Source: Kiloniellaceae bacterium
GTDB lineage: Bacteria > Pseudomonadota > Alphaproteobacteria > Kiloniellales > J153
Length of the DNA: 64,000 nt
Direction: 5' to 3'
Assembly (NCBI GenBank): GCA_021776095.1
Contig: JAJFGO010000003.1
Location: 62,001 to 126,000, forward strand
Under the pieces are notes generated by a model, which worked only from the letters and a program-made list of their open reading frames with translations, did no database searches and was not told the DNA's origin. Made by a program: the position numbers and the translations under genes. Shown here piece by piece: positions 1 to 64,000 of this stretch. Each line of letters begins with the position of its first letter. Positions within the stretch are counted from its first letter, which is position 1.

Positions 1-1
1 G

Positions 2-358
2 CGCCTGTCACTCGATGCGATCGACCGGCGTTTGGAGGCTGCGGCGCGGACTTTGGGCGCGCGTCCGGTGGCCGTCTTCGCAACCGTGACCCTGCCTCTC
101 ATGGCGCCCGGCATCGTGGTCGGGGTGATCTTGGCCTTCGCGCGGGCCCTGGGTGAGTTCGGCGCGACCATCACCTTCGCCGCCAACATACCGGGTGAGA
201 CGCGAACTTTACCTCTGGCGCTCTACAGCATGATCCAGACACCCGGCGGTGAGGCGGCGGCGTTTCGCCTCGCGATCGTTTCGGTGATCGTATCGCTCGC
301 CGCCCTGGCGGTCTCGGAGCTCTTGGCACGCCGCTTACAGGCCCGGTTGGCGGGCTAG
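2..358 (+). CDS. modB: Molybdate ABC transporter permease, C-terminal part
   Basis: This is the end of an inner-membrane permease; the gene begins before the window. The visible 118 codons include the cytoplasmic EAA-type loop (EAAARTLGARPVAVFATVTLP), which contacts the ATPase, followed by APGIVVGVILAFARALGEFG and a final membrane helix. The LGEFGATI stretch is typical of ModB-type permeases for molybdate or tungstate. It stops 4 bases before modC, so the two are co-transcribed and ModC energises this permease. Sulfate permeases are related, but the ModC partner favours molybdate. Confidence 0.9.
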   Translation, partial: RLSLDAIDRRLEAAARTLGARPVAVFATVTLPLMAPGIVVGVILAFARALGEFGATITFAANIPGETRTLPLALYSMIQTPGGEAAAFRLAIVSVIVSLAALAVSELLARRLQARLAG

Positions 359-362
359 GGCG

Positions 363-1499
363 ATGCTGGAACTGGATCTCACCGCGCGCCTGGGAAACTT
401 CGCCTTGGAAGCGAAGTTTTCCTGTGAAACTACAGGTATCGTGGCGCTTTTTGGTCGCTCTGGTGCCGGTAAAACCAGCGTCGTGAACATGCTGGCCGGC
501 CTGACCCGGCCGCATCGCGGACGCATCGCGGTCAATGGCACGGTGCTGTTCGATTCTGCCCGGGGCATCGATCTGCCGCCCGAGCGCCGGCGCCTTGGCT
601 ACGTTTTCCAGGAAGGTCGGCTGTTTCCCCATATGAGCGTGCGCCGAAACCTGAGCTACGGCTATACCCGTATTCCGGCGGCGGAGCGCAGCATCGGCTT
701 CGAGCACGTGACCGACCTGCTCGGCCTGGCGGATTTGCTCGGCCGCAGGCCAGGCGATCTGTCGGGCGGCGAAAAACAAAGGGTCGCCCTGGGTCGGGCC
801 CTGTTGGCCAATCCCCGCTTGCTGTTGATGGACGAACCCTTAGCGGCGCTGGACCAGCCACGCAAAGAGGAGGTTCTGCCCTTCATCGAGCGCCTGCGCG
901 ATACTTTGGCCCTGCCTATCGTCTACGTAAGCCACTCCATGGCCGAGATCGTTCGGCTGGCCGATACACTGGTGCTCTTGTCCGAGGGCCGGGTCGAGGC
1001 CGTGGGCACCATCGAGGACCTGACCAGCCGGCTCGATCTGAGGCCACTCACCGGACGCTATGAGGCGGGCGCCGTGATCCGGGCCGAAGTGGTGGGTCAA
1101 GACGAGGCGTTCGGCTTGACCGAACTGCGTTTTGCCGGCGGCGGTTTGTGGGTGCCGCGGGTCGAGGCCCCGATCGGCACAGAACTTAGAATCCGGGTGC
1201 GTGCGCGTGACGTGGCCTTGGCGCGCGAGCGGCCGCGCGGCGTGAGTATTCTCAATATGGTGCCGTGCCGGGTCGAGGATATCGGGGCGGAGGCGGGGCC
1301 GCAGGTCGACCTGCGCCTGAACGCGGGTGGCGCTGCGCTCTGGGCGCGGATCACCCGTCGCTCCCTGGCCAAGTTGCAGATCGTCCCTGGGGCCCGGGTC
1401 TATGCCCTGATCAAGGCGGTGGCCATCGATCGCACCAGCCTGGGCCGAGGCGCGGGCCGTTTTCTGGCGGGGCCGGCCGAAGGTAATCTGGAGGAATAG
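363..1499 (+). CDS. modC: Molybdate ABC transporter ATP-binding protein
   Basis: A 378-residue ATPase that would drive molybdate import. Walker A is GRSGAGKTS at about residues 31-39, the ABC signature is LSGGEKQR near residue 135, and Walker B is LLLMDEP just after it. The C-terminal third (from about residue 240) has the length and character of the TOBE/Mop-type oxyanion-binding domain usual in ModC. It starts 4 bases after modB. No Mo-box-like operator is visible because the operon promoter lies outside the window. Confidence 0.93.
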   Translation: MLELDLTARLGNFALEAKFSCETTGIVALFGRSGAGKTSVVNMLAGLTRPHRGRIAVNGTVLFDSARGIDLPPERRRLGYVFQEGRLFPHMSVRRNLSYGYTRIPAAERSIGFEHVTDLLGLADLLGRRPGDLSGGEKQRVALGRALLANPRLLLMDEPLAALDQPRKEEVLPFIERLRDTLALPIVYVSHSMAEIVRLADTLVLLSEGRVEAVGTIEDLTSRLDLRPLTGRYEAGAVIRAEVVGQDEAFGLTELRFAGGGLWVPRVEAPIGTELRIRVRARDVALARERPRGVSILNMVPCRVEDIGAEAGPQVDLRLNAGGAALWARITRRSLAKLQIVPGARVYALIKAVAIDRTSLGRGAGRFLAGPAEGNLEE

Positions 1500-1593
1500 A
1501 GGGTTTGCGCGGGTAACGCCTGCGCCAGGAGGCCGGACCGCGGCAACCAAAAATTCGAGGTGCCGCGCTCTAACCTGAAGAGACGAGAACCGT

Positions 1594-1677
1594 TTAACTG
1601 GTAGCGATGCCGACCGCGATCAGGACGGCGAACAGGGTGACCAGAACGATCCAGGAATGCTTTTTCACGAAGGCCAT
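1594..1677 (-). CDS. Small single-helix membrane protein, 27 residues
   Basis: A 27-codon frame whose start ATG (1675-1677) follows an AGGGAG ribosome binding site at normal spacing. The product begins MAFVKKHSW and continues as one unbroken hydrophobic stretch (about residues 9-25, IVLVTLFAVLIAVGIA) ending in TS. A short positive N-terminus before a single helix fits a small inner-membrane protein with its N-terminus inside. It stands alone in a long AT-rich spacer. Function is unknown; the case rests on the binding site and composition. Confidence 0.55.
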   Translation of the reverse strand: MAFVKKHSWIVLVTLFAVLIAVGIATS

Positions 1678-2112
1678 GACAGGTTTCTCCCTAAGCGGGG
1701 TTTTGCATATTTTTGGAGCCTTTTCCGAGACCGGACCGTCAACTACGCCCCGATCGTCTCCAAGTTTCACTATTTTACAGAATCGAGAGTCGGGTCAACA
1801 AACGACTGAATCCATGGACTAATTTATGTATTGAATTAACTTGTACGATTTCGTGTGTTGTAAATATTGTCAATAATTAGGGTGTGTGCGGGACCTTTTC
1901 GTACCCACGACCATGTCCCCAGAGCCTGTTTTCAGGCTGAAATTAGAACAAACCAAGCAAGATCATAGCAAAAAAACCCAAGTCAGGTAATTATAGTTAA
2001 GAATGTTAATAATAATAAATATATAATTGACAAACCCTAATATTTCTCTAAATTTCTCCTAAATACCGGGCAGCAATGATGCGCTGCATAAGGCATAGGG
2101 AAGGCGATTTGC
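1678..2112. other. AT-rich intergenic stretch
   Basis: About 430 bases without a convincing gene. The part from about 1800 to 2060 is much richer in A and T than the surroundings, with runs such as AATAATAATAAATATATAAT near 2006-2027. It probably holds promoters for the flanking small membrane-protein genes (inference). A 71-codon plus-strand frame at 1607-1822 overlaps the minus-strand small gene and has poor coding character. Confidence 0.4.
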
Positions 2113-2328
2113 ATGACGGTACTCCGCTCGCTCCTCTACGGATATCTCGGCGCGATCCTTGGCGGCCTGGTGGTGGCGGTGGTCGCCCTGCCTCTGGATG
2201 CGTCCATGGGGACCGCAGCCAGTGCGGCGTCTGTCACCGGCATGATGTTCGGTATGTTCGGCCTGATGCTGCCCTGGCGCCGCGCCGCGCTCGCGGCGGC
2301 CCAGCGCGGGCATGGACCGCGCGGTTGA
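2113..2328 (+). CDS. Small hypothetical membrane protein, 71 residues
   Basis: The product has two likely membrane helices, about residues 9-27 (YGYLGAILGGLVVAVVALP) and 36-54 (ASAASVTGMMFGMFGLMLP), and a short basic tail. The ATG follows a GGGAAGG-type binding site about 9 bases upstream. No family is recognised. It lies between an AT-rich spacer and the tRNA-Arg gene and faces that gene. The frame is coherent and strongly hydrophobic, which supports a real gene, but there is no functional evidence. Confidence 0.55.
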   Translation: MTVLRSLLYGYLGAILGGLVVAVVALPLDASMGTAASAASVTGMMFGMFGLMLPWRRAALAAAQRGHGPRG

Positions 2329-2380
2329 TCCTAGGCGTCGGCTAGAACTAGGTGCCGGCGGCCCAGCCCGCGGCGGTGAA

Positions 2381-2457
2381 TGGCGCGCCCGGCAGGATTC
2401 GAACCTGCGACCCCAAGCTTAGAAGGCTCGTGCTCTATCCAACTGAGCTACGGGCGC
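2381..2457 (-). tRNA. tRNA-Arg (anticodon TCT)
   Basis: Read on the minus strand, the acceptor arms GCGCCCG/CGGGCGC pair, the D arm is GCTC-AGTTGGATA-GAGC, the anticodon loop is CTTCTAA (anticodon TCT) and the T arm is GCAGG-TTCGAAT-CCTGC. The 3' CCA is encoded. All arms are intact over 77 nt. Confidence 0.97.
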
Positions 2458-2488
2458 GCGACGCTGAGGCGGGCCTCGCCGGGCCCGC

Positions 2489-2800
2489 TCAGTGTGTCCA
2501 GCGGAGCAGGCGGTCGTACCTGAAATTGTCCGCGTAGGCCTTGGGCCGGATCCGCCGCTCGCGCGCCTTTTCCAGCGTGTACATGAAGCCGTGCTTCTGC
2601 GCGTAGGCCACGGCCTCCGCCTCGCTGTCAAAGCGCAAGCGGACCTGACCCTTGGTATCTGCGGAACTGGTCCAGCCCATGAGCGGCTCGACCTCGCGCG
2701 CGGACTCAGGCTCGAATTCCACGACCCAGCGGTCGGTATTGGCCCGGCCCGATTGAGTCGCGGTCTTGGCCTGGCGGTAGATGCGCACCTGAATCGTCAT
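2489..2800 (-). CDS. NADH dehydrogenase accessory subunit, NDUFS4-like
   Basis: The 103-residue protein matches the ETC complex I subunit family (NDUFS4, 18 kDa subunit), which in alphaproteobacteria is an accessory subunit near the electron-input arm of respiratory complex I. Family signs are the N-terminal VRIYRQAKTATQSGR, WVVEFEPES, the core LMGWTSSADTKGQVRLRF, the AEAVAYAQKHG helix and RPKAYADNFRYDR near the end. The length is normal for bacterial members. It lies between two tRNA genes and is transcribed alone. Confidence 0.9.
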   Translation of the reverse strand: MTIQVRIYRQAKTATQSGRANTDRWVVEFEPESAREVEPLMGWTSSADTKGQVRLRFDSEAEAVAYAQKHGFMYTLEKARERRIRPKAYADNFRYDRLLRWTH

Positions 2801-2897
2801 GGGCGGTCAGCCTGTCTGTGTCATGGGGGCGATTGCGGTTCCCCTGATACCAGCCGGGGGCTTCGAATTCAACGCGCCCGCCTCACGGGGGGAATCA

Positions 2898-2974
2898 TGG
2901 TCGGGGCGAGAGGATTCGAACCTCCGGCTTCCTGCTCCCAAAGCAGGCACTCTACCAGGCTGAGCTACGCCCCG
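2898..2974 (-). tRNA. tRNA-Pro (anticodon TGG)
   Basis: On the minus strand the acceptor arms CGGGGCG/CGCCCCG pair. The D arm is GCTC-AGCCTGGTA-GAGT, the anticodon stem-loop CCTGC-TTTGGGA-GCAGG gives anticodon TGG, and the T arm is GGAGG-TTCGAAT-CCTCT. CCA is encoded. The gene is complete over 77 nt. Confidence 0.97.
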
Positions 2975-3049
2975 AAGAAGATAGCGTGCGGCCGGAACCT
3001 ATGGGCTTTCACACCGCATTTCAACGGGAGAGAGAGGGAGGGCCCAAGA

Positions 3050-3961
3050 TCACTCTGCCGCGCCCCGTTTGGTGCCAACCTCGGGCGCCGCGTAGCGCTC
3101 TTCCTCGGCGTAGTAGTCCTCGAAGCCGACGCGCGCACGCAATTCCGCGAAGGTCAGCAGGCGGTCGTTCGGGTGGCGGCCGGCCTTCATGTCGTCCAGG
3201 GTCTCGATCATGGCACGCATGGCTGCGCTCATGAGGGTGAGTGGGTAAGCGGCTAGGCGGTAGCCGATTTGCCCCAGGGTCTCGGGTGGAAGCAACGGGG
3301 TCTCGCCGTACTCCACCAAATTGGCCATGTGTATACCCGGCGCCTCGGCGCAAATGCGGCGCATCTCGGCCTCGGACTTGGGCGCCTCGACGAAGAGAAT
3401 ATCGGCGCCGGCCTCGGCGAAGGCGCGGGCCCGGATCAGGGCTTCGTCCAGGCCTTCGGTCGCGCGGGCATCGGTGCGTGCCAGGATCAGGATGTCGGCG
3501 CCTTCGTCGCGGGCGTCGGCCGCGGCACGCACCCGGGCGACCGCTTCGCCGCGCGGCACGACCTGCTTGCCGCGGGTGTGGCCGCAGCGTTTCGGCCAGA
3601 CCTGATCTTCGATCATAACCGCCGCCAGGCCGGCTTGGGCGTAGCCGCGCACAGTGCGTTTCACATTGACTGGGTTGCCATAGCCGGTATCGCCGTCGCC
3701 GATTACCGGGATGGCGACCGCGGCGCCGATATTTCGCGCCTGATCGACGATCTCGCCGTAAGAGATGAGACCAGTATCCGGTAGGCCGAGGCGCGCCGAG
3801 GAGACGGCGAAACCGCTCATGAAGGTGACCGGAAAGTCGGCTTGTTCGATCAGCTTAGCGGAGAGCGCGTCGTAGCAGCAGGGCATGACGATGGCCGGCC
3901 CCTCATGGGCGGCGAGCAAGGCGCGCAAACGTTTGGCGGGACTAGCGGCGCGCTCGGTCAT
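3050..3961 (-). CDS. Isocitrate lyase/PEP mutase family protein
   Basis: A 303-residue TIM-barrel enzyme of the ICL/PEP-mutase superfamily, which makes or breaks C-C or P-C bonds next to a carboxylate using Mg2+. Visible motifs are GDGDTGYGN (residues 88-96, metal loop), IEDQ (117-120) and KRCGH (124-128), the loop with the catalytic cysteine found in lyases such as methylisocitrate and 2,3-dimethylmalate lyase. It is the last gene of the TRAP operon, 34 bases after dctM, so it probably acts on the imported acid. The exact substrate cannot be read from the sequence; oxaloacetate decarboxylase is another possible activity. Confidence 0.85.
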   Translation of the reverse strand: MTERAASPAKRLRALLAAHEGPAIVMPCCYDALSAKLIEQADFPVTFMSGFAVSSARLGLPDTGLISYGEIVDQARNIGAAVAIPVIGDGDTGYGNPVNVKRTVRGYAQAGLAAVMIEDQVWPKRCGHTRGKQVVPRGEAVARVRAAADARDEGADILILARTDARATEGLDEALIRARAFAEAGADILFVEAPKSEAEMRRICAEAPGIHMANLVEYGETPLLPPETLGQIGYRLAAYPLTLMSAAMRAMIETLDDMKAGRHPNDRLLTFAELRARVGFEDYYAEEERYAAPEVGTKRGAAE

Positions 3962-3995
3962 GATATCGGCTCCGTGATTGTTGGCTGTTGTCGGA

Positions 3996-5270
3996 TCAAA
4001 GCTTGAAGGGAATATACAACGCGATGTCGGGCAGGGCGTAGATCGCAGCCACGCTGAGCATCATGAGCACCAGGAATGGCCAGACTCCGGCGGCGACTTC
4101 GGTCATACCGGCGCGCCCAACTGCTTGAATGACATAGAGGTTCAGTCCGACCGGCGGGGTGATCAGGGCGCACTCGACCATGATCACGAAGAACACGCCG
4201 AACCAGACGGTGTCTATCCCCAAGGCGGCGAGGGAGCCGGAGAGCACCGGCACCATGATCAACATCATGGAAAGCGCCTCCAACACCAGGCCCATAACCA
4301 AGAGAACCGCCGAGACCGCCAAGATGAACAACCCGGTGGTCTCGATATTCGCGGTGATGAAGGCGGAGATGTCTTGGGGAATGCGGTAGAGCGTGATCGC
4401 CTTGCCGAAGATCTTGGCGCCGGCGACGATCATCAGAATGGCAACGGTGGTGACCATGGCCTCGCCGGCCGCAGCCTTTAACTTTTGCCAGTCCAGGGTC
4501 CGCAACACCACGCCGGTAACCGCGAGCGCGCCAAGAAATCCGACCGCCGCCGCCTCGGTTGGGGTAAAGATCCCCGAATAGAGGCCGATCACGATCAGGG
4601 CGGCCAGCCCGAAGGTCGGTAGGGCGCGCAGGGCGGTTGTCTTGCGCTCGATCCAGCTTGCCTTGGGGCTGGGCTCGTAGTTGGCCGAAAAACGCGCGTA
4701 AATCACCGAATAGGCAATGAACAGGACAATCAGGATCAGGCCCGGCCCAATTCCGGCCAAGAAAAGCTTGATGATCGATTCCTCGGTGATCACGCCATAG
4801 ACGATCATGGGGATTGAGGGCGGGATCAGGATACCGAGGGTGCCGCCGGCGGCGAGCAGGCCCAGGACGAAGGGACGTGGATAGCCTCGCGAGGTCATCT
4901 CCGGAATCGCCACCGTGGCGATGGTCGCGGCGGTTGCGACCGAGGAGCCGGAGATGGCTGCGAACAAGCCGCAGGACAGGATGGTCGCGATCGCTAGGCC
5001 GCCGGGCAGATGACCGACCCAAGCCTGAACCGCGGCGAAGAGATCGTGGCCGACGCCGCCCTTGAGCAGGATGTTGGACATCAAGAGGAAAAGCGGCACC
5101 GAGATCAGGACAAAGCTGTCCAGGGTCGAAAGCAAGCCGGCCGGCGCCATGAGCGGAGAAAAACCACCCAGGATCAGCAGGCCGAAACCTAGGCCGCCGA
5201 GCGCGAAGGCGACCGGCACGCCGGCGAACAACAAGGCCAGGAGGGCGGCGAGAATCAGGGCCGCGGTCAT
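3996..5270 (-). CDS. dctM: TRAP transporter large permease (DctM type)
   Basis: A 424-residue, highly hydrophobic inner-membrane protein with about a dozen predicted helices, the size and pattern of the DctM subunit that moves the solute using an ion gradient. Family signs include SGSSVATAATIATVAIPEM near residue 110 and the GILIPPSIPMIVYG region near residue 150. Its ATG overlaps the dctQ stop codon (ATGA), so translation is coupled. The lyase gene follows 34 bases later. Confidence 0.93.
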   Translation of the reverse strand: MTAALILAALLALLFAGVPVAFALGGLGFGLLILGGFSPLMAPAGLLSTLDSFVLISVPLFLLMSNILLKGGVGHDLFAAVQAWVGHLPGGLAIATILSCGLFAAISGSSVATAATIATVAIPEMTSRGYPRPFVLGLLAAGGTLGILIPPSIPMIVYGVITEESIIKLFLAGIGPGLILIVLFIAYSVIYARFSANYEPSPKASWIERKTTALRALPTFGLAALIVIGLYSGIFTPTEAAAVGFLGALAVTGVVLRTLDWQKLKAAAGEAMVTTVAILMIVAGAKIFGKAITLYRIPQDISAFITANIETTGLFILAVSAVLLVMGLVLEALSMMLIMVPVLSGSLAALGIDTVWFGVFFVIMVECALITPPVGLNLYVIQAVGRAGMTEVAAGVWPFLVLMMLSVAAIYALPDIALYIPFKL

Positions 5271-5779
5271 GCCGCCGTGCCTGGGTCGCCGGATTGCCCC
5301 GGCGGCGGCGCGCCATGGCGCAGGGTGCGCAGGACCTCAGCCAGGGCTTGGAGGGTAAGCAAGAGGCCGCCCAGAGGCACCGCGCCTTGGCTCCAGGCGA
5401 GTTGGATGTCGAACATGGAGCCCGTGGTGCGGCCCCGGCTAAAGGAATCCCAAGCAATCTCGAAACCGTAAACCACGATTGCCAAAGAAAAGGCGGCAAT
5501 CGCGGTCAGGCCCAGGACCTCAAGCCCGGTGCGAAGCCGACCCGGCAAAAGGTCTGTCAGGATAGTAATGCGGATATGTTCTCGCCGGCGTACCAGCGCG
5601 GCGGCACCGGCCAAGGTGCCCCAGACCAGGAACAGGCGCGATAGCTCTTCGGCCCAGATAGTCGGAGCCGTGAAGACATAGCGCGCCACTACTTCCCATC
5701 CGAGCATCAATCCGGTGGCGAAGAACAGCCAGGCCGCGACAGCGGCCAGCCGCTCCGAGATTCGGTCGATTATCGGCAT
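5267..5779 (-). CDS. dctQ: TRAP transporter small permease (DctQ type)
   Basis: A 170-residue protein with four predicted membrane helices, the architecture of DctQ. The second helix region carries the family-like sequence TIWAEELSRLFLVWGTLAGAA (about residues 40-60). It pairs with DctM, whose start overlaps its stop. It is separated from dctP by about 108 bases that hold a strong hairpin, so less of it may be made than of the binding protein. Confidence 0.9.
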   Translation of the reverse strand: MPIIDRISERLAAVAAWLFFATGLMLGWEVVARYVFTAPTIWAEELSRLFLVWGTLAGAAALVRRREHIRITILTDLLPGRLRTGLEVLGLTAIAAFSLAIVVYGFEIAWDSFSRGRTTGSMFDIQLAWSQGAVPLGGLLLTLQALAEVLRTLRHGAPPPGQSGDPGTAA

Positions 5780-5841
5780 GGCGCACCTATTCTTGACCGA
5801 CTCTGCGACCTAACCGCCACTGGACAGCGGCTCTTGGGCGG

Positions 5842-5876
5842 AAAAAGCGCCCCCGGCCATGGCTGGCCGAGGGCGC
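5842..5876 (-). terminator. Hairpin with T-run between dctP and dctQ
   Basis: On the minus strand GCGCCC-T-CGGCC pairs with GGCCG-GGGGCGC around a six-base loop (AGCCAT) and is followed directly by TTTTT. It looks like a rho-independent terminator just after dctP. Partial read-through would let the binding protein be made in excess over the permeases, a common arrangement in such operons. Confidence 0.75.
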
Positions 5877-5887
5877 CGCAAGACTGA

Positions 5888-6883
5888 CTACATCCGCAAG
5901 GACAGCGCGGCCTCATAGACTTGTTTGCCTAGGGCGCCCGAATTGCCGAGCCACTGATCGATGACCGGCTGGCTGGCGCTGCGCCACAGATCAACTTCCA
6001 CCGCGTTAGGACGGTAAACCGTCATGCCGTTTTTCTTGGCAATCTCAAAAGCCTCGGTCTCGATACCGGCGACGGCATCGCGAACCGCTATTTCAGCTTT
6101 GCGGGCCGCGCCCGTGATGATGGCGCGCTGCCCATCGTTCAGGCCCTGCCAGAATTTGTCGTTCACCACCACGATAAACTCGATATCGGCATTGTTGGTC
6201 GCCGTGATGGTGTCCATCACATCCCAGAGCTTACGGGATTTGACGCCCGAGACGCCGGTCATACCAATGTCGACCGTACCGCGCTGATAGGCAATGTACT
6301 GTTCCGAGCCGGAGACAATCGTCGGCGCGCCACCCAGGGTTTCGACCCAGGTGCCCAGCGCCTTGCTGTAGACCCGTGCTTTCTTGCTTTTCATGTCGGC
6401 CGGCGTCTTGATCGGCGTGCCTTTGGACAGGAGCACATTGGCGCCATAGGCCTGCCACCACAGGACCCGTCCGCCAGTGCCCAGGATCGCCTCGTCTATC
6501 GGCTGGCGCACGGGGCTGCCTGGCGCGGTCGCCTTTCGTACCAGGTCCTCGGTATTGAACAGGAACGGCATGTAGAAGACGTCGACGGCGGGAATGTCGC
6601 CGACATAGCGGGTCAGGGACGCGACGCCCATCTCGATCTGGCCAGTGCCGACCGCTTGGGGCACTTCCTTGTCTTTGTAAAGCTGAGCTGAATCGTAGAT
6701 CTCGACTACCAAGTCACCCCTGCTCGCGCTTTCGACCTCATCCTTGAAGACCAGCAAGTTTTGCCCCAGATGGCTCTTCAACGGCAGTTGCAGGGAAATT
6801 CTGAGCTTGGTTTCTGCGCCTGCGGGCTGGGCCAAAGCGGCCAATATTGCCGCAGCGCTCAAAAGGGTCGCGAAGCGTTTCAT
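5888..6883 (-). CDS. dctP: TRAP transporter substrate-binding protein (DctP type)
   Basis: A 331-residue periplasmic binding protein. A Sec signal peptide covers about residues 1-23 and ends AQPAGA-ET. The mature part has the DctP layout: LRISLQLPLKSHLGQNL at the N-terminus, GTGQIEMGVASLTRYVGDIP around residues 80-100, and the MKSKKARVYSKALGTWVETLG hinge region. The ATG follows an AAGGGAGG binding site. It delivers an organic acid or related anion to DctQM; the partner lyase suggests a carboxylic acid, but the ligand is unknown. Confidence 0.93.
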   Translation of the reverse strand: MKRFATLLSAAAILAALAQPAGAETKLRISLQLPLKSHLGQNLLVFKDEVESASRGDLVVEIYDSAQLYKDKEVPQAVGTGQIEMGVASLTRYVGDIPAVDVFYMPFLFNTEDLVRKATAPGSPVRQPIDEAILGTGGRVLWWQAYGANVLLSKGTPIKTPADMKSKKARVYSKALGTWVETLGGAPTIVSGSEQYIAYQRGTVDIGMTGVSGVKSRKLWDVMDTITATNNADIEFIVVVNDKFWQGLNDGQRAIITGAARKAEIAVRDAVAGIETEAFEIAKKNGMTVYRPNAVEVDLWRSASQPVIDQWLGNSGALGKQVYEAALSLRM

Positions 6884-7136
6884 CGAACATCCTCCCTTTA
6901 GGCCGCCTTGCGCGGACGGCCGTGTCCATTGTGGTAGAGCCTCACCGCAAGGTATGGCTTGGGCCCGAGATTAGCTATTGACCAAGTCCTTGCAAGCGCT
7001 CTCGATACCTGGCGTCAGGGACACGGGTGGCCGGGCCCCGAGAAACAATCGTTTGTGGAGCCCTATGCCAGCCCGGCAATTTGGCGTTACACTGGCGTTG
7101 GGCCATTTGGCCGCAGCCTTGAGAGAGGAATTTCCT

Positions 7137-7397
7137 ATGCCCTTGAAAGAGAGCGCCGAAGAGGTCACGAATGCCGTGGTTGACGTGCTCGGGACCGACG
7201 TTTCCCCGGAACACGCCGCGGAGATCGCCAAGATCGTCGAAGCGGCCTTGCTCGCTGCCTACCGCGACTGCACGGAACGCAACACCAAGGTCGCCGCGGC
7301 CTGTTGCGATCAGGACATGGACCAGGCGCACAAGATCGCCGAGGAAATGCGCCGCAACACTACGGCCCTCATCGCGAACCTGAGTAGCCTGCGCTAG
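7137..7397 (+). CDS. Hypothetical helical protein, 86 residues
   Basis: The start is placed at the ATG at 7137, preceded by GAGAGGAA; a longer reading from 6978 adds residues without coding character. The product is mostly helical and acidic, with KESAEEVTNAVVDVLGTD at the N-terminus, a CC pair (AACCDQDMDQ) in the middle and TTALIANLSSLR at the end. No membrane segment or known domain is seen. It ends 12 bases before the oxidoreductase gene, so the two are probably co-transcribed. Confidence 0.7.
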   Translation: MPLKESAEEVTNAVVDVLGTDVSPEHAAEIAKIVEAALLAAYRDCTERNTKVAAACCDQDMDQAHKIAEEMRRNTTALIANLSSLR

Positions 7398-7409
7398 CTC
7401 CCCCCACCC

Positions 7410-9395
7410 ATGTCGCGGCTCTTTCCGCACCTGTTCCGTCCGCTGGACCTGCGGCACAAGACGCTCAAGAACCGGCTGACCTTTGGCGCCCATACCGCCA
7501 ACATGGCGGAGGATGGTCTGCCGGGCGCGCGCCACTTGGGCTATTACCTGGAACGGGCCATGGGCGGCGCGGCCATGATCGTGGTCGAGCCGGTGCCGGT
7601 CCATCGCACGGCGGTATTGACCCGCGGCAACTTCCGCCACGGCGACGATTCGATCATCCCGCATTTCCGGCGCATCACCGATGCTTGTCATGAACACGGC
7701 ACGGTGATGATTCAGCAGCTCTACCATGTCGGCCAGCACGGCGACCCGGACAACTCCTTCGAGGCGAATTGGTCGCCGTCGGGCCTGGGTTCCTATCATG
7801 ATTCCGCCGGCAGCCATGCCATGAGCGAGGCGGAGATCGAGGAAACCGTCGAGGCCTTCGCCCAGGCCGCGCGCCGGGCCAGGGACGCGGGCTTCGACGG
7901 AGTCGAGCTCTTCGCTGCCTACCACGCCCTGATCGATCAATTCTGGACCCCCTGGTCGAATCGCCGCGACGACCGCTGGGGTGGCGCCTTGCAAAACCGC
8001 TTGCGGTTTTCCCGCACAATCGTGGAACGGATCCGCGGCCACGTCGGCGAGGATTTCATCGTGGGCTTCGCTGTCAGCATGGAACGCCACGCGGAGGTCG
8101 CCCTATCGCAAGAGGCGTTGCAGGAAATCGTTGCCTACCACGACTCAAATGGCCTGATGGATTACGTAACCTGTGGCACCGGCAGTTATTTCCATTTCTA
8201 CGATCTGATGCCAACGTTCCTCTACGAGGACAAGTTGGGCGCCGATTTGGCCAAAGCCCTGAAGCAGGTTGTTCGCCACGCCAAGGTCCAGGCCGAAAGC
8301 CACATTCGCACACCGGAAAACGCCAACACCGTTATTGGCGCCGGACAGGCCGACATGGTCAGCATCGTGCGTGGCCAGATCGCCGATCCGCATCTGGCGG
8401 TCAAGGCGCGGGAAGACCGCCCGGCCGACATCCGCGGCTGCATCTCCTGTAACCAGATGTGCTGGGGCCGGCGCTACCGCGATTACTGGATCTCCTGCCT
8501 GATCAATCCTTCGGCCGGGCGCGAGTTCGAATGGGGCGGCGATCGCTTCACGCTGGCGGAGCGGCCGCGCAGCATTTTGGTGGTTGGCGGCGGGCCGGCC
8601 GGCCTGGAGGCGGCACGGGTCGCCGCCGAGCGCGGCCACCGGGTGACCTTGGCCGAGGCCGCGCCGCAACTGGGCGGGCGTTTTCGTCTGGCCGGGATGC
8701 AGCCGCGCCGGGCGCAGATTCTAGACCTGATCGGCTGGTACGAGGGCCAATTGGAAAAACTGCAGATCACAATCCGCCTGAACGCCCCCATGGACGGGGA
8801 TGAGGTGCGGGATTTCGGCGCCGACGCCGTGGTGCTGGCGACCGGATCGCAACCGGCCGGAGACGGCTTTCAGCGTGCCTTGCCTCAGGTAGACCGTCTG
8901 CCGGGGTTGGACCGCGGGCAGGTTTGGTCGGTCGAAGATGTCATGGGCCGGGCCGCACGCCCGGGCCGGCGGGTCGTGGTGCTTGACGACATCGGACATT
9001 GGCATGCCTGCGGTACGGCCTGGCACCTGGCCGAGCAAGGCCATGCGGTAACCCTGGTGACGCCCCATCCCATGGTGGGTTGGGAGCTTCAACGCACCGC
9101 GGCGGACTGGCCCCTGCGCCAGCGCCTAAAACATTTGGGCGTAGAGGTGGCGTGCGACGCGGCGCTAAGCGCCTGGCACGGCGACAGCGCCACCCTGGTC
9201 GATCTCCGCGACGGCAGCGAACGCGTCCTGGCGGCCGACGGCCTGGTTCTGGCCACGCTCAACCGCTCAGAAAGATGGCTCGGGGACGACTTGACTGAAA
9301 GCGGGCTGGAGGTTCATTTGATCGGCGACTGCGTCGCGCCACGCCTGGCCAACATGGCGTTTTACGAGGGCCGCAAGTTGGGGCTTGCCCTGTAA
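7410..9395 (+). CDS. FMN/4Fe-4S/FAD oxidoreductase (trimethylamine dehydrogenase/dienoyl-CoA reductase type)
   Basis: A 661-residue enzyme with the three-part layout of trimethylamine dehydrogenase, histamine dehydrogenase and 2,4-dienoyl-CoA reductase. The N-terminal old-yellow-enzyme barrel (about residues 5-335) would bind FMN. Cys344, Cys347, Cys351 and Cys363 form the 4Fe-4S cluster motif. A C-terminal nucleotide-binding part begins with ILVVGGGPAGLEAARVAAERG near residue 390. Family knowledge points to oxidative demethylation of an amine or betaine, or to enoyl reduction; the substrate is not identifiable here. A small helical protein gene lies just upstream. Confidence 0.85.
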   Translation: MSRLFPHLFRPLDLRHKTLKNRLTFGAHTANMAEDGLPGARHLGYYLERAMGGAAMIVVEPVPVHRTAVLTRGNFRHGDDSIIPHFRRITDACHEHGTVMIQQLYHVGQHGDPDNSFEANWSPSGLGSYHDSAGSHAMSEAEIEETVEAFAQAARRARDAGFDGVELFAAYHALIDQFWTPWSNRRDDRWGGALQNRLRFSRTIVERIRGHVGEDFIVGFAVSMERHAEVALSQEALQEIVAYHDSNGLMDYVTCGTGSYFHFYDLMPTFLYEDKLGADLAKALKQVVRHAKVQAESHIRTPENANTVIGAGQADMVSIVRGQIADPHLAVKAREDRPADIRGCISCNQMCWGRRYRDYWISCLINPSAGREFEWGGDRFTLAERPRSILVVGGGPAGLEAARVAAERGHRVTLAEAAPQLGGRFRLAGMQPRRAQILDLIGWYEGQLEKLQITIRLNAPMDGDEVRDFGADAVVLATGSQPAGDGFQRALPQVDRLPGLDRGQVWSVEDVMGRAARPGRRVVVLDDIGHWHACGTAWHLAEQGHAVTLVTPHPMVGWELQRTAADWPLRQRLKHLGVEVACDAALSAWHGDSATLVDLRDGSERVLAADGLVLATLNRSERWLGDDLTESGLEVHLIGDCVAPRLANMAFYEGRKLGLAL

Positions 9396-9419
9396 GGCCG
9401 GCGGCATCGGCCCGAAAAC

Positions 9420-10409
9420 CTAGAGAAACAGGCCCGCCAGGCGCGGATCGGGGATCTCTATATCCTCTCGCTTGTAGGGCACGAAGCCGAAGCGCTGGTA
9501 CAGGCCCAGGGCCTTGGGATGATCCAAGGTATTGGTGTGGACCCAGAGGCGCTTGGGCTCATAGCTCCAGGCTATGCCGATGGCCGAGTCGAGCAGATAG
9601 GGGCCCAAGCCCTTGCCTATGAATTCGGGCAGCAAGCCAAAATACGCGAGCTCGATATCGGGCGGGGAGCGCCGGTCCAGTTCCGCATAACCGGCTGGCA
9701 CACCGTCGAGGTAAAGCACATAGATCTCGATCTGTTCGTCGTCGACGATTGCGCGCAAGGCGTCGTCGTCGAGCGCCCGGCGCTCGTACCACAGCCAGGC
9801 CTTGCCAACCCGGTCGTAGAGGTAACGGTAGAAGTCGGCACCCGGTTTGTGCACCCGCATGAGCGCGACCTTCATCCGTGCTGGCATGGGGACGGTGGCA
9901 TGGCTTGGCCGCGCCGTCATCTCTAGGAACGTGATCGTGCAAGGCAACGTGCCGGCGGTCTTGGAGGAAGGTTCTGGCGGCTTTCCATCCCCGGTTAGCC
10001 AGCACTCGATGACCAGGCGCGGTGAGTCTTGGTAGCCGATTGCGCGATAGAAGGCTTGAACCTGCTCGTTGGTTTCGCGGATCATGATGTTCATCTTGGG
10101 CACGCCGCGCTCGACCAGCCAGGCTTCGGCGTGCCGCATGATTTGCCGGCCATAGTCCTTACCGCGCGCCGCTGGGTCGACGGCGACATAGTAGGGGTTA
10201 CCCCGATGGCCGTCGTGACCGATACAGACGCCCGCGACGATCGCGCCCTCCACTTCACCGACGAATATCTCGGCGTTCGGCGAAGCCTGCCATAAGGCAA
10301 TGTCACGGTCGGGATCATTGTAGGAAACGCGCAGACCGCAACGAGTCCACAACGCGATCAAATCGTCCCGGTCGGTCGGCCTAAATGGGCGGATCGATAA
10401 CGCGCCCAT
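9420..10409 (-). CDS. Double GNAT-domain acetyltransferase
   Basis: The 329-residue protein contains two GNAT folds in tandem. The N-terminal one (about 1-140) resembles the YpeA type, with YYVAVDPAARGKDYGRQIMRHAE as its acetyl-CoA loop and FYRAIGY at its end. The C-terminal one (about 175-329) has ELAYFGLLPEFIGKGLGPYLL and LYQRFGFVPY. GNAT enzymes move an acetyl group from acetyl-CoA to an amine; the acceptor is unknown. It starts 4 bases after sseA and is the last gene of the minus-strand run. Confidence 0.85.
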   Translation of the reverse strand: MGALSIRPFRPTDRDDLIALWTRCGLRVSYNDPDRDIALWQASPNAEIFVGEVEGAIVAGVCIGHDGHRGNPYYVAVDPAARGKDYGRQIMRHAEAWLVERGVPKMNIMIRETNEQVQAFYRAIGYQDSPRLVIECWLTGDGKPPEPSSKTAGTLPCTITFLEMTARPSHATVPMPARMKVALMRVHKPGADFYRYLYDRVGKAWLWYERRALDDDALRAIVDDEQIEIYVLYLDGVPAGYAELDRRSPPDIELAYFGLLPEFIGKGLGPYLLDSAIGIAWSYEPKRLWVHTNTLDHPKALGLYQRFGFVPYKREDIEIPDPRLAGLFL

Positions 10410-10413
10410 GGGC

Positions 10414-11283
10414 CTAACGCGGTGCGGCGGGGCCAGTCTCCACCGGCTGGTCGCCCGGCAAGCCCCATTCGGACCAAGACCCGTCGTAGATCGCGACGTC
10501 GCGGTGCCCGGTCAAATGCAGAGCAAGAGCCAAGACCGCCGCCGTGATACCGGAGCCGCAGGTTGTGGTAACCGGCCGCTTGGGCTCGACGCCGGCCGCC
10601 GCCAAACGGGCCCGGATTTCCTCGGGCGGCAACATAGTCTGGGTCTCGCTATCCAGCAGGTCAGTGAAGGGCAGGTTCAAGCTATCGGGAATATGGCCGC
10701 CGCGCAGGCCGGTGCGCGGTTCTGGATTGCGCCCCTCGAAGCGGCCGCGCGAGCGCGCGTCGAGCACTTGTTCGCGCCGGCTCCTCAGGTTGGACGACAA
10801 TTGATCCTTGTCGCGCACCATCAAGGTATTCATGCGTGCGGTAAAATGGCGTTCGCCGGCCTGGCCTGGGCCTTCGGTCACTGGGCGTCCTTCGGCCATC
10901 CACTTGGGCAGGCCACCGTCCAAGACGGCGACGTCGTCATGGCCGAAGACCCGAAAGGTCCACCACACTCGGGGTGCGCTGAAGATTCCGCGCTGATCGT
11001 AGACGACGATCCGCACGCCATCCCCCAGGCCCAGCTTACGAACCCGCGACGAAAACTTCTCGGGCGGCGGCAGCATATGGGGCAAGTCGCTGCCGGTATC
11101 TGCGATTTCGTCGATGTCGAAGAAGACCGCGCCGGGAATGCGATGCAGCTCGTATTCGGCGCGTGGATTCAATCCCTCGTTTGGCAGGTAATAGCTGGCG
11201 TCGACAACGCGCACGTCCGGCGCGTCGATGTGCTCGGCAAGCCAGGCGGTGCTGACCAGGGCGTTGGGATTGGAATAAGGCAT
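10414..11283 (-). CDS. sseA: 3-Mercaptopyruvate sulfurtransferase
   Basis: The start is the ATG at 11283 (MPYSNPNALVST); the frame runs further upstream but that part lacks coding character. The 289-residue protein has two rhodanese domains. The active loop is CGSGITA with Cys242, the form typical of 3-mercaptopyruvate sulfurtransferases. It transfers sulfur from mercaptopyruvate to thiophilic acceptors, in cytoplasm or periplasm. The cysteine synthase two genes upstream fits a shared role in cysteine and sulfur metabolism. Confidence 0.9.
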   Translation of the reverse strand: MPYSNPNALVSTAWLAEHIDAPDVRVVDASYYLPNEGLNPRAEYELHRIPGAVFFDIDEIADTGSDLPHMLPPPEKFSSRVRKLGLGDGVRIVVYDQRGIFSAPRVWWTFRVFGHDDVAVLDGGLPKWMAEGRPVTEGPGQAGERHFTARMNTLMVRDKDQLSSNLRSRREQVLDARSRGRFEGRNPEPRTGLRGGHIPDSLNLPFTDLLDSETQTMLPPEEIRARLAAAGVEPKRPVTTTCGSGITAAVLALALHLTGHRDVAIYDGSWSEWGLPGDQPVETGPAAPR

Positions 11284-11315
11284 GGCGATCCTGAAGTTAG
11301 ATGTCCGTTTCGCGC

Positions 11316-12029
11316 TCACTCTGCGAAGACAATATTGACGCGCCGGTTCTGGCGCCCTTTGTTCTCGATCTTGCCGACTCGAACCGGGCCAATCTCGCCG
11401 GTTCGGCGCACATGCGTGCCGCCGCAAGGCTGCAGGTCGACCCCGTCGATGTCGAGCAGGCGGACCTTTCCGCTGCCTATGGGCGGCTTGACCGACATGG
11501 TGCGCACCAGTTGCGGGTTCGCTTCCAGTTCCTGGTCCGCAATCCAACGTGGTGTAACTGGGTGGTCGGCCTCGATCAGTTGGTTCAGTGCGGCGGTGAC
11601 CGTTTCCTTGTCGATCGCGGTGTCCGGCAGGTTGAAATCGAGCCGGCCCTTGCCGTCGCTGATCGAGCCGCCGGTCACGTCGCCCTCGATCACGGCGCAC
11701 AAAAGGTGCAGGCAGGTATGCATGCGCATCAGGCGGTGCCGACGGGTCCAATCGATCTCGGCGCTGAGCTTGGTGCCGGGAGCGGGCAGGGCTGCGTCTG
11801 GCGCCGGAATGTGCAATATCTCGTCGGGGCCGGCGCCCTTGCGGGTATCGGCAATTGGGATCTCGCCGCCGGCTGCCATGCGCAGAACCCCGGTATCGCC
11901 CGCCTGGCCACCGCCCATAGGATAAAACACGGTGCGGTCCAGGCGGATGCCGGTTTCGTCGGCGGCGATTACCGTGGCGTCGCAGGTCTTGGCATAAGGG
12001 TCGTCGCGGAAAACCGCCTCGGTGGTCAT
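11316..12029 (-). CDS. Alanyl-tRNA editing protein, AlaX type
   Basis: A free-standing 237-residue editing domain related to the AlaRS second half, which hydrolyses Ser- or Gly-tRNA(Ala). The start MTTEAVFRDD at 12029 lies one base after the cysK stop. Zinc ligands are visible as HTCLH (His104, His108) and CGGTH near residue 200. The FYPMGGGQ motif near residues 35-42 is also typical. Placement between cysK and sseA suggests the operon handles amino acids that could be mischarged (inference). Confidence 0.88.
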   Translation of the reverse strand: MTTEAVFRDDPYAKTCDATVIAADETGIRLDRTVFYPMGGGQAGDTGVLRMAAGGEIPIADTRKGAGPDEILHIPAPDAALPAPGTKLSAEIDWTRRHRLMRMHTCLHLLCAVIEGDVTGGSISDGKGRLDFNLPDTAIDKETVTAALNQLIEADHPVTPRWIADQELEANPQLVRTMSVKPPIGSGKVRLLDIDGVDLQPCGGTHVRRTGEIGPVRVGKIENKGRQNRRVNIVFAE

Positions 12030-12030
12030 A

Positions 12031-13050
12031 TCAAGTCCCCAATCCCGCGCGTTCCAGCCAGGCCGGAACGGGCAGGCCTTTTTCGCGCAGGAACGCGGCG
12101 TTGAAAAGGCGGCTCTGATAGCGCGTGCCGTAATCGCACAAGATGGTCGCAATGGTATGGCCCGACCCCAGGCGCTTGGCCAGGCGTACCGCCCCGGCGA
12201 GGTTCACGCCGCTGGAGGGTCCCAGGCACAAGCCCTCGTGCTCCAGAACCTCGAAGACCAGGGCGATCGCTTCCGCGTCGGGGATCTGATAGGCCTCGTC
12301 CAGGGACAGGCCCTCCAAATTGCCCGTGATCCGGCCCTGGCCGATGCCCTCGGTGATCGAGCTGCCCTCGGACTTGAGCTCACCGTGGGCGTAGTAGTTG
12401 TAGAGGGCCGCGCCCATGGGATCGGCCAGGCCGGTGACGATATCCTTGTTGCGCGCCTTTAGGGCCATGGCCACGCCGGACAAAGTGCCGCCGGTGCCGA
12501 CCGCGCAGATGAAGCCGTCCAGCTTGCCATCGGTTTGGTTCCAGATCTCTGGCCCTGTTGTCTCCAAGTGGCCTTGGCGATTGGCCACATTGTCGAACTG
12601 ATCGGCGAAGATCGCGCCGTTTGGATCGCTCTTGGCCAAGTCCTTGCCCAGGCGGCGGGCAACGTGGACATAGTTTTCCGGGTTCTTGTAGGGCACCGCC
12701 GGCACCTGGCGCAGTTCGGCGCCGCACAGGCGCAGCATGTCCTTTTTTTCCTGGGACTGGGTCTCGGGAATCACGATCACCGTGCGGTAACCGCGTGCGC
12801 GGGCGACCAGGGCCAGGCCGATGCCGGTGTTGCCGGCGGTGCCTTCGACAATCACGCCGCCCGGGCGCAACAGGCCCTTGTCCTCGGCATCCTTGATGAT
12901 CGCCCAGGCCGCGCGGTCCTTGACCGAGCCGCCGGGATTGAGGAATTCCGCTTTGCCCAGGATCTCGCATCCGGTCTGCTCCGACAGGCGGCGCAGGCGG
13001 ATCAGCGGCGTATTGCCGATGGCGCCGACAAGGCCGTCGCGAATATCCAT
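12031..13050 (-). CDS. cysK: Cysteine synthase
   Basis: A PLP-dependent O-acetylserine (thiol)-lyase of 339 residues that makes cysteine from O-acetylserine and sulfide. The PLP lysine is Lys44 in NPGGSVKDR. The substrate loop reads EGTAGNTGIG (69-78), with Ala where Ser is usual in CysK (TSGNTG), and the phosphate loop is GTGGT in the middle. The start MDIRDGLVGAIGNTPL is typical. It leads a tight minus-strand run with alaX and sseA. A related PLP lyase such as cystathionine beta-synthase-like CysM remains possible. Confidence 0.88.
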   Translation of the reverse strand: MDIRDGLVGAIGNTPLIRLRRLSEQTGCEILGKAEFLNPGGSVKDRAAWAIIKDAEDKGLLRPGGVIVEGTAGNTGIGLALVARARGYRTVIVIPETQSQEKKDMLRLCGAELRQVPAVPYKNPENYVHVARRLGKDLAKSDPNGAIFADQFDNVANRQGHLETTGPEIWNQTDGKLDGFICAVGTGGTLSGVAMALKARNKDIVTGLADPMGAALYNYYAHGELKSEGSSITEGIGQGRITGNLEGLSLDEAYQIPDAEAIALVFEVLEHEGLCLGPSSGVNLAGAVRLAKRLGSGHTIATILCDYGTRYQSRLFNAAFLREKGLPVPAWLERAGLGT

Positions 13051-13153
13051 CGTCTCTATCCTGTGGTCGTGGGCGTGTAGGCCCGGGAGGCCGCGAGATT
13101 AGCCGCCGAAGCGGGTCCGGTTCAAGCGGGCGGCTGTCAGGATACAATGCGCG

Positions 13154-13777
13154 TCAGGACCGCCACTCTCGCCGCAGGCGCGCCCGGTTCAGGGCGAGCC
13201 ATTGGAGCGATATGATAATCGGTGCGTTGACGTAGGCGCCGCGCGCCAAACGGATCAGGGCGTCTTCGGCGGGCATGGCAAAGGCGCGGATGTCCTCGTG
13301 CTCGTGGGCCAAGCCGTGAACCCCGCCGGCACCCGCGCTATCGGTCCGCCCGCAATACATAGTCATGGACTCTGAGCAGCCGCCGGGGCTGAGCAAGACC
13401 CGGCCAATTGGCGCCAAGGCCCCGATCTCGCAACCAGCCTCCTCGCGCGCTTCGCGGCTCACTACCTCTGCCGGATCTTCGCCAGGCTCGATAATGCCGG
13501 CGATCACCTCGACCAGCCAAGGTTCCATGCCGGCCGCGTAGGCCCCGACCCGGAATTGTTCGATCAGCACCACTTCGTCGCGCACAGGGTCATATGGCAG
13601 GACCGAAGCAGCATGTCCGCGGTCGAAGACCTCGCGGGTCATCTCGTCGGTCCAACCGCCCTCGAAACGTCGATGGCGCAGGCGATAGCGGTCGATGCGG
13701 AAATATCCTTCGAAAGGCGAGGTCTTCTCGCGCAGATCGATCCTCGGATCGTCGATAAGCGGATTTTTGTCGATCAT
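13154..13777 (-). CDS. Nudix hydrolase, ADP-ribose pyrophosphatase type
   Basis: The start is the ATG at 13777, preceded by GGACAGG; a longer open frame upstream overlaps the AraC gene. The 207-residue protein has a full Nudix box at about residues 94-116 (G-x5-E-x7-REAREEAGC). The N-terminal RHRRFEGGWT and the SPGGCSESM region match ADP-ribose/NDP-sugar pyrophosphatases, which cut ADP-ribose to AMP and ribose-5-phosphate. It lies between the AraC regulator (16 bases upstream) and cysK (about 100 bases downstream). Confidence 0.87.
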   Translation of the reverse strand: MIDKNPLIDDPRIDLREKTSPFEGYFRIDRYRLRHRRFEGGWTDEMTREVFDRGHAASVLPYDPVRDEVVLIEQFRVGAYAAGMEPWLVEVIAGIIEPGEDPAEVVSREAREEAGCEIGALAPIGRVLLSPGGCSESMTMYCGRTDSAGAGGVHGLAHEHEDIRAFAMPAEDALIRLARGAYVNAPIIISLQWLALNRARLRREWRS

Positions 13778-13793
13778 ACCCTGTCCTGACCGG

Positions 13794-14744
13794 TCATTCG
13801 TTACCCACGGCGCTTTGTGCGGCGTCGCTGGGCGCGTTTTGTCCCGCGCGTCGATATTGCCCCGGGCTGATCTTAAATTCGCGCTTGAAGGCCCGAATAA
13901 ACGAGATCGCGGAGTCGTAGCCAATCTTCTCGGCGATCCGCTCCAGGGGAAGGGTGGCGCTGCGCAACATCTCGCCGGCCCGATACATGCGCCACTTGGT
14001 CAGATACTCGATCGGCGACATGCCCGTGCGGCTCTTGAAGTGTAACGCGAAGGCGGACCGCGACATACCGGCGGTGCGCGCCAGGCCGTCCAGCGTTAAG
14101 GGCTCGTCGGGTTGTTCATGGACCCGCCGGATCGCACGGGCGAGGCGGGGGTCCGAGAGCCCGGCCAGGAACCCGCGGCTGACGGGCGCGCGGGCAACGT
14201 GGGCCCGTAGGACTTGGATTAAGAGGACCTCAGCGAGGCGCTCCACGGCGGTTGCCGCACCAGGGCGATCTTGTTTCAATTCATGAACCAAGAGGGGCAG
14301 GACAGAATCGATAGTGCCCGGCGACAGGGCGTCGAAGGCGCGCACATGAACCAGATCGGGCAATTGCGCGATCAGGGGATGGCGGAGGTCGTCGCGATAC
14401 GTGAAATGGCCGCAAACCAGTTGCGTGGGCGAGGCCCCGTCCGCGAACAGGGGGGCATCGCCGGCAAAAGAGGCCAGGACCTGGGGGCCGGGCACGGCTT
14501 GGCGCCCCGCCCGGTCGGCCAGCACATGGGCGCTGCCGTGGGGGAACAGCAGGACGTCGCCGGCGGTGGCCGGTATCGTCCGGTCGCCGATCTCCACCAC
14601 ACAGTCGCCGCGGACGACCGCATGAAACTGGGCGAAGGGCCCCGGGTCCATGCCCATGGCCCATGGCGCGTGGAAATCGCGCACGAAATAGACGCAGCCA
14701 TTTAGCCGGATCAGACGCAATACGTCGCTCAGGGCATCTTCCAT
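13794..14744 (-). CDS. AraC family transcriptional regulator with cupin sensor domain
   Basis: The 316-residue protein has an N-terminal cupin-like ligand domain (about residues 1-180, with GDVLLFPHGSAHVL) and a C-terminal AraC double helix-turn-helix (about 205-300), seen as LTLDGLARTAGMSRSAFALHF and IAEKIGYDSAISFIRAFKREF. Family knowledge says such proteins bind direct repeats near promoters and respond to small molecules. It is divergent from the cupin lipoprotein gene, a likely target, and heads the nudix run. Confidence 0.9.
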   Translation of the reverse strand: MEDALSDVLRLIRLNGCVYFVRDFHAPWAMGMDPGPFAQFHAVVRGDCVVEIGDRTIPATAGDVLLFPHGSAHVLADRAGRQAVPGPQVLASFAGDAPLFADGASPTQLVCGHFTYRDDLRHPLIAQLPDLVHVRAFDALSPGTIDSVLPLLVHELKQDRPGAATAVERLAEVLLIQVLRAHVARAPVSRGFLAGLSDPRLARAIRRVHEQPDEPLTLDGLARTAGMSRSAFALHFKSRTGMSPIEYLTKWRMYRAGEMLRSATLPLERIAEKIGYDSAISFIRAFKREFKISPGQYRRAGQNAPSDAAQSAVGNE

Positions 14745-14910
14745 AGGCAGGGCTCCCGAATATTACATCGCCATCATAAGCGATGAATCCGGACTAGATA
14801 AATAATTTGGGACGATAGGCTTATTTTTTTAGTATATCAGCCATTCATCATCCTGTCGTACCTGGATAACCTGGGGATCTCGAAACGAGTTGAACGAAGG
14901 GACTGGATCC
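14745..14910. promoter_or_regulatory. Divergent promoter region between AraC regulator and cupin lipoprotein
   Basis: A 166-base spacer with an AT-rich core at about 14795-14840 (AATAATTTGGG and TTATTTTTTTAGTATAT). Promoters for both divergent genes and the regulator binding sites are expected here. No exact operator repeat was recognised. Confidence 0.4.
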
Positions 14911-15384
14911 ATGGGCCTGGCAAAACGAGACAGCGTAAACAAGGGAAAGAGAAGAGGCCTCGCAGCCCTCCTAGCAGCCGGTTTGAGCGGGTTGGTCATT
15001 GCCGGCTGTGCCGTGCAGGCGAACTCGGCGGACGGCGATGTCGCCCGTCCGGCGTGGCAGCGCGACTTCGCGCCCATGAACCCCATGATCAAGATGGCGC
15101 CCGGCTACGGGGATCGGGCCAAGGGCGCACACGGCACCTTTGGGCAATTCGCCCCGAACTTCATCACCCCGTTCCATACCCACAGCGCAGCCTACGACGG
15201 CGTTGTGATCAGCGGCGTCATGACCAATCCCTTCGCGGGCGAGGCGAGCCCGCCAAAGATGGGACCTGGTTCCTATTGGCATGTCCCGGCCAATTCGGTT
15301 CACGCCACCGCCTGCGTTTCCGACACGCCTTGCGAGTTTTACTTCCATGCCAAGGGCGCCTTCGATTTCCATCCCAAGCAATAG
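14911..15384 (+). CDS. Cupin-fold lipoprotein
   Basis: The start is the ATG at 14911, after GAAGGGA; a TTG 21 bases earlier is in frame but less likely. The 157-residue product has a basic N-terminus, a hydrophobic segment and the lipobox LVIAGC, so it should be a lipid-anchored periplasmic protein. The rest is a cupin: APNFITPFHTHSAAYDGVVISG supplies metal-ligand histidines and PGSYWHVPANSVHATAC is the second cupin motif. It resembles DUF4437-type cupins. The role is unknown; control by the divergent AraC protein is likely. Confidence 0.8.
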   Translation: MGLAKRDSVNKGKRRGLAALLAAGLSGLVIAGCAVQANSADGDVARPAWQRDFAPMNPMIKMAPGYGDRAKGAHGTFGQFAPNFITPFHTHSAAYDGVVISGVMTNPFAGEASPPKMGPGSYWHVPANSVHATACVSDTPCEFYFHAKGAFDFHPKQ

Positions 15385-15483
15385 CTAATATACGGGCAAC
15401 CGGGCCAGGTAACTTGCGGCCCGGGTGCTGCTATGCTGCCATGAACCCATTCCGGCAATCGCTCGGACAAGCGGGAGAACATC

Positions 15484-16710
15484 ATGGCGGCGCGCAGCGA
15501 AAAACTGACATTCCAGGGGGCAAGCGGCGAGATGCTGGCGGCCCGGCTCGATCTACCGGCGGGCGAGCCGCGGGCCATGGCGCTGTTCGCCCATTGCTTC
15601 ACCTGCAGCAAGGATATCTTCGCTGCCGCGCGGATCGCCGCCGGCTTGGCGGGCGCGGGCATCGCCGTTCTGCGGTTCGATTTCACCGGCCTCGGCCACA
15701 GCGAGGGCGAGTTCGCTAACACCAACTTCTCGTCGAATGTGGCGGACTTGGTAAGGGCGGCTGATTACTTGCGCGAGACTTATGAGGCCCCGAAAATTCT
15801 GATCGGCCATAGCCTGGGCGGCGCGGCGGTTCTGGCCGCCGCCGGACAGGTGCCGGAGGCGGTCGCTGTGGCGACCATCGGTGCGCCAGCCGACCCGGCC
15901 CATGTTGCGCACACCTTCCAGTCCTCGCGTGAAGAGATCGAGGCCAACGGCGAGGCCGAAGTCCTGCTGGCCGGGCGGCCCTTCAAGATCCAAAAGCAGT
16001 TCCTTGAGGATATCGCCGAGCAGAAGCTAGAGAGTGCGGTCGCGAACCTTCGCAAGGCCTTGATCGTGTTCCATGCGCCGCGCGATATGACGGTCGGGAT
16101 CGAGAACGCCGGCCATATCTTTGGGCCCGCCAGGCACCCGAAAAGCTTCGTCTCCCTAGACGATGCCGACCATCTGCTTAGCCGGAAGGCGGACGCGGTG
16201 TACGTCGCCAACGTGCTCTCGGCCTGGGCCAGCCGCTACCTGGGCGAAGCGCCGGTTACGGCGCCTACCGCCGCCCCGGTGCCGCGCGGCACCGTGGTCG
16301 TCCGCGAAACCGGCAAAGGGCGCTTTCTCCAGGATGTGGTGGCGGGTCCGCACCGCTTGCAGGCCGACGAGCCTCCGGACGTCGGCGGCACCGACCTGGG
16401 TCCAGGTCCCTACGACCTGCTCTTGGCTGGCCTCGGCGCCTGTACCTCCATGACCGTACGGATGTATGCCGCGCGCAAGGAATGGCCGCTCGAAGGGGTT
16501 GAGGTCAGCCTGGTGCACGACCGCATCCATGCTCAGGACTGCGAGGACTGCGAGAGCAAAGAGGGCAAGGTTGACCGGATTGCCCGGCAACTGACCCTAA
16601 AAGGCCCGCTCGACCCGGCGCAACGGACTAAACTGCTTGAAATAGCGGACAAATGCCCAGTCCATCGGACCCTGACCAACGAGATAAAGATCGAGACCGT
16701 CCTAGTGTGA
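15484..16710 (+). CDS. Fused alpha/beta hydrolase-OsmC protein
   Basis: The 408-residue protein joins an alpha/beta hydrolase (about residues 1-255) to an OsmC-like thiol peroxidase (about 268-408). The hydrolase has the nucleophile elbow GHSLGG (Ser110) and a late DDADHLL histidine. The OsmC part has both redox cysteines in family context: LGACTSMT (Cys320) and DKCPVHRTL (Cys391). OsmC proteins reduce organic hydroperoxides, and the hydrolase may act on esters or peroxy products. The fusion is a known architecture. It is transcribed alone after a 100-base spacer. Confidence 0.9.
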   Translation: MAARSEKLTFQGASGEMLAARLDLPAGEPRAMALFAHCFTCSKDIFAAARIAAGLAGAGIAVLRFDFTGLGHSEGEFANTNFSSNVADLVRAADYLRETYEAPKILIGHSLGGAAVLAAAGQVPEAVAVATIGAPADPAHVAHTFQSSREEIEANGEAEVLLAGRPFKIQKQFLEDIAEQKLESAVANLRKALIVFHAPRDMTVGIENAGHIFGPARHPKSFVSLDDADHLLSRKADAVYVANVLSAWASRYLGEAPVTAPTAAPVPRGTVVVRETGKGRFLQDVVAGPHRLQADEPPDVGGTDLGPGPYDLLLAGLGACTSMTVRMYAARKEWPLEGVEVSLVHDRIHAQDCEDCESKEGKVDRIARQLTLKGPLDPAQRTKLLEIADKCPVHRTLTNEIKIETVLV

Positions 16711-17134
16711 GGCTGGACTCGGCGGCCCATTTGGGCTTTGGCGCAAGTCGCTCTCGCTCTAGAGATTGTCGTCCAAGAACAACTTGGCGCTGACTCGCGG
16801 CGATAAAGTCTGCTAGGCTTCCATTCGAGAAGTTAAAAATAATCGGAGGCTTGTCTGAGCCCCAACCATGGGAATTAGGCAAATAACAAAGGGAGGCGGT
16901 ATGTGCCCAAGTCGGGTCAGGCCGCGTAGTTTGACTTTGACGCGTCCACGCGAAGAGATTCGACAGAAAATTTGGGCACGACCGGTGGTGAGATATCTTT
17001 ATTCTTGAGGCTGCACGCCCTCGATCGGTGTTTCCGCCTGAAATACTTGGTGGAGCCCGCCAGTTCGCGAGTTCGCGAGCCTAATGTCGTGCAAAAATCC
17101 AAGCAAATGACGGAACAGAACCGGGAGATGATTA
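16711..17134. other. Intergenic region before the peptide ABC operon
   Basis: About 420 bases without a convincing gene. A short plus-strand frame of 34 codons starts at the ATG at 16901 after AAAGGGAGG and ends near 17008. Its product is very rich in Arg and has no recognisable segment, so it is not called. The region probably contains the promoter and leader of the operon that starts at 17135. Confidence 0.4.
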
Positions 17135-18853
17135 ATGAAGAAGGTGCTTAAGGACGAAACCGGCAAGCGGATCCATCCGTATGTGCCGGAGCTTTGCGAA
17201 GAGCTTCGCAAAGGCGACGTGGACCGGCGCGAATTCCTGCGTACAGCGACTTTGTTGGGCGTATCGGCCGGCGCGGCTTACGCCATGGCGGGGAAAATCC
17301 TGGGCGAGCCAGTGGTGCGTCAGGCTATGGCGCAGAGCCAAAAGCCGGGCGGTACTCTACGCAACGCCATGCAGGTCCAAGAGATGACCGATCCGGCAAC
17401 CTTCGATTGGACGGAAAAGTCGAACCAGGCCCGCCACGTTGTGGAATACCTGGTGGAGACCGGCCCGGACAACATTACCCGGCCATACCTGGCCAAGGGT
17501 TGGGAGGCTTCCGACGACCTGAAGACCTGGACCTTCAATCTGCGCGATGACGTCAAGTGGAACAACGGCGACGACTTCAATGCCGATGACGTGGTCTTCA
17601 ATTTTGAGCGCTGGCTCGATCCCAAGACCGGATCGTCGAACATCGGCCTGTTTTCTTCCATGGTTGACGAGGTCGACACCGGCAAGAAGGACAACAAAGG
17701 CAACCCGATCATGGGCAAGCGCATGACCGGAGGGGCGGTCGAGAAGGTCGATGCGCATACTGTACGTCTGAACTTGAACTCGCCGGTCCTTTCTGTTCCG
17801 GAGAATCTATTCAACTATCCCACGGCCATGGTCCATCGCCGTTTCTCGGAAGAAGGGGGCGATTTGACCAAGAACCCGGTTGGTACCGGGCCGTATACCC
17901 TGGACGAATTGCGCGTAGGCGAAATTTGCCGGCTGAAAAAGCGGGCAAATTATTGGCGCGGCGACGTCTTCCTGGACGAAATCCGTTACGTCGATCTTGG
18001 CTCCGATCCGTCCGCTAACATCGCGGCCTTGGCCTCAGGGCAGGCGGACATGATCTATGGCAACCTGGTTGACGTCAGCCAACTCGACCTCATCGAACGT
18101 TTGCCGAACGCCGTACTGCATCAGGTCACCACGGCCCAAACTGGCGTGGCGCGCATGCAGATGGACAAGGCGCCATTCGATGATATTCGGGTCCGTCAGG
18201 CGGTTCAGGCCTGCATGGATCACAAGTCGGTGCTCGACATTGCCTACCGAGGTAAGGGCGCAATCGCGGAAGACCATCACGTTTCGCCGATCCATCCCGA
18301 ATACGCCAAACTGCCGGCGCAGAAGCGAGATATCGAAAAGGCCAAGAAGCTCTTGGCTGACGCGGGTCATCCAAACGGCATTACGATCACGATCGATATC
18401 GGCAATACGAGCGGCAAATGGGAGCTCGATTCCATGCAGGCGTTCAAGGAGCAGTGTGCTCCGGCCGGCATCAATCTTCAACTGAATGTCATGCCAAGCG
18501 CTCAATACTGGGAGATCTGGGACAAGACTCCCTTCGGCATGACGTCGTGGACCCATCGTCCGCTTGGCGTGATGGTCCTCAATCTCGGTTATCGTTCCGG
18601 CGTGCCGTGGAACGAGAGCCACTACAGCAATCCGGCGTTCGACAAGGCTTTGGACGACGCAGGTGCGACTCTCGAAGTAAACGATCGCCGCAAGAAGATG
18701 GAGAAGGTCCAGGGTATCTTGCAGAACGACGCAGTAATCGTGCAGCCGTTCTGGCGTGCGGTCTTCTCCGCCACGACGACCAAGGTGAAGGGTCTCAAGT
18801 TACACCCGACACTCTACGATACGGTTCTGCATCGGACTTCGATCGAATCGTAA
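17135..18853 (+). CDS. Peptide/nickel-type ABC transporter substrate-binding protein
   Basis: A 572-residue extracytoplasmic binding protein of the SBP_bac_5 family, which captures oligopeptides, nickel chelates or similar solutes. The long N-terminus carries a twin-arginine signal: RREFLR at residues 31-36, then TATLLGVSAGAAYAMA. Family features include the early WKASD-like region (GWEASDDLKTWTFNLRDDVKW) and GTGPYTLDE in the middle. It is the first gene of a four-gene operon and is followed by a strong stem-loop. The ligand cannot be told from sequence. Confidence 0.92.
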   Translation: MKKVLKDETGKRIHPYVPELCEELRKGDVDRREFLRTATLLGVSAGAAYAMAGKILGEPVVRQAMAQSQKPGGTLRNAMQVQEMTDPATFDWTEKSNQARHVVEYLVETGPDNITRPYLAKGWEASDDLKTWTFNLRDDVKWNNGDDFNADDVVFNFERWLDPKTGSSNIGLFSSMVDEVDTGKKDNKGNPIMGKRMTGGAVEKVDAHTVRLNLNSPVLSVPENLFNYPTAMVHRRFSEEGGDLTKNPVGTGPYTLDELRVGEICRLKKRANYWRGDVFLDEIRYVDLGSDPSANIAALASGQADMIYGNLVDVSQLDLIERLPNAVLHQVTTAQTGVARMQMDKAPFDDIRVRQAVQACMDHKSVLDIAYRGKGAIAEDHHVSPIHPEYAKLPAQKRDIEKAKKLLADAGHPNGITITIDIGNTSGKWELDSMQAFKEQCAPAGINLQLNVMPSAQYWEIWDKTPFGMTSWTHRPLGVMVLNLGYRSGVPWNESHYSNPAFDKALDDAGATLEVNDRRKKMEKVQGILQNDAVIVQPFWRAVFSATTTKVKGLKLHPTLYDTVLHRTSIES

Positions 18854-18863
18854 CGTGATGGTT

Positions 18864-18896
18864 GGGCGCCGCGGTCGCATTTCGACCGCGGCGCCC
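18864..18896 (+). promoter_or_regulatory. Perfect 14-bp stem-loop after the binding-protein gene
   Basis: GGGCGCCGCGGTCG (18864-18877) pairs exactly with CGACCGCGGCGCCC (18883-18896) around a five-base loop. No T-run follows, so it is more likely an mRNA-stabilising or processing hairpin than a terminator. It would protect the binding-protein message relative to the permease message. Confidence 0.7.
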
Positions 18897-18963
18897 GCTT
18901 CATGACAACGTTACACCGCTCGAGATAACGGCGGCAGGTAGCGGCACGGAGGCGAGGGATAGA

Positions 18964-19896
18964 ATGCTGATATTTTTGGTGAGGCGCCTCGGGACCATGG
19001 TCCTGACAATGTTAGTTGTTTCCTTGCTGCTGTTTCTTCTTTTAGAAATCAATGTCGCGAGCGTGGCAATCAAGGTTCTTGGGCCTTATTCGTCGGACGA
19101 GCAACGCCAGCTCTGGCTCGAGGCAAACGGTTATTTGGAGCCTTTTTACGTTAGATATTTCACTTGGCTAGGTAACTTTATTGTCGGCGATTTCGGTAGC
19201 TCCATACGCTTCAAGGTGCCGGTCGGCGACATCCTTTGGCCGCGCCTAGGCAGTACCGGGATTTTAGGGCTGGCCACCATGATGGTGGTCGTTCCCTTGT
19301 CACTGGGCCTAGGTGTGTTGGCGGGAATGAAAGAGGGTTCGAAGCTGGACCGCACTATCTCCGTCGGTTCGATCGTGACTACCTCGGTCCCCGAATTCGC
19401 CAGCGCCGTCTTGCTGTCGGCGGTTTTCGTTTTCTACCTGGATCTGCTGCCCGGAACCAGCAGCATGACGGACGGCTTCAGCTTGGTGCAGCTTTCGCTA
19501 CCGGTCATGGTTCTTGTGCTTTACGACTTCGGATACGTGACTCGCATGACTCGGGCCTCCATGTCTGAAGTCATGATGACCCACTACATTCGCACGGCTG
19601 TCTTGAAGGGTTTGCCTTACAAGACCGTCATCATGCGCCATGCCTTACGTAATGCGCTGATCGCGCCTTTCACCGTGATCATGCTGCAGATCAATTGGCT
19701 GCTTTCCGGTGTGATCGTGGTGGAATTCTTCTTCGCCTATAAGGGATTCGGCGCCCTCCTGCTCGAGGCCTCGCTCAATCAGGATATCTTCCTAATCGAG
19801 GCCTGCGCCATGGTCGCGGTGTTTGTCGCGGTTGCAACTCAAACGCTTGCGGACGTGGGGTACACCTACCTCAACCCGCGTATCCGTTTCGCATAA
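18964..19896 (+). CDS. Peptide ABC transporter permease (DppB type)
   Basis: The start is the ATG at 18964 (MLIFLVRRLGTM), the usual DppB/OppB opening. The 310-residue protein has about six membrane helices and the loop motif TAVLKGLPYKTVIMRHALRNA, where the ATPase docks. It ends 10 bases before the second permease, whose ATG follows an AAGGAGG site. Together they form the membrane channel for the solute captured by the upstream binding protein. Confidence 0.92.
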   Translation: MLIFLVRRLGTMVLTMLVVSLLLFLLLEINVASVAIKVLGPYSSDEQRQLWLEANGYLEPFYVRYFTWLGNFIVGDFGSSIRFKVPVGDILWPRLGSTGILGLATMMVVVPLSLGLGVLAGMKEGSKLDRTISVGSIVTTSVPEFASAVLLSAVFVFYLDLLPGTSSMTDGFSLVQLSLPVMVLVLYDFGYVTRMTRASMSEVMMTHYIRTAVLKGLPYKTVIMRHALRNALIAPFTVIMLQINWLLSGVIVVEFFFAYKGFGALLLEASLNQDIFLIEACAMVAVFVAVATQTLADVGYTYLNPRIRFA

Positions 19897-19906
19897 GGAG
19901 GCCGAC

Positions 19907-20791
19907 ATGACAGACGCTGTTGCGGGCCTTCCGCCCCGGGAATCCAAAGTCATCAAATATCTAAAGGGGATGGCCCTCATCCGCGAGAGCGTGGTGGGTA
20001 TGATTGGGCTCGGCCTAATCGTGTTTTGGGTCGTCATGGCGCTGCTGGCCGACCTACTCGCGCCGTTTCCGCCCAATGCGACTCTCTATCCCTTGGCAAT
20101 GCCAGGCCAGTTCGTGGAGGGCATGGGCACGTTTTGGCTGGGCACCGACCATCTCGGGCGCGATATACTTTCGCGTATCATGCACGGTTCGCGCGCGGTG
20201 CTGATTTTTGCGCCCTTGGCGACCTTCTGCGCGTACGTGGTCGGCATTCCCATGGGACTGGCAGCAGGATATCGCCGGGGCATGACGGATGCCGTTCTGT
20301 CGTTCGTCGCCAACGTCATTCTCTCCTTCCCGGTGCTGGTACTCTACATCATCATCATCGCAACCATCGGCGCCTCGGCGGTCAACATCGTTATCGCCGT
20401 AACCTTCGCTTCGGCACCGGGCATCTTCCGCATCGTGCGAGGGCTGGTCTTAGATCTGCGCAGCCGCGAATACGTTTTCGCCGCCGAAACCCGGGGCGAG
20501 TCACCTTGGCGCATCATGCTGGTGGAGATTTTGCCGAATGCGCGCGGTCCCTTGATCGTCGATGCCTGCCTGCGGGTCGGCTACGTGATCATCACCATCG
20601 GCGTTCTCGGCTTCCTCGGCCTCGGCCTGCCGCCGCCCGACCCCGACTGGGGCGGTATGATCAACGAGACCCGGCAGATGGCCATGAGCTTTCCGCACAT
20701 GACCATCTTCCCGTGCATCGCGATCTCGTCGCTGGTCCTGGGTTTCAACCTGCTGGCCGACGGCCTGCGCGAAGTCTCGCTGCGAGATTGA
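19907..20791 (+). CDS. Peptide ABC transporter permease (DppC type)
   Basis: The start is the ATG at 19907, preceded by AAGGAGG; longer readings overlap the upstream permease. The 294-residue product has the DppC layout: a cytoplasmic N-terminus, a first helix (SVVGMIGLGLIVFWVVMALLA), the FWLGTDHLGRDILSRIMHGSR motif near residue 80, and the ATPase-contact loop AAETRGESPWRIMLVEILPNA. The fused ATPase gene follows 10 bases after its stop. Confidence 0.93.
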   Translation: MTDAVAGLPPRESKVIKYLKGMALIRESVVGMIGLGLIVFWVVMALLADLLAPFPPNATLYPLAMPGQFVEGMGTFWLGTDHLGRDILSRIMHGSRAVLIFAPLATFCAYVVGIPMGLAAGYRRGMTDAVLSFVANVILSFPVLVLYIIIIATIGASAVNIVIAVTFASAPGIFRIVRGLVLDLRSREYVFAAETRGESPWRIMLVEILPNARGPLIVDACLRVGYVIITIGVLGFLGLGLPPPDPDWGGMINETRQMAMSFPHMTIFPCIAISSLVLGFNLLADGLREVSLRD

Positions 20792-20801
20792 GGAGACCGG
20801 C

Positions 20802-22919
20802 ATGAGCACGAAGCAAGAATACGAAGGTCCGATTCTGGAATGCCGGAATCTGTCGATCTCCTACTTCACGCGGGCCGGTGAAATCCCCGCCGTCGTCGAT
20901 TTCAACCTGACTCTCGAACAGGGCGGCAGCGTCGGTCTGGTTGGCGAATCCGGTTGCGGCAAATCGACCGTGGCCATGGCGATCATGCAATACATGGGGT
21001 CGAACGGCGGGATCGTCGGCGGCCAGGTCATCTACAAAGGCCGCGACCTGGCGACTTGTAGCGAGGAAGAACTGCGTCAGCTGCGCGGCAACGAGATCTC
21101 CATGGTCTATCAGGAGCCCATGGCGTCCCTGAATCCGAGCATGACTCTGGGCACGCAGCTCATGGAAGTGCCGCTTTGCCATGAGGAAATCACCGAGAAA
21201 GAGGCCTATGACCGGGCGGTACAGATCCTTGCGGACGTGAACCTGCCGGATCCGGAACGGGTCATGGCGTCATATCCGCACCAGATTTCGGGCGGGCAGC
21301 AGCAACGTGTCGTGATCGCGATGGCGCTTCTGTCCAACCCGTCGCTTTTGCTGCTGGACGAGCCGACCACGGCATTGGACGTGACGGTCGAAGCCGGCAT
21401 CGTCGAGCTGATCGGCGAGATCGCGAAAAAGTTCAACACCTCGATGATCTACATATCCCATAACCTGGGCTTGATCCTGGCGACCTGCGACCGGGTCAAC
21501 GTTATGTACTCGGGTGTTGTGGTCGAAAGCGGTTCGGTCGAGGAAGTCTTCGACCATATGCGTCACCCCTACACCAAGGGCCTGTTCAGCTGTATTCCTT
21601 TGCCAGGGACAGACAAATTGGCCCATCCGTTAGTGCCGATCCGGGGCCAGCTTCCCCTGCCGCATGAGCGGCCGAGCGGATGCTATTTCGGGCCGAGATG
21701 TGATTTCTTTGAGGCCGGGCGCTGCGATCAGGCGATGGAGCGGGGCACCACGCCAATGCACGAAGTGACTGGCCGGGCCGGCCACACCGTACGTTGCGAG
21801 CGCTGGAGCGAAATCGACTGGGAGAGTTACAAGCCGGAGGGCGTGGTGGCCCATCCCTCGGAGCGTGGCCACGAGGTTCTGTCGATCGACAACATGCGCA
21901 AGTACTACGAACTGACCGATAACTCGATCGGGGCAATGATCTCGGGCAAGCGCGTGCGTTATGTCAAAGCCAATGAGAGCATCAGCTTCAAGGCCCACGA
22001 ATGCGAAACCATCGCGATCGTCGGTGAGTCGGGTTGCGGCAAATCGACCTTTGCCAAGGTCTTGATGGGACTAGAGACCGCGACCGATGGCGACGTCATG
22101 TTCAACGGCAAGGACGTGGCCGAACTGCCGGTCCAGAACCGCTCGCCGGAACAGGTGGGTTCAATGCAGATGGTGTTCCAAAACCCCTTCGACACTTTGA
22201 ACCCCAGTCATTCGGTCGGGGCTCAACTGGCCCGAGTAATTAGGAAGTTCGGGGTTGAAAGCGATCCGGTGAAGATCGAGAACCGGGTCATGGAACTGCT
22301 CGATTTGGTGAAACTGCCGCGCGATTTCGCGCGCCGCCGCCCGCGCCAGCTTTCGGGCGGCCAGAAGCAGCGGGTCGGTATCGCCCGGGCTTTTGCCGGC
22401 AATCCGGCCATGGTCGTGGCCGACGAACCGGTTTCGGCCCTGGACGTTTCGGTTCAGGCGGCAATTACCGGTTTGCTGATGGACATTCAGCACACTTACC
22501 GCACCACCCTGTTGTTTATCAGCCACGATCTCAGCTTGGTGCGTTACCTGGCCGACCGGGTGGTGGTGATGTACCTGGGCCAGATCATGGAGCAGGGCAC
22601 CACCGACGAGGTCTTCGCGCCGCCGTATCATCCCTATACCGAGGCTTTGCTGTCGGCGGTGCCGATCGCGGACACCTCGATCCAGAAAAAGCGGATCATT
22701 CTAGAAGGCAACCTGCCCAGCGTGATGAGTCCGCCCAAGGGGTGTCCCTTCAACACCCGCTGCCCAAGGAAAATTGGCGATATCTGCGAGACTCAGGTGC
22801 CGCCCTTCGCCGAAGACCATCCGGGACATATCATCATGTGCCATATTCCCATGGCGGATTTGCGGGCGGTCGACCCGGTAATTGTCCAGGTCGACAAGGA
22901 CAAATCGGCGGCCGAGTAA
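20802..22919 (+). CDS. Fused double ATP-binding protein of the peptide ABC transporter
   Basis: The 705-residue protein carries the DppD-like and DppF-like ATPases in one chain. The first Walker A is GESGCGKST at residues 48-56, with signature SGGQQQR and Walker B LLLLDEP. A second GESGCGKST begins near residue 408, with LSGGQKQR and VVADEP. Each half ends with the peptide-importer C-terminal region containing CYFGPRC- and CPFNTRCP-type cysteine motifs. The fusion supplies both ATP sites to the two upstream permeases. It closes the operon. Confidence 0.93.
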   Translation: MSTKQEYEGPILECRNLSISYFTRAGEIPAVVDFNLTLEQGGSVGLVGESGCGKSTVAMAIMQYMGSNGGIVGGQVIYKGRDLATCSEEELRQLRGNEISMVYQEPMASLNPSMTLGTQLMEVPLCHEEITEKEAYDRAVQILADVNLPDPERVMASYPHQISGGQQQRVVIAMALLSNPSLLLLDEPTTALDVTVEAGIVELIGEIAKKFNTSMIYISHNLGLILATCDRVNVMYSGVVVESGSVEEVFDHMRHPYTKGLFSCIPLPGTDKLAHPLVPIRGQLPLPHERPSGCYFGPRCDFFEAGRCDQAMERGTTPMHEVTGRAGHTVRCERWSEIDWESYKPEGVVAHPSERGHEVLSIDNMRKYYELTDNSIGAMISGKRVRYVKANESISFKAHECETIAIVGESGCGKSTFAKVLMGLETATDGDVMFNGKDVAELPVQNRSPEQVGSMQMVFQNPFDTLNPSHSVGAQLARVIRKFGVESDPVKIENRVMELLDLVKLPRDFARRRPRQLSGGQKQRVGIARAFAGNPAMVVADEPVSALDVSVQAAITGLLMDIQHTYRTTLLFISHDLSLVRYLADRVVVMYLGQIMEQGTTDEVFAPPYHPYTEALLSAVPIADTSIQKKRIILEGNLPSVMSPPKGCPFNTRCPRKIGDICETQVPPFAEDHPGHIIMCHIPMADLRAVDPVIVQVDKDKSAAE

Positions 22920-23123
22920 GGCGGCCGAACCGCGCGCCAAGGATAGGGTGCGCCGAGACTCGGTAATTGGAGAAAGACCGGTCTGTTTTGCCGGTGAAAT
23001 CCAACCGGCCCATCGGGTCGGCGGCGACGATGTGCCCTTTGCCTTCCCTTAAACCCCAGCGACGCATACTGCCACGACTGCAATGCTAAGACCGGATCAT
23101 GCGGGGGTTGAGGGGTTCCAAGG

Positions 23124-23558
23124 ATGCGAGCGAAATCTCTGAATTTCTTGATTGCGGCCAGTATTTGGGTTGTGGCGCCGTCCCCCTTGGCGGCGGAGTG
23201 TTGGCAGGGCTTCGGATACTGGGCCGATGCCCAAACCCGGGCCTACAAGAGCGACGAAATGCTGCTGGTGACCCAGGGGCCGGCGACTTGGGCCGCGGGC
23301 CAGCCTGTTACCCTTTTGTTCCTGGACCGCGCCACCGGTCGAATCGACCGGAGCCAGGCGCCAATTGTGGCCGTACCGTTGGATCCGCGGGCCTATTACC
23401 GGGGCAATTCGAACTACGTGGACGGCATGGCCGACGTAGAGGGGGCTGCCGATCGGTTGATTTTTGGCCTCAGCCATGTTGCCCCGCCCAGCGCAGCGAT
23501 TCCCGAGCTAAAAGCCTTTATGGACCGGGCCTGCGGTCTCGAAAATCCGGCCAAGTAA
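23124..23558 (+). CDS. Hypothetical exported protein, 144 residues
   Basis: A Sec signal peptide covers about residues 1-24 (KSLNFLIAASIWVVAPSPLAA). The mature protein of about 120 residues has two cysteines far apart (ECWQGFGYW near the start and RACGLENPAK at the end) that could form a disulfide. The product is compact and acidic to neutral, with no recognised domain. It stands alone between the peptide operon and the convergent cheZ gene. Confidence 0.65.
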   Translation: MRAKSLNFLIAASIWVVAPSPLAAECWQGFGYWADAQTRAYKSDEMLLVTQGPATWAAGQPVTLLFLDRATGRIDRSQAPIVAVPLDPRAYYRGNSNYVDGMADVEGAADRLIFGLSHVAPPSAAIPELKAFMDRACGLENPAK

Positions 23559-23593
23559 GGTCCGATCGGCCCTTGGTGGTGCTGAAATGGGGC

Positions 23594-24319
23594 TTAGTCG
23601 AATAGGGCGTTGATATCGTCTTGCGAGATGCCTTGATTGGCCAATTGAGGCCCATTCATCAAGGCGGCGTCGCCTTCGGGCTGGGCACTCTGGGGTATGG
23701 GTAGCTCGGCAAATGCCTCGACCCCCCAGATATTGATCATCGCCAGGATTCGTTCTTCGATGAAGCGAATCGTGTTCACCACCTTGGTGATACGCTGCCC
23801 GGTGATATCTTGGAAGTTGCAGGCCTCGAAAATCTTAATGATTTCAGCGGCCGCTTGCTCCGCGAGGTTGCGCACGTCCTCATCTTCGGGGTGAAGGCCA
23901 CTCATTTCCCGCACCAAGAGCTCTATCTGCTCGCTTGAGGCCAGGACACTGTTTGTGGAGGTCTCAGTTGCCAGAACGATGGCGTCCAGTTCGTTGGTGG
24001 CCGCACTCATCCGGTCGTCCTCCTCCTCCGGGTGCCGGATTGAGGCGATTTCGGTTTTGGCCTGGCGGATCGAGCGAACCATGGCGGCGATCTCGACCCG
24101 GGCGGCGATGGCTTCTTCCGCGGCGGCCAAGGGTACGTCCTGAGGCTCTGCCGCCGCTGCCGCCGCCGGCACTGTCCGGACAAGCGTGCTCAGTCTTTCC
24201 TCGAGGGAGTCGATCGCATCCAGGATATCGGCGGTCGTGGCGCCCTCCGGCCGGTTAACGCGCCGTTTACGCAATTGGCGCTCGACACTGAATTCTTTGA
24301 TCTTTTGCTGAGCCTGCAT
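23594..24319 (-). CDS. cheZ: Chemotaxis protein phosphatase CheZ
   Basis: CheZ speeds dephosphorylation of the response regulator CheY-P. The 241-residue protein is mostly long helices, as in the CheZ four-helix bundle. The catalytic motif CNFQDITGQRITKVV places Asp171 and Gln175 with the spacing of the known catalytic Asp/Gln pair. The C-terminal SQDDINALFD matches the CheY-binding tail. No other chemotaxis gene is nearby, so its partner CheY is encoded elsewhere. The long middle linker is rich in Ala and Glu. Confidence 0.88.
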   Translation of the reverse strand: MQAQQKIKEFSVERQLRKRRVNRPEGATTADILDAIDSLEERLSTLVRTVPAAAAAAEPQDVPLAAAEEAIAARVEIAAMVRSIRQAKTEIASIRHPEEEDDRMSAATNELDAIVLATETSTNSVLASSEQIELLVREMSGLHPEDEDVRNLAEQAAAEIIKIFEACNFQDITGQRITKVVNTIRFIEERILAMINIWGVEAFAELPIPQSAQPEGDAALMNGPQLANQGISQDDINALFD

Positions 24320-24635
24320 TGGGCTTCTCCGGGGCGGCGGCTGGGTTCGGAGCTCTTAATCCTCCACCTAAAAAATGACTGGTAAAGACTAAGAAACCCT
24401 GAGTTCGAGCAGCTCTAGTGGAGTTTCGAAGGCCAGAACCGCGGGACTAGGGCAAAATTCGGTACCGGGAAAACTAATGTAAAATTATAGTATAATTACT
24501 AATAAACAGATCAATGCATTAATATTTAGAATAATGCGCAATATTCCTTAGTAAATAATTAAGGCGAAGGTAGTCTAATCTGCTGCAAATATAAATAGTG
24601 CGTCGGTCGAGGTTCAGCTAGGAGGGCAATTTGCC
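24320..24635. other. AT-rich promoter region before the beta-helix gene
   Basis: About 315 bases without a gene between divergent cheZ and the exported beta-helix gene. From about 24470 to 24600 it is strongly AT-rich. A TATAAT hexamer lies at 24491-24496, but no good -35 box is seen at the right distance, so it is only a candidate. An AGGAGGG binding site precedes the next gene. Confidence 0.4.
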
Positions 24636-26261
24636 ATGAATATACGGGATCATGCAGTCCTGCCGCGGGCAGGCATCTGCGCCACGATGGCCAAGGTTAC
24701 CCTGGCCATCGTGGCAGTATCGGGCGCCGCCTTGATCGTGCCCTCCGAAAGCCGTGCGCAAACTGTCGTAATGGCTCCGAATAATATCGAGTTCCTAGAT
24801 GCGGATTCGGCCAATTGCGGGCCATTCGGCCCCGATTGTCAGCCGACCGGGGGCTCGACCCGCTATCAGCAGGTATTCGATGCCTCGCTGTTCAATGGCG
24901 AATCGGGCATGATCGATTCCGTCACCTTGCGCCAAGACTGCCCTGGCTTTGCCTTGGAAGGCGCCGGGCCCGCGCTTGAGATTCGATTTTCGCATACCTC
25001 CTCCGCAGCGGGGTCGTTGAGCCCGGTTTTCGCCGACAACGTCGGCGACGACGAAACCATGGTGCTCGATTCCGGCGGGTTTTCACTGTTCAGCGAGGCC
25101 TTTCCGGTCGACCCCGGATCGGCATGCCCGCTTGAATTCGACATTTTCGTGAATGTTCAGAATCGGTTTTTCTACAACGGGCAAGACAACTTACTGATGG
25201 ATGTCCGGGTCACAGGCAGCCCGACCGATGTCTTTTTCGACGCGGTTTCGGTGTCCCCTCAAATGTCAGCGATCAGTGCCCAGGGCGATAATGGTGCCGA
25301 AGCGCTGTCCGCGGACAACATGAACTCGCCGGCCCTGGTGGCCGCTTTTGTGATCGCGCCGCCGGATCAGGACGGGGACGGCGTCACCGACCGGCTGGAC
25401 AACTGCGCCACGATGCCCAATCCGGATCAAATGGACAGCAACGGCGACGGCTATGGCGACGTCTGCGTCCCGCCGGGCAGCGTTGCGTCCTCGGCGTCCC
25501 TGGGTGTGGGTCCCGTCATCGGCCTCAATTCCCGGGTTAGCCGCAATGCCACTTTGGGTGACCTCGCCAACTTGGGCGACAACGTCCGGGTCGACCGGAA
25601 CGTGACCGCAGGCGACAACCTGGTGGTTGGGAACGGCACCCGGATCTTCCGCAACGCGGACCTGGGCGACAATGTCGAGCTTGGCAGTGACGTCCGGATC
25701 GGCCGGAACGCCACTCTTGAAAGCGATGTGGTGGTCGGGAACGGCACCGTTATCGGGCGCGGCGCCGTAATCGGCGAGGGTGTCGTGATCGGTGACAATG
25801 TGCGCATCGCACCCGGTGCGGTCATTGAGGCCGGTGCCGTGATCGGCGATGGCGCGGTTATCCGCTCGAGTGTGGTCATCGCGGAGGATGCTCAGATCGG
25901 TGCGGACGCTCGCATCGGCACCTCAGCCCGGATCGGCGAGGGCGCCGTCATCGGCGCCGGTGCGGTGATCAATCGGCGTGCCAATATCGGTGCCCGTGCG
26001 CAAATCGGTGTCGATACAAGGATCGGCCGTGGCGTCCGTGTCCCCGAGGAGACCGTGATCGGTGAGAGAACCCGCATTAGCCGCGATGTGCGGATTGGGA
26101 ATGGCGTGCGGATCGGCGACGACGTGCGGGCCGACCGCTTCGTTCGGATCGCCGACGGTACCGTGGTCGCGGACGACAGCCATCTGCGTCGCCCCTCGCG
26201 TCGCGAGATCTTCCGGGCCCTCTTCCTGGCCTTCCTGCAACGCCTCTTCGGCTTCGCCTAA
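24636..26261 (+). CDS. Exported protein with thrombospondin type 3-like repeat and hexapeptide beta-helix
   Basis: The 541-residue protein has a signal peptide (cleavage near residue 41, SRA-QT). A unique domain covers about residues 45-240. A calcium-binding thrombospondin type 3-like segment follows at 244-277 (DQDGDGVTDRLDNC, then DSNGDGYGDVC). A long left-handed beta-helix spans about 294-517, made of repeated six-residue units such as AVIGEG, VVIGDN, VRIAPG. The chain ends with an amphipathic helix rich in Arg, Phe and Leu (about 522-541). Hexapeptide helices are usual in cytoplasmic acyltransferases, so export is unusual. No catalytic residues are evident; a structural or surface role is inferred. 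The STN/HEAT gene follows 15 bases later. Confidence 0.8.
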   Translation: MNIRDHAVLPRAGICATMAKVTLAIVAVSGAALIVPSESRAQTVVMAPNNIEFLDADSANCGPFGPDCQPTGGSTRYQQVFDASLFNGESGMIDSVTLRQDCPGFALEGAGPALEIRFSHTSSAAGSLSPVFADNVGDDETMVLDSGGFSLFSEAFPVDPGSACPLEFDIFVNVQNRFFYNGQDNLLMDVRVTGSPTDVFFDAVSVSPQMSAISAQGDNGAEALSADNMNSPALVAAFVIAPPDQDGDGVTDRLDNCATMPNPDQMDSNGDGYGDVCVPPGSVASSASLGVGPVIGLNSRVSRNATLGDLANLGDNVRVDRNVTAGDNLVVGNGTRIFRNADLGDNVELGSDVRIGRNATLESDVVVGNGTVIGRGAVIGEGVVIGDNVRIAPGAVIEAGAVIGDGAVIRSSVVIAEDAQIGADARIGTSARIGEGAVIGAGAVINRRANIGARAQIGVDTRIGRGVRVPEETVIGERTRISRDVRIGNGVRIGDDVRADRFVRIADGTVVADDSHLRRPSRREIFRALFLAFLQRLFGFA

Positions 26262-26276
26262 GCGGGAGTAGACGAC

Positions 26277-27251
26277 ATGCGTTACTTCTACAAGCAATCG
26301 AGAATGGTCCGGCGCCGCCAACGTTTGCGCCTGGCCGCCCAGGCAGGCTTGGTTGCGGCCGCGGTCCTGGCTTGGAGCCAGGCCGCGGCGGGCACCCTGG
26401 ACCTGACCGTACGCAACGGCATGGTCACACTCGATGCCCAGGCCGCCCCGCTCGGAGAGGTCATGCGCGCCCTGTCCGAGAAGGCGGACTTCCGGCTGGT
26501 GATGAAGCAGGATCTGCGGGCACCGGTCACCTGGCGATTGGACGAAGTGCCGATCGAGCAGGCGGTGACGCGTCTCTTGGCCCGGGTCTCCTCAGTCGCA
26601 CTATACGCGCCGGAGGGCGATGGAAACGGGTCGGTATTGTCCGAGGTGCGGATTTTGCGCGGAGGCAATAACGATGCGCCCCTGGTCGAACACCGTACCG
26701 CCCTTGCAGCCGCCCAAAATACTCCGGGCTTAAGCGAAGGTCCTGCCACTCCTGGCAACCAGGCCTCGACGCCCAAAGAGGCGGCACGCAACCAGTTGGC
26801 GTCGATCGGTAACCTGCGGCCCGCCGCCGGCGAGGTTGGACCCATAGACTACGCTCTGGACGACGGCGATGCTGCCGATCGGCGTCGCGCCGCCCAGCTG
26901 GCGGCGAAACGTCGACCAGATCTGGCCCATAACGCCTTGACCGGCGCCCTTTCAGATCCGGATCCGGTCGTCCGGTTGCGGGCCGTTCAGGGCCTGACCC
27001 GCCTTGGCGGCGAGCAGGCCGTGACCATTCTCAGTCAGGTCTTGCTCGAAGATTCCGAACCGCGCATTCGCCGCATCGCGGCGGTCGGGCTGGGGCGCAT
27101 AAACACCGAATCGGCATTCTGGGCTCTGATGGAGGCGAATTCGGATCCCGAGCAGAGCGTGCGCGAATCGGTCAACGCGGCCTTGGTTGCCTTGGAGCGT
27201 CGCGGCGTCAATGCCAGCCGTGAGGCTGGCACTGGTACCACTGTCCAATAA
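26277..27251 (+). CDS. Exported protein with secretin/TonB N-terminal (STN) domain and HEAT repeats
   Basis: The 324-residue product has a basic N-terminus and signal segment ending AAAG near residue 39. Residues about 42-115 look like an STN domain: LTVRNGMVTLDAQAAPLGEVMRAL and the VPIEQAVTRLL helix. Residues about 200-310 form HEAT-like repeats (PDPVVRLRAVQGLTRLG, SEPRIRRIAAVGLGRI, QSVRESVNAALVALERRG). STN domains occur in secretins and TonB receptors and mediate periplasmic protein contacts. It follows the beta-helix gene closely, so the two probably work together. Confidence 0.75.
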   Translation: MRYFYKQSRMVRRRQRLRLAAQAGLVAAAVLAWSQAAAGTLDLTVRNGMVTLDAQAAPLGEVMRALSEKADFRLVMKQDLRAPVTWRLDEVPIEQAVTRLLARVSSVALYAPEGDGNGSVLSEVRILRGGNNDAPLVEHRTALAAAQNTPGLSEGPATPGNQASTPKEAARNQLASIGNLRPAAGEVGPIDYALDDGDAADRRRAAQLAAKRRPDLAHNALTGALSDPDPVVRLRAVQGLTRLGGEQAVTILSQVLLEDSEPRIRRIAAVGLGRINTESAFWALMEANSDPEQSVRESVNAALVALERRGVNASREAGTGTTVQ

Positions 27252-27309
27252 AGCGGGCCGGCCCCGAGCAAAATTAGGCGACACCCCTTCCGGGTGACCT
27301 AGATTGGTA

Positions 27310-27783
27310 TCAGCCGGGCGGGGCGGTGAGGGCGGCGGTAAAGCCGCGCAACGACAACTGGCGTTGGAACACCATCGGGCCGCCTTTGGTCCGGACCGTC
27401 ACCTTGGCCCGGAAGCCCTTGCGGAATTGCGCCATCAGGGTTTCGGAGGCCTGGGCACCGAAGACACAGGCGCCACCTTCGCAGTCCGATGACTGATGCG
27501 GATCGTTCTTGTCGACTGCGACGGTCACGTCGTCGATGGCTTCGTTCTCGCCGGCGATAACCAGCGGCGGCTTCCCTTTGCCGGTATGCACGAAGTAAAC
27601 GATGAACTCCTCACCGTCTTCGAAGGTCGCCAATTCGGTCGTGCAGATTTTGGTGCCAGCCACCTCGTCGCCCAGGCATTGGTAGCGCCAGGTCTCAGCC
27701 TCCTCGGCGTTGAGCCCGATCGGCATGGCCGCCAAGGCTAGGGTAATGGCAAGGGCGGCAAGCGCGCCAGGCATCCGGCTCAT
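27310..27783 (-). CDS. IalB-family periplasmic protein
   Basis: The 157-residue protein resembles the invasion-associated locus B family, common in alphaproteobacteria and mostly of unknown function. It has a signal peptide (about residues 1-26), the early WRYQCLGDEVAGTKICTTE with two cysteines, and the typical CEGGACVFGAQASETLMAQFRKG second half. Four cysteines in these positions suggest two disulfides in the periplasm. It converges with the STN/HEAT gene. Confidence 0.8.
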   Translation of the reverse strand: MSRMPGALAALAITLALAAMPIGLNAEEAETWRYQCLGDEVAGTKICTTELATFEDGEEFIVYFVHTGKGKPPLVIAGENEAIDDVTVAVDKNDPHQSSDCEGGACVFGAQASETLMAQFRKGFRAKVTVRTKGGPMVFQRQLSLRGFTAALTAPPG

Positions 27784-27878
27784 CGAGGGCGATTCCCATG
27801 TTCGGCCCCGCAGCCTGGTGACGGCGGTGGCCGCTCAATAGTATTCCCTGTTCGGCGCGGGTCAATCCACCGCCCAGA

Positions 27879-28256
27879 TCAATCTACCGAAGGACTCCAT
27901 CTGGTGGGCAGATCGCGGGAGAAGCAGCGAATCGTCTCGCGTCCAACTTGGGTCGAACGCCGGGCTGCGCAAGTCGTCAGCCGGCCGGTTTTGGCGTCGA
28001 CCAGCCACAACCGGGTTCCGGCAACCAGGCGCGTTACACCGCCGGACGGCGCGGCGATCTGCTTGATCGATACCGGGGCCGGGGTACCACGCAAGACCTC
28101 CACCGGGCCGCTGGGCGCCGCCGGCTCGAGGGTCATCTGGGCGCCGCGGTACACCGTCACGGCACCGGCTGTGGCGGCCCCTGCGACCTCTGGTGCCAGG
28201 ATCCCCAGTGCGATCACCAGGGCCGGGATGGTGAATTTCCTATTCACATTCAACAT
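27879..28256 (-). CDS. Hypothetical exported protein, 125 residues
   Basis: A signal peptide spans about residues 1-27 (IPALVIALGILAPEVAGA). The mature part is rich in Ala, Pro, Thr and Val and has two cysteines (LTTCAARRST and TIRCFSRD) that may pair. No domain is recognised. It is the last core gene left of the integrated island. Confidence 0.6.
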   Translation of the reverse strand: MLNVNRKFTIPALVIALGILAPEVAGAATAGAVTVYRGAQMTLEPAAPSGPVEVLRGTPAPVSIKQIAAPSGGVTRLVAGTRLWLVDAKTGRLTTCAARRSTQVGRETIRCFSRDLPTRWSPSVD

Positions 28257-28374
28257 CGCAACATAACTCCCTGTTAGTGCTTATTTTTACTTCAGAACGT
28301 TGCTGAGCATGCCATAGACTGGCCTTTGACGGAAGGGGCCGGGCCGATAGGCCGGGAAATTCCGGACCTACGAG

Positions 28375-28409
28375 AAAGGGCCCGAACCGCCGTGTGGTTC
28401 AGGCCCTTT
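28375..28409 (-). terminator. Hairpin that looks like the displaced tRNA-Asn terminator
   Basis: AAAGGGCC-C-GAACC pairs with GGTTC-A-GGCCCTTT around a seven-base loop, with a single C/A mismatch. Read on the minus strand it lies 4 bases beyond the left att core. If the island is removed, it falls about 7 bases after the CCA end of tRNA-Asn, the expected place for that gene's terminator. Confidence 0.7.
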
Positions 28410-28413
28410 ACGA

Positions 28414-28423
28414 AATTGGCTCC
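28414..28423. repeat. Left att core (attL)
   Basis: AATTGGCTCC, identical to the right copy at 53876-53885. The host-side flank holds the probable tRNA-Asn terminator and the island-side flank encodes the detached recombinase C-terminus. Confidence 0.85.
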
Positions 28424-28518
28424 CCTTCGTGGATGCCTATAGAACCATGTGCCTGTCGCCGGAGCCAGAGTTCCGGCGTCTCCTGGAGGATGTCCGAGAG
28501 ATGCGGTTGGCCGCATAG
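28424..28518 (+). pseudogene. Detached C-terminal codons of the island serine recombinase
   Basis: Read in the frame that follows AAT TGG CTC C from the right end, this segment gives P-FVDAYRTMCLSPEPEFRR-LLEDVREMRLAA and a TAG stop. This looks like the usual end of large serine recombinases of this type. It is separated from the rest of the gene because integration occurs inside the gene's 3' end. In the excised circle it would complete the protein. Confidence 0.82.
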
Positions 28519-28548
28519 GACCCCGAAATGCGGGTATTTAGGTATCCA

Positions 28549-28590
28549 TTGACGGTTGTTGCGAATCGACTGTAGAATGATAGCTAAACA
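28549..28590 (+). promoter_or_regulatory. Promoter and possible operator of the XRE repressor
   Basis: TTGACG (28549-28554) and TAGAAT (28573-28578) are separated by 18 bases, a good sigma-70-type promoter. The 20 bases at 28571-28590 begin TGT and end CTAAACA, the same ends as the perfect palindrome before the recombinase gene (52313-52332), so both may bind the XRE protein (inference). Confidence 0.5.
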
Positions 28591-28610
28591 GGTGACGGGA
28601 GAAATGAGCT

Positions 28611-28967
28611 ATGACCAGCGGGAGGAACATCAAGTTCGGCGCGTATGTGCGTCAGGAACGGGATAGAAAAGAGCTTGGCCTGCGCGAGATGGCGAAGATG
28701 ATCGGTGTGAGTCCGACCTATCTGTCAAAGATTGAGCGGGACGAGTTTGCGCCGCCGGCCGAGGACAGGGTCCGCAAAATCGCCGAAATCTTGGGTAGCG
28801 ATGTCGATGAACTCCTGGCGCTGGCTGGGAAGGTGTCGTCCGATCTCTCCGAAATCATTCGTGAGCACCCAAGGGAACAAGCTGCGTTACTCCGGACGAC
28901 CAAGGGCCTCACGGCTGATGAGTTGACCCGCCTAGCCCGCGACGCGCGGAAGACGAAGGACAAATAG
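28611..28967 (+). CDS. XRE-family helix-turn-helix regulator
   Basis: The 118-residue protein begins with a Cro/C1-type HTH (about residues 8-68): FGAYVRQERDRKELGLREMAKMIGVSPTYLSKIE and then RKIAEILGSDVDELLALAGK. The C-terminal part is a helical tail. It sits 17 bases before an ImmA-like protease gene. In elements such as ICEBs1 the protease cleaves the repressor to trigger excision, so this is probably the island's master repressor. Confidence 0.88.
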   Translation: MTSGRNIKFGAYVRQERDRKELGLREMAKMIGVSPTYLSKIERDEFAPPAEDRVRKIAEILGSDVDELLALAGKVSSDLSEIIREHPREQAALLRTTKGLTADELTRLARDARKTKDK

Positions 28968-28984
28968 CTACGCCGAAGGGATCG

Positions 28985-29791
28985 GTGCGAATTGACGATG
29001 CAGATGAGGATGACGGATTGATGAGCAAATTTGTTCCCTACCTGGCCGAAGAGGTAATCGAGCGGAATGCGGAGGCACTACTGGCTGAGTTCTCCAGCTC
29101 GCGCAATTTTGTCATCACGCCACCGATCCCAATAGAGGACATCGTCGAAAAACACCTCAAGCTCGGCATTGAGTTCGACGACACCCATCGCTTGTTCGGC
29201 GTTCCCCGCTCTGGCCTTAATCGAGGCCAAGGCCCTGACATTCTTGGTGCTATCTACTTCGACGAGCAGCGCATTGTGATCGACGAGAGCCTCGACCCCG
29301 AGGAAAACGCGTCGATGGAAGGCCGATTTCGCTTCACGCTAGCCCACGAGGGAGGTGGGCATTGGCGGCTGCATCGCCACCTGTTTGCGAAAGACAAAGC
29401 GCAGGCCGCCATGTTCGATGATTTGGAAGAACCGTCCTTCGTGTGTCGATCGAGCGAGGCAAAGGAGCGTGTGGAATGGCAGGCCGATTTCTACGCCTCA
29501 TGCCTGCTGATGCCGAGACCACATGTTTTCCAAATTTGGAAGCGGCGATTCGGGAGCTTGAACCCGCTAATCAGCGGCACTGTGAAAATTGATCCACCAG
29601 CCGGTTCCAGGTGTAGGCGCATTGGTGATGTTTTTCGCAATACTGAGTACGATGATTTTGCAGACGGGTGGGCACACTATTTTGCTCCCTTTTTCACTGT
29701 ATCTCGGCAAGCCATGCGCATTCGGCTGGAAAAGCTCGGGCTGCTGCTCAGCCAACCGCCCCGTCAACAGTGCTTGGCCACCGATACTTGA
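28985..29791 (+). CDS. ImmA/IrrE-type metallopeptidase with altered zinc motif
   Basis: A 268-residue protein of the ImmA/IrrE family, zinc proteases that cleave XRE-type repressors. The start is taken as GTG at 28985 after CGAAGGG; an ATG at 29021 is an alternative. The helix that should carry HExxH reads FTLAHEGGGHWRLHRHLF (His121, Glu122, His126, His130), with one extra Gly compared with the expected HEGGH. The codons are GAG GGA GGT GGG CAT. The later ERVEWQADFYASCLLMP supplies the usual third-ligand region. Activity is therefore uncertain. Confidence 0.82.
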   Translation: MRIDDADEDDGLMSKFVPYLAEEVIERNAEALLAEFSSSRNFVITPPIPIEDIVEKHLKLGIEFDDTHRLFGVPRSGLNRGQGPDILGAIYFDEQRIVIDESLDPEENASMEGRFRFTLAHEGGGHWRLHRHLFAKDKAQAAMFDDLEEPSFVCRSSEAKERVEWQADFYASCLLMPRPHVFQIWKRRFGSLNPLISGTVKIDPPAGSRCRRIGDVFRNTEYDDFADGWAHYFAPFFTVSRQAMRIRLEKLGLLLSQPPRQQCLATDT

Positions 29792-29818
29792 CGGGATTTT
29801 TTTTGAGGAAACTGTGAA

Positions 29819-30103
29819 GTGTCAACTGAACAAATAACGATAAAACGAGGTGAAACGGTGTCGGATTCTTGCCTGCCAGCTGCTTTCGAGACGCGCGACT
29901 TCTATCTCGCCTGTTTCTTGCGGTGCGTCGGCTACAAGCTTCTTGACTTGCGGCCGGAGGGCCGGCGGCGCGTGTTCGTCTTCAGGGATACCGATGCCCG
30001 CCGCGGCGATGTGATGGCGTTCTACGGCGACGGCGCGTCGGTCCGGCCGCTCGCGTTCTCTTCCACCATCAAGGGCATGAAGGCTCTGTTGCACAATGCC
30101 TGA
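29819..30103 (+). CDS. DUF5659-like small protein
   Basis: A protein of up to 94 residues that resembles DUF5659 proteins, common in mobile elements: FETRDFYLACFLRCVGYKLLDL followed by RRVFVFRDTDA. The start is GTG at 29819; a second in-frame GTG at 29858 (MSDSCLPA, after GAGGTG) is also possible. It overlaps the next gene by 8 bases. The function is unknown. Confidence 0.65.
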   Translation: MSTEQITIKRGETVSDSCLPAAFETRDFYLACFLRCVGYKLLDLRPEGRRRVFVFRDTDARRGDVMAFYGDGASVRPLAFSSTIKGMKALLHNA

Positions 30104-30320
30104 CGACCTCGGAAATCACCAATCCTCGGGTATCGGTTATGGCGCCCAACTGCGCGAGGCGCTGGACCACCTCTGCGGACTTGTCGTCGATGGGCTGAAG
30201 CACGGGTTCTTCGACTACTCGATCAGCTGCGAGGTCGGCAACAAGGGCAGGCGCCAGCTGGTGATCCGGGCCGGCAAGAACCACAAGTTCACGATCCCAG
30301 AGGATGATCTGCCGCGCTGA
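30096..30320 (+). CDS. Hypothetical island protein, 74 residues
   Basis: A small acidic-to-neutral protein (MPDDLGNHQSSGIGYGAQ...) that overlaps the DUF5659-like gene by 8 bases. The middle is a helix (LREALDHLCGLVVDGLKHGFFDY) and the end is strand-like (RRQLVIRAGKNHKFTIPEDDL). No family is recognised. Tight overlap and order place it in the island replication operon. Confidence 0.6.
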   Translation: MPDDLGNHQSSGIGYGAQLREALDHLCGLVVDGLKHGFFDYSISCEVGNKGRRQLVIRAGKNHKFTIPEDDLPR

Positions 30321-30346
30321 GGCGACATAAGACGGCGATCCCTGGG

Positions 30347-30688
30347 ATGGGGACGCCGAAGATGCAAATTCGTAAACGATCCAGCGTTATCGGTGGGAGT
30401 CCGAGGCCGGAGATCAGAGGCACGGAACGGTACAAGCCGACCGTGAGATCTTTGGTGAAACCATCGAATGCAGCCAACGACAACCTGATCGACCGTACCA
30501 TCGAAACGTGGCAGCCGCGCTCCGGCCGCGATCTCAGTTGCGAGGACGCCCGGCAGATCGTCAAGAACGTCACCGGCTTCTTCTCCATCCTCGCCGAATG
30601 GTCGCGGGCGCAAATGTCTGAGCCAGCCAACGACAACGGCAAAACTGGCGACACAGACGGTAATGGCAAGGTGCGCCATGACCGCTGA
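30347..30688 (+). CDS. Hypothetical island protein, 113 residues
   Basis: The N-terminal half is basic and probably disordered. The second half has a coherent segment: TIETWQPRSGRDLSCEDARQIVKNVTGFFSILAEWSRAQ, a type found beside primases in integrated elements. The last 11 bases overlap the primase start. The function is unknown; a replication accessory role is inferred only from position. Confidence 0.6.
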   Translation: MGTPKMQIRKRSSVIGGSPRPEIRGTERYKPTVRSLVKPSNAANDNLIDRTIETWQPRSGRDLSCEDARQIVKNVTGFFSILAEWSRAQMSEPANDNGKTGDTDGNGKVRHDR

Positions 30689-31604
30689 ATCCATCGCCAA
30701 GACCCTCGGCGGGCGCTGGCACGGCTCCTATGGGACGTGCCGGTGTCCGGTGCATGACGACCGCGAGCCGAGCCTGAGCGTGTGCAACGGAGACGGCGAC
30801 GAGGTGTTAGTGAAGTGTCACGCTGGCTGCGATTGGCGAGACATCAAAAGCGCCCTGCGGGATCGCGGGGCCTTGCCCGAATGGCGTAGCGAACAGCAGC
30901 CCAGGTCGGTCAAACGGCAACCCGACAAAGAGGCCGAGGATACGCAGACACGCCGCAAGACCAAGTTCGCGCGTCGGATGTGGCATGACGCGCAACCGAT
31001 CCAGGACACGCCCGCCGAAACCTATCTGCGGGAACGCGGACTCAAGCCAGGACCGGACGGCTGGCCCGGATCGCTTCGGTATCATCCGAGCACGAAGCAC
31101 AGGCCTACGGGCCTGTATCTGCCCTGCTTGATCGCGGCCGTGACCATCTGGCCGGGCCAGGAAGTATCGGGAATTCACAGGACCTTTCTTCGGGGCGATG
31201 GACGCGGCAAGGCTCCCGTCTCGCAGAACAAGATGATGCTCGGGCGATGTGCCGCCGGCGCGGTTTGCCTTGCGCCACACCGGGCAGAGCTGGTCCTGAG
31301 TGAAGGCATTGAAACCGGCCTGAGCGTGCAACAAGAAACCGGGTTGCGGACTTGGGCCTGCCTTTCCACGTCCGGCCTGTGCAGCGTGATCCTGCCGCCC
31401 GAGATTGGAACCGTCATCATCGCGGCCGATGGCGACGACTCTGGCGAGGAAGCCGCACAGAAGGCGGCGTGGCGGTTCTTGGCTGAAGGGCGCACCGCGA
31501 AGATAGCCCGCCCGCCGATGGGCATGGACTTCAACGACGTGCTGCGGCTCCCGGCCGGTGTGGCGGTCATTCACGATCACAAGAGGCGAGCGCGCCATGA
31601 CTGA
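30678..31604 (+). CDS. Primase-like protein with zinc finger and Toprim domain
   Basis: The 308-residue protein would synthesise RNA primers for element replication. The start ATG at 30678 is preceded by AAGG. The N-terminal zinc ribbon is seen as TCRCPVHDDREPSLSV with CHAGCDW. The Toprim domain has the acidic residues LVLSEGIETGLSV and VIIAADGDDSGEEAA. It overlaps the next ATPase gene by 8 bases (ATGACTGA), so they are translated together. Confidence 0.85.
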   Translation: MTAESIAKTLGGRWHGSYGTCRCPVHDDREPSLSVCNGDGDEVLVKCHAGCDWRDIKSALRDRGALPEWRSEQQPRSVKRQPDKEAEDTQTRRKTKFARRMWHDAQPIQDTPAETYLRERGLKPGPDGWPGSLRYHPSTKHRPTGLYLPCLIAAVTIWPGQEVSGIHRTFLRGDGRGKAPVSQNKMMLGRCAAGAVCLAPHRAELVLSEGIETGLSVQQETGLRTWACLSTSGLCSVILPPEIGTVIIAADGDDSGEEAAQKAAWRFLAEGRTAKIARPPMGMDFNDVLRLPAGVAVIHDHKRRARHD

Positions 31605-33144
31605 TGAAATGACGGGCGCGCCAAGCGTTGCTGATGCTGTGGCGGGCGCTGAGTCTGTACAAGAAACGATAGTTGAACGCCTGGAGCGTTTGGCGGGGTT
31701 GTCGCCGCGAGACTATGAGGGCGTGCGCCGTGAGGAAGCCAAGTCGCTAGACTGGCGCGCTACGGCACTGGACAAGGAAATTACGGCGCTTCGGGCGCGC
31801 GCGGAGCAGGACAATGATCTAGGTTTTTTTGAGTCTGAATCGTGGCCCGAACCTGTCGATGGCGCGGCGTTGTTGGATGAAATCACAGCTGGGATCTGCC
31901 GCTATCTGGTAATGCCCGAACATGGGGCGGAAGCCGTCGCTTTGTGGATCATTCATGCTCACGCCTTCGATGCGTGGCGGCACTCTCCCCGGCTTGGCGT
32001 GACGGCGCCGGAAAAGGGCTGCGGAAAGAGCACGCTCCTGGACGTGCTGATGTGCCTCGTGCCGCGGGGGGTGAAGACCGAGAACCTGAGCACGGCGGCA
32101 GCGTTCCGAATGATCGACAAATACTGCCCCGTGCTCCTGGCCGATGAGTTCGATTCCTGGTTGACCGGGCGCAACCCGAACGAGGAACTGAGAGGGATTT
32201 TGAACGCCGGGCACGCCGTGGGCGGGCGGACATTCCGCTGCGAGGGCGATACCAACGAATTGCGGGCCTTCAAGACCTTCGGCCCGGCGGCGCTGGCCGG
32301 GATCGGTAATCTTCCTTCAACCCTCGCGGATCGGTCGATCCCGATTTTCATGCAACGGCGCGAGCCCGATGAAGCGGTGGCCGACTTCCGGGCGGATCGC
32401 GCCGAGCATTTGCGCGTGGCGGCGTCCAAGGCCGCTCGATGGGCTGCCGACAAATTCGACGCCCTCAAGGCGGCCGACCCGGAATTGCCGCCCGGGGTGT
32501 TCAACCGTTTGGCGGATAACTGGCGTGTTCTGATTTCGATTGCCGACACGGCCGGCGGAAGGTGGCCCCAACTCGCACGCGCGGCCTGCGTGGCGCTGGG
32601 CCTCAAGAACGCCGACGATACGCTGTCGCTTCGCGAGCAATTGCTAAGCGACATTCAAAGCATCTTTGCCGAAGAGGGCGCGACGTTCCTATCGTCTAAG
32701 GTCGTGTGCGATCGGCTGCACGTCCTAGAAGGACAGCCGTGGGCCGAGTTCGGCAGGGGGCAAAAGCCGATCACCACGACACAGCTCGCGCGCCAATTGA
32801 AGCCGCTCGGGATCAAACCCAGGCAACAGCGCGACGGTGCCGACCCGATCAGGGGATACTCCCTCGAAGACTTCGAGAAAGCATTTTCGCGTTACCTCCC
32901 CCAATCCAACCCGTTGCACCGGTACAACCCGCAGAAAACCGCCAAAAACTCAGAGCCCGACCCGTTACAAGCCGAGCCCTGTGTAACGGGTTGGAATCCG
33001 TCGAAACCCGCGGAAAACCTGGATTGTAACGGCGTAACGACTCGAAACGGGGGGCACGGGCCGGAAGGAGATTTCAAAGTTGAGGACGATCCCGAGGAAC
33101 GCGCCGCGATCCAGGAATGGGACGGCGAGGGCCGTTCGCCATGA
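31597..33144 (+). CDS. DUF3631-type ATPase, probable replicative helicase-like protein
   Basis: A 515-residue protein with a P-loop (TAPEKGCGKSTLLDVL), a Walker B-like LLADEFDSW and a conserved block ELRGILNAGHAVGGRTFRC followed by FGPAALAGIGNLPSTLADRS, as in DUF3631 proteins of plasmids and integrated elements. The C-terminal third is a linker with a domain starting PITTTQLARQLKPLGIKPRQ, which may bind DNA. The start at 31597 overlaps the primase stop. It probably unwinds or remodels the element's origin together with the primase. Confidence 0.82.
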   Translation: MTDEMTGAPSVADAVAGAESVQETIVERLERLAGLSPRDYEGVRREEAKSLDWRATALDKEITALRARAEQDNDLGFFESESWPEPVDGAALLDEITAGICRYLVMPEHGAEAVALWIIHAHAFDAWRHSPRLGVTAPEKGCGKSTLLDVLMCLVPRGVKTENLSTAAAFRMIDKYCPVLLADEFDSWLTGRNPNEELRGILNAGHAVGGRTFRCEGDTNELRAFKTFGPAALAGIGNLPSTLADRSIPIFMQRREPDEAVADFRADRAEHLRVAASKAARWAADKFDALKAADPELPPGVFNRLADNWRVLISIADTAGGRWPQLARAACVALGLKNADDTLSLREQLLSDIQSIFAEEGATFLSSKVVCDRLHVLEGQPWAEFGRGQKPITTTQLARQLKPLGIKPRQQRDGADPIRGYSLEDFEKAFSRYLPQSNPLHRYNPQKTAKNSEPDPLQAEPCVTGWNPSKPAENLDCNGVTTRNGGHGPEGDFKVEDDPEERAAIQEWDGEGRSP

Positions 33145-33389
33145 CCGCCGACACGCCCGGAGCGCGGCGCGCACGCCGCCACCGCGAGCGCCAGCGCCGA
33201 GGCGTGTGCGTCGTGCCGGTGGAGGTCACCTGCGAAATGGTCGAGGCTCTTATCAGGCACGGTGACCTGGATGAGGGAGTAGCCTCCGATCACAATGAGG
33301 TCGGCAAATCCATTGCTGCCGCAGCGTGCCGTGCGCTTGGGCTACAGCCGAATTATCGAATTCCTGACCACTGCCGCAGTCTGGGATAG
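33141..33389 (+). CDS. Hypothetical basic protein, 82 residues
   Basis: The start ATG overlaps the DUF3631 stop (ATGA at 33141). The N-terminus is strongly basic (ARRARRHRERQRRG), then comes VCVVPVEVTCEMVEALIRHG and a helical part. This arrangement fits a small nucleic-acid-binding protein of the replication module. No family is named with certainty. Confidence 0.6.
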   Translation: MTADTPGARRARRHRERQRRGVCVVPVEVTCEMVEALIRHGDLDEGVASDHNEVGKSIAAAACRALGLQPNYRIPDHCRSLG

Positions 33390-33517
33390 CGCGCCCAGTA
33401 CGAAATGGAGAGTACCGGCTGGGTCTACGCCGGGTCGCCGCAACCCTTGCTAACGCCTCACCCGTCAATAAAGACGCGTACCGCTCCGCCACCCTCACAA
33501 CGGGCTCTCGCCGCAGT

Positions 33518-33766
33518 TCAATTTTCCGGAGGTAGGATTTCCTGGACGCAGACCGCGTCGATCAGGTGCCCGCGCCCAATATCCGTCAGATGGGCGCGCT
33601 TTTCGTCCGCGGTCAGCGTAGCACCGATTCCTTGCGTCATCGCCAGGACCAAAGAGCGATCACCCATATCGAGCCAGAAACCGCGCCGGACTAACTTGCC
33701 GTCGTTCCCGCGTGCAAACGGGTCATCGGGATTTGTGCCAAGATCGGGCTGATAGTATCGAGGCAT
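33518..33766 (-). CDS. Hypothetical protein, 82 residues
   Basis: A minus-strand frame starting MPRYYQPDLGTNPDDPFARG. The product has a mixed composition with a helix-strand pattern (RRGFWLDMGDRSLVLAMTQG) and looks more protein-like than the opposing plus-strand frame, which is rich in Ser, Pro and Arg. No clear ribosome binding site is seen. It lies between the replication module and the metabolic operon. Confidence 0.35.
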   Translation of the reverse strand: MPRYYQPDLGTNPDDPFARGNDGKLVRRGFWLDMGDRSLVLAMTQGIGATLTADEKRAHLTDIGRGHLIDAVCVQEILPPEN

Positions 33767-34114
33767 CGGATGCGGCTCTGGTTCTGCGGTGCTTGCGCCC
33801 ATTCTAGCACCGCATCGGATCTGGGCCACGCATTCTGCACCATGCCACGGGCATCACTCACCGGCCCAAGGTGGCGAGCCGCTGTAATCGGCTCAAATTC
33901 GGGCATCGGCACCGGAATGTCCGAATCTGGGGGCATTCCAGACCTGCTGGAGGGAAAGCCGGGAGGGCAGGAAATAGCCAACAGGAGACGTTGGAGGCCC
34001 ATGCAGGAGCTGCACTTTGGCACATCCCGATTGCCCGTGGCGGGAGCTGTCAACTGCATCAAAATCGGAAGTCTACGTCGAGCGGTCTCGATATACGAAA
34101 TACCCAGGGAAGGC
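33767..34114. other. Intergenic region at the replication/cargo junction
   Basis: About 350 bases without a convincing gene. Plus-strand frames run through it but continue antisense into the RidA gene and lack binding sites. No terminator with a T-run was found after the RidA gene. Confidence 0.35.
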
Positions 34115-34582
34115 TCAATCGGGCGCCAGCCGAAACGTCATCTCGAGCTGGACCGAGGCGCCGGATGGTATTTGCAGGACGCCGGTGGCGGTTCTGGAAT
34201 GGCGCCCCGCCTCACCGAAAAGTTCGATCAGAAAATCGGATGCGCCATCGATTACGTAGGGTTGCTCCGTGAAGTCCGGCGCGGACCGCACGAACCCGAG
34301 CACCTTGTCGACCGATGCGATTCGGTCCAGATCACTGATCGCGCCCTTGACCGTCCCGAGCATGTAGAGCGCGGCCTGGCGGGCGCACAGCCGGCCATCG
34401 TCCTTCGTGACGTCGCTGCCCACCGCACCTCGGACGTCGCCGATTTGACCGGAGACGAACAGCAAATCGCCTGACTGTTTGCAACCAACGTAATTGGCGA
34501 CCGGCCGGCGCGGCGGCGGGAGGTCGTGCCCAAGGGACTTGAGCCGATTCTCGACGGTATTCGTCTGCTTGTGGATTGACAT
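34115..34582 (-). CDS. RidA-family (YjgF) protein
   Basis: The start is the ATG at 34582 after AGGTGAAG; an upstream ATG at 34618 has no binding site. The 155-residue protein belongs to the RidA/YjgF family, which hydrolyses reactive enamine/imine intermediates made by PLP enzymes or related reactions. Family signs are SGDLLFVSGQIGDVRG, ARQAALYMLGTVKGAISDLDRI and the late IPSGASVQLEMTFRL. It resembles the larger RidA subgroup. It is the last gene of the eight-gene operon. Confidence 0.85.
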   Translation of the reverse strand: MSIHKQTNTVENRLKSLGHDLPPPRRPVANYVGCKQSGDLLFVSGQIGDVRGAVGSDVTKDDGRLCARQAALYMLGTVKGAISDLDRIASVDKVLGFVRSAPDFTEQPYVIDGASDFLIELFGEAGRHSRTATGVLQIPSGASVQLEMTFRLAPD

Positions 34583-34661
34583 CGCTTCACCTAACGGTTG
34601 GTTCTGAACAATTGACATGGGACGAGCACGAGGGCGACCGTCCCTCGGTGGCCGGCGCTCG

Positions 34662-36062
34662 TTACGCTGACGGTGTGCGTATCACGGTCATCTTCTCTTG
34701 CGTCATGTCCGCCATCGTATGGTGGATGCCGCCGATGCCGTAACTCGAGGCGCGGCGCCCGGCGAAGGGCATCCAGTCGACGCGAAAGGCGGTATGGTCG
34801 TTGATCATGACGGCGCTGGCGTCGAGCCGGTTCGAAAGGTCGAGCGCGCGATCAAGATCGCGGGTGTATACCGCCGATTGGAACGCCATCGGCAAGGCAT
34901 TCGCCCGGGAAACCGCTTCGGCCACATCGTCGAAGCCGTATACACAGGTGACCGGCCCGAATATCTCAAGGGTCGAGACCTTCGCGGCCACCGGGGGCTC
35001 AAGCAGGATCGTGGGCGCGAACAGCCGGTCACCGATCCTATTGCCGCCCGCCAAAACCTGGGCGCCGCCGGATGCCGCCTCCTCGACCCATGTGTCGACG
35101 CGGTCGACCTCGCGCGGCAGGATGAGCGGGCCGACGTCGGTCTCTATTAGGGCCGGATCGCCCGTGACCAGCCGCTCGACGCCGCCGGCGTAGGTCTCGA
35201 GGAAAGTTGCCTTGATCCGGTTGTCAACGAAGATGCGCTGTACGGATACACAGACCTGGCCGGCGTGATAGTAGCCACCCTTGACCAGCGACGGGATAGC
35301 ATGTTCCAGGTCCGCATCGTCACAGACGATGACCGGAGCGGCACCGCCATGCTCCAGCGCGCACCTGGTTCCAGGGGCAAGTTTGCCGCGTAAATGCCAT
35401 CCGACCTTCGAAGAGCCGATAAAGCTGAAGAAGGCAGCCCGTTCGTCGGTAACCAGCCGCTCAGCCGTGGGGATGTCGCAAATGCACACCTGACACATGG
35501 CCTCGGGGAGTCCCGCCTCGTGGAGGAGGCGGACGAATTCCATGCAGGTCAGCGGCGTTGTATCGGCCGGCTTGACGATAACCGGACAACCGGCGGCGAT
35601 CGCGGGAACGACCTGATGGACAATCAGATTTAGCGGGTGATTGAAGGCGCTGACGGCGACCACGGGGCCGATCGGCTCCTTCCGGGTGAACGCAAGGCGC
35701 CCCGTGCCCGCCGCCGCCAAATCCATGGGAATTTCACGGCCATGAAGCTGTGCGATAGACTCGGCCGCGAGCTCGACGCCGTTGACTGCCCGCTCCGCTT
35801 CCACGCGCGCATCCTTGAGCGGCTTGCCCCCCTCGCGCGCGATCAGCAAGGCGAAGGCGTCTCTTTGACCGCGCAGGAGGCTGGCAAGACGGCGCAAGAT
35901 CTCGATCCGCCGATAGGCCGGGAGCCAGCCGTTTCGATCGCGGAATGCCGCCACGGCCCGATCGAGTATCCGGTCCGCCTCCGGCCAGCGCGTGTAATCC
36001 AGTTCTGCTATCAGGGCCCCATCGAAGGGTTGATGTACGCTAAGCCGATTGTTCTCGGTCAT
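34662..36062 (-). CDS. Aldehyde dehydrogenase family protein
   Basis: A 466-residue NAD(P)-dependent aldehyde dehydrogenase. The start ATG at 36062 follows GGAG. Motifs seen are VSAFNHPLNLIVHQVVPAIA and PVIVKPADTTPLT (cofactor side), FIGSSKVGW, the general-base region CALEHGGAAPVIV and the catalytic cysteine in HAGQVCVSVQR. EHGG replaces the more usual ELGG. It oxidises an aldehyde to an acid; the substrate is unknown. It lies 21 bases after the TPP enzyme, which could supply the aldehyde by decarboxylating a 2-oxo acid. Confidence 0.9.
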   Translation of the reverse strand: MTENNRLSVHQPFDGALIAELDYTRWPEADRILDRAVAAFRDRNGWLPAYRRIEILRRLASLLRGQRDAFALLIAREGGKPLKDARVEAERAVNGVELAAESIAQLHGREIPMDLAAAGTGRLAFTRKEPIGPVVAVSAFNHPLNLIVHQVVPAIAAGCPVIVKPADTTPLTCMEFVRLLHEAGLPEAMCQVCICDIPTAERLVTDERAAFFSFIGSSKVGWHLRGKLAPGTRCALEHGGAAPVIVCDDADLEHAIPSLVKGGYYHAGQVCVSVQRIFVDNRIKATFLETYAGGVERLVTGDPALIETDVGPLILPREVDRVDTWVEEAASGGAQVLAGGNRIGDRLFAPTILLEPPVAAKVSTLEIFGPVTCVYGFDDVAEAVSRANALPMAFQSAVYTRDLDRALDLSNRLDASAVMINDHTAFRVDWMPFAGRRASSYGIGGIHHTMADMTQEKMTVIRTPSA

Positions 36063-36082
36063 GGGAGGTACTCCATCCATGA

Positions 36083-37747
36083 TCAAATCACGCAAGCGCG
36101 CAGTGCAAGCTCGTCAATGAGGACGCGCTTGTTTTCGCTGTAGTCGACGGGGGCCTCGACGACGTGTACGCCGCCGTCGCGCAAGCAGCGCTCGAGGATC
36201 GGTACGAAGTCCTCGGTCGCATCGACGCGGTGGCCAAAGGCGCCATAACTTTCGGCGTATCGAACGAAATCGGGATTGCCATACTCGAGTCCCCAATCGG
36301 GCAGGTCCTGAGCTGCTTGTTTCCAGCGGATCATGCCATAGGCGTCGTCGCGAATGATCAGCACGACGAGGTTGAGGCCAAGGCGGACCGCGGTCTCCAG
36401 CTCCTGACTGGTCATCATGAAACCGCCGTCACCACAGATCGCCATCACGCTCCGGCCGGGGTTCAGCATCGCCACCGTCATCGCGGACGGCAGCCCCGCG
36501 CCCATGGTTGCGAGGGCGTTATCGAGCAGGACGGTGTTGGGTTGTTTGGTCAGATAGTTGCGGGCAAACCAGATCTTGTAGGTGCCGTTATCGAGCGCGA
36601 TCACGCCGTCGGGCGGCATAACGGCTCGCACATCGGCCACGATTCGCTGCGGGATCATGGGATACCTGGGGTCGTCCGCCCCTTCGCTAATATGCGCCAT
36701 GACCCCTTCGCGCACGCGCATGAAATAGCTGAAGTCGTGCCGCTCCACCGGCTCGAGCCGTTCCGCGAGACGGCGAAAACTGGACGCGATGTCACCGATC
36801 AGCTCAAGCTGTGGAAAATAGACTTCGTCGACTTCGGCCGGATTGAAGTTCACATGAATCACTTGCTTGCCGCCATGCTCCATGAAGAACGGCGGTTTTT
36901 CGACCACGTCGTGTCCGGCATTGATAACCAGATCGGCACGGTCGATGGCGCAATGCAGATAATCGCCGTCGGAGAGGGCCGCCGTGCCGATATAAAGGTC
37001 GTGGAACCCGCCGATGACGCCCTTGCCCATCTGGGTGTTGAAAAACGGGATGCCGGTCTTGCCAACGAATTGTTCGAGCGCGTCGATGATCCGCTTTCGA
37101 TTCGCGCCAGCCCCAACCAAGAGAAGCGGGTGCTTCGCGGCCCGGATCATGGCGGCGGCCTCGTCGATCGCGACCTCGCTGCAATCGGGCCTGCGCGGCG
37201 ACCTGGCTGGAAAAAGAGGCCCATCTATCACGGACTCGGCGGCGATATCCTCGGGCAGCTCTAGATGTACCGGGCCGGGGCGTTCCTCCTCGGCCAGCCG
37301 GAAAGCCTCGCGCACCAGGCTGGGGATCGTGTTGCCATTGACGATCTGTTTGGCGAATTTGGTGATCGGGCGCATCATGGCCACCACATCGACGATCTGG
37401 AACCGACCCTGTTTACTGGCCTTGATGGGCTTCTGTCCGGTGATCATCAGCATCGGCATGGCGCCGAGGTGGGCATAGGCCGCGGCGGTCACGAAATTGG
37501 TCGCGCCCGGGCCGAGGGTCGCCAGACAAACCCCCGTCTTTCCGGTCAGGCGCCCATAGGTCGCGGCCATGAAGCCGGCCGCCTGTTCGTGGCGGGTCAG
37601 TATCAGCCGGATCTTCGAGGTGCGCAGAGATTCGAGAAAATCGAGATTTTCTTCGCCCGGTACGCCGAACACGTACTCCACGCCTTCGTTCTCCAATGCC
37701 TTGACCAGGAGATCGGAAGCCTTGATGAGACTATCGGGAAGATTCAT
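36083..37747 (-). CDS. Thiamine diphosphate-dependent enzyme, acetolactate synthase-like
   Basis: A 554-residue ThDP enzyme with three domains in the usual order. The start ATG at 37747 follows AAGGAGGG. The N-terminal catalytic Glu is in LTRHEQAAGFMAATYGRLTG. The ThDP motif is GDGGFMMTSQELETAVRLG with the NDDAYG-type RDDAYGMI. It looks like the catalytic subunit of acetolactate synthase but no small regulatory subunit is nearby, so a decarboxylase or a carboligase role is equally possible. The aldehyde dehydrogenase follows directly. Confidence 0.88.
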   Translation of the reverse strand: MNLPDSLIKASDLLVKALENEGVEYVFGVPGEENLDFLESLRTSKIRLILTRHEQAAGFMAATYGRLTGKTGVCLATLGPGATNFVTAAAYAHLGAMPMLMITGQKPIKASKQGRFQIVDVVAMMRPITKFAKQIVNGNTIPSLVREAFRLAEEERPGPVHLELPEDIAAESVIDGPLFPARSPRRPDCSEVAIDEAAAMIRAAKHPLLLVGAGANRKRIIDALEQFVGKTGIPFFNTQMGKGVIGGFHDLYIGTAALSDGDYLHCAIDRADLVINAGHDVVEKPPFFMEHGGKQVIHVNFNPAEVDEVYFPQLELIGDIASSFRRLAERLEPVERHDFSYFMRVREGVMAHISEGADDPRYPMIPQRIVADVRAVMPPDGVIALDNGTYKIWFARNYLTKQPNTVLLDNALATMGAGLPSAMTVAMLNPGRSVMAICGDGGFMMTSQELETAVRLGLNLVVLIIRDDAYGMIRWKQAAQDLPDWGLEYGNPDFVRYAESYGAFGHRVDATEDFVPILERCLRDGGVHVVEAPVDYSENKRVLIDELALRACVI

Positions 37748-37797
37748 AACGCCCTCCTTCAGGGAACGGACAAATTCAAGTCGCGGCTCTATTTGGC

Positions 37798-39324
37798 TCA
37801 CGCGGCGTCTTCCGATGCACGCACGGGGAGCACATCGGGAGCCGGATAGAGTTCATTGAGGGGCACGGATTTTCCGTCGCCCTGTGCGATCCGGCAATGG
37901 TAGCGCTTGAGCGCACGCGGATGCGCGACGCCGCATGAGTGCGCGATAATCCCGGTACCGTGGCGGATTTTCTCCACGAAATTCTTGACCCTGACGGCCT
38001 TGTCCTCGGGGTCGAGGCCGCGTTGAAGTCTCCGGTCATGGGTGGTGATACCGGTCGGGCAGGTATTCTTGTTGCACTTGAGCGCCTGAATGCAGCCGAG
38101 TGCGAACATGAACCCGCGCGCGGACACAACAAAATCGGCTCCGACGCAAAACGCCCAAGCCACCTCGGCCGGCGTCACCAGCTTTCCCGAGGCGATCACC
38201 TTGACGCGCTCGCGCAATCCATAACGAGTCAGAATGTCGATCACTATGGGCAGGGCCTCCTTGACCGGCATGCCAACATTGTCCATGAGCGGCATCGGGG
38301 CGGCGCCTGTGCCGCCATCTCCGGAATCGACGGTAATGAAGTCGGGTGCGGATTCGATCCCGCGGGTGTGCACCTCCTTACAGATGGTCTCAAGCCAGCC
38401 ATAGGCACCGACAACGGTCTTGAAGCCCACGGGCTTGCCCGCCACCTCGCGCAGATGCGAGATCATATCCAGAAGATCGGGCACGGAGTCGATCTCCAGG
38501 TGGCGGTTTGGTGAAAGAGAGGCTTTGTGGGCGGGAATTCCACGGATGCGGGAAATCTCATCCGTCACCTTGACGGCCGGCAGTATCCCGCCCTTGCCTG
38601 GTTTGGCGCCTTGACTGAGCTTGAGTTCGAACATCTTGACCTGGGGGATCGCGGCGACCTCGCGCAGCCGGTCGTCCGATAGGCGTCCCTCTTGGTCCCG
38701 AACGCCATACTTCGCGGTCCCAATCTGAAAAACGACGTCGCAGCCGCCTTCAAGGTGATAGGGCGCAAGCCCGCCTTCGCCGGTGTTGAGCCAGCATCCG
38801 GCAAGGGCGGCGCCTTTGGACAGGGCGCGGACCGCCGGCGTCGACAAGGCGCCGTAACTCATACCCGAGATGTTGATCAGAGACTGAGCGGCGTAGGGTT
38901 CCCTGGCGAAGGGACCGATGGTAACTCTTGGCACATTTTCCGTGTCTTCGGTCAACTTCGGGAAGGGGCAATTGACGAATATGACGGTGCCCGCGGATGT
39001 CAGATTCTTCGTCGATCCGAATGCCACGGTGTTATCGGCACCGTGTGCTGATTTGTGGATCCATTCACGCTCGGCCCTGTTGAACGGCATCTCTTCGCGG
39101 TCCATTGCGAAGAAATATTGCCGGAAGAACTCCCCCAGCCGTTCGAAAAAGCCGCGCAGATGGCCAACGACAGGGTAGTTGCGCCAGACCGCGTTCTTCT
39201 TCTGGATGACGTCGTACGCGAACACCGCGCCGATGAAGGCCACCGCGCCACCGATCACGACGACGAACGCCGATGTGGCCAGGCTTAGGAACTGGATTAC
39301 ATGAGGAGGAAGCATATCAACCAT
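37798..39324 (-). CDS. FMN-binding glutamate synthase-like protein
   Basis: The 508-residue protein has an N-terminal membrane helix (about residues 12-35) and then the FMN/3Fe-4S barrel of glutamate synthase large subunits without the glutaminase part. Family signs are INISGMSYGALSTPAVRALSKGA, LNTGEGGLAPYH, LKLSQGAKPGKGGILP and TVDSGDGGTGAAP. The later CIQALKCNKNTCPTGI is the usual iron-sulfur cysteine cluster. Such stand-alone membrane-linked members have no settled function. It lies 26 bases after the DoxX gene. Confidence 0.88.
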   Translation of the reverse strand: MVDMLPPHVIQFLSLATSAFVVVIGGAVAFIGAVFAYDVIQKKNAVWRNYPVVGHLRGFFERLGEFFRQYFFAMDREEMPFNRAEREWIHKSAHGADNTVAFGSTKNLTSAGTVIFVNCPFPKLTEDTENVPRVTIGPFAREPYAAQSLINISGMSYGALSTPAVRALSKGAALAGCWLNTGEGGLAPYHLEGGCDVVFQIGTAKYGVRDQEGRLSDDRLREVAAIPQVKMFELKLSQGAKPGKGGILPAVKVTDEISRIRGIPAHKASLSPNRHLEIDSVPDLLDMISHLREVAGKPVGFKTVVGAYGWLETICKEVHTRGIESAPDFITVDSGDGGTGAAPMPLMDNVGMPVKEALPIVIDILTRYGLRERVKVIASGKLVTPAEVAWAFCVGADFVVSARGFMFALGCIQALKCNKNTCPTGITTHDRRLQRGLDPEDKAVRVKNFVEKIRHGTGIIAHSCGVAHPRALKRYHCRIAQGDGKSVPLNELYPAPDVLPVRASEDAA

Positions 39325-39349
39325 TGTTCTGACCTCGGTTTGGGGGCCA

Positions 39350-39835
39350 TCAGGTGGCCGAAAGGAACCGCCTGGCGATCAGGTGATCCAGAGACAGTGC
39401 GCCGGGCCCACGGGCGACGATAAATACCAGCGCGGTCGCCCAGGTGAAGTGATCCGGCCAGCTTCCCGGGTAAACGAAGATCTGGATCACCAGCGTCATG
39501 GCGAGAAGTCCGGCGGCGCTGAACCGGGACGCCAAACCCAGGATGAGCAGAGCCGGAAGCAAATGCTCAGCTAAAGTCGCCATGTTGGCGGCAAATTCCG
39601 GCTGCAGGAATGGCAAGGCGTATTCTTCCTCGAACAGGTAGATTGTGCTGTCCGTGACCTGCCAACCATCGACCTTGGTTTGCCCAGACCGCCAAAAGAT
39701 ACCGGCGATGCCGATGCGCGCGATAAGCGCAATCGCCGAAGACGGGACGGCATTCAACCAACCGACCGCCGTCCTCGCCAAGCGAGTGAGATCGCGGCCT
39801 TCCATGGCCTGCGTCGTGTCAAGATAGCCCGTCAT
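39350..39835 (-). CDS. DoxX-family membrane protein of the bufferin cluster
   Basis: A 161-residue protein with four predicted helices. Family signs are IARIGIAGIFWRSGQTKVDG and the LPALLILGLASRFSAAGLLAMTLVIQIFVYPGSW region. The ATG follows GGAGG. DoxX proteins often sit with DUF692/DUF2063 genes and may provide electron flow or redox support in the membrane. It overlaps bufC by 17 bases. Confidence 0.87.
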   Translation of the reverse strand: MTGYLDTTQAMEGRDLTRLARTAVGWLNAVPSSAIALIARIGIAGIFWRSGQTKVDGWQVTDSTIYLFEEEYALPFLQPEFAANMATLAEHLLPALLILGLASRFSAAGLLAMTLVIQIFVYPGSWPDHFTWATALVFIVARGPGALSLDHLIARRFLSAT

Positions 39836-40622
39836 TTATCGGATCCTCCGGGTGCGTGGTGAACGATGCGAAAGTGCCCCGGGCGAGGAGACTGCCCAGC
39901 GAGCCTTCCAATGAGAACTCGGGTGAGGTTTTCAACGCCGCTTCTGCGGCCGCATGGAATCCACAGCCATCTTTGAGGGCGCGGAGCAGCGAAAAAGTGC
40001 CGGGGTCCACCGCCGTAACGGTGACTTCGAAGCGAGGACGAACGATAACGAGGTGTTCTGGACCATTGTCCAGATCGATTTCGTCAGGGTGCTCGCCCGG
40101 GTGCCGCGCCATACGCCAGACTCGGGATACGGGGTAGCCGGACGCCACCAGGCGCACGCTCGGATGCAGAATGAGTCCGTGGTCGTCCCAACAATCCGAT
40201 GCGGCTTGGCATAATTCTTCCGGTGTTAGCGCCAGCGCGTCGGCGGCATGGAAGGCCTCGTTCCAGGCCCATTCGAGCCGCCCCACATCCCCAAGGTAAG
40301 GAATCCCGGATAGGGATGGCTGATTGTCGAGAAATTCGGGAAATGCGTCGCCGTAGGCCGAGAGCACGGGAGAGTCGGGTGGATGCCTCTCCACGAACCG
40401 GCCCGCGATGGCGTTGAAGCACGTCTCGCCGACGAGATTTTCGACCGCGGGGTAAATCGACCCCAAAGCTTCGCTCAGGCTTGCCCTGAAGTTGTTGCGG
40501 TGAATCGCTAGGACGTCTTCGGCTGGAACGATTGGTGATTGGAAACTATGCGCGATCGACGAAGACTGCGCGCCAAGCACGTAATCTCGGACCGATTGTT
40601 GCAGGTCACGCAGCGGCAACAT
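39819..40622 (-). CDS. bufC: BufC-type partner protein (DUF2063)
   Basis: The start is the ATG at 40622 (MLPLRDLQQSVRDYVLG); a longer frame overlaps bufB deeply and is rejected. The 267-residue protein matches DUF2063: VLAIHRNNFRASLSEALGSIYPAVENLVGETCFNAIAGRFV and LPYLGD-type SGIPYLGDVGRLEWAWNEAFHA. In bufferin and related RiPP clusters this partner helps the DUF692 enzyme recognise its peptide. It overlaps bufB by 17 bases, which fits a stoichiometric pair. Confidence 0.9.
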   Translation of the reverse strand: MLPLRDLQQSVRDYVLGAQSSSIAHSFQSPIVPAEDVLAIHRNNFRASLSEALGSIYPAVENLVGETCFNAIAGRFVERHPPDSPVLSAYGDAFPEFLDNQPSLSGIPYLGDVGRLEWAWNEAFHAADALALTPEELCQAASDCWDDHGLILHPSVRLVASGYPVSRVWRMARHPGEHPDEIDLDNGPEHLVIVRPRFEVTVTAVDPGTFSLLRALKDGCGFHAAAEAALKTSPEFSLEGSLGSLLARGTFASFTTHPEDPINDGLS

Positions 40623-41499
40623 GACGGCCTCCGCGCGGTGATATGCTTGATAGAGCGTGCTCGGCGCGGCCGGCCTCGGCCAGCAGCGTCCCAAGCGCGG
40701 GTACGTTGGTGTCCCATTCGATCAGCGTCGGAACAGGCCCTGTGCTCTGAAGGGTACGGCCAAATAGGGCCCAGACATCGTCGCTGACCGGCGAGCCATG
40801 ATCGTCGATTCGTAGAACCTGATCGCCGAAAGGCCGGACATGGTGACCGGCGAGGTGAATTTCGCCGACCGGCCCCATATCGAGTTGTCCGAGATAGTCG
40901 CAAGGATCGAAACCGAGGTTGGATGCGCTGACGAATACGTTGTTCACGTCGAGCAGCAGGCCGCAACCCGTGCGCCTCGCGACCTCATTGAGGAACGCGG
41001 GCTCGGTCATTTCCGAACCGGGGACGCCGGCATATAGGGAGGGATTTTCAATGAGGATCGCCCGGCCCAGCGCGTCTTGTGTCTCATCGACGTGGGCAAT
41101 AACGGTCGCCAGAGCCTCTTCGTTATAGGGCAAAGGCAACAGGTCGTTGAGGAAATCGCCGCCGGAGGCACACCAAGCCAGATGCTCGGAGACTAGGCCC
41201 GGCTCGAACCGTTCGACCAACCTTTTGAGGCGTTCGAGGTGTGCGCGGTCGAGAGGCTCAGCGCCGCCAATCGAAAGCCCGACGCCATGGACCGAAAGTG
41301 GGTAATGGCGGCGGATTTCTTCCAAGGCTTGGATCGAGGGTCCGCCAGCGCTCATGTAGTTCTCCGCATGGACCTCGAGCCAGGCGACAGCAGGCGTTGT
41401 CTCAATGATTTCACGGATGTGCTCGAATTTGAGCCCGATCCCGGCGCAAACCGGGATCGGGCCGTTCGCGAAGACATGCCGAGGCGAAGGGAGGGACAT
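40606..41499 (-). CDS. bufB: BufB-type multinuclear iron enzyme (DUF692/MNIO)
   Basis: A 297-residue member of the DUF692 multinuclear non-haem iron-dependent oxidative family, which modifies cysteine residues of precursor peptides (known for methanobactin and bufferin enzymes). The start at 41499 follows GCGGAG; an ATG at 41520 is in frame. Conserved metal-ligand regions are visible: LEVHAENYM, SVHGVGLSIGG, EHLAWC, ILIENPSLY, GLLLDVNNVFVSASNLGFDP and IHLAGHH. It follows bufA by 39 bases. Confidence 0.92.
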   Translation of the reverse strand: MSLPSPRHVFANGPIPVCAGIGLKFEHIREIIETTPAVAWLEVHAENYMSAGGPSIQALEEIRRHYPLSVHGVGLSIGGAEPLDRAHLERLKRLVERFEPGLVSEHLAWCASGGDFLNDLLPLPYNEEALATVIAHVDETQDALGRAILIENPSLYAGVPGSEMTEPAFLNEVARRTGCGLLLDVNNVFVSASNLGFDPCDYLGQLDMGPVGEIHLAGHHVRPFGDQVLRIDDHGSPVSDDVWALFGRTLQSTGPVPTLIEWDTNVPALGTLLAEAGRAEHALSSISPRGGRHVAAA

Positions 41500-41538
41500 G
41501 GGAGGAGACTCCGCGAACATAGGGAGGAGGTATCGGTC

Positions 41539-41808
41539 CTACGACGTCTTCGGCTCGAGGCTGCCGCCGACGACTTTCAGGCACAGGCCCTTGGGAACGG
41601 CGACGAAGGCGTCCCCCTGGCGGTCCACCTTGGACGTGCCGGCGCAGGACGATGTGGCTGTGGCGCAGTCGTTCTGGCCAGCGGCCGCAATGCCGTAACA
41701 TTTTTCTTTGTCGCCTGCGGCCAATATCGGCCCGGAGGAGATCGCCAGAACCGTGCCGATGGCGGCGGCGGTTAGCAGGACATTCTTAACTGAAAGTTTG
41801 GTGGTCAT
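41539..41808 (-). CDS. bufA: Bufferin-type precursor peptide (DUF2282)
   Basis: An 89-residue secreted peptide precursor. The ATG follows AAGGAG. A Sec signal peptide covers about residues 1-31 ([21 protein letters not shown]). The mature part has four cysteines, Cys37, Cys48, Cys55 and Cys76, in the DUF2282 pattern [20 protein letters not shown] and [11 protein letters not shown]. Bufferins are Cys-modified periplasmic peptides that bind copper and protect the cell from it. It is the first gene of the eight-gene operon. Confidence 0.92.
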
Positions 41809-41856
41809 ATTTTGCGCTCCTTGGTTGATCGTTCATGTGCAGGCCATTGGCGGCCG

Positions 41857-41883
41857 GGAACATCTCCAAGGTGCGCGCGTTCC
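41857..41883. promoter_or_regulatory. EcfG-like promoter element between bufA and the redoxin gene
   Basis: On the plus strand GGAAC (41857-41861) and CGTT (41878-41881) are separated by 16 bases, the consensus of general-stress ECF sigma promoters of alphaproteobacteria. The element is near-palindromic: on the minus strand GGAAC (41883-41879) and TGTT (41862-41859) have the same spacing and point to bufA, whose start would lie some 40-50 bases downstream. Use in either direction is inferred. Confidence 0.5.
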
Positions 41884-42009
41884 CCACAAATGGGAAATAT
41901 CAGGTTGCTATGGTTTCAATGCGAAATTGCTATCAGGGTTTTCGGGTGGATCGGGTAGACTTGCATCCGTCTTGATCTGAAACCCAAAGCGACCTGGCCA
42001 GTAAAGAAA

Positions 42010-42687
42010 ATGACCGGAATCGAAGAGATACGCTGTCTCGATGTCTCGCTCGCGGATAAGCTCGCGGCCTATGCTAATCGTCTCGCGGACGCCAAACCCC
42101 AAATCGCCAGCGCCTATTCCGCGCTCGTGGACCGGCTGCGGACCGCCGACGCGGGCTCCGAGGCGCCGGAGACCGGATCGGTGTTGCCCGCGTTTCTCCT
42201 TCCCGACAACGAAGGCAGGCTGGTCGGTTCAAGCGGACTTCTGAGCGCCGGTCCACTCGTGGTGAGTTTCAACAGGGGGCATTGGTGCGCCTTCTGCCAA
42301 CTTGAACTGCTGGCGCTCGCCGAAATCTACCCCGAGGTCCGACGCCTTGGCGGCGAACTCGTCTCAGTGATGCCGGACCGGGCAGCGCCGGTAAGGGGGA
42401 TCAGGGAAACCTTCGATATCCCGTTCAGGATTCTGACCGACATCGACAACGGCTATGCCCTAACGTGCGGCCTGGTCATATCGCTCGGCGAGGCGGTACG
42501 GGACGTGTACCTCGGGGTTGGAAGAAATCTATCGGAGTTCCAAGGCAACGATGCGTGTTTCGTGCCGATTCCGGCGACGTTTATTGTCGGGAGCGATGGC
42601 CGCATCCGTGATCGCTTCGTTAATCCGGATTTCAGCCGTCGCATGGCGCCGGATGATATTCTAGAAAGTCTTAAACGGATCGGTTAG
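42010..42687 (+). CDS. Peroxiredoxin-like (AhpC/TSA) redox protein
   Basis: The 225-residue protein has a thioredoxin fold of the peroxiredoxin-like group. After a helical N-terminus of about 60 residues comes VLPAFLLPDNEGRLVG and VVSFNRGHWCAFCQLELLALAEIYP with a CAFC redox pair. The C-terminal part has FVPIPATFIVGSDGRIRDRFVNPDF. It probably reduces peroxides or disulfides in the cytoplasm. It is divergent from bufA and convergent with the LysR gene, overlapping its end by 4 bases. Confidence 0.85.
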   Translation: MTGIEEIRCLDVSLADKLAAYANRLADAKPQIASAYSALVDRLRTADAGSEAPETGSVLPAFLLPDNEGRLVGSSGLLSAGPLVVSFNRGHWCAFCQLELLALAEIYPEVRRLGGELVSVMPDRAAPVRGIRETFDIPFRILTDIDNGYALTCGLVISLGEAVRDVYLGVGRNLSEFQGNDACFVPIPATFIVGSDGRIRDRFVNPDFSRRMAPDDILESLKRIG

Positions 42688-43592
42688 GCCGATGCGCGCG
42701 CTTCGGCCACTGCGTGGCGGGACCAGTCTGCGGCGCGCAGAAGGTGGATCAGTCCGGACGCGGCCGGTGAATAGCGCCGGCCGGAGACCGCAAAAAGCGA
42801 TACGGTTCGCCGCAACTCCGCGTCTTTGATCGGAACCGCAACCACACTTTCGGGGACATGCGAGCTTCGCGGCGCAAGTCCCACCCCCAACCCCGCACCG
42901 ACGGAAGCCCCAAGATCGGCCTGATCGGAAAGTTCGTGATAGCCGTCCACCGAAATCTGTTGCTCTTTGAGAAGACCAGAGAAGGTGCCCGCGTGCTCGC
43001 AGTAGGGCCGGGTAATTATTTGCTGACCTTTCAGGTCCGAAAGCTCGACGGCGCCTTTGCTGCCTAGCGAATGGGTCGAGCCGGCAAACAGGACGAAGTC
43101 CTCGGTGAACAATGGCCACTGATCGATGCGCTCCCAGGTGACCTCGTCAATGGCGGTCACGCACAATTCACTCTCGCCTTCTTCGAGTTGCTGCATGGCT
43201 TCCTTTGCCGGCCCTCGAACTAGATGCAGTTTCAACCCGGGCATCGCCCGGGCCAGTTCACGAAGCGCCGGCAGAAGGATGCCAATTTCGATCGTCGCGG
43301 ATATTCCTAGGTGCAATGGCGCTGTCTCGTTCCGCCCATAGCTTTCCGCCTGCGCCTTTGCCGCCATGGCACTGTCGAGGCTTTGCTGGAGAAAAGGCCG
43401 CATCGTGCGGCCGAGTTCGGTCAGATGTGTCCTTGAGCGCTCGCGCCGGAACAACTCCCCGCCCAGTTCATCTTCCAGCTTCTTGACCGCGCGCGTCAGG
43501 GACGGTTGTGCAACGTTGCACTGCTCGGCCGCGCGGGTGAAGTTCAGGGTGCCGCACACCGCCAAGAAATATCGAATCTGATACAGTTCCAT
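42684..43592 (-). CDS. LysR-family transcriptional regulator
   Basis: The start is the ATG at 43592 (MELYQIRYFLAVCGTLNFTRAAEQ). The 302-residue protein has the LysR winged helix at residues 1-60 (CNVAQPSLTRAVKKLEDELGGELFRRE) and a periplasmic-binding-type effector domain. It belongs to the OxyR/HypT-like length class, but no identification of its signal is possible; the cysteines (for example CEHAGTFSG) are too few to claim a redox sensor. Its neighbour is the redoxin gene, a possible target. Confidence 0.87.
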   Translation of the reverse strand: MELYQIRYFLAVCGTLNFTRAAEQCNVAQPSLTRAVKKLEDELGGELFRRERSRTHLTELGRTMRPFLQQSLDSAMAAKAQAESYGRNETAPLHLGISATIEIGILLPALRELARAMPGLKLHLVRGPAKEAMQQLEEGESELCVTAIDEVTWERIDQWPLFTEDFVLFAGSTHSLGSKGAVELSDLKGQQIITRPYCEHAGTFSGLLKEQQISVDGYHELSDQADLGASVGAGLGVGLAPRSSHVPESVVAVPIKDAELRRTVSLFAVSGRRYSPAASGLIHLLRAADWSRHAVAEARASA

Positions 43593-44050
43593 AAAGAGCA
43601 GCTGACCCCGCGCCCGATAGCGATTGTTCACGTGAGCCTATAGGCCCTGTCCATGGAAACATGTGATTTCATCAACTTATCGCATTGAACAACGTGATGG
43701 AATGCGAATTTGTCTCACGATCGACCTGTGCTCCCGCAGGTCCAGCACCGGAGGCAAGCGGCAGAGTCCGCTCTGGGTCACCTCCGGACCAATGGCACCG
43801 CCATCCTGAGAGTCCGCACCCGGGGGCACAGCCGACGAAATCAGGCGGAAAGCAGACATCGTTACGCCGCCGGCCACTCGCGTTTTCTCCCCGGCACCCC
43901 TCGATTTTCGATTTAGTGGCCTGACCCGCCGTTTCCGTTACGCGTGACGAGATTGCCTCGGGGATCCGGTATATTCGGTCCGAGTAGGACTGCCCAAGGT
44001 GCCTAAGCGCAGCCAAGCCCCTGACGGCCAAATGCACCAAGGGAGGGCTT
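43593..44050. other. Spacer between cargo operon and right part of the island
   Basis: About 460 bases without a convincing gene. Frames on both strands are rich in Arg, Pro and Ser and have no binding sites. The middle (about 43720-43870) has several short GTCCGC/GCGGAC-like words and resembles degenerate, formerly repeated DNA, but no exact repeat unit can be defined. A GGGAGG binding site precedes the gene at 44051. Confidence 0.35.
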
Positions 44051-44740
44051 ATGGCTGAGCCTGCTAGAGCAGAGAGGAAACAGGGCACCATCCGCAGGGC
44101 TGGTAAGCAAAAACCTGCCAAGAAACACGATCCGAACCAGATCGCCGCTGCCGGGCTGCCCAATGAAGACGAAGCCGACTTTCTTGCCCGGACGGTTCTT
44201 CGCCCCACCGTCCAGGCGGCGGTGACGCTCCAGCAATTCGGCAAAAATTTCGGGACCCTCAACCTGTCAGGGTTGACCGATGCCCTGACGGTGCAGACCA
44301 AGTTGGCCAACGACGGCGACTTGGCACGGGGCGAGGCGATGCTGACCACGCAGGCCCATACTCTCGACGCGATTTACAATAACCTGGCCCGGCGGGCCAT
44401 CAACGCGGAGTACATGGACAACCTCGACCGTTACCTGAAACTAGCGCTTCGGGCTCAGTCCCAGTGCCGTGCGACCTGGGAGACTCTGGCGACCATGAAG
44501 AACCCGCCGATGATGGGCTACGTAAAACAGGCCAATATCTCCCAGGGTCATCAGCAGGTGAACAATGCGCCTTCGGGCGACTCGTCGCGCGCACGGGAAA
44601 ACTCGGATCTGCAAAGCAAACTATTGGAGGCGAAAAGTGGCGAACGGCTGGACATCGGAGCGGCGGGCGCGCCAGGCCGAGCTGATCCGGCAATGGCGAC
44701 CCTGGGAGAAGGCGACCGGACCAAGGACGCCGGAGGGTAA
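44051..44740 (+). CDS. Hypothetical island protein, 229 residues
   Basis: The ATG follows GGGAGG. The N-terminus is basic (RKQGTIRRAGKQKPAKKHDP), then a helical core runs from about residue 40 to 165 (LPNEDEADFLARTVLRPTVQAAVTLQQFG, LDAIYNNLARRAINAEYMDNLDRYLKLALRAQSQCRATWETL). The C-terminal tail is flexible and Gly/Ala-rich. Similar proteins occur in prophage-like regions, with no known role. Its 3' end overlaps the next gene by 104 bases in another frame. Confidence 0.65.
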   Translation: MAEPARAERKQGTIRRAGKQKPAKKHDPNQIAAAGLPNEDEADFLARTVLRPTVQAAVTLQQFGKNFGTLNLSGLTDALTVQTKLANDGDLARGEAMLTTQAHTLDAIYNNLARRAINAEYMDNLDRYLKLALRAQSQCRATWETLATMKNPPMMGYVKQANISQGHQQVNNAPSGDSSRARENSDLQSKLLEAKSGERLDIGAAGAPGRADPAMATLGEGDRTKDAGG

Positions 44741-44840
44741 GATCAGGATCTCGCGCAACGCCTACAAGGGTGGCTCGTGGCGACTCCTGCGCAACCTGGC
44801 GCGCGCCCTGAGGGAACAACGAAAGTTGCTGCCCAGGTGA
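44637..44840 (+). CDS. Small basic protein overlapping the upstream gene, 67 residues
   Basis: The start is GTG at 44637, after TTGGAGG at ideal spacing. The product begins VANGWTSERRARQAELIRQWRPWEKATGPRTPEGKIR in two parts and ends with NAYKGGSWRLLRNLARALREQRKLLPR. This type of small Arg/Trp-rich protein is commonly found right after the gene class upstream. The function is unknown; nucleic-acid binding is suggested by charge only. Confidence 0.65.
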   Translation: MANGWTSERRARQAELIRQWRPWEKATGPRTPEGKIRISRNAYKGGSWRLLRNLARALREQRKLLPR

Positions 44841-45048
44841 TTTCGGCTCCGACCAGTCGTCTATAGCCGCCAGTCCAGTTTGCCAGCGGGGGCCTGCTTG
44901 GGGCTGTTTGGCCTGGTGGACAACCCGGCGGTGATGGAGTAGAATTACACCTATGTCGCGCCAACTGGCGCCAACGGAATAAAGGCGGCCCAACGGACGT
45001 GCCGCTCCTTCCGGGGAGCCAAAGTCCTGCGGGTCGCCGACCCCTTTC

Positions 45049-45846
45049 TTACTGGCGTCTTTTCTTGGGTGGCCCGAGATATTTTCCCGGATTCTGAGCA
45101 AACTTGAGATATTGGCCGAAGACGCGGTATTTGAGGTCGCGCCACGATCGTCTGGTCAACTTGTTCGGATACGATGGCCGCATTCGCGTTACGAGATGCT
45201 TGGGATCGAGGGTATCTATTAGTGCGTGGACGACTGCTCCATACTGTAGCAGTCGTTGTCTCTCGGACGTATGGCGCGTTCTTGAGAGGATACGCGCAAG
45301 CGGAGATACCCATCGCCGCGTTTCCGTATCGGTTTCGAACGCCTTGACAAAGTCAATGAACGCAATTGTGTCCAGATTGCCATCCCGCCCTTCGAGCATA
45401 ATTTCCCCCACTGCACGCTGGGAGATTCTGTCAACTATGCGAACTCGCCGAGATTCTAGGCAGTTCAGAAAGTTCTGTAGCTGTTTGCCTCTTTCGTCCT
45501 GGCTCATAGCTATGGATAATCCGTCCTGACGAATAATCTCTATACGAGCCCAGAATCGACCGAACAAGAACAGGAGGCTACTGAAATCGTGAGATTCTAA
45601 GGTCTCCGCGCTGGGTTCAATGTTGTGCAGCTTCCTGAAATCGCTCTCGGCCAAGGAACGGAGCTTACCTACGAGCTCATCCGCAGCCTTCAGTAACGGG
45701 TCGAGGTGCTCATCGACAAATAGCTCAGCTGATCGCGAGCGCTCTGACCGATGTCGGAACTCTTGATAGAGAATGTCTAATGCCTTGACGGTAACTCCCC
45801 CGCCCAGGGCGGCAGTCAACAATTGAAACCATCCCGTGTCCGCCAT
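45049..45846 (-). CDS. Hypothetical protein with possible N-terminal membrane segment, 265 residues
   Basis: The N-terminus has a hydrophobic, Gly-rich segment (FQLLTAALGGGVTVKALDIL) that may touch the membrane, followed by a long helical, charged cytoplasmic-type domain (HLDPLLKAADELVGKLRSLAES and so on). The end is basic (GPPKKRRQ). No family is recognised. Base composition is less GC-rich than the core genes, consistent with acquired DNA. It is monocistronic and opposite to its neighbours. Confidence 0.6.
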   Translation of the reverse strand: MADTGWFQLLTAALGGGVTVKALDILYQEFRHRSERSRSAELFVDEHLDPLLKAADELVGKLRSLAESDFRKLHNIEPSAETLESHDFSSLLFLFGRFWARIEIIRQDGLSIAMSQDERGKQLQNFLNCLESRRVRIVDRISQRAVGEIMLEGRDGNLDTIAFIDFVKAFETDTETRRWVSPLARILSRTRHTSERQRLLQYGAVVHALIDTLDPKHLVTRMRPSYPNKLTRRSWRDLKYRVFGQYLKFAQNPGKYLGPPKKRRQ

Positions 45847-46121
45847 ATGCAGCGCACTCCGCTCGGCGAGTTGGAAACTGTAAATCTAAGTAGACAGAAA
45901 ATTTCCTCACCATCGCGTGTCGGCCTTCAGAATGTCAACTTTAACTAAGTCAAAGCATCAGGATTGTTAGGGCTCGAACATTGCGGCATGCATGCGGGCG
46001 TAGTGGGAAAGGCGCGCCAACGTCAGGGCGATTATTCTGGGTTACCACCCGTCAACAATCCCAAATATTGTTTGTTCGGCCAAAATAGCCAAAACTGACT
46101 CCAGGCAATAGGGGGAGTCGG

Positions 46122-46310
46122 ATGAAAACCCTCACGGCGAAGGACGCCAAATACGGCTTCGGGCGGTTGATCGACCTTGCCCGCGCCGAGCCGGTGACGG
46201 TGGCCAAGCACGGGCACCCCGTCGTGGTGGTCATGGCGGTTGAAGAGTTCGAGCGGCTCAAGGCGCTCGAAACAGCGGTGCAGTCACCTGAGCGAAAGGC
46301 AAAGGCCTGA
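46122..46310 (+). CDS. Phd/YefM-family antitoxin, no toxin partner
   Basis: The 62-residue protein has the Phd/YefM DNA-binding fold: KTLTAKDAKYGFGRLIDLARAEPVTVAKHGHPVVVVMAVEEF in sequence. Antitoxins of this family normally neutralise a Doc, RelE or PIN toxin encoded next to them. Here the next gene, one base after its stop, is hsdM, so it may act as a transcriptional regulator of the restriction locus or be an orphan. Confidence 0.82.
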   Translation: MKTLTAKDAKYGFGRLIDLARAEPVTVAKHGHPVVVVMAVEEFERLKALETAVQSPERKAKA

Positions 46311-46311
46311 A

Positions 46312-48513
46312 ATGGCGATCAAGAAATCCGACCTCTACTCCTCGCTCTGGGCCTCCTGCGATGAACTGCGCGGCGGCATGGATGCCGGCCAGTACAAGGA
46401 CTACGTCCTGTTCATGCTGTTCATCAAGTACATCACCGACAAGTACGGGAACAGCGACGACTTCTCCCCGCCGGTCACCATCCCCAAGGGCGCGAGCTTC
46501 ACCGACATGATCGCGCTCAAGGGCAAAAGCGACGTCGGCGACAAGATCAACACCCAGATCATCCAGCCGCTGATCGACGCCAATTCACGGCTCGCCCGCA
46601 GCGACTTCCCCGACTTCAACGATCCGAACAAGCTCGGAGAAGGGCAGGCGATGGTGGATCGCCTGACGAACCTCATCGGCATCTTCCAAAGGCCCGAGCT
46701 CGACTTCTCGCAGAACCGCGCCGAGCACGACGACATCCTCGGCGACGCCTACGAATACCTCATGCGGCACTTCGCCACCGAGAGCGGGAAGAGCAAAGGC
46801 CAGTTCTATACGCCGGCCGAAGTCAGCCGCGTCATCGCCAAGGTGATCGGCATCTCGCCAGAGAACGCCAAGGCCTCGACCACGGCCTACGACCCCACCT
46901 GCGGATCGGGCTCGCTGCTCCTGAAGGTGCCCGCCGAGGCGGGCAAGCACATTACCCTCGAAGGGCAGGAGAGGGATGTGACCACCGCCGGTCTCGCCCG
47001 CATGAACATGATCCTGCACGATTTCCCGACGGCGAATATCATCTCGGGCAACACGCTGGCCGCGCCCAAGTTCAGGGACGGCGAGAACCTGCGCACCTAC
47101 GACTACGCCGTCGCCAATCCGCCCTTCTCCGACAAGACCTGGAGCACCGGCCTCACGCCCGCCAGCGACCCCTTCCAGCGCTTCGCTTGGGGCGAGCCGC
47201 CGGCCAAGCAGGGCGACTATGCCTACCTGCTGCACATCGTCCGATCGATGAAGGGCGCGGGAAAGGGCGCCTGCATCCTGCCGCACGGTGTGCTCTTTCG
47301 CGGCCATGCCGAGGCTACGATCCGTGAGAAGCTCGTCCGTTCCGGCTACCTGAAGGGCATCATCGGACTGCCCGCCAACCTCTTCTACGGTACCGGCATC
47401 CCCGCCTGCATCCTGGTTCTCGACAAGGAGAACGCCGCCGCCCGCAAGGGCGTGTTCATGATCGACGCCTCGAAGGGGTTCATCAAGGACGGCAACAAGA
47501 ACCGCCTGCGCGAGCAGGACATTCACAAGATCGTGGACATCTTCGCCAAGCTGGCCGACAGCCCGCGCTACGCCCGCATGGTGCCGCTGGACGAGATCGC
47601 CGGCCCAAAGAACGACTTCAACCTCAATCTGCCGCGCTACATCGATAGCACCGAGCCGGAAGACCTGCAGGACATCGACGGCCACTTGAGGGGCGGCATT
47701 CCGGAGCGCGATCTCGACGCCTTGGCCGCCTATTGGCAGGTGCTGCCAAGCGTGCGCGCCGCTCTGTTCGAGTCCGCCGGCCGCCCCGGCTACGCCCGCC
47801 TTGCGCCGGCGCTGCCCGAGGTTAAGCCCGCCATTTTTAGCCACGCCGAGTTTACCGCCTTCAACGAGCAGGCGATTCAGCGCTTCAACCGCTGGCGCGA
47901 AGAGAACCAGCCACGGCTCACCGGCTTCGCCAAGGACGGCCACCCCAAGGTGCTGATCGAGACCATCGCCGAGGCGCTGCTCGTCACCTTCCGCCCGGCG
48001 CCGCTGCTCGACGCCTACGACATCTACCAGCACCTGATGGACTACTGGGCCAAGACCATGCAGGACGACTGCTATCTGATTTCCGCCGATGGCTGGGTAA
48101 AGGGCGCGGAGCCTCGCGAGATCGTTCGTGTCAAGAACAAGGACAACAAGCTCGTTTGGCCGGAGCCGCACGACTACCTGAAAGGTAAGCGGCGATTCAA
48201 GTCCGATCTGGTGCCCGCGCCAATTCTAGTTGCCAAGTACTTTGTTGCCGAGCGTGACGCCATCGAAGCTCTGGACAACGAGCTCGCCACTCTGGAGCAG
48301 CAACTCGATGAAATGCGCGAGGAGAACAGCAGCGAGGAAGGGCTGCTTTCAGAGGTGATCGAAGGCGAGGGCGACAAGCAGAAGATCACCGCAAAGGCTG
48401 TGAAAGCTCGCCTGAAAGAGATCGGGAATAACCCCGTCTACAGCGACGAGCGCTACAAGTTCGACACCTACACGCAGCATGTCCTCAAGGCCGGCCAGAC
48501 GACCAAGCAGTAA
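46312..48513 (+). CDS. hsdM: Type I restriction-modification DNA methyltransferase subunit
   Basis: The start ATG at 46312 lies one base after the antitoxin stop. The 733-residue protein has the HsdM N-terminal helical domain (SLWASCDELRGGMDAGQYKDYVLFMLFIKYI), the SAM-binding motif DPTCGSGSLL near residue 193 and the adenine-N6 catalytic NPPF near residue 268. The C-terminal part is long and coiled (LDNELATLEQQLDEMREENS). Normally it needs HsdS for target recognition; no hsdS is present, so activity requires an HsdS from elsewhere. Confidence 0.92.
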   Translation: MAIKKSDLYSSLWASCDELRGGMDAGQYKDYVLFMLFIKYITDKYGNSDDFSPPVTIPKGASFTDMIALKGKSDVGDKINTQIIQPLIDANSRLARSDFPDFNDPNKLGEGQAMVDRLTNLIGIFQRPELDFSQNRAEHDDILGDAYEYLMRHFATESGKSKGQFYTPAEVSRVIAKVIGISPENAKASTTAYDPTCGSGSLLLKVPAEAGKHITLEGQERDVTTAGLARMNMILHDFPTANIISGNTLAAPKFRDGENLRTYDYAVANPPFSDKTWSTGLTPASDPFQRFAWGEPPAKQGDYAYLLHIVRSMKGAGKGACILPHGVLFRGHAEATIREKLVRSGYLKGIIGLPANLFYGTGIPACILVLDKENAAARKGVFMIDASKGFIKDGNKNRLREQDIHKIVDIFAKLADSPRYARMVPLDEIAGPKNDFNLNLPRYIDSTEPEDLQDIDGHLRGGIPERDLDALAAYWQVLPSVRAALFESAGRPGYARLAPALPEVKPAIFSHAEFTAFNEQAIQRFNRWREENQPRLTGFAKDGHPKVLIETIAEALLVTFRPAPLLDAYDIYQHLMDYWAKTMQDDCYLISADGWVKGAEPREIVRVKNKDNKLVWPEPHDYLKGKRRFKSDLVPAPILVAKYFVAERDAIEALDNELATLEQQLDEMREENSSEEGLLSEVIEGEGDKQKITAKAVKARLKEIGNNPVYSDERYKFDTYTQHVLKAGQTTKQ

Positions 48514-49815
48514 GAGGACGAAACTAAGCGGCGCTTCATCGAGGAGCCGGCAAACCTCAAACTCCTGATCGTGGTGAGCAAGCTGCTCACCGGCTTCGAT
48601 GCGCCGAGCTGCAGCTACATCTACCTCGACAACGAGTTGCGCGATCACAACCTGTTCCAGGCCATCTGCCGCACCAACCGGCTCGACGGGGAAGACAAGG
48701 ACTACGGCCACATCGTCGATTTCAAGGAGCTGTTCGGCGACGTGCAGCAGGCGATCGCGGTCTACAGTTCCGACGAACTGGACGTCGACGAGGGCGACGG
48801 CGGCGACAACAACGTCCACCTCAAGAACTGGCTGGAAGAAGGTAGGAAGAAGCTCGACGAGGCCCGCGAAGCGTTGCGTTATTTGTGCGAGCCGGTGGCG
48901 CTGCCGCGCGAGGTGGAGCAGTTCCTGCATTACTTCTGCGGCGACGCCGCCAACCCGAACGCGCTGAACGAGACTGAGGCGCTGCGGATATCGTTCTACA
49001 AGGCGGTGGCCACCTTCGTGCGCGCCTTTGCCGCGATCGCGCAGGACCTGACCGAGGCGGGCTATTCCGACGCTGAAGCAGCGACGTTGCAGAAAGAGGT
49101 CGCGTTTTACAGTGACATCCGTGCGGCCATCAAAAAGCACTCGGGCGAGGAGCTCGACGTCAAGCCCTACGAGGCAGACATGCGCCACCTCCTCAACACG
49201 TACATTCAAGCCGACCCGGCCGCTGACCTGGGCAAGCTGGGCCAGATGTCGCTGACCGAGCTTATCATCGAGACCGGCATTCACGACGCCATCGCCAGGA
49301 AGCTCAACGAAAAGGGCAAGCTCTCGAAGAACGCCATCGCCGAGGGGATCATCAATAACGTCCGCAAGACCATCATTCGTGACCAGCTGACGGACCCTCG
49401 GTTCTACGAGCAGATGTCGAAGCTGCTCGACGACCTCATCAAGCAGAGCCGGGCGGATACGGCAGCGTACGAGGAGTTTCTGCGGAAGGCCGAGGCGCTG
49501 GTGAAGCGGCTGGCGGCGAAGCAACCCGACGCGGGCATTCCAGCCGTTCTGCACGGTAAGCCCGAAGCCGTGGTGTTGTTCAACAATCTTGGCTCGATCG
49601 CGGCAGCGAGTTTTCAGTGTCCGGTGGATGACGAGGCGAAGGCGGAGCTGGCCCTGAAGATCGACCTCGCTGTGCGCGAACGCGCCCCCGCGGGATGGAA
49701 GGGCGATCAGGCGCGTGAGGCGCAGGTGCTCAATGCTCTGTTTCCGATCCTCGGCCGCGACCGCGAGGCCACGCAGGCGCTGTTCGAGATTATCAAGAAT
49801 CAGCCGGGGTATTGA
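48514..49815 (+). pseudogene. hsdR: Type I restriction subunit, C-terminal remnant
   Basis: Directly after the hsdM stop, in the same frame, the DNA encodes HsdR sequence starting EDETKRRFIEEPANLKLLIV. It keeps helicase motifs V (SKLLTGFDAPS) and VI (LFQAICRTNRLDGE) and about 380 residues of the C-terminal helical domain. The nuclease domain and most of the motor, plus all of hsdS, are missing. The remnant of 433 codons compares with about 1000 in a full HsdR. No proper start codon with a binding site is seen except GTG at 48571. Confidence 0.88.
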
Positions 49816-50531
49816 TGGCGGAGACGATCCAGCTCGGCGACATCGTCATCGCGGTGACCCGGAAGGATATCAAGCATGTTCATCTGTCGGTGCACCCACC
49901 GAGCGGCCGCGTCACGCTGGTCGCACCCATCGGAACCCGCCCGGAGGTGGCTCGGGCCTACGCGATCTCCAGGCTGGGATGGATCCGCGACCAGCAGGCG
50001 AAGCTGCTAGGGCAGGCGAGGGAGACACCGCGACAGTTCGTCGAGCGGGAGAGCCACTACCTCTGGGGCCGGCGCTATCTGCTGTCCGTCGTTGAGAAGG
50101 ACGCGAAGCCCTCCGTAACGCTCGATCATCGTCGGATCACACTGACCGTCCGTCCCGGCCGCAGCAAAGCGAAGCGCGAGGCGGCCATGCACGAGTGGCA
50201 CAAATCGTTGCTTCACGACGCAGTACCGGGACTGATCAAGAAATGGGAGACGAAACTCGGCGTGAAGGTTTCCGGCTACTTCCTCCAGCGCATGAAGACG
50301 AAGTGGGGCGGCTGCAATCACCGGGCGCGGAATATCCGCCTGAACACCGAGCTGGTAAAGAAGCCGAAGGACCTGCTGGAATACGTTGTCGTGCACGAGT
50401 TGATCCACCTGATCGAGCCCACGCACAGCGAACGCTTCCTTGAGTTGATGGCCGAGCACTACCCGGCTTGGCGGGAGGCTCGCGAAGAGCTCAACGAACT
50501 GCCGCTGGCGGCCGAGGTATGGAATGAATGA
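49815..50531 (+). CDS. YgjP-like metallopeptidase (SprT/M48-related)
   Basis: The ATG overlaps the hsdR-remnant stop (TGATG at 49813). The 238-residue protein has the zinc-protease motif in VVHELIHLIEPTHSERF (HELIH plus a downstream His) and the preceding KWGGCNHRARNIRLNTELVKKP, typical of YgjP/DUF45 proteins. This family often lies just after hsdR in type I restriction loci. The role there is unknown. Confidence 0.88.
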   Translation: MAETIQLGDIVIAVTRKDIKHVHLSVHPPSGRVTLVAPIGTRPEVARAYAISRLGWIRDQQAKLLGQARETPRQFVERESHYLWGRRYLLSVVEKDAKPSVTLDHRRITLTVRPGRSKAKREAAMHEWHKSLLHDAVPGLIKKWETKLGVKVSGYFLQRMKTKWGGCNHRARNIRLNTELVKKPKDLLEYVVVHELIHLIEPTHSERFLELMAEHYPAWREAREELNELPLAAEVWNE

Positions 50532-50683
50532 TTGCTTGGTGAGGTTGTGCTGGTTAGTCGGGGTGGTTTATCCGTCGGACCTTCAGGACGCCGCCGTGCA
50601 GACGGTCCTGCAACAGGCCGAAGTGCTTTCGGCACGGTGGGCGGCATGAGCCAGGGCCAAGATATAGCCGCCGGAGACGCCTG

Positions 50684-51376
50684 ATGGCGCGGTCCGTCAG
50701 TTCCCTAAAGGCGCTTCAGCTCGACCCTGAAAAGGTCGCCTACTGGTATTTCCGCCTGAACGGCTATCTCCAGATCGAGAATTTCGTTGTTCACCCCGAA
50801 AGGCACGGAGGCCAGCGTACGGACGCCGATCTGCTAGCCGTCCGATTCCCTCACCGTGCCGAGCGCCTGATCGACGATCCGAACGACATCATGCCGGATG
50901 ATGAGCACCGGCTCTCGCTCTCCCACGACCTGATCGATGTGGTCATCGCCGAGGTGAAGACGAACCAGCCCTGCACCCTGAACGGCCCCTGGACGCAGGA
51001 ATACCGCCAGAATGTCCACCGCGTGCTGGCCGTGATCGGCTGCCTTCCGCCCGACCGCATCGCCGAGGCCGCAGCGGACATCTACCGGGCTGGCATCCAT
51101 GCAAGCGACTTGGGACTTCGTATCCGCCTTGTCGCGGTGGGGCGAGACCGCAGTGATGACCTCGCGGCGCACTATCCCGACGTGACCCAGCTGATCTGGG
51201 CGGACCTGCTCGCGTTCATCTGGGATCGCTTTCATACCTACAGGCAGCAGAAGACCCAAGTGGACCAGTGGGACGCGCAGGGGCGGAAAATCAAACTCCT
51301 CGCAGATCGGTCAAAAAATGCAGGAGAGTTCGTCGCTAGCGCATTGCCCCTCATGGGAGTGCGGAATGACCTTTGA
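50684..51376 (+). CDS. Hypothetical protein with PD-(D/E)XK nuclease-like pattern, 230 residues
   Basis: The N-terminal half shows the spacing of a PD-(D/E)XK nuclease core: YWYFRLNGYLQIENFVVHP, then RTDADLLAVRFPHR with an acidic residue, then SHDLIDVVIAEVKTNQP with the E-x-K pair. The C-terminal half is helical. This is inferred from motif order and not from a known family. Its place after the restriction remnants suggests a defence role. Confidence 0.65.
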   Translation: MARSVSSLKALQLDPEKVAYWYFRLNGYLQIENFVVHPERHGGQRTDADLLAVRFPHRAERLIDDPNDIMPDDEHRLSLSHDLIDVVIAEVKTNQPCTLNGPWTQEYRQNVHRVLAVIGCLPPDRIAEAAADIYRAGIHASDLGLRIRLVAVGRDRSDDLAAHYPDVTQLIWADLLAFIWDRFHTYRQQKTQVDQWDAQGRKIKLLADRSKNAGEFVASALPLMGVRNDL

Positions 51377-51447
51377 AGCCCCAAACATCAAGTGAACTGG
51401 CCGAAGGCCGTCAAAGATAAGATCTAAAATTTGAAGGGAAATTTGCG

Positions 51448-52248
51448 ATGAACTTGAGCCGACGTTCGTGTTTATCGCTTTGTCAGTTTCTTGACCTGTT
51501 CGACAGAGACGCGCTCGTCATTCTGTTCGAGAAACATGGGCTGCGCTTTGGGGAACTCTCAAACGAGTGGGGCGGAACGAGCGTTACCGCTGCTGTTCAC
51601 GAGGCGGTTCTCCAGGCAACCGGCGAACAGATCGGTAATGCCTTGGGAGAGATCGTTAGGACCCGCGGAGCGCTGCGCTGCCGGATTTCACCTCGTTACC
51701 AGTTCGACGAGAGATGGAATGACTTACTGCTTTGTCTGGAACTAGATGGATATCGGCGAGGACTGGACGAATATGGAAGAGAAACGGACACGTTCGTTCC
51801 GACTGAGCCAACAATAGAAGGGGTACTGGCTGTCGAGGACGATCTCGCCACAGAGCTGCGCCTATCTGGATTGCCTGACACAGATGAGATTGCACGTGTT
51901 GTCGAGAACTCAGCCAACTCATTTCGCCGCGGCGATTTCAATGCTTGTCTCAGCAGTGCCAGGGTAGCTCTACAGTTTTTGGCGACGGCGATTGCAATTC
52001 AAAGACAGACAAGCATTCCAGGGACCTTTGATCCAAACAAGTGGGGGCAGATCGCAGCATATTTGCGCAAGTCCGAGTTCATTACTGATCAACAGGAAGC
52101 CGGTCTAACGGGCGTATTCAGTTTTGCGAGTCCTGGGGCCCACATCCCGGTTGGCTTTTCTGAACAAGAGTTTGCAAGACTTGGGCGAAACCTTGCATTG
52201 GGGTTCTGCTATTTTTTGGTCAAACATTTCAACGCAGGATCGAAGTAG
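51448..52248 (+). CDS. Hypothetical protein, possible abortive-infection type, 266 residues
   Basis: The product falls into an N-terminal helical domain (about residues 1-110, with DRDALVILFEKHGLRFGELSNEWGG in two parts) and a C-terminal helical domain (about 150-260) containing FRRGDFNACLSSARVALQFLATAIA, reminiscent of HEPN/Abi-type proteins. The link NDLLLCLELDGYRRGLDEYGR is also typical of Abi-like architectures. No catalytic RxxxxH is seen, so HEPN nuclease activity is not claimed. Base composition is lower in GC than its neighbours. Confidence 0.5.
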   Translation: MNLSRRSCLSLCQFLDLFDRDALVILFEKHGLRFGELSNEWGGTSVTAAVHEAVLQATGEQIGNALGEIVRTRGALRCRISPRYQFDERWNDLLLCLELDGYRRGLDEYGRETDTFVPTEPTIEGVLAVEDDLATELRLSGLPDTDEIARVVENSANSFRRGDFNACLSSARVALQFLATAIAIQRQTSIPGTFDPNKWGQIAAYLRKSEFITDQQEAGLTGVFSFASPGAHIPVGFSEQEFARLGRNLALGFCYFLVKHFNAGSK

Positions 52249-52312
52249 GATTGCTGTTTCAGGAAACTTCGGCGATCAAAAAGATAATGATCGCTCCCTT
52301 GTCAATGGGATA

Positions 52313-52332
52313 TGTTTAGATTACACTAAACA
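52313..52332. promoter_or_regulatory. Perfect palindrome before the recombinase gene
   Basis: TGTTTAG (52313-52319), six bases, CTAAACA (52326-52332), ending two bases before the recombinase ATG. A weak promoter, TTGTCA about 16 bases before TTACAC, overlaps it. A protein bound here would block expression of the recombinase; the XRE protein is the best candidate because its own promoter ends in the same CTAAACA. Confidence 0.55.
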
Positions 52333-52334
52333 AC

Positions 52335-53920
52335 ATGACAAAGACACCCAAACAAATCATCCGCCACGCCGCCACCGATATCATCCGAGCGGTGGCCTAT
52401 GCCCGGGTTTCGTCGAAGGAGCAGGAGAAAGAAGGCTTCTCGATCTCTGCCCAACTCAAGCTGCTCAGGGAGTATGCCGTTTGCGAGGGCATCGCGATCG
52501 TCGAGGAGTATGTCGATGTCGAGACGGCCAAGCAGACCGGGCGCGCCAGTTTCGGGGAGATGGTGGCGTTCCTGAAGGCGAGTCCGCGGGTCTGCATCAT
52601 CCTGGTCGAAAAGACCGACCGGCTCTACCGGAACCTCAAGGACTGGGTGATGCTCGACGAGCTGGATATCGAAATTCACCTCGTCAAGGAGGGGGCGGTG
52701 CTGTCCCGCGACTCGCGGTCGTCCGAGAAGTTCATGCACGGCATCAAGGTGCTGATGGCCAAGAACTACATCGACAACCTGTCCGAGGAGACCAAAAAGG
52801 GCATGCTGGAGAAGGCCGAGCAGGGTATCTGGCCCTCGGCTGCCCCGCTCGGCTACCGTAACTCGGATGGCGCCAGCGGCAAGCGAGTGATTGAACCCGA
52901 CCCGGAAGTGGCGCCGCACGTCACAAAGATGTTCGAATGGTATGCGGCCGGCGGGTTCGCGCTGCGCGACTTGGCGAAAAAGGCCCGGCAGGCCGGCTTC
53001 AGCTACCGTAAGAGCGGCAAGCCGGTGCCGACCAGCACGGTTCTCACAAGATCCTGCGCAACCGGCTCTACATGGGCGAGTTTGAGTGGAACGGCCGACT
53101 GTACCAGGGCAGCCATCAATCCCTGGTCTCGCGAGACCTGTGGGAACGTGTGCAGGACATACTCGACGGCCGCAATGCGAGCAAGCATCGCCGCGTGAAG
53201 CACGATTTCGCGTTCTCGGGCCTGATCGCCTGCGGTCACTGCGGCTGCTCGGTGGTCGGCGAGATCAAGAAGCAGCGCTACATCTACTACCACTGCACCG
53301 GCTACAAGGGGAAATGCGACGAACCCTACGTGCGCGAGGAGGTGCTGGAGGAGAAGTTTACGGCGCGGCTGGGCCGCCTGGCCTTCGACGGCGAAATCCT
53401 CGACTGGGTCCGCGACGCCCTGCACGAGTGCCACGCCGACGAGCGCCGGGAGCACGAGGCGGCGATCGAGCGCCTGCGCGCCGAATACGACCGGCTCCAG
53501 AACCGCATTCACGCCGCCTATGTCGATAAGCTCGACGGCACCATCGACGCGGCCTTCTACGAGAAGATTTCGGGAGAATGGCAGGCCGAGCAGGACCGCT
53601 GCCTGCGCGACATCGAGCGTCATCAGGGCGCCGACCGCTCCTATCTCGAAGAGGGCGTGCGCCTTATCGAACTGGCACAGAACGCCCAGCGGCTCTTCGA
53701 AAGGCAGGCTGCGCGCGAAAAACGGCGGCTTCTGAATTTCCTGGTTTCGAACTGCTCCTGGCGAGATGGTGAGTTGACCGTGACATTGCGGCAACCCTTT
53801 GACTTGATTGCAGAAGCTACGGCCATCGACGCAAAAAGAAAGGCCGCTGGAGGCGTCTCCAACTACCTTTCTGTGAATTGGCTCCGCGGGCAGGACTCGA
53901 ACCTGCGACATGGTGGTTAA
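52335..53920 (+). pseudogene. Large serine recombinase, frameshifted, 3' end displaced
   Basis: The N-terminal resolvase domain (about residues 17-155) has the catalytic Ser in AVAYARVSSKEQEKEGFS and the LVEKTDRLYRNLKD region. The recombinase domain continues to PVPTSTV at about 53044. One base is then missing: the expected H-KILRNRLYMGEFEWNGRLYQ continues in another frame (from about 53047 on). The zinc ribbon (CGHCGCSV, then HCTGYKGKC), coiled coil and end follow. The last 15 codons (from 53876) come from the tRNA-Asn end; the native ones are at 28424-28518. It integrated the island. Confidence 0.9.
53876..53885. repeat. Right att core (attR) overlapping tRNA-Asn
   Basis: AATTGGCTCC, identical to 28414-28423. 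It includes the CCA end, discriminator and first acceptor base pairs of tRNA-Asn, read on the minus strand. Recombination here leaves the tRNA intact. Confidence 0.85.
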
Positions 53921-53954
53921 CAGCCACCCGCTCTACCAACTGAGCTACCGCGGA
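53879..53954 (-). tRNA. tRNA-Asn (anticodon GTT)
   Basis: On the minus strand the acceptor arms TCCGCGG/CCGCGGA pair, the D arm is GCTC-AGTTGGTA-GAGC, the anticodon stem-loop GGTGG-CTGTTAA-CCACC gives GTT, and the T arm is GCAGG-TTCGAGT-CCTGC. CCA is encoded. The 76-nt gene is complete and is the island's attachment site. Confidence 0.97.
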
Positions 53955-54109
53955 ATAAGGGCTGTGCCGCACCTCTTGGTTGCCGCAGCCTGAATTCCAG
54001 CGCCGCCAACATCCCGGACGGCGCGGCGGGTTATATCAAAGCGAATCGGCGCCCGCAAATTGTTTGCCGGATCGCCACTTTGGGCCGGCCTGATGCCGTG
54101 TGAACGGCC

Positions 54110-54289
54110 TTAGCTGCCGGCGACTGCGGCCAAGAGGCATTGCGCGACCGGCAGATAGTCTGAATTCGGCATATGAAACCAGCGAAGAAACTCCGCCGTC
54201 GACATATCGCCTGAAAGCCAGGTTTCGAGGAACATCCGGCTGACCGGGTGCAGCTTGTCGGGCAAACACGCCAAAATACTGGACGTCAC
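54110..54289 (-). CDS. Small hypothetical protein, 59 residues
   Basis: Start codon GTG (54287-54289) follows GGGAG about 9 bases upstream; stop TAA at 54110. The product begins MTSSILACLPDKLHPVSR and continues MFLETWLSGDMSTAEFLRWF, then a hydrophobic end (LPVAQCLLAAVAGS). The composition is protein-like and unlike the opposite-strand frames. No family is recognised. It follows tRNA-Asn on the same strand side and is close to the island edge. Confidence 0.5.
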   Translation of the reverse strand: MTSSILACLPDKLHPVSRMFLETWLSGDMSTAEFLRWFHMPNSDYLPVAQCLLAAVAGS

Positions 54290-54475
54290 GCGATGGCACT
54301 CCCGCTGACCGTGGGCGGATCTGGGGCCAACACCCTATCTGTGGCTGGTCTCATAAGTGTAAAGGTAAGCCGTGAACCGGTGCAACCCGGCCCGGCCCAC
54401 CGGCTTGCTAGGGCCGGCCCCTGCCTGACGGCGGTTTCGGGATTGTTAGGCGGCCTTTAAGCCAAAAGCGGCATC

Positions 54476-55561
54476 GTGAGACCCATGCTCGAACCGACCG
54501 CTGAAACTGCCCTGCACAAGCTGTTGCCGTTCCTGGGACCGGTCGCCAGCACGGCCGGGTGGCTCAGGGGTACGATCCTGGCCGGGGGCCCAGCCTTGGT
54601 GTGCCTGGGCCTCGTGCTCGCAAGTGCTGGTACGCCGGAATCGAATGCCGTATCCGCCTATCGGCCGGGCGGGCTTGACCTGCATCAGGCCAGTCGGGTA
54701 CTAGCGTCGCGGCCTGGCAGCATCGAAGGCTGCGCGCCCCTAAGCGGCCCGAACAACCGAGACGCGGCGGAGGCCCGGCCGGGCTCGATCGAACGGGTAC
54801 TCGCGGTTTTGGCCAAAAGCCCGACAGCGCGCCCGGTAATGGCGCGCGCGCGTGACCGCGGGGTTCATGTCTGCCTCGACGAAAAGACCGAGTTGCTGGC
54901 CTATTACTTCTCCAGCATGGGTGTGATCGGCGTGAGCACCGAGCTTTCCGAGGGCGGCCGGGTCGCGTTCTTGGCCCATGAACTCAGTCATGTGCCCCAG
55001 CACCCGCGCTATTCCGACAATCGTTACTATCCCCCGGAGGATTTATTCTTACTGCGCCGAATTCGCGAGGCCACCGCGGAGGCCGTCGCGACCCGGATCG
55101 CCTGGGAACTGCGCGCGGCCGGCTATCCGGAGCCCTGGATCGAAAAGGCCGACAGTCCATATAGCGATGTCGCGCGGGCGTTTCAGTATGCGGCGGAAAG
55201 CGACGGCAGTAGCCAGGGCCTTCAGGCTGCCACCCGCGCGGCCTTCGACCGCTGGTTCGCGGCCGGCTGGCGGCGCAATGTCTATGACCGGATGACGCTC
55301 GACCACCTGCGGCGCATATCGAGTGACGGCCTTGGATTGGTGCCGCCCAGGCAAAAGCTCCACGAGCGGTTCCTGATCGGTATTGCCGCTCTGGGTGGTG
55401 GGAATTTTTTGGTTGAAACCCATGGGCCGGCGCTGAACGATCCTTATTACACGGGCCGGATCTCGAACCGCAACAAGGCCGGTCTCAGGCGCGTACTGCA
55501 CGATGCTGAACTGGCGGCCGTGCCGATCGGCGAGGCACCGACGTCCGGTGCCGCGCTCTGA
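54476..55561 (+). CDS. Membrane-anchored putative metallopeptidase (DUF6782-like)
   Basis: The 361-residue protein (GTG at 54476; ATG at 54485 is an alternative) has one hydrophobic segment at about residues 33-50 (TILAGGPALVCLGLVLAS). The domain that follows has RVAFLAHELSHVPQHPRY, a HExxH zinc motif (HELSH), and REATAEAVATRIAWELR, whose Glu may be the third ligand. It resembles DUF6782 putative peptidases. The catalytic domain probably faces the periplasm. No neighbour clarifies its target. Confidence 0.72.
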   Translation: MRPMLEPTAETALHKLLPFLGPVASTAGWLRGTILAGGPALVCLGLVLASAGTPESNAVSAYRPGGLDLHQASRVLASRPGSIEGCAPLSGPNNRDAAEARPGSIERVLAVLAKSPTARPVMARARDRGVHVCLDEKTELLAYYFSSMGVIGVSTELSEGGRVAFLAHELSHVPQHPRYSDNRYYPPEDLFLLRRIREATAEAVATRIAWELRAAGYPEPWIEKADSPYSDVARAFQYAAESDGSSQGLQAATRAAFDRWFAAGWRRNVYDRMTLDHLRRISSDGLGLVPPRQKLHERFLIGIAALGGGNFLVETHGPALNDPYYTGRISNRNKAGLRRVLHDAELAAVPIGEAPTSGAAL

Positions 55562-55587
55562 TCCTCAGCGAAATTACGGGAACACCC

Positions 55588-55701
55588 TCAGCGCGTCTTG
55601 GGGCGTCCGCCGGAGGTCGCGGAGGCCCAGGCCAGGACGGCCGAAAACGCCGTGAAGGCCACGATCACGCCCAATAGAAAGGCCAACTCACCGCCGGTCA
55701 T
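55588..55701 (-). CDS. Small single-helix membrane protein, 37 residues
   Basis: The ATG (55699-55701) follows GGGGGAG five bases upstream, a very strong binding site. The product is MTGGELAFLLGVIVAFTA then FSAVLAWASATSGGRPKTR: one membrane helix (about residues 6-26) and a short basic tail. No family is recognised. It converges with the metallopeptidase gene. Confidence 0.6.
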   Translation of the reverse strand: MTGGELAFLLGVIVAFTAFSAVLAWASATSGGRPKTR

Positions 55702-55859
55702 ATCGTCTCCCCCATCTAAAACGGATGGGTAAGATTGAAAATATGACAGAATCAATTGGCTTTGATCTAAATCAATCGCCGGTGACAATGGCCCGGAAAG
55801 CCGTGTCGCCAAGCGAACAAAAAGTGGCTGGGAACGAGAACAAAAGGTGGATGGGATCC

Positions 55860-55933
55860 TGGAGGCCCGGGCCGGAATCGAACCGACGTACGGGGCTTTG
55901 CAGGCCCCTGCATAACCACTCTGCCACCGGGCC
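55860..55933 (-). tRNA. tRNA-Cys (anticodon GCA)
   Basis: On the minus strand the acceptor arms GGCCCGG/CCGGGCC pair. The anticodon stem-loop GGGGC-CTGCAAA-GCCCC gives GCA and the T arm is GTCGG-TTCGATT-CCGGC. The 3' end is encoded as TCCA. The gene is complete over 74 nt. Confidence 0.96.
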
Positions 55934-56139
55934 GGCGGCGGACACCCGCTAGGATCGGTGGCGGGGTGCGCGACATTACGGTTGGGCCCCATGGCGGTCA
56001 AGCGCACTCGGCGATGGGCCGCCTGCAAGATTGTGTTGCGGACACCGGGCCACTATAAGTCGGCAGGGCCGCGCGCGCTCGCTGCCGGGCCGCGAAGGTG
56101 CAAGGCTATGAGATCAGCCATTCTTTTAGCAGGGTCGCC

Positions 56140-56796
56140 ATGATCGATTTCACCACAGCCCGCCTCAATATGGTCGAATCCCAGTTGCGCACCAATAAGG
56201 TGACCAACGCCGGTGTCTTGGCGGCCTTCGAGAGCGTGCCGCGCGAGGCGTTCCTACCCGAAGGCCTGCGCGGAATCGCCTATGTCGACGAGGACATTGA
56301 TGTCGGCCGGGGGCGTTGCATGATGGAGCCCAGAGTATTGGCCAGGCTCTTGCAGGCGGCCCAGCCGGGGTCGGCGGATGTCGCCCTGGAAATCGGCTGC
56401 GGCACGGGTTTCGCGACCGCCATATTGTCGCGGATCGTAGCGACCGCCGTGGCGGTCGAGGAGGACGATCACTTTATCGAGGCCGCCGGCGCCGCCCTGT
56501 CGAGCCTGCAAATGGATAATGCCGTGGTGATGAAGGGCAAGATCACAGATGGATACCCGGGGCAGGGGCCCTACAACGTCATCCTGATCAATGGCGCGGT
56601 CGCCGAGGTACCGGCGGCAATCTGCGATCAATTGGCCGAGGGCGGCCACCTGGTCACGGTTGTGCGCGGCCGCGACGGCATTGGCCGGGCGACCCTAATC
56701 GAGCGCCACGGCGGAACCAACTCCGGCCGGGTCCTATTCGATGCCGCGGTGCCGCAACTCCAGGAATTCGAGCCGGCGCCTAGTTTCGTGTTCTGA
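56140..56796 (+). CDS. Protein-L-isoaspartate O-methyltransferase family protein
   Basis: The start is the ATG at 56140 (MIDFTTARLNMVESQLRTNKV), after AGCAGGG. The 218-residue protein has the SAM-binding motif ALEIGCGTGFATAILS and the N-terminal VESQLR, FESVPREAFLP features of PIMT. It would repair damaged aspartate residues. However this alphaproteobacterial form lacks a clear copy of the usual substrate-binding motif, so activity is uncertain. It precedes tolC by about 130 bases, as in many alphaproteobacteria. Confidence 0.85.
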   Translation: MIDFTTARLNMVESQLRTNKVTNAGVLAAFESVPREAFLPEGLRGIAYVDEDIDVGRGRCMMEPRVLARLLQAAQPGSADVALEIGCGTGFATAILSRIVATAVAVEEDDHFIEAAGAALSSLQMDNAVVMKGKITDGYPGQGPYNVILINGAVAEVPAAICDQLAEGGHLVTVVRGRDGIGRATLIERHGGTNSGRVLFDAAVPQLQEFEPAPSFVF

Positions 56797-56927
56797 TCCG
56801 TGGTGCGCTGCTTGGCGATGCGATGGCAACGAGCATTACCAACCTGTTAACCTTATTTGTGCTTATCTAGCCGGAGTTTGCTAGACTCGGCGCGATTGCT
56901 GAGCGAATAGAGTCGTTGGAAGATTGG

Positions 56928-58322
56928 ATGAACCTGGCACCGAACAGACTTGGTAGAAGCTGGAAAAGCGCGATACCCCTAACCATCGGGCTTTGGGCTG
57001 CGATGGCCGGTCCGGTGCAGGCGCAAACCCTGACCGACGCCTTGTCCAGCGCCTACACCACCAACCCCAGTCTGAAGGCGGCGCGCGCCGAGCTGCGGGC
57101 GGTCAACGAAGGGGTGCCCCAGGCCTTGTCCAATTGGCGGCCGGAAGTCACCGTTTCGGGGTCGGCGGGCAAGCTGAGGTTCGAGCAGTCGTCGTCGACC
57201 TTCTCCGGGCAGCAAACCACCACGCCGCGCCGCGCCGATCTCGAGGTGACCCAACCGGTTTATCGCGGCGGACAAACCATTGCCGAGACCGCAAGCGCCG
57301 AAAGTGCTGTCCAATCGCAGCGCGCCAGCCTGAAATCGGTCGAGCAGTCGGTGCTGCTGAATTCGGTCAGCGCCTATATCGACGTCTGGCGCGACCAGGC
57401 GGTACTCGACCTCTCGGTCAACAACGAGCGGGTTATCGCGCGACAACTGGAGGCGACCCAAGACCGATTCACGGTCGGCGAGGTCACCCGGACCGATGTC
57501 GCCCAGGCGGAAACCCGCCTGGCCACGGCCACGGCCCAGCGGATCGCCGCTGAAGGCGATTTGACAGCCAGCCGGGCGATCTATCAGGAAATCATCGGTG
57601 AGGCGCCGGGCACGCTTCAAGCAGCGCCACAGCAAATCAAGAACCTGCCAATAAGCCTGGATGAAGCCACGGCCCTCGCGATCGCGGACAACCCGGATGT
57701 CCTGGCGGCCTCCTTTGCGCAGAAGGCGGCGCAAAGCGACGTTCGGCAGATTCTCGGGGAACTCTTGCCCATCTTGCAATTGCGGGGCACCGCGGGCCGC
57801 AGCGACGATACCAGCCAACGGGATTCCTCCAACGAACAGGCCCAGATCCTGGCCGAGTTGCGGGTGCCGATCTATCAGCAAGGCGCTGTCTCCAGCCGGG
57901 TCCGCGAGGCGAAACAGATTTCTAACCAGCGCCGGATTCAGATCGAGGAGCAGCGCCGGCGGGCGGAGCAGGTATCGGTCAGCGCCTGGGAAGGCTTGCA
58001 GACCGCACGGGCGCAGATCCGCTCCTTCGAATCGGGGGTGCGTTCGGCCGAAATTGCACTGGAGGGCGTGCGCCAGGAAAACCTCGTGGGTGCGCGCACC
58101 ATCTTGGATATCCTGGACGCTGAGCAGGAGCTTCTAGATTCTCAAGTTAACTTGGTCCGTTCCCGCCGCGACGAGATCGTCGCCGCCTTTCAGGTCCTCT
58201 CTGCCATCGGCCGCTTGACCGCGCGCGACTTGGAATTGCCGGTCGCGGTTTACGATCCGGATGACGACTATCGGAAAGTTCGTAATCGCTGGTACGGACT
58301 GAGCGCCCCCGGCGTTGAGTAA
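56928..58322 (+). CDS. tolC: TolC-family outer-membrane efflux protein
   Basis: The start ATG at 56928 follows a GGAAG site (a TTG 12 bases upstream is in frame). The 464-residue product has a signal peptide ending VQA-QT near residue 32 and the TolC repeats: TLTDALSSAYTTNPSLKAARAELRA at the mature N-terminus, YRGGQTIAETASAES, and ISLDEATALAIADNPDVLAASFA in the second half. It forms the outer-membrane channel for type I secretion and multidrug efflux. It lies in the conserved run pcm-tolC-popZ-valS. Confidence 0.92.
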   Translation: MNLAPNRLGRSWKSAIPLTIGLWAAMAGPVQAQTLTDALSSAYTTNPSLKAARAELRAVNEGVPQALSNWRPEVTVSGSAGKLRFEQSSSTFSGQQTTTPRRADLEVTQPVYRGGQTIAETASAESAVQSQRASLKSVEQSVLLNSVSAYIDVWRDQAVLDLSVNNERVIARQLEATQDRFTVGEVTRTDVAQAETRLATATAQRIAAEGDLTASRAIYQEIIGEAPGTLQAAPQQIKNLPISLDEATALAIADNPDVLAASFAQKAAQSDVRQILGELLPILQLRGTAGRSDDTSQRDSSNEQAQILAELRVPIYQQGAVSSRVREAKQISNQRRIQIEEQRRRAEQVSVSAWEGLQTARAQIRSFESGVRSAEIALEGVRQENLVGARTILDILDAEQELLDSQVNLVRSRRDEIVAAFQVLSAIGRLTARDLELPVAVYDPDDDYRKVRNRWYGLSAPGVE

Positions 58323-58357
58323 GCGGCCCTTCAGCCGCCTGGAAAGAACTTGATTCA

Positions 58358-59056
58358 ATGAGTGATGCGAACGCCCAAGCCGAACCTTCGATGGAGGAAA
58401 TCCTTGCCTCCATTCGGCGGATCATTTCGGAGGACGACCCGGCGGATGGCGACGCGGCCGAGGCTGAGCCGGCGGCCGAGCCGGCACCGGAGCCTGAGCC
58501 CGAGGCGGCGCCCGAGCCCGAGAGTGCCGAGGTGCTGGATTTGACCCAAAAGGTCAACCCGGACGGATCGATCACCGACTTGACTGCGGAACCGGCCGAA
58601 GAGCCTGTGGCGGAAGAGGCTCCCCCGGTCGAGGAAGAGCCCGCTATGGAAGAGGCACCTGCCGCCGAAGAAGAGGCTGTGGCGGACGAAGAATCGGCTG
58701 AGGTCGAAGATATCTTGGCGCAGGCCTTTCCGGACGAGCCGGAGCCGGAACCAGAGCCGGAACCCGAACCAGAGCCAGAGCCGGCAATGGCGGATTTCGA
58801 TCAGGATGACGATAGCTTGATTGCGCCGCCCGTGGCGACCGAGACCACCTCGTCCCTAGCGGAGATGGTTCAGGCGGTGGCCGGCCAGGCCGGCGCCGGG
58901 GTGCAGATCGGCGACGGCCGGACCCTGGAGCAGATCGTCCGCGAAGCCCTGACGCCAGAGCTCAAAGCCTGGCTTGATAGCAACCTCGCCGCGTTGGTAG
59001 AACAGATCGTTCGCGATGAGATCAAAAAGTTGGTCCGCCGCGCCGAGGACCAATAA
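58358..59056 (+). CDS. popZ: PopZ-family polar organising protein (DUF2497)
   Basis: PopZ forms condensates at the cell pole and anchors chromosome and signalling proteins in alphaproteobacteria. The 232-residue protein has the N-terminal binding helix SMEEILASIRRIISEDD, a long acidic Pro/Glu/Ala-rich middle with a run of EP dipeptides (about residues 128-142), and the C-terminal oligomerisation part LEQIVREALTPELKAWLDSN and LAALVEQIVRDEIKKLVRRA. The linker is longer than in the best-known PopZ. It starts 35 bases after tolC. Confidence 0.9.
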   Translation: MSDANAQAEPSMEEILASIRRIISEDDPADGDAAEAEPAAEPAPEPEPEAAPEPESAEVLDLTQKVNPDGSITDLTAEPAEEPVAEEAPPVEEEPAMEEAPAAEEEAVADEESAEVEDILAQAFPDEPEPEPEPEPEPEPEPAMADFDQDDDSLIAPPVATETTSSLAEMVQAVAGQAGAGVQIGDGRTLEQIVREALTPELKAWLDSNLAALVEQIVRDEIKKLVRRAEDQ

Positions 59057-59220
59057 GTCGGGCATCTTCAATCCGGACTTTAACCGCGCGGCCCCTGCCG
59101 TGACGGTGTTCGCAAGGCGAACCTCCGCGCCGGCCCGGACCTGACACCAAACTAGGCCGGGTGCCGGCCGCTTGGTCTGCTTGGCGCAGCGGACTGGCCA
59201 GACAAAAGGATAAGCCAGCC

Positions 59221-61869
59221 ATGCTGGAAAAGACCTATCGGCCCGCACAGGTCGAGGCGGAGCATTATGCCCGGTGGGAGAAGGACGGCGACTTCGCCGC
59301 CAATACGGATTCCAACGCAGCCCCCTACACAATCATGATGCCGCCGCCGAACGTGACCGGCAGCTTGCACATGGGCCACGCGCTCAACTCAACCATTCAG
59401 GACATCCTGATTCGCTACAACCGCATGCGCGGCCAGGATGCCCTGTGGCAGCCTGGCATGGACCATGCCGGCATCGCGACCCAGATGGTGGTCGAACGGC
59501 AATTGGGCGCGCAGGGCATCCATCGGCGCGACCTGGGCCGCGACACCTTCGTGGAGAAGGTCTGGGAATGGAAAGCGGAGTCGGGCGGTACCATCACACA
59601 GCAGTTGCGCCGCCTGGGCACCTCGCCCGATTGGCCGCGCGAGCGCTTCACTATGGACGACGGCTTGTCCAAGGCGGTGCGCAAGGTTTTCGTCGATCTG
59701 CATAAGCAAGATCTGATCTTTCGCGACAAGCGTCTGGTGAACTGGGACCCGAAGCTGCACACGGCGATTTCGGACCTGGAGGTCGAGCAGAAAGAGATCA
59801 AAGGCCACCTCTGGCACTTCAAATATCCGGTCGAGGGCGCGGATGGGACCACTATCGTGGTGGCCACGACGCGGCCGGAAACCATGCTGGGCGACACCGG
59901 CGTTGCCGTGCATCCCGAGGATGAGCGTTACGCGGACCTAATCGGCAAGCACGTGATTCTGCCCCTGGTCGGCCGGCGCATTCCCATCGTCGCCGACGAC
60001 TATGCTGACCCGGAAACCGGCAGCGGCGCGGTGAAGATCACGCCGGCGCACGACTTCAACGATTTCGACGTCGGCAAGCGGCACGGCCTGGAGATGGTCA
60101 ACATCCTGGACGGCGACGCTCATCTCAACGATGCGGTGCCGGAGAAATACCAGGGGCTCGACCGCTACGAGGCGCGCCGGCAGGTGGTGGCCGACCTGGA
60201 AGAGTTGGACCTGGTGGCGGAGATCGAGGATCACGTCCACATGGTACCGCATGGTGACCGCTCCGGCGTCGCGATCGAGCCATGGCTGACCGACCAGTGG
60301 TATGTGGATGCCGCCACTTTGGCGAAGCCGGCAATCGCGGCGGTCGAGGGTGGCCGGATCAAGTTCGTGCCGAAGAATTGGGAGAACACTTATTTCGAGT
60401 GGATGCGCAACATTCAGCCATGGTGCGTATCCCGGCAAATATGGTGGGGCCACCGGATACCGGCTTGGTACAGTCCCGACGGGACGATCTTCGTCGAGCT
60501 AGACGAAGCCGCGGCGGCAGCGGCGGCCCAGTCGCACTACGGCAAGGCGGTCACGCTGACTCAGGACGAGGACGTTCTCGATACATGGTTTTCCTCGGCG
60601 CTCTGGCCATTCTCGACTCTAGGCTGGCCGGACGAGACCGCGGCGCTCAAACGCTATTATCCGGGCGACACCTTGGTCACCGGTTTCGACATCATTTTCT
60701 TCTGGGTTGCCCGGATGATCATGATGGGCATGCATTTCATGGGTGAGATACCCTTCAGAACTGTCTACATCCATGCCCTGGTGCGCGACGAGCGCGGCCA
60801 GAAGATGTCAAAGTCCAAGGGCAATATCATCGATCCCTTGATGCTGATCGACAAGTACGGCTGCGATGCCTTGCGCTTTACACTCGCTGCGCTTTTGGCC
60901 CAGGGTCGCGATATCAAGCTGTCGGAATCGCGGGTCGAGGGCTATCGCAATTTCGTCACCAAGCTGTGGAATGCGGCGCGTTATTGCCAGATGAACGGCG
61001 CGGCGATTGAGGACGGTTTCGATCCCGCCGGTTGCAAGCAGATCGTCAACCGCTGGATTGTGGGGAAGTTGGCAGAGACCGCCGGGCAACTGGAGCAAGC
61101 GCTTGAGGCCTATCGGTTCAACGATGCGGCGAACACGCTTTATCATTTCACCTGGAATATCTTCTGCGATTGGTATCTGGAGTTCACCAAGCCGATCCTG
61201 GCCGATGCCGACGCGGCGGCGCAGAAAGAAACCCGCGCCGCTATGGGGTGGGCCCTAGGCCAACTCCTGCACATCATGCACCCCATCGTGCCTTTTGTGA
61301 CTGAGGAGTTGTGGAAGCACCTGGGCGGCAGTGATCGTGGCCCTCTGATCAAGGCGTCCTGGCCCACATTCGACGGCACGTCGATCGATCGGGAGGCGGC
61401 GGCGGAGATGGACTGGGTGATTCGCCTGATCACCGAAGTGCGAGTCGTTCGTGCTGAACTCAACGTGCCGCCCAAGGCGCTGATGCCCTTGTTGGTCCGC
61501 GAGGCGGGGCCGGGCGTGGCGGCGCGGCTGAAGACTCACGTCGATCTCTTGACTCGGCTGGCACGGCTCTCTGAAATTCAGCACACCCCGAACGCAGCGG
61601 TCAGCGGTGCGGTGCCGGTTGTGCTCGACGACATGACGGCCTTGCTGCCCTTGGCCGACGTTATCGACATCGCGCAAGAGCGCGCGCGCCTGAAGCGCGA
61701 GGTCGACAAGGCCGCGGGTGAGATCGATAAAATCGATCGCAAGCTCTCGAACCAAAGCTTTCTAGCCAAGGCACCCGAAGCGGTGGTGGAAGAGCAACGC
61801 GAGCGCCGGGCTGACGCAATCCAGCTGCGCGACAAGCTCGCAGCGGCCCTGGAACGCCTGGCGGGCTAG
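59221..61869 (+). CDS. valS: Valyl-tRNA synthetase
   Basis: The start ATG at 59221 ([16 protein letters not shown]) follows AAAGGA; a longer frame has no support. The 882-residue class I synthetase has the HIGH motif as HMGHAL near residue 50 and KMSKSKGN near residue 528, the editing domain with [17 protein letters not shown], and a C-terminal coiled coil (residues about 815-880). It attaches valine to tRNA(Val). It is about 160 bases after popZ and ends before a strong terminator. Confidence 0.97.
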
Positions 61870-61904
61870 CGGAAATCTGAAACCCGGCCAATAGCGCTCG
61901 GATA

Positions 61905-61936
61905 CAATAATGGCGGCCCTTGGGCCGCCATTATTG
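61905..61936 (+). terminator. valS terminator
   Basis: CAATAATGGCGGCCC (61905-61919) pairs perfectly with GGGCCGCCATTATTG (61922-61936). The AT-rich outer part gives an A-run before and ATTATTG after the stem, so it could work from both sides. Confidence 0.8.
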
Positions 61937-61982
61937 CTCCAGTTGGGGCCTGGAGCTCTTTAGATGCGCCGAATTGAAGATT

Positions 61983-62138
61983 CTAAAACAGCCAAAGAAC
62001 TGGCACGGCCAAAACGGTCCAAGCGACGCCGCTTACCGTGAGCCAAAACAGCAACGCCTTTCGGGGCGATAGAGGTACGGTACTGTGCGCCCGAGCCGGA
62101 ACGAGGTCGAATGCTCGGTCTTCCGTGGTATCTGTCAT
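61983..62138 (-). CDS. Small membrane protein, 51 residues
   Basis: The start at 62138 gives MTDTTEDRAFDLVPARAHS; a longer frame from 62204 has no support. The N-terminus is polar, and a single helix spans about residues 31-51 (LLFWLTVSGVAWTVLAVPVLW). No binding site stands out and no family is known. It converges with valS past the terminator. Confidence 0.45.
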   Translation of the reverse strand: MTDTTEDRAFDLVPARAHSTVPLSPRKALLFWLTVSGVAWTVLAVPVLWLF

Positions 62139-62283
62139 TGGGCTTGCCCGCTTGTGATACGCTGGTTGACACCATACCGCGAAAAGCCTCTCGCGGATTA
62201 TCAACTGGCGCTTGTCACATAAAGGTCACGCCGCCGTTCTGGAACGCTTTGCCGGGTGAGAGAGCCAGGTTCAGTGATTGTGG

Positions 62284-62718
62284 CTACTTTGGCCAGTTGG
62301 ACTTCAGATCGCCCAACATTTGGTCCATTTGATCGGCGGTGAGTGTGGCGGCGGCCGCTAGGTTCGGCTGCTTTGGCCAACCGGGATCCGGGATCGTGCT
62401 GCCGGCGACCTCAACGGCGCGGGCATAGCGCGGAATCACGTGAAAGTGGACGTGAGGATCGACCATCATCAGCGCCAGGTAATTGAACTTTTCCGGCCCG
62501 TAGGTCGCCGATAAGGCCGTTTCGATCGCAGCAACGACGCCGGGCAACTCAGTCCCGGCGGCTGAGGTGATCTGGCCCAGAGACGTAACATCCTCTTTAC
62601 AAGCGAGGACAAGGCACCCGGCGGTCACTTGCTCTGGCCGCAGCAGCACGACCCAGTGCTCGGCCTCGGCCACCAGGCTCTGCGGGTATCCGAAGCGCAA
62701 CATCGTTTGGTTTGCCAT
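62284..62718 (-). CDS. HIT-family protein
   Basis: The 144-residue protein has the histidine triad in MVDPHVHFHVIPRYARAV (HVHFHV), the catalytic motif of nucleotide hydrolases and transferases of the HIT family. The N-terminal MLRFGYPQSLVAEAEHWVVLLRPEQ and LVLACKEDVTSL also fit. It would cleave phosphoramidate or dinucleotide bonds; the substrate is unknown. It follows panC by 25 bases on the same strand. Confidence 0.88.
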   Translation of the reverse strand: MANQTMLRFGYPQSLVAEAEHWVVLLRPEQVTAGCLVLACKEDVTSLGQITSAAGTELPGVVAAIETALSATYGPEKFNYLALMMVDPHVHFHVIPRYARAVEVAGSTIPDPGWPKQPNLAAAATLTADQMDQMLGDLKSNWPK

Positions 62719-62743
62719 GGCGGTCGCTTTCGTTCGGCGGCGG

Positions 62744-63619
62744 CTACAGTGCGTTGCCGACTGCCAGGTTATCGATCAGGCGGATCTCGCCTAGCCAGGC
62801 GGCAGCGAAAAGCCGGGCCGGACGGTCTGCGCGGTCCAGCGGCCGCAAGTCCCCGGCGGCGCGCAGCTCCAAATAATCGATCGGGTCGAACCCGGCTTGG
62901 GCGAGTTCCGCCCGGCCCTGAGCGAGTGCCGCTTGCGCCGGCGTCGTGCCGGCCGCGAGGCGCGCGGCCAAGGTGCTCAGCGCCCGATAAAGCGCGGGCG
63001 CTTGGGCGCGCTGCGCGGGGGTCAGGCGGCGATTGCGCGACGCGAGCGCGACCCCGTCGGCCTCGCGGACCGTCGGGACCGCCTCGATTTTCACCGGGAT
63101 ATCCAAATCGTGCGCCATGCGCCGCACCACCATGAGCTGCTGGTAATCCTTTTCGCCGAAATAGGCCCGATCCGCCTGAGATTGCAGAAACAGCTTGGCG
63201 ACGACCGTGGCGACCCCCTCCATGTGACCGGGCCGGGTCGCACCGCACAAGCAAGCGGACAGGCCGGCGACCGATACCAGGGTTTGAAATCCCTCGGGAT
63301 AGAATTCTTGGGGCGGCGGCGCGAACAGCAAATCGACCCCTAACTCAGCAAGCTTCGCGGCGTCGCCGGCTTCGTCGCGCGGATAGCGGGAGAGATCGTC
63401 GGCCTGATTGAACTGGATCGGATTGACGAAGATGGTCGCGATGACCCGCGCGCAGTCGGCCTGCGCTCGACGCACAAGTTCCAGGTGCCCCTCGTGCAAG
63501 GCGCCCATAGTCGGCACGATGGCGATGCTCTCCCCGACCTGCCGCCACCCGGCGACCTTTTCGCGCAGGGCGTGGATGCGGCGCACGGTGACCGGCTTTG
63601 CCTCGCTTGGGGCATCCAT
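62744..63619 (-). CDS. panC: Pantothenate synthetase
   Basis: PanC joins pantoate and beta-alanine using ATP to make pantothenate for coenzyme A. The 291-residue protein has the ATP-binding MGALHEGHLELVRRA (HIGH-like HEGH), NPIQFNQADDLSRYPRD, YFGEKDYQQLMVVRRM and VALASRNRRLTPAQR. The length is normal. The ATG at 63619 opens MDAPSEAKPVTVRRIHALRE. No panB is nearby. Confidence 0.95.
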   Translation of the reverse strand: MDAPSEAKPVTVRRIHALREKVAGWRQVGESIAIVPTMGALHEGHLELVRRAQADCARVIATIFVNPIQFNQADDLSRYPRDEAGDAAKLAELGVDLLFAPPPQEFYPEGFQTLVSVAGLSACLCGATRPGHMEGVATVVAKLFLQSQADRAYFGEKDYQQLMVVRRMAHDLDIPVKIEAVPTVREADGVALASRNRRLTPAQRAQAPALYRALSTLAARLAAGTTPAQAALAQGRAELAQAGFDPIDYLELRAAGDLRPLDRADRPARLFAAAWLGEIRLIDNLAVGNAL

Positions 63620-63889
63620 GTTCTGGATCTCTATGTCGTGGACCTGGGCGGACCAAGAAGCTAGGCGGCTAGGCGGCTGTCGAGCAATGATTTTTGTGAT
63701 GCGGATCTTTTGTTGGGTTACGAACGGCCCGCGATCCTAGCCGCCGATCGATCCGTTATTTGGTCCGCGAGGGCGCCTCGGTTAAGCTGCGCCGCCGACG
63801 TCTGGGAGGCGAGTCGGTTGGCGGCAGGGGACGTAGAATTTGGCGAGGGGCAAACAAGCGCGACAACGGGACTTTCGGGAACCGGCAGT

Positions 63890-64000
63890 GTGACGGGGCG
63901 GGCGGATAGCCACGCTGCAGACAACCCGCCACGACTTGAGGTGTGCGGGCTAAGCAAGGCATTTCCAGGCATTCTGGCCAGTGACCGGGTCGACCTAAGG
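63890..64000 (+). CDS. ABC transporter ATP-binding protein, N-terminal part
   Basis: Only the first 37 codons lie in the window. From GTG at 63890 the frame reads to PRLEVCGLSKAFPGILASDR and VDLR, the N-terminal region before Walker A of sugar/nucleoside-type importer ATPases (typical form: LR-I-KRFPGV-AND-VDL). The start is uncertain; a TTG upstream is in frame. The gene runs out of the window. Confidence 0.6.
   Translation, partial: MTGRADSHAADNPPRLEVCGLSKAFPGILASDRVDLR

Follow-up and report, generated by a model that had tools for sequence, protein, structure and literature searches.

Two adjacent genes in a 64,000-nucleotide stretch of alphaproteobacterial DNA (the window), here called gene 1 and gene 2, are on balance probably separate items of cargo, likely anti-phage, in an island that lies at a tRNA-Asn gene and has a serine recombinase: gene 1 would be a restriction-linked accessory nuclease and gene 2 an independently acquired HEPN-like gene. 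Both open reading frames are intact, with ATG starts, and encode 230 and 266 codons, respectively. They are flanked by the following features.

46309–48513, + strand: HsdM, type I DNA methyltransferase (N6_Mtase 4.1e-92, HsdM_N 6.7e-12; PADLOC MTase_I)
48571–49815, + strand: C-terminal fragment of HsdR (matches to T1R_D3-like and T1RH-like_C only)
49812–50531, + strand: YgjP-like metallopeptidase (PF01863 2.6e-56)
50569–50649, + strand: remnant, likely the 3' end (26 codons and the stop) of a second, HindI-type hsdR (match to the HsdR end of locus L037)
50684–51376, + strand: gene 1, PD-(D/E)XK-fold protein of an unnamed family (assigned from fold, motif and locus setting)
51448–52248, + strand: gene 2, with an N-terminal domain (about residues 1–120) without clear match and a putative C-terminal HEPN-like domain near DUF4145 (about residues 121–266)
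52335–53920, + strand: serine recombinase in two overlapping frames (Resolvase, Recombinase, Zn_ribbon_recom)
53879–53954, − strand: tRNA-Asn, presumed integration site (ARAGORN; the recombinase runs into the tRNA gene)

The original prediction had placed the pair between restriction remnants and a recombinase, and this layout bears it out, with HsdM, the HsdR fragment and the YgjP-like gene upstream and the serine recombinase at tRNA-Asn downstream. The HsdR fragment corresponds to positions 637–1030 of the 1034-position PADLOC REase_I profile, its first domain being the third of HsdR; hsdS and the N-terminal portion of hsdR are missing from the type I locus at 46309–49815. A lone PhdYefM-type antitoxin (46122–46310) is encoded immediately upstream of hsdM. 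The short remnant at 50569–50649 aligned with the end of the L037 HsdR, which carries T1RH-like_C, over 26 residues at 50% identity (E = 9.6e-5, searched in a small set of loci). Because of this match, and because gene 1 starts 34 bases past the stop codon of the remnant, gene 1 was most likely once located downstream of another type I operon, now lost.

The recombinase at the other edge of the island was compared with the intact 530-aa recombinase of locus L013, which it matched at 69.5% over 52389–53048 and at 63.5% over 53045–53902. A frame change near 53045 splits the window gene, the L013 relative being a single 530-aa frame, and the break represents either a pseudogene or a draft-assembly error. 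The recombinase gene of L013 also extends into a tRNA gene, namely tRNA-Gln. Within the recombinase gene of locus L008, ~380 bases (L008:12912–13290) are inverted relative to L013 and the window; interpretation of this stretch as an invertible segment was rejected, as no flanking inverted repeat of at least 14 bases was found.

Gene 1 can be firmly assigned to the PD-(D/E)XK fold. Its AlphaFold2 model, computed from 22 aligned rows (pLDDT 88.9, pTM 0.87), consists of helix 15–25, strands 29–35, 47–54 and 84–91, helix 110–118 and strand 145–153, which is the alpha-beta-beta-beta-alpha-beta core order of PD-(D/E)XK proteins, with E90-x-K92 located at the end of strand 84–91. The best structural match in VIA-align 2 was AF1548 (Z 7.5, 111 residues, 2.8 Å), followed by FokI (6.2), Nt.BspD6I (5.7), Can2 (5.6), EndoMS (5.4), the R.BspD6I small subunit (5.3), XisH (5.2) and HamA (5.0), with MspJI also among the best rows (Z 5.0–7.5); these Z values are modest, all below 8 and tied with neighbouring rows. 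We take the PD-(D/E)XK fold to be common to these top rows, including those whose titles do not name it; a family missing from a VIA-align list is not thereby excluded. Foldseek placed MspJI first, with all E-values above 0.01. The order D...D...E-x-K noticed in the original prediction is formed by D47, D49 and E90-x-K92, and its conservation is above chance across 22 aligned proteins, namely the window protein and 21 of its 24 relatives (L003, L021 and L030 were omitted, the frames of the latter two being broken). E16 and D49 are identical in all 22 proteins, whereas E90 and K92 are each kept in 21, with K in place of E90 in L009, a member of the operon group described below, and T in place of K92 in L026; N33, H37 and W103 are also invariant. 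The fold assignment is firm because the top structural matches are nucleases of one fold and the residues are conserved. Thus, the nuclease core that had been predicted, with structure prediction proposed as the check, is present in the model and carries the conserved E16, D49, E90 and K92, and the protein is probably a metal-dependent nuclease by activity.

The 24 loci with gene-1 relatives comprise one plasmid relative (Aquincola, L003) and 23 in genome contigs. In one alphaproteobacterial branch, gene 1 has a recurrent place inside hsd operons: in six loci (L008–L013) it is the next gene after hsdS, and the fourth gene, in a type I operon, and in all six the two genes overlap by 4 bases. 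Upstream of gene 1 in L010 are genes for HsdR (ResIII, EcoEI_R_C, HSDR_N), HsdM (N6_Mtase, HsdM_N) and HsdS (Methylase_S). The same Hsd families precede gene 1 in L008 and L011–L013, with identities to L010 of 86–88% for HsdR, 86–91% for HsdM, 38–44% for HsdS and 75–92% for gene 1. In L009, gene 1 is preceded by a divergent HsdM (22% identity to L010) and a divergent HsdS, the last residues of which resemble those of the other five operon loci. Because this hsdS end is common to the other five, L009 may have exchanged its upstream cassette and may not be a separate association. A 496-aa gene without a Pfam match (L010:7919–9409; 97% identical in L011) shares 4 bases with the end of gene 1 and may represent a fifth operon gene. 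Searches with the L010 HsdR and HsdM identified no type I operon within the stretches examined of the remaining 18 loci, so that the restriction link is a trait of one branch, comprising 6 of the 24 loci. In a tree of the 22 alignment rows and L003, the window gene 1 lies near the operon group, with L008 as the nearest row.

Outside the operons, gene 1 occurs in other defence settings. When 100 neighbours, each 120 aa or longer and pooled from the 18 loci by a crude longest-ORF gene call, were scanned with PADLOC without a control set, the matches listed, which cover 25 of 147 families, included BilA–D, QatA/C/D, ThsB, MTase_III and PDC-S02. In addition, QueC-like and TatD genes are located just upstream of gene 1 in L027, and an AbiEii gene lies near it in L026. 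The proposal that both genes belong to a defence setting thus agrees with the type I operons and the Qat, Bil, Thoeris and type III neighbours of gene 1, and with the defence-like neighbours of gene 2 described below. The same distribution is what would be expected if gene 1 were a stand-alone restriction or abortive nuclease, for example a modification-dependent one, that reached type I operons by hitch-hiking in defence islands: three-quarters of its homologues (18/24) lie outside such operons, some of them beside varied defence systems. However, the consistent overlap with hsdS suggests coupled expression of gene 1, and no second, DNA-reading domain is evident in the 230-residue model, so that we consider a stand-alone enzyme rather unlikely.

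For gene 1 as a restriction-linked accessory nuclease, the likeliest role would be that of an accessory DNase of type I restriction. As long as the Hsd complex functions, the protein might be held in check, and it might cut DNA once that complex encounters foreign DNA or a phage blocks the complex; alternatively, the protein could trim DNA opened by HsdR. Because the surrounding restriction enzymes are broken in the window, gene 1 would here act alone or survive from a decayed operon. A more specific proposal, that gene 1 is the first case noted of an hsdS-coupled fourth component of type I systems, a DNA-cutting guard held latent by the Hsd complex, freed when a phage blocks or escapes restriction and reused beside Qat, Bil and Thoeris, appears unlikely to us as it stands.

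Judged by record titles and including the operon members, the gene-1 loci span six phyla, Pseudomonadota, Cyanobacteriota, Planctomycetota, Abditibacteriota, Acidobacteriota and Actinomycetota, and gene 1 was found in 1 of 289 genomes of the class and 1 of 11 close relatives, in both cases the genome of the window itself. No relatives were detected in the viral contigs or phage records searched. No model in Pfam, PADLOC, NCBIfam or PHROGs matched the protein above chance, nor did any in Pfam or PADLOC match the aligned family; the single NCBIfam row, PacR, scored 12.4 bits, with the cut-off at 1200. When gene 1 and gene 2 were compared by sequence with solved structures, TPR and other chance rows only, or none, were returned, and no description of the gene-1 family was found in the available text of the open-access literature searched. 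The dN/dS ratio was 0.11–0.16 in each of four pairings with the window gene 1 and 0.145 for L008 versus L013; with dS near or above 1, these estimates are rough, and they point to purifying selection on gene 1 across the family. Such selection, together with the open frames of both genes, which are full length compared with their relatives, argues against both being functionless, decaying remnants of the island in the window strain, an explanation that the truncated HsdR and the split recombinase would favour and that we find improbable.

The C-terminal part of gene 2 is, with moderate confidence, predicted to be a HEPN-like domain near DUF4145, in which the motif is mostly degenerate. The AlphaFold2 model, built from two sequences (pLDDT 67), is mostly helical with one small hairpin. 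When this pLDDT-67 model was compared by VIA-align, AF0298, a HEPN protein, was matched by residues 138–265 (Z 10.4), and the sacsin HEPN domain (10.3), AbiA (10.0) and TM0613 (9.9) by stretches nearby. Three of these first four rows (Z 9.9–10.4) are titled HEPN, and AbiA presumably has a HEPN part. MntA-HepT (8.8) and Csm6' (8.5) were also matched, but unrelated helical bundles came close to the first four rows, with rhodopsins at 9.0. In Foldseek, AF0298 was recovered with a probability of 0.97 and an E-value of 0.47. The protein matched no model in Pfam, PADLOC, NCBIfam or PHROGs, and its aligned family none in Pfam at the curated cut-off; one relative touched Pfam DUF4145 at E 0.17.

Profile–profile search had been suggested as a check in the original prediction. 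The C-terminal profile of gene 2 aligned with that of nine DUF4145 domains over 84 columns with a score of 25.6, above all 100 column shuffles (maximum 18.9; hhalign probability 16%), and the conserved His of the two families is in register. The N-terminal part scored 16.7 against AbiJ_NTD3 (PF18860, one reference sequence), which lies above the 95% point of 100 column shuffles (15.8) and below their maximum (17.5). Abi_C, also considered as a relative, was set aside with a weak local match only. The invariant residues of the gene-2 family include N165, R172, E217, H232, R244 and R247. The window protein contains no Rx4-6H motif: H232 is present in all nine proteins and the matching Arg is absent from seven, an R-x6-H at the matching place being found only in L037 and L038. 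Of the initial description of gene 2 as an all-helical, HEPN/Abi-like protein, the HEPN-like domain is moderately supported by VIA-align, Foldseek and the DUF4145 profile, and its Rx4-6H motif is degenerate. The protein would most likely act in abortive infection, as an effector binding or cutting RNA.

Gene 2 has eight other members in our set (L004–L007, L031 and L037–L039), and it was found in 1 of 289 genomes of the class (its own) and in 5 of 398 genomes (its own, three full copies and one partial). Further searches recovered 4 of 398 in a largely identical sample, 3 of 48, already among the members, and 2 of 369, one a short partial copy and the other a partial copy with two stop codons; partial and broken copies were left out of the analysis. 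Viral contigs yielded one relative, on the same contig each time, and further viral-contig searches none; the one hit in phage records is an unverified record that on inspection carries plasmid-like genes.

The neighbours of gene 2 vary. A codirectional gene lies at most 75 bases upstream in five of the nine loci: gene 1 in the window; a GIY-YIG gene in L005, where the relative stands beside GIY-YIG and GASH genes and a BsuBI-type restriction-modification (R-M) system; an HNH gene in L004; an NDT-like gene in L031; and an HsdR gene in L037. No such close upstream partner was seen in the other four. In the viral contig L031 (7177–8792), the relative directly follows the NDT-like gene within apparent tail genes, a position in viral genomes that is typical of phage cargo. 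L037 (2306–10037) contains a type I operon in which a SIR2_2 gene precedes a full-length hsdR, followed by a trio of genes, namely the gene-2 relative, one with DUF3800 and one of 142 aa; on inspection, the same trio is present in L039.

The prediction that the two genes form a new two-gene defence unit was not supported. Gene 2 is absent from all 24 gene-1 loci and gene 1 from all eight other gene-2 loci, and the gene-2 profile gave no hit in 23 gene-1 genomes, a set with no built-in positive, although the same profile did find the genome of the window, and others, in the 398-genome sample. Base composition also differs, with a G+C content of 61.3% in gene 1, like that of the surroundings, and of 52.3% in gene 2 (76% and 53%, respectively, at third codon positions), which points to separate acquisition of gene 2. 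In L013, a different gene, of 462 aa, lies between gene 1 and the homologous recombinase, and the slot therefore appears to hold changeable cargo. A single defence unit of a nuclease effector and a HEPN-like partner thus seems highly improbable to us: the two genes do share a strand with only 71 bases between them, and the close upstream genes of the other gene-2 loci make a partner-swapping module conceivable, but the upstream gene changes every time, and none was seen in four of the nine loci. With the two-gene reading corrected, the genes are to be tested apart.

Nucleases linked to R-M systems, and likewise HEPN cargo, are already known kinds, and the fourth-gene position of gene 1 is the most interesting part of the present results. 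Should gene 1 cooperate with the Hsd complex, type I restriction in the bacteria concerned would include a second, small nuclease that has escaped the common profile libraries, and the six operons would then offer ready material on how restriction enzymes guard latent effectors. The closest parallel in arrangement is prrC, which, according to the accessible portions of the sources, is embedded in a type Ic operon (ecoprrI) and released upon blocked restriction (PMC3874165, PMC12707154). The available text of a further source forecasts in general terms that backup toxins of the REase-fold, HEPN and Sir2 kinds are encoded at type I and III loci (PMC3506569). In these accounts, PrrC resembles gene 1 as an extra nuclease gene within a type I operon for which a guard or backup logic has been proposed (PMC3874165, PMC12707154, PMC3506569). 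The two differ in that PrrC is an anticodon nuclease that also carries an ABC NTPase portion, whereas gene 1 lacks an NTPase and has a PD-(D/E)XK fold; in a PrrC-like guard role, gene 1 would target DNA instead of tRNA, and its control by Hsd is putative.

Among the R-M-linked toxins forecast in that excerpted source (PMC3506569), gene 1 fits as a REase-fold case coupled to hsdS and gene 2 as a HEPN-like one; gene 1 differs in belonging to a family without an above-chance model in Pfam, PADLOC, NCBIfam or PHROGs. DUF4145 is itself a HEPN family, and some HEPN families keep the H without the R, as given in the accessible part of PMC3710099. Gene 2 resembles DUF4145-like families in its C-terminal profile match and in the register of the His, but it lacks the Arg in seven of nine proteins and has an N-terminal domain of its own. 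Finally, FokI, Nt.BspD6I, AF1548 and EndoMS are alike to gene 1 in fold (Z 5.4–7.5 over ~100–130 residues), whereas their sequence identity to it is ~10–12% and gene 1 has no DNA-recognition domain attached.
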